Source: Pasteurellaceae bacterium
GTDB taxonomy: Bacteria > Pseudomonadota > Gammaproteobacteria > Enterobacterales > Pasteurellaceae
DNA: 15,185 bases
Assembly (NCBI GenBank): GCA_900756875.1
Contig: CAAELW010000031.1
Location: 1-15,185, forward strand
Direction of reading: 5' to 3'
Shown: piece after piece, positions 1-15,185 of the stretch
Layout: each line of letters begins with the position of its first letter
Position numbering within the stretch: the stretch's first letter is position 1
The notes under the pieces: model-generated
Database searches by the model: none
What the model was told of the DNA's origin: nothing
The model's input: only the letters and a program-made list of their open reading frames with translations
Translations under genes and position numbers: made by a program

Positions 1-256
1 AAGGCTTAGACACACTCTCGCTTTGCATATTACGCAAGGATTTCAGGGCTAAATCCGTAATCGGTGAACCCACTTTGCGATTGGTATTATGCCCGTTGGC
101 GATACAAATGGCGGAATGCTCAATATCTTCCAAAGAGTGTAATACGATTTCACAATGCTCACCAATCAACGCGCTCACGCCATCAACTACCGCTTTATAG
201 GAAATCAGAATAGCACGATCTTCATCGGTGAAAGGTTGTCTATCGGTTAGTATCAT
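1..256 (-). CDS. yheO: YheO-family PAS-domain transcriptional regulator, N-terminal part
   Basis: Partial gene: 85 codons are visible from the ATG at 256 and the reading frame runs off the left edge. The translation has the YheO (DauR-like) signature: an early YKAVVDG stretch, then GEHCEIVLHSLED, IANGHNTNRKVGSPITDLAL and SESVSKP. I recognise these as the start of the PAS-like domain of the E. coli YheO family. An in-frame stop (TGA at 262-260) lies just upstream, so no longer start is possible; no strong ribosome site is seen. The family has a C-terminal helix-turn-helix, which would lie outside the window. It sits downstream of fkpA on the same strand, as in the E. coli yheO-fkpA-slyX neighbourhood, but is separated from it by a terminator. 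The regulated genes are unknown. Confidence 0.85.
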   Translation of the reverse strand, partial: MILTDRQPFTDEDRAILISYKAVVDGVSALIGEHCEIVLHSLEDIEHSAICIANGHNTNRKVGSPITDLALKSLRNMQSESVSKP

Positions 257-280
257 TTTTCAAATCTGGTAGGGAAAATG

Positions 281-304
281 ACCGCACTTTGGACAAAGTG
301 CGGT
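281..304 (-). terminator. Inverted uptake-signal pair acting as fkpA terminator
   Basis: Two exact uptake signals face each other: the complement at 281-289 and the forward copy at 296-304. They form a stem of 10-11 bp with a very short loop. The stem lies 11 bases after the fkpA stop and is followed on the minus strand by a run of T (280-275 region), as in a rho-independent terminator. Dyad uptake signals used as terminators are well known in Haemophilus. Confidence 0.8.
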
Positions 305-315
305 TGAATTAAGGA

Positions 316-1038
316 TTATTTTTTAGGATTAACGTCTAATACTTCAACCTCGAAGTAAAGTGTTGCATCAGGTGGAATTGAATCGCCTGCACCTTGTTTG
401 CCATAAGCTAATTCAGGTGGAATCACTAATTCGATTTTACCACCTTTCTTCACTAACTGAAGGCCTTCAGTCCAACCTTTGATCACTTGGTTTAATTTAA
501 ACTCAACCGGTTGACCACGTTCAACAGAGCTATCAAATACTTTACCATCTGGTAATTTACCGGTGTAATGCACTTTCACAGTATCCGTTGCTTTAATCGC
601 ATCACCTTTACCTGCTTCAGTGATTTTGTAAAGTAAGCCATCTTTAGTGCTTTTTACGCCATCTTTTTTCGCAAATTCAGCGCGGTATTTATCACCTTCT
701 TCTTTTGCAGCTTTCGCTTGTTGTTCTACTTTTGCTTTCGCTGCAGACACTAATTGCTCTTGAATACCATCTAAGGTTTGTTGAATTTTTTCGTCTTTAC
801 GAACATCAACTTTACCTTCTAATGCATCTTTTAAGCCATCTAAAATACGCGCATTGTCGTATTGAATCACTTCTTTTTGAGCATCCACTAAATCTTTTAC
901 TTGGTTGCCCATTAATGCACCCACAGCATAAGACGCATCACTTGCGCTTGGCGCTGCTTTATCTTCTGCAAAAACAGAACCTGAAACGACCGCACTTACC
1001 ATAAGTGCAGCAAGAGAAAGCTTTTGAATTTTCAACAT
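316..1038 (-). CDS. fkpA: Periplasmic FKBP-type peptidyl-prolyl cis-trans isomerase FkpA
   Basis: A 240-residue protein that isomerises X-Pro bonds and assists folding of envelope proteins in the periplasm. Residues 1-24 form a Sec signal peptide (basic start, hydrophobic core, cleavage after SVFA). Residues about 28-145 are a helical, Lys/Glu/Ala-rich N-terminal part typical of FkpA/Mip dimerisation and chaperone segments. Residues about 150-238 are the FKBP catalytic domain, with VHYTG, FDSS, the KGW-EGL segment and LAYG. The length is somewhat below E. coli FkpA but the domain order is complete. The start is supported by AAGGA 8 bases upstream of the ATG at 1038. It is divergent from slyX, as in E. 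coli. An uptake signal is embedded in the signal-peptide coding region. Identity is secure; FkpA versus a Mip-like name is a matter of nomenclature. Confidence 0.93.
   Translation of the reverse strand: MLKIQKLSLAALMVSAVVSGSVFAEDKAAPSASDASYAVGALMGNQVKDLVDAQKEVIQYDNARILDGLKDALEGKVDVRKDEKIQQTLDGIQEQLVSAAKAKVEQQAKAAKEEGDKYRAEFAKKDGVKSTKDGLLYKITEAGKGDAIKATDTVKVHYTGKLPDGKVFDSSVERGQPVEFKLNQVIKGWTEGLQLVKKGGKIELVIPPELAYGKQGAGDSIPPDATLYFEVEVLDVNPKK
989..997 (-). repeat. DNA uptake signal inside fkpA
   Basis: Exact complement of AAGTGCGGT, lying in the stretch that encodes the hydrophobic core of the FkpA signal peptide, where it reads as Ser-Ala-Val. It is a single copy with no partner, so it should serve DNA uptake rather than termination. 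Confidence 0.85.
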
Positions 1039-1058
1039 TTTGCTTGATCCTTTATAAT
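1029..1058 (+). promoter_or_regulatory. Candidate slyX promoter
   Basis: A perfect TATAAT at 1053-1058 lies 18 bases after TTTTCA (1029-1034, four of six matches to the -35 consensus) on the plus strand. It would start transcription near 1065 and overlaps the first codons of fkpA. Only the -10 box is convincing. No clear fkpA promoter was found in the same gap. Confidence 0.35.
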
Positions 1059-1132
1059 AGAAACGGAATAGCGAATAGGTTAAATCGGATTGACCAAATT
1101 CACAACATTTTTTTAAAAATTAGAGAAATTTT

Positions 1133-1354
1133 ATGCAAAATCAACAAATTTTAGACGATCGCATCGCCGAACTTGAAATGAAAATTGCTTTTCAAGAACA
1201 ACTTTTAGACGAGCTCAACCAAGCATTAGTTCAACAACAGTTTGATATGGATAAAATTCAACTTCAACTCCGCTATCTCGCCGGCAAATTAAAAGATATG
1301 CAACCTTCTAATATTGCCAGCCAAGCAGAAGAAACGCCGCCTCCGCATTATTAA
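1133..1354 (+). CDS. slyX: SlyX family protein
   Basis: A small acidic protein of 73 residues with no signal peptide. Residues about 5-55 form a heptad-patterned coiled coil (Ile/Leu at regular spacing, rich in Gln and Glu), and the end has the run of prolines followed by His-Tyr typical of SlyX (PPPHY). SlyX is conserved in gammaproteobacteria but its molecular role is not established. The gene is divergent from fkpA, which is the usual fkpA/slyX arrangement and supports the call. The ribosome site is weak (AGAGAA ending 5 bases before the ATG). Confidence 0.9.
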
Positions 1355-1385
1355 AATGTAATAAAACCATATTTTTAGCTAAATG

Positions 1386-1401
1386 CGTGATCTTCATCAC
1401 A
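1386..1401 (+). promoter_or_regulatory. CRP-like binding site upstream of ABC operon
   Basis: CGTGA-TCTTCA-TCACA matches the CRP consensus TGTGA-N6-TCACA at 9 of 10 conserved positions, with AAAT-type flanks on both sides. The centre is at 1393.5. An AT-rich TATTTT (1421-1426) about 30 bases downstream could be the -10 box of a class II activated promoter. Pasteurellaceae CRP uses the same consensus. Binding itself is inferred. Confidence 0.65.
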
Positions 1402-1457
1402 AATTCATGAAAAATATTTTTATTTTATTGAAAAAATAACCAAGTGTTTTATGGTTA

Positions 1458-1484
1458 CCTCTATCGTTGTAAGCCAAATAGAGG
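1458..1484 (+). promoter_or_regulatory. Leader hairpin that includes the ABC operon ribosome site
   Basis: Perfect 7-base inverted repeat, CCTCTAT (1458-1464) and ATAGAGG (1478-1484), with a 13-base loop. The 3' arm contains most of the AGAGGA Shine-Dalgarno sequence (1480-1485) used by the ATPase gene at 1493. If folded in the mRNA, it would hide that site, so translation control is possible. Stability is modest (7 bp, large loop). Confidence 0.45.
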
Positions 1485-1492
1485 ATGTAAAA

Positions 1493-2563
1493 ATGGCAAA
1501 GTTAGAAATAAAAAATATTACAAAAAAATTTGGTGACTTTTACGCAGCAAATAATATTACTTTTACCGCGGAAGAAGGCGAGTTTGTCACCTTATTAGGA
1601 CCAAGCGGCTGTGGTAAAACCTCCTTATTAAAATTAATCGCTGGATTTCATGTGGCTGATGAAGGTGAAATCCTTATCGGAGGAAAAAATGTTAACAATG
1701 TTCCTCCAGAAAAACGCAATACAGCCATGTGTTTCCAATCTTATGCCCTTTTCCCTCACCTCAACGTTTCTCACAATATTTGCTATGGTTTAAAACAACG
1801 TAAAATTAATATTGAAGAACAAAAACAGCGTTTAAATCTCGCATTGAAACAAATGGATTTAGAATTTCATAAATTGAAATTACCCAATGAGCTTTCTGGA
1901 GGTCAACAACAACGTGTCGCATTAGCTAGAGCCATGGTCACTCGTCCAGATGTAATTTTATTTGATGAACCGCTTTCCAACTTAGATGCCAAATTACGCG
2001 AAAGTGTACGTTTTGAAATTAAGCAACTCTCAAAACAATATAATTTGACTAGTATTTATGTGACTCATGATCAGGCTGAAGCCCTAACTATGTCAGATAA
2101 AATTATTGTGTTAAATAAAGGTGCTATTGAGCAAATTGGCTCTCCTCAAGATATTTATCATCACCCTAAAAATCGCTTTGTGGCAGATTTTATTGGCATT
2201 GCCAATATCACAGAAGCCAATGTGAAAAACATCGGTGACAATCTTTATGCAGTTAGTTCTATTTTTGGCAATTTCACCGTATTTTCTGAAAGAAAACCGG
2301 AATCGGAACGAATTTATATTTGCTTTCGACCGGAAGACATTGAATTGTTACCAAACACACAAACGGAAGTGGAAAACCAAATTACAGTAGATATCATCAA
2401 CACCGCTTTTATGGGCAATATCACGGAAGTGCAAGGAGTCATTAAACGTAATGATGAAGAGAAAAAATTACGTCTGCAACTAACAAAATGCCCGAATTTG
2501 AGCGATAAACTCACCTTTACGGTTCCCCGCGATGCGATTAAATTCTTGGAGTCCGTAAAATGA
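1493..2563 (+). CDS. ABC importer ATP-binding protein (PotA/FbpC-like)
   Basis: A 356-residue ATPase that would drive import through the two permeases encoded next. All nucleotide-binding motifs are present: Walker A GPSGCGKTS (36-44), Q-loop at Gln82, signature LSGGQQQRVALARA (134-147), Walker B VILFDEP (154-160), D-loop SNLDA (162-166) and switch His192. Residues about 235-350 form a TOBE-type regulatory domain, as in the spermidine, iron(III) and sugar importer ATPases. An in-frame ATG at 1451 exists, but the start at 1493 is chosen because AGAGGA lies 7 bases upstream and the protein then begins MAKLEIKNI, as family members do. The 3' end overlaps the next gene by ATGA. The substrate cannot be told from the ATPase. 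Confidence 0.9.
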   Translation: MAKLEIKNITKKFGDFYAANNITFTAEEGEFVTLLGPSGCGKTSLLKLIAGFHVADEGEILIGGKNVNNVPPEKRNTAMCFQSYALFPHLNVSHNICYGLKQRKINIEEQKQRLNLALKQMDLEFHKLKLPNELSGGQQQRVALARAMVTRPDVILFDEPLSNLDAKLRESVRFEIKQLSKQYNLTSIYVTHDQAEALTMSDKIIVLNKGAIEQIGSPQDIYHHPKNRFVADFIGIANITEANVKNIGDNLYAVSSIFGNFTVFSERKPESERIYICFRPEDIELLPNTQTEVENQITVDIINTAFMGNITEVQGVIKRNDEEKKLRLQLTKCPNLSDKLTFTVPRDAIKFLESVK

Positions 2564-3429
2564 AAAGTCTCAAAAATGATGTAAAAGCATGGTTATTGCT
2601 ATGCAGTGGTTTAGGTACGATCCTATTTTTAATGGGGTCCACGTTCTACATTGTAGTCTCTCAAAGCCTTGGTTTATACAGTATGGGTGGGGAAGAAAGC
2701 CAATTTAGTTTGGAGTATTGGCAAGCCGTATTAAATAGCCCTGTATTCCAAAATTCGTATATTTATTCCGTAAAAGTGTCTTTATTAGGGGCGATTTTAT
2801 CCATCATCGTGGCTTATCCCATTGCCATGTGGTTACGTAAAAAATTACCAGCCAAGGTAACAATTATAACCATCTTGCGGGCGCCTATGTTGGTACCGGG
2901 ATTAGTTGCAGCCTTTTTATTCGTCAATATGATTTCTTACCACGGCATCCTTAACGAAGTATTCGTTTATTTAGGTATTTGGGACGAACCGAAAACCCTA
3001 CAAAATGACGAATTTGGCTGGGGGGTAGTGATTTTACAAATGTGGAAAAACATTCCTTTTGCTTTAATTCTTATTGGTGGCGCGGTCAATTCACTGAAAA
3101 CTGATTTATTAGATGCGGCAGCTAATTTAGGTTCGAGTCCTTGGCAACGTTTTCGTTATGTGATCTTCCCACTAACCTTAGGTGCGGTACAAGTTTCCTT
3201 TATTTTAATATTTATCGGCGCACTCGGTGATTTCGCCTTTTATAGTATTGCAGGTCCTCGTAGTACCTATTCTTTAGCACGTTTAATGCAAATGTCTGCC
3301 TATGAATTTGAAGAATGGAATCAAAGTGCGGTCATGGCATTAACTATTATGTTGACCTCTGCCTTCTTCACCATCCTAGTGTCATTATTGATTAAACCAT
3401 TAGCCGTCAAACGTGGAGAAGTCAAATGA
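2560..3429 (+). CDS. ABC importer permease 1 (PotB-like)
   Basis: A 289-residue inner-membrane protein of the BPD_transp_1 family with about six hydrophobic segments. The first is near residues 10-35, before a sizeable periplasmic loop. The cytoplasmic EAA coupling loop, which docks on the ATPase, is seen in LLDAAANLGSSPWQRFRYV followed by PL. The start codon overlaps the ATPase stop by 4 bases (ATGA), with a TTGGAG ribosome site upstream, so the two are probably translationally coupled. It should form a heterodimer with the next permease. PotB is the closest match in general form, but this fold is shared by polyamine, iron, thiamine and phosphonate importers, so it does not define the substrate. 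Confidence 0.88.
   Translation: MKSLKNDVKAWLLLCSGLGTILFLMGSTFYIVVSQSLGLYSMGGEESQFSLEYWQAVLNSPVFQNSYIYSVKVSLLGAILSIIVAYPIAMWLRKKLPAKVTIITILRAPMLVPGLVAAFLFVNMISYHGILNEVFVYLGIWDEPKTLQNDEFGWGVVILQMWKNIPFALILIGGAVNSLKTDLLDAAANLGSSPWQRFRYVIFPLTLGAVQVSFILIFIGALGDFAFYSIAGPRSTYSLARLMQMSAYEFEEWNQSAVMALTIMLTSAFFTILVSLLIKPLAVKRGEVK
3324..3332 (+). repeat. DNA uptake signal inside permease gene
   Basis: Exact AAGTGCGGT within the coding region of permease 1, unpaired. Its presence suggests this operon has been resident in a competent Haemophilus-type genome, or has been exchanged among such genomes. Confidence 0.85.
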
Positions 3430-4277
3430 GTAGTTCTGTACAAATCACAACGAAAAATGGTCGATTAATCGCACGTATTTCCTTAACGTTCTTTATTCTT
3501 GCTAATTTTATTTGGTTGTTCCTACCCTTTTTAATGGCTGGTTTATGGTCATTGGTAGATCCCGCTAAACCATGGAGTTATCCAGATATTTTCCCTCAAT
3601 CATTATCTTTTGAGCGTTGGAAAATTGTATGGGAAACCACCTCTTTACCTGAAGCAATGTTTAATAGCTATACCATTGCCCCTACAGTTTCGCTGATCAC
3701 TATTTTACTCTCTCTCCCGACAGCTTATGCGTTCGGACGAATGGAGTTTAGAGGTAAAAAATTAGCAGAATTATTAACACTGATTCCATTGGTTATTCCA
3801 GGCATGATTATTGCCCTATTCTTTAGCCGTATGTTATTGGATTTAAATATTAATAATCCATTCATCGGCATTGTTATTGGGCATGTTGTACTCACGTTAC
3901 CTTATGCTATTCGGATTTTATCCGCGGGCTTTTCTTCTGTACCGCAAGACCTTATTGATGCTAGCCGTGACTTAGGTGCATCTAAATTTACCGTTTTCAA
4001 AGACGTGTATATGCCGATGTTAAAACCTAGTTTTTTAGCATCAATTATCTTCTGTTTAGTGAAAAGTATTGAAGAGTTTGCTATCGCTTTCGTTATCGGC
4101 TCACCAGACTTTATTACCGTGCCAACCATTTTATATTCTTTCCTCGGTTATTCTTTTATTCGTCCGAATGCGGCCGTTGTATCGATTATTTTGTTGGTAC
4201 CAAACATTATTTTGATGATGATTATCGAAAAATTGTTGAAAGGGAATTATCTCTCTCAATCCACAGGAAAAGCATAA
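3426..4277 (+). CDS. ABC importer permease 2 (PotC-like)
   Basis: A 283-residue BPD_transp_1 permease with about six membrane segments, partner of the preceding one. The EAA loop is LIDASRDLGASKFTVFKDVY, ending in a conserved Pro at the next helix. It begins in a second ATGA overlap, with GGAG 8 bases upstream of the ATG, again arguing for coupled translation and fixed stoichiometry. The two permeases resemble each other only weakly, as expected of a heterodimeric PotB/PotC-type pair. No ATPase or binding-protein domain is fused to it. Confidence 0.88.
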   Translation: MSSSVQITTKNGRLIARISLTFFILANFIWLFLPFLMAGLWSLVDPAKPWSYPDIFPQSLSFERWKIVWETTSLPEAMFNSYTIAPTVSLITILLSLPTAYAFGRMEFRGKKLAELLTLIPLVIPGMIIALFFSRMLLDLNINNPFIGIVIGHVVLTLPYAIRILSAGFSSVPQDLIDASRDLGASKFTVFKDVYMPMLKPSFLASIIFCLVKSIEEFAIAFVIGSPDFITVPTILYSFLGYSFIRPNAAVVSIILLVPNIILMMIIEKLLKGNYLSQSTGKA

Positions 4278-4296
4278 TTTTCACAAGGAGCATCTT

Positions 4297-5388
4297 ATGC
4301 AAAAAAATATCCGTAAACTTCTATCCATTGGTCTTACCGCTGCCGCCTTGGCTGTCAGTACTTTTGCCTCGGCTTCCACTGACTTAAGTGGTAAATCTTG
4401 GAGTGAAATCGAAGAACTCGCTAAAAAAGAAGGAAAATTGACAGTTAGCGTTTGGTATTTGCAGCCGCAATTCCGTAATTTTGTCAAAGAATTTGAAAAT
4501 CAATACGGTATTAAAGTCAAAGTACCTGAAGGCACCTTGGACGGTAATATCAATAAACTGATTGCTGAAAAAAATCTAGAGACCGGCAAAATGGATGTGG
4601 TTGTGTTAAATGCTGACCGTTTAGGCAACGTAGCGAAAAATGACATTCTTGTAAAACTCAATAACTTACCAAATTTCGATAAATTAAATCACCACTTACA
4701 AGGTGTTGAATTGGGCGATATGGCAGTAGGTTATTGGGGTAACCAAACCGGTCTAGCTTATGATCCTATGCGAATCAAAGAAGAGGAATTGCCACAATCT
4801 TGGGCAGACATGGAAAGCTATATTGATAAAAATCCAAAAAAATTCGGCTATTCAGATCCAAATGGTGGTAGCTCTGGTAATGCCTTCATTCAACGAGCTT
4901 TAGTGTACATCAATGGTGATTATGATTATCGTACCGACAAAATCGATGAAGCACAGATTGCTAATTGGAAGAAAACCTGGGATTGGTTCAGCAGTAAAAA
5001 AGATGCACTAATCCGTACCGCTTCGAATGCTGATAGCCTAACTCGTTTAAACGATGGTGAGTTAGTGATTGTCTCTGCATGGCAAGATCACTTGTTCAGC
5101 TTGCAAAAACAAGGTGCAATTACTGACCGTTTAAAATTCTATGTACCAAAATTTGGGATGCCTGGCGGTGGTAATGTTGTAACCGTAGCAAAAAATGCAC
5201 CGAACCCAGCCGCATCACTTGTTTTCGTGCATTGGATTACCTCACCTGAAGTACAACAGAAATTAAACCAAGAATTCGGTGTTCGTCCACTAAATAGTGA
5301 ATCTGGTTTAAAAGATACTATTTTCTTCTCAACGCCATGGCGTAAAGCCGAAATGGAAGCCTTCACGAAAGAGGTTATTTCGAGATAA
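4297..5388 (+). CDS. Periplasmic substrate-binding protein of ABC importer
   Basis: A 363-residue secreted protein that captures the substrate for the importer. Residues 1-26 are a Sec signal peptide with cleavage predicted after ASA; there is no lipobox Cys, so it should be soluble in the periplasm. The mature part has the two-lobed type II binding-protein pattern: LTVSVWYLQPQFRNFVKEFE near the start, a hinge strand DVVVLNADRL, GYWGNQTGLAYDP, and a C-terminal VFVHWITSPEVQQKLNQEFG. This pattern fits the broad iron/thiamine/spermidine/phosphonate cluster. I do not recognise a characterised relative and will not name a ligand. AAGGAG lies 6 bases before the ATG. The gene follows permease 2 by 19 bases, placing the binding protein last; the separate good ribosome site would allow it to be made in excess. 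Confidence 0.85.
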   Translation: MQKNIRKLLSIGLTAAALAVSTFASASTDLSGKSWSEIEELAKKEGKLTVSVWYLQPQFRNFVKEFENQYGIKVKVPEGTLDGNINKLIAEKNLETGKMDVVVLNADRLGNVAKNDILVKLNNLPNFDKLNHHLQGVELGDMAVGYWGNQTGLAYDPMRIKEEELPQSWADMESYIDKNPKKFGYSDPNGGSSGNAFIQRALVYINGDYDYRTDKIDEAQIANWKKTWDWFSSKKDALIRTASNADSLTRLNDGELVIVSAWQDHLFSLQKQGAITDRLKFYVPKFGMPGGGNVVTVAKNAPNPAASLVFVHWITSPEVQQKLNQEFGVRPLNSESGLKDTIFFSTPWRKAEMEAFTKEVISR

Positions 5389-5392
5389 ACAA

Positions 5393-5418
5393 TAAACCGC
5401 ACTTTAACGTGCGGTTTA
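5393..5418. terminator. Terminator between convergent ABC operon and DASS gene
   Basis: A 10-bp perfect stem (5393-5402 with 5409-5418) and a 6-base loop, just after the binding-protein stop at 5388, followed by CTTTTA on the plus strand. The left arm is an exact uptake signal (5396-5404); the right arm has one mismatch to it, so this is a decayed dyad. It also lies downstream of the convergent minus-strand DASS gene and may serve both. Confidence 0.75.
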
Positions 5419-5434
5419 CTTTTATAGGCTAATA

Positions 5435-5443
5435 AAGTGCGGT
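5435..5443 (+). repeat. Intergenic DNA uptake signal
   Basis: Exact AAGTGCGGT between the convergent terminator and the DASS stop codon. It could also pair with the left arm of the neighbouring dyad as an alternative stem. Confidence 0.8.
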
Positions 5444-5458
5444 CAGTTTTAACCACAT

Positions 5459-6844
5459 TTACAACCAAACAAAATAAGTCATGCTGCCGATGATGGCGAT
5501 ACAGAATAGGTTTAAAATCAAACCGACTTTGGCCATATCGAGTTGTTTCACATTTCCTGTTGCAAATACAATGGCATTTGGCGGTGTAGCAATTGGCAAC
5601 ATAAATGCACAACTTGCCCCACAAGCAATAATTGCGGCTAAAGCGATAGGCGGTAAATTCATAGATTGTGCCACTGAAATCACAATTGGCATAATCAACG
5701 CTGCACTAGCGGTATTCGATGTAAATTCTGTTAGGAAAATAATAAATGCCGTCATGACAAAGCAAAGGACCCAAAGTGGTTTGGTTTGCACAAACTGAAC
5801 GATACTATCCGCCATAATCTTACTGGCACCAGAATCTTTCATTACGATACTGAGTGTTAAACCACCACCGAATAAAACGAGCACGCCCCATTCAACACGC
5901 TCTTGAATTTCTTTCCAACTTGCCACACCTGAAACACAAATAAAGATCACAACGCATAGCGCAATCACCGTATCAAAGTTTTCGATTTTTTTCGGTAATT
6001 CAAGGAAAGTACTAATCCATGGATTTAAGAGAGAGCTGAAAAGCAACATAATCGCCATACCGATAAAGATCAGCAAAGTAATAATATTTTTTCGGTTAAA
6101 ACTGACTTTCTCAAGTGATGGATTAAAATCCACAGAAAAGTCTGGACGCAAAATCACCCATAAAGAAAAAATCATTGAAGGCACAAGTAATAGCATTACA
6201 GGGAAGCCATAACCTAACCACTCAGTGAAGGTCACTGGAATTTGAGATGCCAAAATGGCATTCGGTGCACTTCCGACCAATGTACCTATACCACCGATAC
6301 TGGCACTAAATGCCATGCCTAACAATACAAAGGCGTACAACCGATGGTTTTTCTCTGCATTGATACCTTTTAACATCCCCATCGTAAGCGGTAACATCAT
6401 CGCTGCCACAGCGGTGTTATTAATCCACATGGAAAGGAATGTGGTTGCGGTGAAAAGGTAGGTAATAGAAAGTTTTAAGTTTCCTTTGGCCAAACGAATA
6501 ATGTAATTCGCAATAATCTTGTCTAAATTCTGAATTTGTAACACAGCAGCCACCACAAATCCCCCAAAGAACATATAAATAATTGGCGTGGAGAATGGTG
6601 CAAGGGCTTTTTGTGTATTAATCAAGCCTAATCCTATGGCTACAACAGGCACCATAAGGGATGTCACAGTAATATTAAAGGCTTCCGTTAACCATAAAAT
6701 ACCAATAAAAATCAGCAAAGCTAGCCCGCGATTCTCTTGAGCAGAGAACGGCAGTATTTTGATTAACACCAACATGAAGACAAAGTCTAAGGCAAGGATA
6801 ATGAGACTTTTATATTTAGAGAGAAAGGTTTGTTGAGTTTGCAT
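5459..6844 (-). CDS. DASS (SLC13-type) sodium/anion symporter, HI0608-like
   Basis: A 461-residue polytopic inner-membrane carrier of the divalent anion:sodium symporter family, which imports di- and tricarboxylates or sulfate with Na+. The two hairpin motifs are visible: NNT at residues 142-144 (usually SNT) and SNT at 376-378, plus GGIGTLVGSAPN (185-196) and LPIATPPNAIVFATG (416-430). About eleven transmembrane helices and two re-entrant hairpins are expected. The start is taken at the ATG at 6844 because AGGAGA lies 6 bases upstream; a TTG at 6850 abuts the ribosome site and is unlikely. The resulting length agrees with what I recall of H. influenzae HI0608. It is a single-gene unit, with a CRP-like site upstream. 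Succinate/fumarate-type substrates are a family expectation, not shown. Confidence 0.88.
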   Translation of the reverse strand: MQTQQTFLSKYKSLIILALDFVFMLVLIKILPFSAQENRGLALLIFIGILWLTEAFNITVTSLMVPVVAIGLGLINTQKALAPFSTPIIYMFFGGFVVAAVLQIQNLDKIIANYIIRLAKGNLKLSITYLFTATTFLSMWINNTAVAAMMLPLTMGMLKGINAEKNHRLYAFVLLGMAFSASIGGIGTLVGSAPNAILASQIPVTFTEWLGYGFPVMLLLVPSMIFSLWVILRPDFSVDFNPSLEKVSFNRKNIITLLIFIGMAIMLLFSSLLNPWISTFLELPKKIENFDTVIALCVVIFICVSGVASWKEIQERVEWGVLVLFGGGLTLSIVMKDSGASKIMADSIVQFVQTKPLWVLCFVMTAFIIFLTEFTSNTASAALIMPIVISVAQSMNLPPIALAAIIACGASCAFMLPIATPPNAIVFATGNVKQLDMAKVGLILNLFCIAIIGSMTYFVWL

Positions 6845-6850
6845 ATACAA

Positions 6851-6874
6851 TCTCCTATAAAACGATAGGGGAGA
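6851..6874 (-). promoter_or_regulatory. Leader hairpin over the DASS ribosome site
   Basis: In the minus-strand mRNA the segment UCUCCCCUAU (from 6874) can pair with AUAGGAGA (to 6851) around a 6-base loop: 8 bp with a 2-base bulge. The 3' arm is the AGGAGA Shine-Dalgarno sequence itself. Folding would block ribosome entry at the ATG at 6844. The layout resembles the ABC operon leader hairpin. Confidence 0.45.
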
Positions 6875-6924
6875 TTATTAATTAGCATTTAACCGAAAAA
6901 ATTGAAACATATTTTTAACAAATT

Positions 6925-6940
6925 TGTGATGCACTTCAAA
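6925..6940 (-). promoter_or_regulatory. CRP-like binding site upstream of DASS gene
   Basis: TGTGA-TGCACT-TCAAA matches the CRP consensus at 9 of 10 conserved positions. It is centred about 88 bases before the DASS start codon, an upstream activator position. No convincing -35/-10 pair was found between it and the gene. The DASS gene is the only unit it could plausibly serve, since the other side is the 3' end of the MFS gene. Confidence 0.55.
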
Positions 6941-6961
6941 CTATTTTTGTATAAACAACAA

Positions 6962-6981
6962 ACCGCACCTAAAAGTGCGGT
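6962..6981 (-). terminator. Terminator of the YjhB-like MFS gene, part of an uptake-signal dyad
   Basis: A 7-bp stem (6962-6968 with 6975-6981) and 6-base loop, 19 bases after the MFS stop. The right arm is an exact uptake signal (6973-6981); the left arm is off by one base. The following minus-strand bases are T-rich but not an unbroken T run, so termination strength is uncertain. Confidence 0.6.
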
Positions 6982-7000
6982 CTGTTTTGCTTTCGTTTTT

Positions 7001-8227
7001 TTATTGTTGCATGCGTGCTTGAATACGTTCTGGCAATCTTAATCCAACGAGAGCAACAAGAACAATTGTCCAGAATAAGGTCACATACACAAGGGCTGAA
7101 CCAAGTCCGACTCTTTCGCTAAGTGCAGCGGCAATCACAGGAGACACCCCACCACCGATCGCAGCGAAGTTATAGATGAAACCAATACCTGTGCTTCGCA
7201 TTTCAGCCGGGAAGAAAGTCGCCATATATTTTGGTACTAAACCGGCAATCCCTAAGTTAGTTGCAAGTAAGAAGAAAAGCAACGCACCAAGTGCTAATAC
7301 ATTATTTTCTGGCAAATAGAATACTGGGAAGAGGAAGAAAAGCGATAACAATAGGCTATATACAAAGGTTTTCTTCTCACCCAATTTATCTCCGATAAAG
7401 CCTGCAATTAAGGTACCGATGAGGATACCAAAGCCTGCCCAGAACATCAGTGATTTCACATTTTCAGCATAGCCGTTTTCTTTGAGGTAAAGTGGAAGTA
7501 AGCCCACTACCGGCCAGTTTACAGAGAAAATTGAATAGCAAACTAAGAAAATAATTAAAGTAATTGGTAATTGTTTTTTAGTGAATAAGTCAGTAAGTGG
7601 AACTTTATTCACTTTACCCGCTGCTTTCGCTTGAGCCCATTCTTCACTTTCAGGGGCATGACGACGAACGTAGAGAACTAAAGCGACTGGTGCTAAACCA
7701 ATAAAGAAAGCCACACGCCAGCCATAAGCTTGTGCAACCCAAGGAATCACTTGAGAAGCAAGAATATTACCGATGGAAAAACCACTCACTAAAAATGCAC
7801 TGGCTTTTGTACGCAAATGTTTTGGCCAGCTTTCAATGGCATAAGAGGAAGAACACGCATATTCACCTGCCATCCCCATACCGATAATCATACGGAAGAT
7901 GAAAAGCCAAATATAACTGGTAGATAAACCGCACAAGAATGTCCCGACGGAATACGTAATAATGGAAACAATCATCGCCAAACGACGACCATATTTATCG
8001 GCAAAACTACCAAAAATCGCCCCACCTAATGGACGCGCTACGAACGCTGCAAGTAATAATGTGGATGTTTCCGTTGTGCTCATGGCAAATTCCTTTTGAA
8101 TATCCAAAAGCACATAAGTGATAAGCATATAATCGAAGCCATCAAAAACATAACCTAACCAAGCCGCAAATAACGCTTTTTTTTGCGTAGGACTGACTTC
8201 TTTATACCATGGTAATGATGTTGCCAT
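7001..8227 (-). CDS. yjhB: MFS sialate-type transporter, YjhB/NanT-like
   Basis: A 408-residue, 12-helix major facilitator that probably imports sialic acid or an anhydro/dehydro derivative by proton symport. I recognise close resemblance to E. coli YjhB: WYKEVSPTQKKALFAAWLGY at the start, VFDGFDYMLI in helix 1, GMGMAGEYACSSSYAIESWP in helix 4, KASAFLVSGFSIGNI, and NLGIAGLVPKY. The MFS loop motif GSFADKYGRR is at 73-82. The start has AGGGAGG 5 bases upstream. It lies divergent from a GntR regulator and a yjhC homologue; in E. coli yjhB and yjhC are neighbours, which strongly supports the role. NanT is also related, so the exact substrate (Neu5Ac, 2,7-anhydro-Neu5Ac or Neu5Ac2en) is inferred from context. 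Haemophilus commonly imports Neu5Ac itself by the SiaPQM TRAP system. Confidence 0.85.
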   Translation of the reverse strand: MATSLPWYKEVSPTQKKALFAAWLGYVFDGFDYMLITYVLLDIQKEFAMSTTETSTLLLAAFVARPLGGAIFGSFADKYGRRLAMIVSIITYSVGTFLCGLSTSYIWLFIFRMIIGMGMAGEYACSSSYAIESWPKHLRTKASAFLVSGFSIGNILASQVIPWVAQAYGWRVAFFIGLAPVALVLYVRRHAPESEEWAQAKAAGKVNKVPLTDLFTKKQLPITLIIFLVCYSIFSVNWPVVGLLPLYLKENGYAENVKSLMFWAGFGILIGTLIAGFIGDKLGEKKTFVYSLLLSLFFLFPVFYLPENNVLALGALLFFLLATNLGIAGLVPKYMATFFPAEMRSTGIGFIYNFAAIGGGVSPVIAAALSERVGLGSALVYVTLFWTIVLVALVGLRLPERIQARMQQ

Positions 8228-8258
8228 AACAACCTCCCTTCCTTGTATTTGAGAATTT

Positions 8259-8274
8259 TGTGGTATAGATCACA
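8259..8274 (+). promoter_or_regulatory. CRP-like site A in the divergent yjhB/GntR region
   Basis: TGTGG-TATAGA-TCACA, 9 of 10 conserved CRP positions. Its centre is about 70 bases upstream of the likely start of the plus-strand transcript, so it would act on the regulator/oxidoreductase operon; it lies downstream of the likely minus-strand start. Confidence 0.5.
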
Positions 8275-8301
8275 GAATTTAAAATCACTGCTAATTTCTG
8301 C

Positions 8302-8329
8302 TTGCATAAATAAAGATAAGACGTATGAT
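8302..8329 (+). promoter_or_regulatory. Candidate promoter of GntR-oxidoreductase operon
   Basis: TTGCAT (8302-8307) and TATGAT (8324-8329) with a 16-base spacer, predicting a start near 8336 and a leader of about 55 bases. The -10 box forms the centre of the palindrome at 8316-8336, so a bound repressor would exclude RNA polymerase. Confidence 0.5.
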
Positions 8330-8341
8330 GTCTTATGTCAA
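8313..8341 (-). promoter_or_regulatory. Candidate promoter of the YjhB-like MFS gene
   Basis: On the minus strand: a perfect TTGACA -35 (8341-8336), a 17-base spacer and TATCTT as -10 (8318-8313). Predicted start near 8306, about 80 bases before the MFS start codon. The spacer is almost entirely occupied by the operator-like palindrome. Confidence 0.65.
8316..8336. promoter_or_regulatory. Palindromic operator candidate for the adjacent GntR regulator
   Basis: Perfect 7-base arms, ATAAGAC (8316-8322) and GTCTTAT (8330-8336), around a 7-base centre. The 21-base dyad length suits a FadR-type GntR dimer. It overlaps the core elements of both divergent promoters, so one bound dimer could repress transport and catabolism together. 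Assignment to this regulator is inferred from position. Confidence 0.6.
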
Positions 8342-8351
8342 TCAGAGAGAA

Positions 8352-8367
8352 TGAGAGCTGGATCACA
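8352..8367 (-). promoter_or_regulatory. CRP-like site B in the divergent region
   Basis: TGAGA-GCTGGA-TCACA, 9 of 10 conserved CRP positions. It is centred about 53 bases upstream of the predicted MFS transcript start, not one of the preferred CRP distances, so activity is less certain than the sequence match. Confidence 0.4.
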
Positions 8368-8389
8368 AATTCAGAAAATAGATTAGAAA

Positions 8390-9112
8390 ATGAGAACAGA
8401 AATGAAAAAAACAAGTAAAAAAGAAGCAAGTCTCGTTTTGCAGGATAAAATCAAATCGCTCATCATTAAACAAAATCTTAAATCCGGCGATTTGATGCCA
8501 ACAGAAAATGAGTTGATTGAACAGCTTGGTGTAAGCCGTTCCAGTTTGCGTGAAGCCATTAAATCTTTAGAGGCGCTACACATTTTAGACATTCGCCATG
8601 GCGTCGGCACCTTTGTGAGTGAATCCTCTCTTGTGCCAATGATTCGCGGATTAAGCTTTCACACCCAACTGAATTTACATAATGATCATAATCAGCTAAT
8701 TAATATTTTGGATATTCGGGAAATTTTGGAATACGGTTTTGCCCCGATGGTTTTAGGAAAAATTAGCCAAGAACAGACCGCACTTTTGCAAAAATCAGTA
8801 GCAAATATGGAGAAAAATGCACGAGAACAAAAGTTTTCACCTAAAGATGAATACCACATTCATTTAAAACTTTATGAACCATTAAATAACCCGTTACTGA
8901 TTCAATATTTAGATGCGTTTTGGCAAATTTATCAGCAAGTAGAAAAAGGCTTACCGCCACCAATACTTTCTCCTGAAAAATTAGCCATGCAACACCGTGA
9001 ATTAATTGATGCCGTGGAAGCGCATGATTTGGTACGCATGCAACGCGCGATCTTGCAATATTTCCAAAGTATTCGCCAACGCTTACAACAAGGAGGGCAT
9101 GATGCAAACTAA
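8390..9112 (+). CDS. FadR-subfamily GntR transcriptional regulator
   Basis: A 240-residue DNA-binding regulator. Residues about 14-76 are the GntR winged helix-turn-helix, with the hallmark MPTENELIEQLGVSRSSLRE and a wing ending in HGVGTFV. Residues about 100-232 are an all-helical FCD-type effector domain. Aligning the FCD pattern on NNPLL and HREL puts Glu154 where the metal-binding Asp is usual and Tyr224 where the last His is usual; His158 and His202 are kept. The ATG at 8390 and one at 8402 are both possible starts; neither has a strong ribosome site. It overlaps the next gene by 11 bases and is divergent from the YjhB-like carrier, so it is the likely local repressor, released by a sialate-derived effector. 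It is not identifiable as E. coli NanR, though NanR belongs to the same family. Confidence 0.85.
   Translation: MRTEMKKTSKKEASLVLQDKIKSLIIKQNLKSGDLMPTENELIEQLGVSRSSLREAIKSLEALHILDIRHGVGTFVSESSLVPMIRGLSFHTQLNLHNDHNQLINILDIREILEYGFAPMVLGKISQEQTALLQKSVANMEKNAREQKFSPKDEYHIHLKLYEPLNNPLLIQYLDAFWQIYQQVEKGLPPPILSPEKLAMQHRELIDAVEAHDLVRMQRAILQYFQSIRQRLQQGGHDAN
8777..8785 (-). repeat. DNA uptake signal inside GntR gene
   Basis: Exact complement of AAGTGCGGT within the effector-domain coding region of the regulator, unpaired. Confidence 0.85.
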
Positions 9113-10175
9113 TGGATTAAACATTGCCTTAATCGGCTGCGGCTTTTTTGGCGTTCAACTAGCTTCCGCATTTGACAAAGCCCAAGCAAACTTAATTGCA
9201 GTGACCGATATCAATCCTTCTCTTGCACAAAAACTCGCAGACCAATACGGCAGCCAAGCTTTTTTTAGTGTAGAAGAAATGTTGGCAGAAACTAAACCGG
9301 ATTTAGTGGTCATCGCCACTCCAAACTATGCTCATTATTCTCCGGCTATTTTGGCTTTAAATGCGGGTTGTCATGTCTTTATTGAAACACCTTTTACCTT
9401 AAGCTCCTCCCAAGGCCAACATTTACGCCGTCTTGCTGAAGAAAAAGGCAAATTCATTTTTGTGGGCCATTTAGAGCGTACGTTGCCAGGCATGTTGAAA
9501 GTCAAAGCGGCTTTAGAACAAGGAAAATTAGGCAGAATTACGGTCGCACGAGCCATGCGTCAGCGTTGGATTGAAAACCTACCAAACAAAGAGTGGTGGA
9601 AATTAGATGCCAATCTTACGGGCGGCGAGCTTTTCCACCTCATTCATGAACTGGATTTACTCTGTTGGTTACTAGGAGATATTGATGCGGTCTTTGCTCA
9701 AGCGGCTAACCAAGCGCATCACGATACGCCAGACAGCCGTGATGTGTTGCAGTTGCTATTACGTTTTAAAAATGGCGTATTAGGTTCGCTCGAAATGGGC
9801 ACTGCTTATCGATTACACCAATGGGGCATTCAAATTCATGGTGAAAATGGTGTGATTGAAGTCAATTTCTTTACCTCAAGTGTCACATTTAATTATCTAG
9901 ATGGAAAAATAGAACACGTTGATTTATTTGATGAATTTGAGGCTGATTTATCTTTACGCGAAAGTGCCAAAGGCACACAGCAATATAATGTCACCCACGC
10001 ACCTTGCCAACTTTGGTTAAGCCGAGCCGCTGAAATCGAAGTACAAAGCGTGGTGGAGCACTTAACGCAAGGAAAAACCAGCCCATTAAGTCTATGTTTA
10101 ACTGAAGCCATCGAAGTTGCAGAAGCAGCGAAGCAATCCATGGTAACGGAAAAACAAATCTCAGTGAAAAAATAA
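9102..10175 (+). CDS. Gfo/Idh/MocA-family oxidoreductase lacking the EKP lysine
   Basis: A 357-residue NAD(P)-dependent dehydrogenase-like protein. The N-terminal Rossmann fold shows GCGFFG (12-17) and an acidic Asp36 at the end of strand 2, which favours NAD over NADP. The family EKP motif reads ETP at 95-97, so the catalytic Lys is Thr96 (codon ACA, one base from AAA). The C-terminal domain keeps GGELFHLIHELD (174-185), matching the corresponding stretch of the YjhC homologue. Start: of two adjacent ATGs, 9102 fits best, with AGGAGGG ending 4 bases upstream; 9099 would be too close. It overlaps the regulator by 11 bases and precedes the yjhC gene by 10 bases, so it is co-transcribed and probably works on a related sugar acid or partners YjhC. 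The precise reaction is unknown, and activity without the Lys is open. Confidence 0.82.
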   Translation: MQTNGLNIALIGCGFFGVQLASAFDKAQANLIAVTDINPSLAQKLADQYGSQAFFSVEEMLAETKPDLVVIATPNYAHYSPAILALNAGCHVFIETPFTLSSSQGQHLRRLAEEKGKFIFVGHLERTLPGMLKVKAALEQGKLGRITVARAMRQRWIENLPNKEWWKLDANLTGGELFHLIHELDLLCWLLGDIDAVFAQAANQAHHDTPDSRDVLQLLLRFKNGVLGSLEMGTAYRLHQWGIQIHGENGVIEVNFFTSSVTFNYLDGKIEHVDLFDEFEADLSLRESAKGTQQYNVTHAPCQLWLSRAAEIEVQSVVEHLTQGKTSPLSLCLTEAIEVAEAAKQSMVTEKQISVKK

Positions 10176-10185
10176 GGAGTTTATT

Positions 10186-11292
10186 ATGATGCGATATGGT
10201 GTTGTTGGCGTTGGCTATTTTGGTGCGGATTTAGCCCGTTTCATGAATGAATTTGATGATGCACAGATTACAATGGTATACGACCCTGAAAATGGTGAAA
10301 CCATTGCTCAAGAATTACAATGCGTAGCGGCAAAATCTCTTGACGAATTGGTCACTTCCCCTGATGTGGATTGCGTGATTGTTGCCACCCCAAACTACTT
10401 ACACAAAGAACCGGTCATCCTTGCAGCAAAAAACAAAAAACATGTTTTCTGTGAAAAACCAATTGCCTTAAGTTATCAAGACTGTGACGACATGGTACGC
10501 GCTTGTGAAGAAAATGGCGTCACCTTTATGGCTGGCCATGTGATGAACTTCTTTAACGGTGTTCACCATGCCAAAGAATTAATCAATCAAGGCGTGATCG
10601 GTAAAGTGCTTTATTGTCACACTGCACGTAACGGCTGGGAAGAACAACAACCGACTATCTCATGGAAAAAAATCCGTGAAAAATCTGGCGGCCACTTATA
10701 TCACCATATTCACGAATTAGACTGCGTACAATTCATTATGGGGGGCATGCCAAAAACTGTTACCATGGCAGCCGCCAATGTTGCACACAAAGGCGAAAAC
10801 TTTGGTGATGAAGACGATATGATTTTTGTCACCATGGAATATGATGATAATCGCTTCGCAGTTCTAGAATGGGGTTCCGCTTTCCGTTGGGGTGAGCATT
10901 ATGTATTAATTCAAGGGGAAAAAGGTGCGATCAAACTTGATATGTACAATACCAAAGGTACCCTTCGTGTGGATGGAAAAGACACCTATTTCCTTATTCA
11001 CGAAACCCAAGAAGAAGATGATGACCGTACCCGTATTTACAACAGCACAGAAATGGACGGTGCGATTCAATACGGTAAACCGGGTAAACGCACACCGTTA
11101 TGGTTGAGCTCTATCATGAAAAAAGAAATGCGTTATTTAAACGATATTCTTCATGGAATGGAACCAACTGAGGAATTTGTAAAATTACTCACCGGTGAAG
11201 CTGCCCGCGCTGCTATCGCTACTGCCGATGCATGTACCCGTTCTCGTTACGAAAACCGCAAAGTTGAGTTGGCAGAAATCATCGGTAAATAA
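10186..11292 (+). CDS. yjhC: YjhC/NanY-like NAD-dependent anhydrosialate oxidoreductase
   Basis: A 368-residue cytosolic Gfo/Idh/MocA enzyme strongly resembling E. coli YjhC, which converts 2,7-anhydro-Neu5Ac and 2-deoxy-2,3-didehydro-Neu5Ac to Neu5Ac, using bound NAD transiently with no net redox change. Matching stretches include VVGVGYFG (NAD loop, Gly8-Gly10-Gly13), VYDPENGE after strand 2 with Asp33, VATPNYLHKEPVI, KHVFCEKPIALSY (EKP at 90-92), FMAGHVMNFFNGV, SGGHLYHHIHELDCVQ (167-182), LEWGSAF and VHETQEEDDD-like acidic text. Lys91 and His176 are the obvious catalytic candidates. Start at 10186: AAGGAG 6 bases upstream, and the N-terminus then matches the E. coli length. It is the last gene of the operon, before a dyad terminator. 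The product would enter the nan pathway, which is not in this window. Confidence 0.9.
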   Translation: MMRYGVVGVGYFGADLARFMNEFDDAQITMVYDPENGETIAQELQCVAAKSLDELVTSPDVDCVIVATPNYLHKEPVILAAKNKKHVFCEKPIALSYQDCDDMVRACEENGVTFMAGHVMNFFNGVHHAKELINQGVIGKVLYCHTARNGWEEQQPTISWKKIREKSGGHLYHHIHELDCVQFIMGGMPKTVTMAAANVAHKGENFGDEDDMIFVTMEYDDNRFAVLEWGSAFRWGEHYVLIQGEKGAIKLDMYNTKGTLRVDGKDTYFLIHETQEEDDDRTRIYNSTEMDGAIQYGKPGKRTPLWLSSIMKKEMRYLNDILHGMEPTEEFVKLLTGEAARAAIATADACTRSRYENRKVELAEIIGK

Positions 11293-11308
11293 AAATAACG
11301 TAAAAATA

Positions 11309-11342
11309 AACCGCACTTTGGTTACCAAATCAAAGTGCGGTT
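11309..11342. terminator. Bidirectional terminator built from paired uptake signals
   Basis: A 12-bp perfect stem (11309-11320 with 11331-11342) and 10-base loop, made of two exact inverted uptake signals (11310-11318 and 11333-11341). T-rich stretches follow on both strands. It sits between the convergent yjhC and pdxH genes and should stop both transcripts. Confidence 0.85.
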
Positions 11343-11367
11343 ATTTTTTACATGTTTTTGAAGAAAC

Positions 11368-12000
11368 TTACGGCGATAACCGCTCTCTTTCCCATTTCCC
11401 CTCATTGTATAAATAACAAATTCGGTCATGTAAACGACTTGGGCGACCTTGCCAGAATTCAATGCGATCAGGAATCACAAGATAGCCACCCCAATGTGGT
11501 GGACGAGGGACGTTTAGGGGGTGTTTTGCTGCAATCAGAGCTGCTTTCGCTAATAAAGATTTATGGCTAGAAATGACCGCACTTTGCTCGCTGGCCCAAG
11601 CGCCAATTCGGCTGGTGTAAGGGCGCGTTGCAAAATATTCATCTGATTGTTCAGGCGAGATTTTTTCAGCTTTGCCCTCAATACGAACAGAACGTTCTAA
11701 TTCAGGCCAAAAGAATGTTAGGGCAACGAAAGGATTATGTTCTATGGCGCGACCTTTTCGGCTGTGATAATTCGTAAAAAATACAAAGCCTTGTTCGTTC
11801 ACTTCTTTCAACAGCACCATTCGACTTGTTGGCCGACCATCTTCATTGACTGTCGCAACATTAACACCTGTTGGCTCGTTTACTTTGGCAGTAATCGCTT
11901 CGTTGAGCCATTTTTCAAATTGTTTTATTGGGTTGGGATCGCAATCATGCTGAGAAAGCGCCTGTTTGCAATAATCCTCTCGAATATCATGTAAGTCCAT
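11368..12000 (-). CDS. pdxH: Pyridoxamine 5'-phosphate oxidase
   Basis: A 210-residue FMN-dependent cytosolic enzyme that oxidises pyridoxamine or pyridoxine 5'-phosphate to pyridoxal 5'-phosphate, the last step of PLP synthesis and salvage. Family features: an N-terminal LHDIREDY segment, [10 protein letters not shown] and [10 protein letters not shown] in the FMN-binding half, [28 protein letters not shown], and the C-terminal dimerisation/active-site block with [23 protein letters not shown] and a final RLSP. The length is as usual for PdxH. The start at 12000 is supported by AGGAG 7 bases upstream and by homology; a longer reading from TTG at 12027 would run through the ribosome site and is rejected. 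An uptake signal lies within the gene. It follows hbpA on the same strand but behind that gene's terminator, so it is probably transcribed separately. Confidence 0.95.
11576..11584 (-). repeat. DNA uptake signal inside pdxH
   Basis: Exact complement of AAGTGCGGT in the coding region of pdxH. It is the last exact copy I find; none was seen from here to the right edge. Confidence 0.8.
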
Positions 12001-12029
12001 TTTCTTTCTCCTTTTGCTTGAAAACAAAA

Positions 12030-12051
12030 AGCCCTTGCAACTGCAAGGGCT
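12030..12051 (-). terminator. Rho-independent terminator of hbpA
   Basis: Perfect 10-bp GC-rich stem (12030-12039 with 12042-12051) with a very short loop, 15 bases after the hbpA stop and followed on the minus strand by TTTTTGTTTT. A textbook intrinsic terminator, not made from uptake signals. Confidence 0.9.
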
Positions 12052-12080
12052 AGTATAGTCCGTTAATTATTTACCATCAA
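12052..12080 (-). promoter_or_regulatory. Candidate pdxH promoter overlapping the end of hbpA
   Basis: On the minus strand: TTGATG (12080-12075) and TATACT (12057-12052) with a 17-base spacer. The -35 box lies in the last codons of hbpA and transcription would start near 12045, inside the hbpA terminator stem, so the pdxH message would not carry the complete hairpin. Confidence 0.5.
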
Positions 12081-13713
12081 CACTCACACCATAAAATGCA
12101 TCGTAGCCAAATGGGCTTTGTACGTAGCCTTTTACGCGAGGGCTGAGTGGTGCGAAACCAACAGAATGCGCAACTGGAATCCATGGTGCTTGATCATGGA
12201 AAATTACTTGTGCTTGTTTGTAAAGCGCTGCACGTTCATCTTTATTGGTTAAGCCAATCGCTTTATCTAATAAGGCATCAAATTCTGCATTTTTGAAACG
12301 CGCAAAGTTTGAGTTACCAGCGTTAGCACTTGCAAGTAACGGAGAAAGGAAGTTATCCGGATCACCGTTATCGCCTGACCAACCGAAGATACCTGCCGTT
12401 AATTCGCCTGCTTTAGCACGTTTTTGATAATCCGCCCATTCAAACGTTACTGGATTTGCTTTTACGCCCACTTTCGCCCAGTCAGCCATCACAAGTTCAG
12501 CCATACGTTTTGGATTTGGGTTAGACGCACGTACCACCGGTTGAATCCAGAAGTCCGTTTCAAAACCATTTGGATAACCTGCTTCTGCTAAAAGCTGTTT
12601 CGCTTTCTCTGGATCATACGGATAATCTTGGATTTCGTCGTTATAGCTCCAAATTGTTGGCGGTAGTGGGTTTTTCGCTGCAGTGCCTGCACCTTGATAA
12701 ACCGCTTCAATAATCGCTTTTTTGTCCACCGCATAGTTCAATGCTTGGCGCACTTTCACGTTATCAAACGGTGCTTTCTCTGTATTGAATGCGATATATG
12801 CTACGTTCAAACCTTTTTGTTCCAAAAGCTGTACTTTTGGATCGGTTTTCATTTTGGCTAAATCCGCCACGTTCGGGAAGAGAATTAAATCACAAGATCC
12901 CGCTTGTAACTTCGCATAACGCGTCGTCGCATCAGGCACAATGCTGATGACTAAACGGTCAAGCGGTGTGCGACCTTTCCAATAGGTTTCATTCGCCACA
13001 TATTGTGCCGCTTGGTCAGTTTTGTAATCCACAAAAATAAACGGACCTGTACCTACCGGCTTGTTATCGATCGTTTCTGGTTTACCCGCTTTCAACATCG
13101 CATCAGCATATTCAGCTGAGTAAATAGAGATAAAGTCCATACCCAAGCTTGCTAAGAAAGTCGCATCTTTCTTATTCAAGGTGATACGAACGGTGTTGTC
13201 GTCTATTTTCTCAACTGATTTCAATAAATCTGGGAATTTCATCGCTTTGAAATACGGATAAGTCCCTTTTGATACATTGTGGTAAGGGTGGTTAGGATCT
13301 AACTGACGTTGGAAAGAAAAGATCACATCATCCGCATTAAAATCACGTGTTGGCGTAAATTCTTTTGTCGTATGGAATTTCACCCCTTTACGTAAATGGA
13401 ACGTATAAGTTAAACCATCATCACTGATCTCCCAGCTTTCAGCCAAGGCTGGCTCAAGGTCAGTTGAACCTTTTTTGAATTCAACCAAGCGGTTATACAC
13501 TTGTTGTGAACTTGCATTGTAAGATGTACCTTCCATTACTAATGCAGGGCTAAAGCTAAGTGGTGCTTTTGCTGTACAGTACACAAATGTGTTATTTCCT
13601 GAAGGTTTTGCTGTTTCTGCTTTCGCATTTTCTTTTGCAGCAGAACCAGATTGATCACAAGCCGCTAAAAACAAACTTGCTGCAATAAGAGTTAAGGTCG
13701 CTTTTAATTTCAT
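12067..13713 (-). CDS. hbpA: Heme/glutathione-binding lipoprotein HbpA (GbpA), SBP family 5
   Basis: A 548-residue periplasmic binding lipoprotein of the DppA/OppA (SBP_bac_5) family. Residues 1-18 form a lipoprotein signal with lipobox LAAC; Cys19 would be acylated. Asp20 at +2 is the E. coli-type signal for staying in the inner membrane. The family block ALAESWEISDDGLTYTFHLR is near 90-110, and the C-terminal lobe includes WSGDNGDPDNFLSPLL. I recognise H. influenzae HbpA (HI0853), first described as heme-binding and later shown to bind glutathione and deliver it to the DppBCDF permease, hence the name GbpA. No permease genes accompany it here, which fits an orphan binding protein using the Dpp machinery. 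AAGGA lies upstream of the ATG. DppA-type dipeptide binding is the main alternative. Confidence 0.87.
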   Translation of the reverse strand: MKLKATLTLIAASLFLAACDQSGSAAKENAKAETAKPSGNNTFVYCTAKAPLSFSPALVMEGTSYNASSQQVYNRLVEFKKGSTDLEPALAESWEISDDGLTYTFHLRKGVKFHTTKEFTPTRDFNADDVIFSFQRQLDPNHPYHNVSKGTYPYFKAMKFPDLLKSVEKIDDNTVRITLNKKDATFLASLGMDFISIYSAEYADAMLKAGKPETIDNKPVGTGPFIFVDYKTDQAAQYVANETYWKGRTPLDRLVISIVPDATTRYAKLQAGSCDLILFPNVADLAKMKTDPKVQLLEQKGLNVAYIAFNTEKAPFDNVKVRQALNYAVDKKAIIEAVYQGAGTAAKNPLPPTIWSYNDEIQDYPYDPEKAKQLLAEAGYPNGFETDFWIQPVVRASNPNPKRMAELVMADWAKVGVKANPVTFEWADYQKRAKAGELTAGIFGWSGDNGDPDNFLSPLLASANAGNSNFARFKNAEFDALLDKAIGLTNKDERAALYKQAQVIFHDQAPWIPVAHSVGFAPLSPRVKGYVQSPFGYDAFYGVSVDGK

Positions 13714-13752
13714 AAGTTTTCCTTCTTTAATCGGGTGAAAGACCCAAACATG

Positions 13753-13782
13753 AATATAAAATTTTACCTAAGATATAAGCAA
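13753..13782 (-). promoter_or_regulatory. Weak candidate hbpA promoter
   Basis: On the minus strand TATATT (13758-13753) is a good -10 box, 18 bases after a poor -35, TTGCTT (13782-13777). The rest of the 13714-13846 gap is AT-rich. I could not identify a Fur box with confidence. Confidence 0.3.
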
Positions 13783-13846
13783 ATCAAACTTTTACGAAAT
13801 AAGAAAAAGATCTTTCTTATAACTAATTAGACTAAGACATTTAATA

Positions 13847-15185
13847 TTAGCGTTTTTTCCGCAAATGATCCCCATCTGTTTTGTGCAAATAGCTCAATAT
13901 CCAAACTAATGCGATCGCAAAAACAGAAGTGGTCAGAAATGTATAACTGAAAGCATGTTGTAAGGCTTCACCTTCATTACCAATAAGTTGACGGTATAAC
14001 GTCAAAATAATAGATGCCACTGCAATACCAAATCCGATACCCACTTGTTGCACAATGCTCAGCACCGTTGAGCCTACACCGCTTTGTGCCTGTGATAGGT
14101 CACCAACGGTAAGCGTATTAATTGAGGTAAAAATCATCGACATACAGGCACCGTACCACATTAGATTACATATAATCCACGTCGTTGATGATGAGGTATC
14201 AAGCCATGACATGGAAACCGTTGAACCTGCCATTAAAAGTGACGATAAAATTAGCGTGGTTTTATAACCTAGCATATTTAAAATATGCCCAATAAAGCGT
14301 TTAAATACGACAGACATTAGTGCAATGGGTGCAAGCAACCAGCCTGACTCTTCAGCTGAATAGCCAAAGGAAAGTTGGAACATTAATGGCAATAAGAAAG
14401 GTACAGCCGAACCGGAAAGGCGAATAAAGATATTGGCTGCAATACCTAATCGGAATGTTCTTGTATTGAAAAGAGATAGAGGCAAAATGGCACGTTCATT
14501 ACCTTTCGCATAAAAATAATAGGCCACCAATAATGCCATGCCAATCGCTAATGCACTGTATGTAGTTATGCGATCACTATGACTTTCACCGAGTAAATCA
14601 AGTCCGAGCGTTAAACCGACTAAACCAAATGCAAAGAGTAAAAAGCCTGTCCAGTCTAACTTATTTGCATTGCCCTTATGATTTCCCATCACTTTAGCCG
14701 CTGCCCAAAAGCCTAACATACCAATAGGAATATTGATTAAGAAAATCCAATGCCATGACGTATGCACCACAAGCCAACCACCTAAAATCGGACCAAGAAT
14801 CGGGCCAATCAATCCCGCTGTTGCCATTAAATTCCAGGCATTGATTAATTGATTTTTGGGTACGGTTTGAATAATCGCAAGGCGAGCAACCGGCATCATA
14901 AATGCTCCGCCAATACCTTGAAGAATCCGTGCAAGTACAAGAGTTTCGAGAGAGGTTGCCATCGCACAAGCGACTGAACCGAATACAAAGGTAAAAACTG
15001 CTGAGCGGAAAACAGTAAGCGTACCAAATTTAGCTGCCGCCCAAGCAGTTAAAGGAATAAATAAGGCTACGGCAAGAGAATAGGCGATAATCGCCATTTG
15101 CATTTCAAAGACAGGGGTTTGCAGATCTGTTGCAATGGTGGGTAAGGCAGTATTTAAAATAGTCGCATCCAAGCTTTGCATAAAC
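13847..15185 (-). CDS. mdtD: DHA2-family MFS drug efflux transporter, MdtD-like, 5' end missing
   Basis: About 446 residues of a 14-helix proton-driven drug exporter; the gene continues past the right edge. The visible reading begins in helix 1 with FMQSLDATILNTALPTIA, the DHA2 helix-1 motif. The Met at 15181 is therefore internal: the preceding codon TTT fits the conserved Phe, and about 15-20 residues should be missing. Other DHA2 features are ARILQGIGGAFMMPVARL and motif C in ATAGLIGPILGPILGGWL, followed by SWHWIFLINIPIGMLGF. The pattern is closest to E. coli MdtD among proteins I know, and adjacency to hbpA recalls HI0852/HI0853 in H. influenzae Rd. No MFP or outer-membrane partner is in view. 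The substrate is unknown. It runs towards hbpA on the same strand with a 133-base gap. Confidence 0.85.
   Translation of the reverse strand, partial: FMQSLDATILNTALPTIATDLQTPVFEMQMAIIAYSLAVALFIPLTAWAAAKFGTLTVFRSAVFTFVFGSVACAMATSLETLVLARILQGIGGAFMMPVARLAIIQTVPKNQLINAWNLMATAGLIGPILGPILGGWLVVHTSWHWIFLINIPIGMLGFWAAAKVMGNHKGNANKLDWTGFLLFAFGLVGLTLGLDLLGESHSDRITTYSALAIGMALLVAYYFYAKGNERAILPLSLFNTRTFRLGIAANIFIRLSGSAVPFLLPLMFQLSFGYSAEESGWLLAPIALMSVVFKRFIGHILNMLGYKTTLILSSLLMAGSTVSMSWLDTSSSTTWIICNLMWYGACMSMIFTSINTLTVGDLSQAQSGVGSTVLSIVQQVGIGFGIAVASIILTLYRQLIGNEGEALQHAFSYTFLTTSVFAIALVWILSYLHKTDGDHLRKKR

Follow-up and report, generated by a model that had tools for sequence, protein, structure and literature searches.

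How could a bacterium sense the anhydro form of sialic acid directly, and what does an additional oxidoreductase do beside the regulator of such a pathway? In E. coli, growth on 2,7-anhydro-Neu5Ac or Neu5Ac2en occurs only with NanR inactivated, and neither 2,7-AN nor 2,3-EN apparently relieves NanR, according to the passages of Kentache et al. that treat this point (PMC7315737). We analyzed a stretch of 15,185 nucleotides, referred to here as the window, whose source is a bacterium of the Haemophilus parainfluenzae type. The four open reading frames read in the original prediction as a carrier, a GntR regulator, a Gfo/Idh/MocA protein and a YjhC homologue were confirmed in place, and family scans back their names.

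A transporter and oxidoreductase of known kind

The gene nanX (7001..8227, minus strand) encodes an MFS 2,7-anhydro-Neu5Ac transporter of the YjhB/NanX type, its transport role being assigned by homology. BLASTP comparisons give it 51% identity to E. coli NanX (409 bits) against 40% to NanT (348 bits). Its length of 408 residues is close to that of E. coli NanX (405) and below that of NanT (496), the middle of which stays unmatched. In the passages of PMC13398819 on specificity, EcNanX is characterized by hydrophobic residues at 228 and 321 together with Asn232 and Thr268, and NanT by Ala, Gln, Ser and Cys. The window protein carries I233, N237, T272 and L325, which is the NanX set and not that of NanT, and the NanX-type I, L, N and T recur in 10/10 aligned Pasteurellaceae sequences, the window included and shorter sequences left out. 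By these features the carrier is predicted to be an anhydro-sialic acid transporter of the NanX type.

Similarly, nanY (10186..11292, plus strand) encodes a YjhC/RgNanOx orthologue that by homology would convert anhydro-sialic acids to Neu5Ac. It is 66% identical to E. coli NanY/YjhC (BLASTP), with 6z3b (E 3.9e-190) and 6o15 (2.9e-174) as its best PDB matches, a high identity of the kind expected of a NanOx, for which Bell et al. set 49% or more to RgNanOx in the relevant passage (PMC7535918). The catalytic RgNanOx residues K93, K163, H175, H176 and H178 are conserved in NanY, as in all 35 sequences counted out of 36, the incomplete remnant L028 of genome G004 having been dropped. The reading of carrier and YjhC homologue as an anhydro-sialic acid pair is thus backed by identities and residues, and on sequence grounds the two are a standard transporter/oxidoreductase pair. 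Scavenging by a Haemophilus had a published precedent: the NanOx of H. haemoglobinophilus was expressed and found active on 2,7-anhydro-Neu5Ac in the part of Bell et al. 2020 concerned (PMC7535918).

What is new is the middle of the locus. The E. coli nanXY genes (yjhBC) belong to the same transporter and oxidoreductase families, but there nanX and nanY sit next to each other in the same orientation, whereas the window has nanX divergent from an operon of GntR, OxA and nanY. The E. coli genes are placed under NanR in the passages of PMC7315737, unlike those of the window, which has a different GntR protein and the additional OxA. A NanOx is likewise combined with an anhydro-sialic acid transporter in the nan cluster of Ruminococcus gnavus (SAT2, RgNanOx) and in the clusters that Bell et al. 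2020 present; the GntR–OxA pair is not described in the passages on these clusters, and a figure legend mentions unspecified regulators (PMC7535918). The divergent layout had been predicted correctly and recurs, with GntR–OxA–NanY on one strand and NanX upstream on the other, in 15 of 140 Pasteurellaceae genomes, so the arrangement is not due to chance. Among the listings, abstracts and passages covered by our literature search, none describes NanX/NanY with their own regulator in this arrangement, which agrees with the expectation that it was undescribed. An ABC transporter at 1451-5388 was considered as a further member and rejected, because L003 and L008 lack it at the corresponding position; its top NCBIfam hits belong to various kinds and stay under cut-off throughout.

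The GntR–OxA pair and its candidate operator

The regulator gene (8390..9112, plus strand) encodes a GntR-FCD protein, with PF00392 (winged helix) and PF07729 (FCD) above cut-off. E. coli NanR shares this family and the FCD domain, but the two proteins are only 21% identical, and the NanR model gives 87.3 bits against a cut-off of 260. The ligands of zinc and Neu5Ac in NanR, named in the available passages of PMC8012715 as D172, H176, H222 and H244, read Glu, His, His/Tyr and Tyr in this family. In 42 of 44 aligned rows D172 is replaced by Glu, and in 42 H244 by Tyr; two rows have a gap, and some are almost the same or repeat a genome. As far as its residues tell, the protein is not a NanR sialoregulator, the full ligand set of NanR not being kept. 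Metal-binding FCD proteins of the GntR type form a small family, according to the same passages (PMC8012715). A dedicated regulator beside NanX and NanY, as originally predicted, therefore stands as a GntR-FCD gene; the four genes as a fixed cassette do not.

This follows from a survey of 140 Pasteurellaceae genomes, in which GntR orthologues were accepted at E <= 1e-40. The 33 genomes with an OxA orthologue are exactly those with a GntR orthologue, and OxA directly follows GntR on the same strand in 33/33. NanY occurs in 38, five of which (G004, G013, G037, G118, G119) gave no match to GntR or OxA; one of the five is a deletion remnant. The GntR–OxA pair is linked to NanX in 16 genomes and to an unrelated ABC importer in others (11 mapped, 6 inferred). 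OxA directly precedes NanY on the same strand in 15 of the 33, and NanY lies on the other strand in 18. In 17 of the 33 it is found 5.1-5.5 kb away on the opposite strand without NanX, with the ABC importer genes in between in the 11 mapped genomes; OxA therefore stays with GntR, not with NanY, and a fixed cassette of four is contradicted.

The gap between nanX and the GntR gene contains a candidate GntR operator, the palindrome AAGACGTATGATGTCTT (8318..8334), inside the spacer of a promoter-like sequence for nanX (TTGACA-17-TATCTT, 8313..8341, minus strand; a consensus match at 10/12). Such promoter-like sites number three in the stretch against 4.1 expected in shuffles. With at most one mismatch, the palindrome pattern is present in the 400 nt preceding GntR in 25 of the 33 pair genomes, and in 6 of the 107 genomes lacking the pair; a reversed control pattern matches 13/140 genomes, the true one 31/140. 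Because pattern and matrix were derived from these same GntR loci, finding matches there is in part built in, and the weight of the evidence lies in recurrence across genera and rarity elsewhere. Among the eight pair genomes without such a site, the matrix finds one of 16.5-21.4 bits in G077, G090, G092, G103, G106 and G134 and a weak one in G033; for G082 the scoring missed the relevant position. Two matrix matches do not fit, one of 16.9 bits in L092, which lacks the pair, and one of 15.1 bits in L090 that does not lie at GntR.

In the same gap, two CRP-like sites on the plus strand, TGTGGTATAGATCACA (8259..8274) and TGAGAGCTGGATCACA (8352..8367), each with one mismatch, are pattern matches that commonly arise by chance (11 seen with at most two mismatches, 7.1 expected). 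GGTATA, the NanR repeat unit, appears once (8262-8267) with no tandem repeat in the gap, and in the window at chance frequency (6 against 4.5 expected).

Residues and ancestry of OxA

The OxA gene (9099..10175, plus strand) likely starts at the ATG at 9099, which gives a 14-nt overlap with the 3' end of the GntR gene. Its product has the Rossmann GxGxxG motif and C-terminal alpha/beta domain of Gfo/Idh/MocA proteins, with PF01408, PF22725 and PF02894 over cut-off, and a structure model and fold search also support this fold. OxA shares 27% identity with E. coli NanY and 29% with the adjoining NanY. The EKP lysine (RgNanOx K93), replaced by Thr97 in the window, is absent from all 57 family members of at least 340 residues and kept in 49/49 outside homologues. 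The position reads T51, V4, P1 and S1 among the 57, and T29, V2 and P1 among 32 distinct orthologues; that of RgNanOx H176 reads E43, L7 and Q7, and L14, E16 and Q2, respectively, and is never His. OxA thus lacks both NanOx features examined, and because they are missing in 32/32 distinct orthologues a second enzyme of the NanY type is implausible, which removes that part of the original prediction.

Other positions are conserved. Numbered from the ATG at 9099, the 32 orthologues retain Gly13/15/18, Asp37, Thr74, Asn76, Lys168 and His183, and 103 positions are invariant overall; Lys168 and His183 (RgNanOx K163, H178) are almost invariant. With dN/dS of 0.055 and 0.039 in two pairs, oxA is under purifying selection, and a decaying gene was rejected on these values; an Aggregatibacter pair, saturated at synonymous sites, yielded no ratio, neither for OxA nor for NanY. 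A local duplicate of NanY was likewise rejected, since the tree places NanY in another clade. There, 12 OxA sequences (support 99) group with P0088 and an EKP-bearing actinobacterial and metagenomic clade; the nearest relatives carry a HEIHELD-type motif (P0088, P0066, P0089 and P0092 among them; support 100), joined by P0064, P0080 and others at support 88. Unlike OxA, all 36 homologues among P0064-P0066 and P0080-P0113 keep the EKP lysine; four of these, P0091, P0099, P0110 and P0112, fall on the NanY side. Having lost a key catalytic residue, OxA may on this evidence be a sensor rather than an enzyme.

Sensor, accessory enzyme or helper

From the observed gene content, co-occurrence, residue loss and palindrome recurrence, we read the region as an anhydro-sialic acid scavenging cassette induced by GntR–OxA as a regulator-sensor pair, with a probability of about 0.45. 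By homology, 2,7-anhydro-Neu5Ac released by IT-sialidases of other organisms would be imported by NanX, converted by NanY and NAD+ through a 4-keto intermediate to Neu5Ac, and then presumably degraded by the nan operon elsewhere in the genome. Bound to the palindrome, GntR would most likely repress both the divergent promoter of the transporter and the operon to which it belongs. OxA is probably co-translated with GntR and is most likely a pseudo-oxidoreductase of altered catalysis that binds a ligand; it would read the anhydro-sugar itself, or else a product in keto or NAD(H)-bound form, and pass the signal on to GntR. The cassette would then be inducible by a compound to which E. coli NanR apparently does not respond. 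The NAD(H)-sensing version is weakened because the K93A exchange in RgNanOx abolishes activity and NAD+ binding, as stated in passages of PMC7535918. Slightly more tentatively, a former sugar dehydrogenase that has lost catalysis could be the ligand-binding co-regulator of a GntR repressor no longer sensing alone, as an anhydro-sialic-acid-specific switch of Pasteurellaceae linked to two unrelated transporters.

In favor of the sensor pair are the identical genome set and constant adjacency of OxA and GntR, together with the loss of the EKP lysine in 57/57, the inactivity of RgNanOx K93A, the conserved residues, the low dN/dS, the incomplete NanR zinc ligands and the apparent failure of 2,7-AN and 2,3-EN to relieve E. 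coli NanR. Against it, some GntR proteins of the FCD type sense their ligands with no metal involved, and the near-invariant Lys168 and His183 also fit an altered enzyme. A regulon test in G033, a genome with NanX and NanY rearranged, gave one site above 8 bits in 19 kb, located in the NanY–NanX gap; its 8.3 bits are not significant over these 19 kb as a whole, because the best site of shuffled copies averages 9.3.

Nearly as likely, OxA serves this pathway as an accessory enzyme; its chemistry would not need the EKP lysine, and it might act on another imported form, such as Neu5Gc, O-acetylated sialic acid or 4-keto species leaking from NanY. The position directly before NanY in 15/33 genomes is what an enzyme would show, and OxA could serve the metabolism of the imported compound, because the linked transporter is as constant as GntR. 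The uniform loss of the lysine, the missing His176 equivalent and a genome set matching GntR rather than NanY speak against it. A structural helper of NanY, which would join it in a mixed oligomer as a subunit or a chaperone, is improbable: the two share a fold and distant ancestry, and RgNanOx is a dimer in the passages of PMC7535918, but purified YjhC and RgNanOx are described there and in PMC7315737 as active alone, NanY occurs without OxA in the five genomes, the deletion remnant included, and is on the other strand in 18/33. Least probable is a substrate other than anhydro-sialic acid, for although biochemistry is known only for relatives of these proteins, the 66% and 51% identities of NanY and NanX to characterized E. 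coli proteins, the full catalytic set, the specificity residues in 10/10 aligned sequences and nanA above cut-off in 11/11 genomes of the nearest genus all oppose it.

The usual Neu5Ac TRAP uptake, predicted to operate alongside, was not borne out in that genus: SiaQM has no match at E <= 1e-100 in 10 of the 11 genomes and SiaP none at E <= 1e-20 in nine, the SiaP match of G010 being only 31% identical. Sodium symporter family members are found in all 11, in G001 with one adjoining a sulfatase-like gene, so importers other than TRAP may serve Neu5Ac. Unlike the R. gnavus and Bell et al. clusters, this genus has no sialidase match (0/11, one model, BNR_2).

In a wider context, yeast Gal80 is a transcriptional co-regulator with the Gfo/Idh/MocA fold, eukaryotic and acting on Gal4; its likeness to OxA lies in the fold family and the proposed role. 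The GntR–OxA pair would offer a test case for an oxidoreductase fold turned bacterial transcriptional co-regulator, and the cassette suggests one way in which direct sensing of the anhydro form could work in nature. Since nanA is kept while 10/11 genomes lack a SiaQM match, commensals of the H. parainfluenzae group may depend on the IT-sialidases of their neighbors for sialic acid carbon.

Scavenging genes and their host

All four genes of the original prediction are present: nanX (7001-8227, minus strand), encoding a YjhB-type MFS carrier, and, on the plus strand, genes for an FCD-type GntR regulator (8390-9112), the Gfo/Idh/MocA protein OxA (9099-10175) and the YjhC/RgNanOx homologue NanY (10186-11292). 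We assign the window to a Haemophilus parainfluenzae-group genome, because the proteins of all four genes have counterparts of 97.8-99.7% identity in loci L001, L002, L003 and L006 (three titled H. parainfluenzae, one Haemophilus sp.). An ABC transporter operon at 1451-5388 codes for an ATPase, a binding protein and two permeases, whose best family matches are polyamine/phosphonate-like and fall below cut-off. It is found in L001, L002 and L006 and missing at the corresponding position of L003 and of L008; we read it as a variable island.

Window NanX shares 51% identity with E. coli NanX versus 40% with NanT, and at the four positions distinguishing the two, according to PMC13398819, it carries I, N, T and L, as do all 10 aligned Pasteurellaceae sequences (window counted). 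PMC10955332 reports that E. coli NanX transports 2,7-anhydro-Neu5Ac (2,7-AN) and neither Neu5Ac2en nor Neu5Ac, whereas PMC7315737 ascribes Neu5Ac2en to it too. Window NanY and its E. coli counterpart share 66% identity, and all 35 NanY sequences keep five RgNanOx residues, mutation of any of which abolishes activity (PMC7535918). Since these are all retained, the chemistry can be taken as already known by homology, namely NAD+-dependent conversion of 2,7-AN to Neu5Ac. NanX would take up the anhydro-sugar, NanY would convert it to Neu5Ac, and this would be broken down via a nan operon elsewhere in the genome. Such scavenging is of a known kind, and so is anhydro-sialic acid conversion by a Haemophilus, the H. 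haemoglobinophilus NanOx being active according to PMC7535918.

A regulator paired with OxA

New are the dedicated GntR, an OxA family that lost its catalytic lysine, the exact co-occurrence of OxA and regulator, a shared palindrome and the exchange of MFS for ABC transporters. The literature searched, in the text available (figures lay outside its scope, and Figure 8 of Bell et al. may show a similar gene order), yielded no description of the GntR-OxA features, the palindrome or the exchange.

In a set of 140 Pasteurellaceae genomes that holds each species once, NanY is matched in 38 (E <= 1e-90), OxA in 33 (E <= 1e-60), GntR in 33 (E <= 1e-40) and NanX in 16 (E <= 1e-120). The same 33 genomes have OxA and GntR, always as neighbours on one strand, and all fall within the 38. 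All four genes co-occur in 16 of 140 genomes; 17 others have GntR, OxA and NanY and no NanX match. The 16 comprise exactly 15 that share the window's layout, in which NanX and GntR-OxA-NanY are divergent, and one (G033) in which GntR-OxA converges with NanY and a divergent NanX lies alongside. In the 17, NanY lies 5.1-5.5 kb off on the opposite strand, at the end of a run of genes for an ATPase, a binding protein and two permeases. They form a carbohydrate-type ABC importer (named from one locus, L083), which was mapped in 11 and inferred from strand and spacing in six. In two of the 11 mapped loci, L079 (9361-10463) and L088 (10203-11303), the ATPase is split into two ORFs, by frameshift or sequencing error.

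Five genomes (G004, G013, G037, G118, G119) have NanY without GntR-OxA, and NanX was not found in them at E <= 1e-120. In G037 (L081) NanY adjoins rimM and a tRNA m1G methyltransferase gene, and clustering gives NanY of G118 (L092) these neighbours too. The H. parainfluenzae genome G004 carries a deletion remnant (L008 7644-8981; L101): counterparts of window 7361-10098 and 10159-10428 are gone, and the nanX and nanY ends are left. It keeps nanA and has no SiaQM match.

The likeliest OxA start, ATG 9099, follows AGGAGG and overlaps the GntR gene end by 14 nt, which makes joint translation of the two genes probable; a 10-nt gap separates OxA from NanY. We rejected GntR as a NanR, given 21% identity to the E. 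coli protein and altered Zn-ligand positions. At the NanR ligands D172, H176, H222 and H244 (PMC8012715), the GntR family (44 alignment rows, two with gaps) reads Glu in 42, His in 40 and Gln in 2, His in 25 and Tyr in 17, and Tyr in 42. Because of these replacements GntR, judged by alignment, lacks the complete site that NanR uses for Zn and Neu5Ac. A dedicated switch would be useful, since 2,7-AN apparently leaves E. coli NanR unrelieved (PMC7315737).

Our preferred reading, at a probability of roughly 45%, is that OxA serves GntR as a sensor subunit. It rests on the strict pairing of OxA with GntR over two transporter types, on the loss of the catalytic lysine while pocket residues are conserved, and on the change in the ligand site of GntR. 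The main rival reading, which makes OxA an accessory enzyme whose chemistry is altered, is only slightly less likely.

Candidate control sites

A candidate operator palindrome, AAGACGTATGATGTCTT (8318-8334), lies in the NanX-GntR gap and is the sole window site fitting the pattern with <=3 mismatches (two matches when counted on both strands; 0.49 expected, two reached in 30 of 200 shuffles). With <=1 mismatch, 25 of the 33 GntR-OxA genomes have the pattern ahead of GntR, at a distance of up to 400 nt, and those 25 have no other match; of the 107 genomes lacking the pair, 6 match somewhere. The reversed pattern, as control, matches in 13 of 140. The palindrome occupies the spacer of a promoter-like site for nanX, as a repressor site would; promoter-like matches in this stretch are not enriched (3 versus 4.1 expected from shuffles). 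Two CRP-like sites, of a kind frequent by chance, flank it. Upstream of GntR, two operator-like palindromes with a spacing of 22-25 bp are seen in several ABC-type loci (L088 11385-11423, L090 6992-7030, L086 7165-7204; also L079, L085, L087, L089).

Sialic acid supply

In the nearest genome, G001, the nan operon runs nanE, nanK, siaR (RpiR-type regulator), nanA, nagB, nagA, and a GlcNAc-specific PTS IIBC gene adjoins it (L100 4773-11917) in place of the siaPQM of the H. influenzae-like G114; apart from nanA (family match) and the PTS gene, these names are presumed from resemblance. Elsewhere in G001 (L103 1155-4398), a sodium:solute symporter gene of NF007790, presumably YidK, adjoins an arylsulfatase-like gene, a pair perhaps for sulfated sugars.

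The usual Neu5Ac TRAP uptake, expected alongside the cassette, did not hold up: of 11 genomes of the nearest genus, 10 have no SiaQM match, and only G008 has one, likewise with a close SiaP. A BNR_2 sialidase domain was found in none of the 11. Other Neu5Ac importers are possible; given this scarcity of SiaQM and BNR_2, bacteria of this genus probably subsist on anhydro-sialic acid that other organisms produce.
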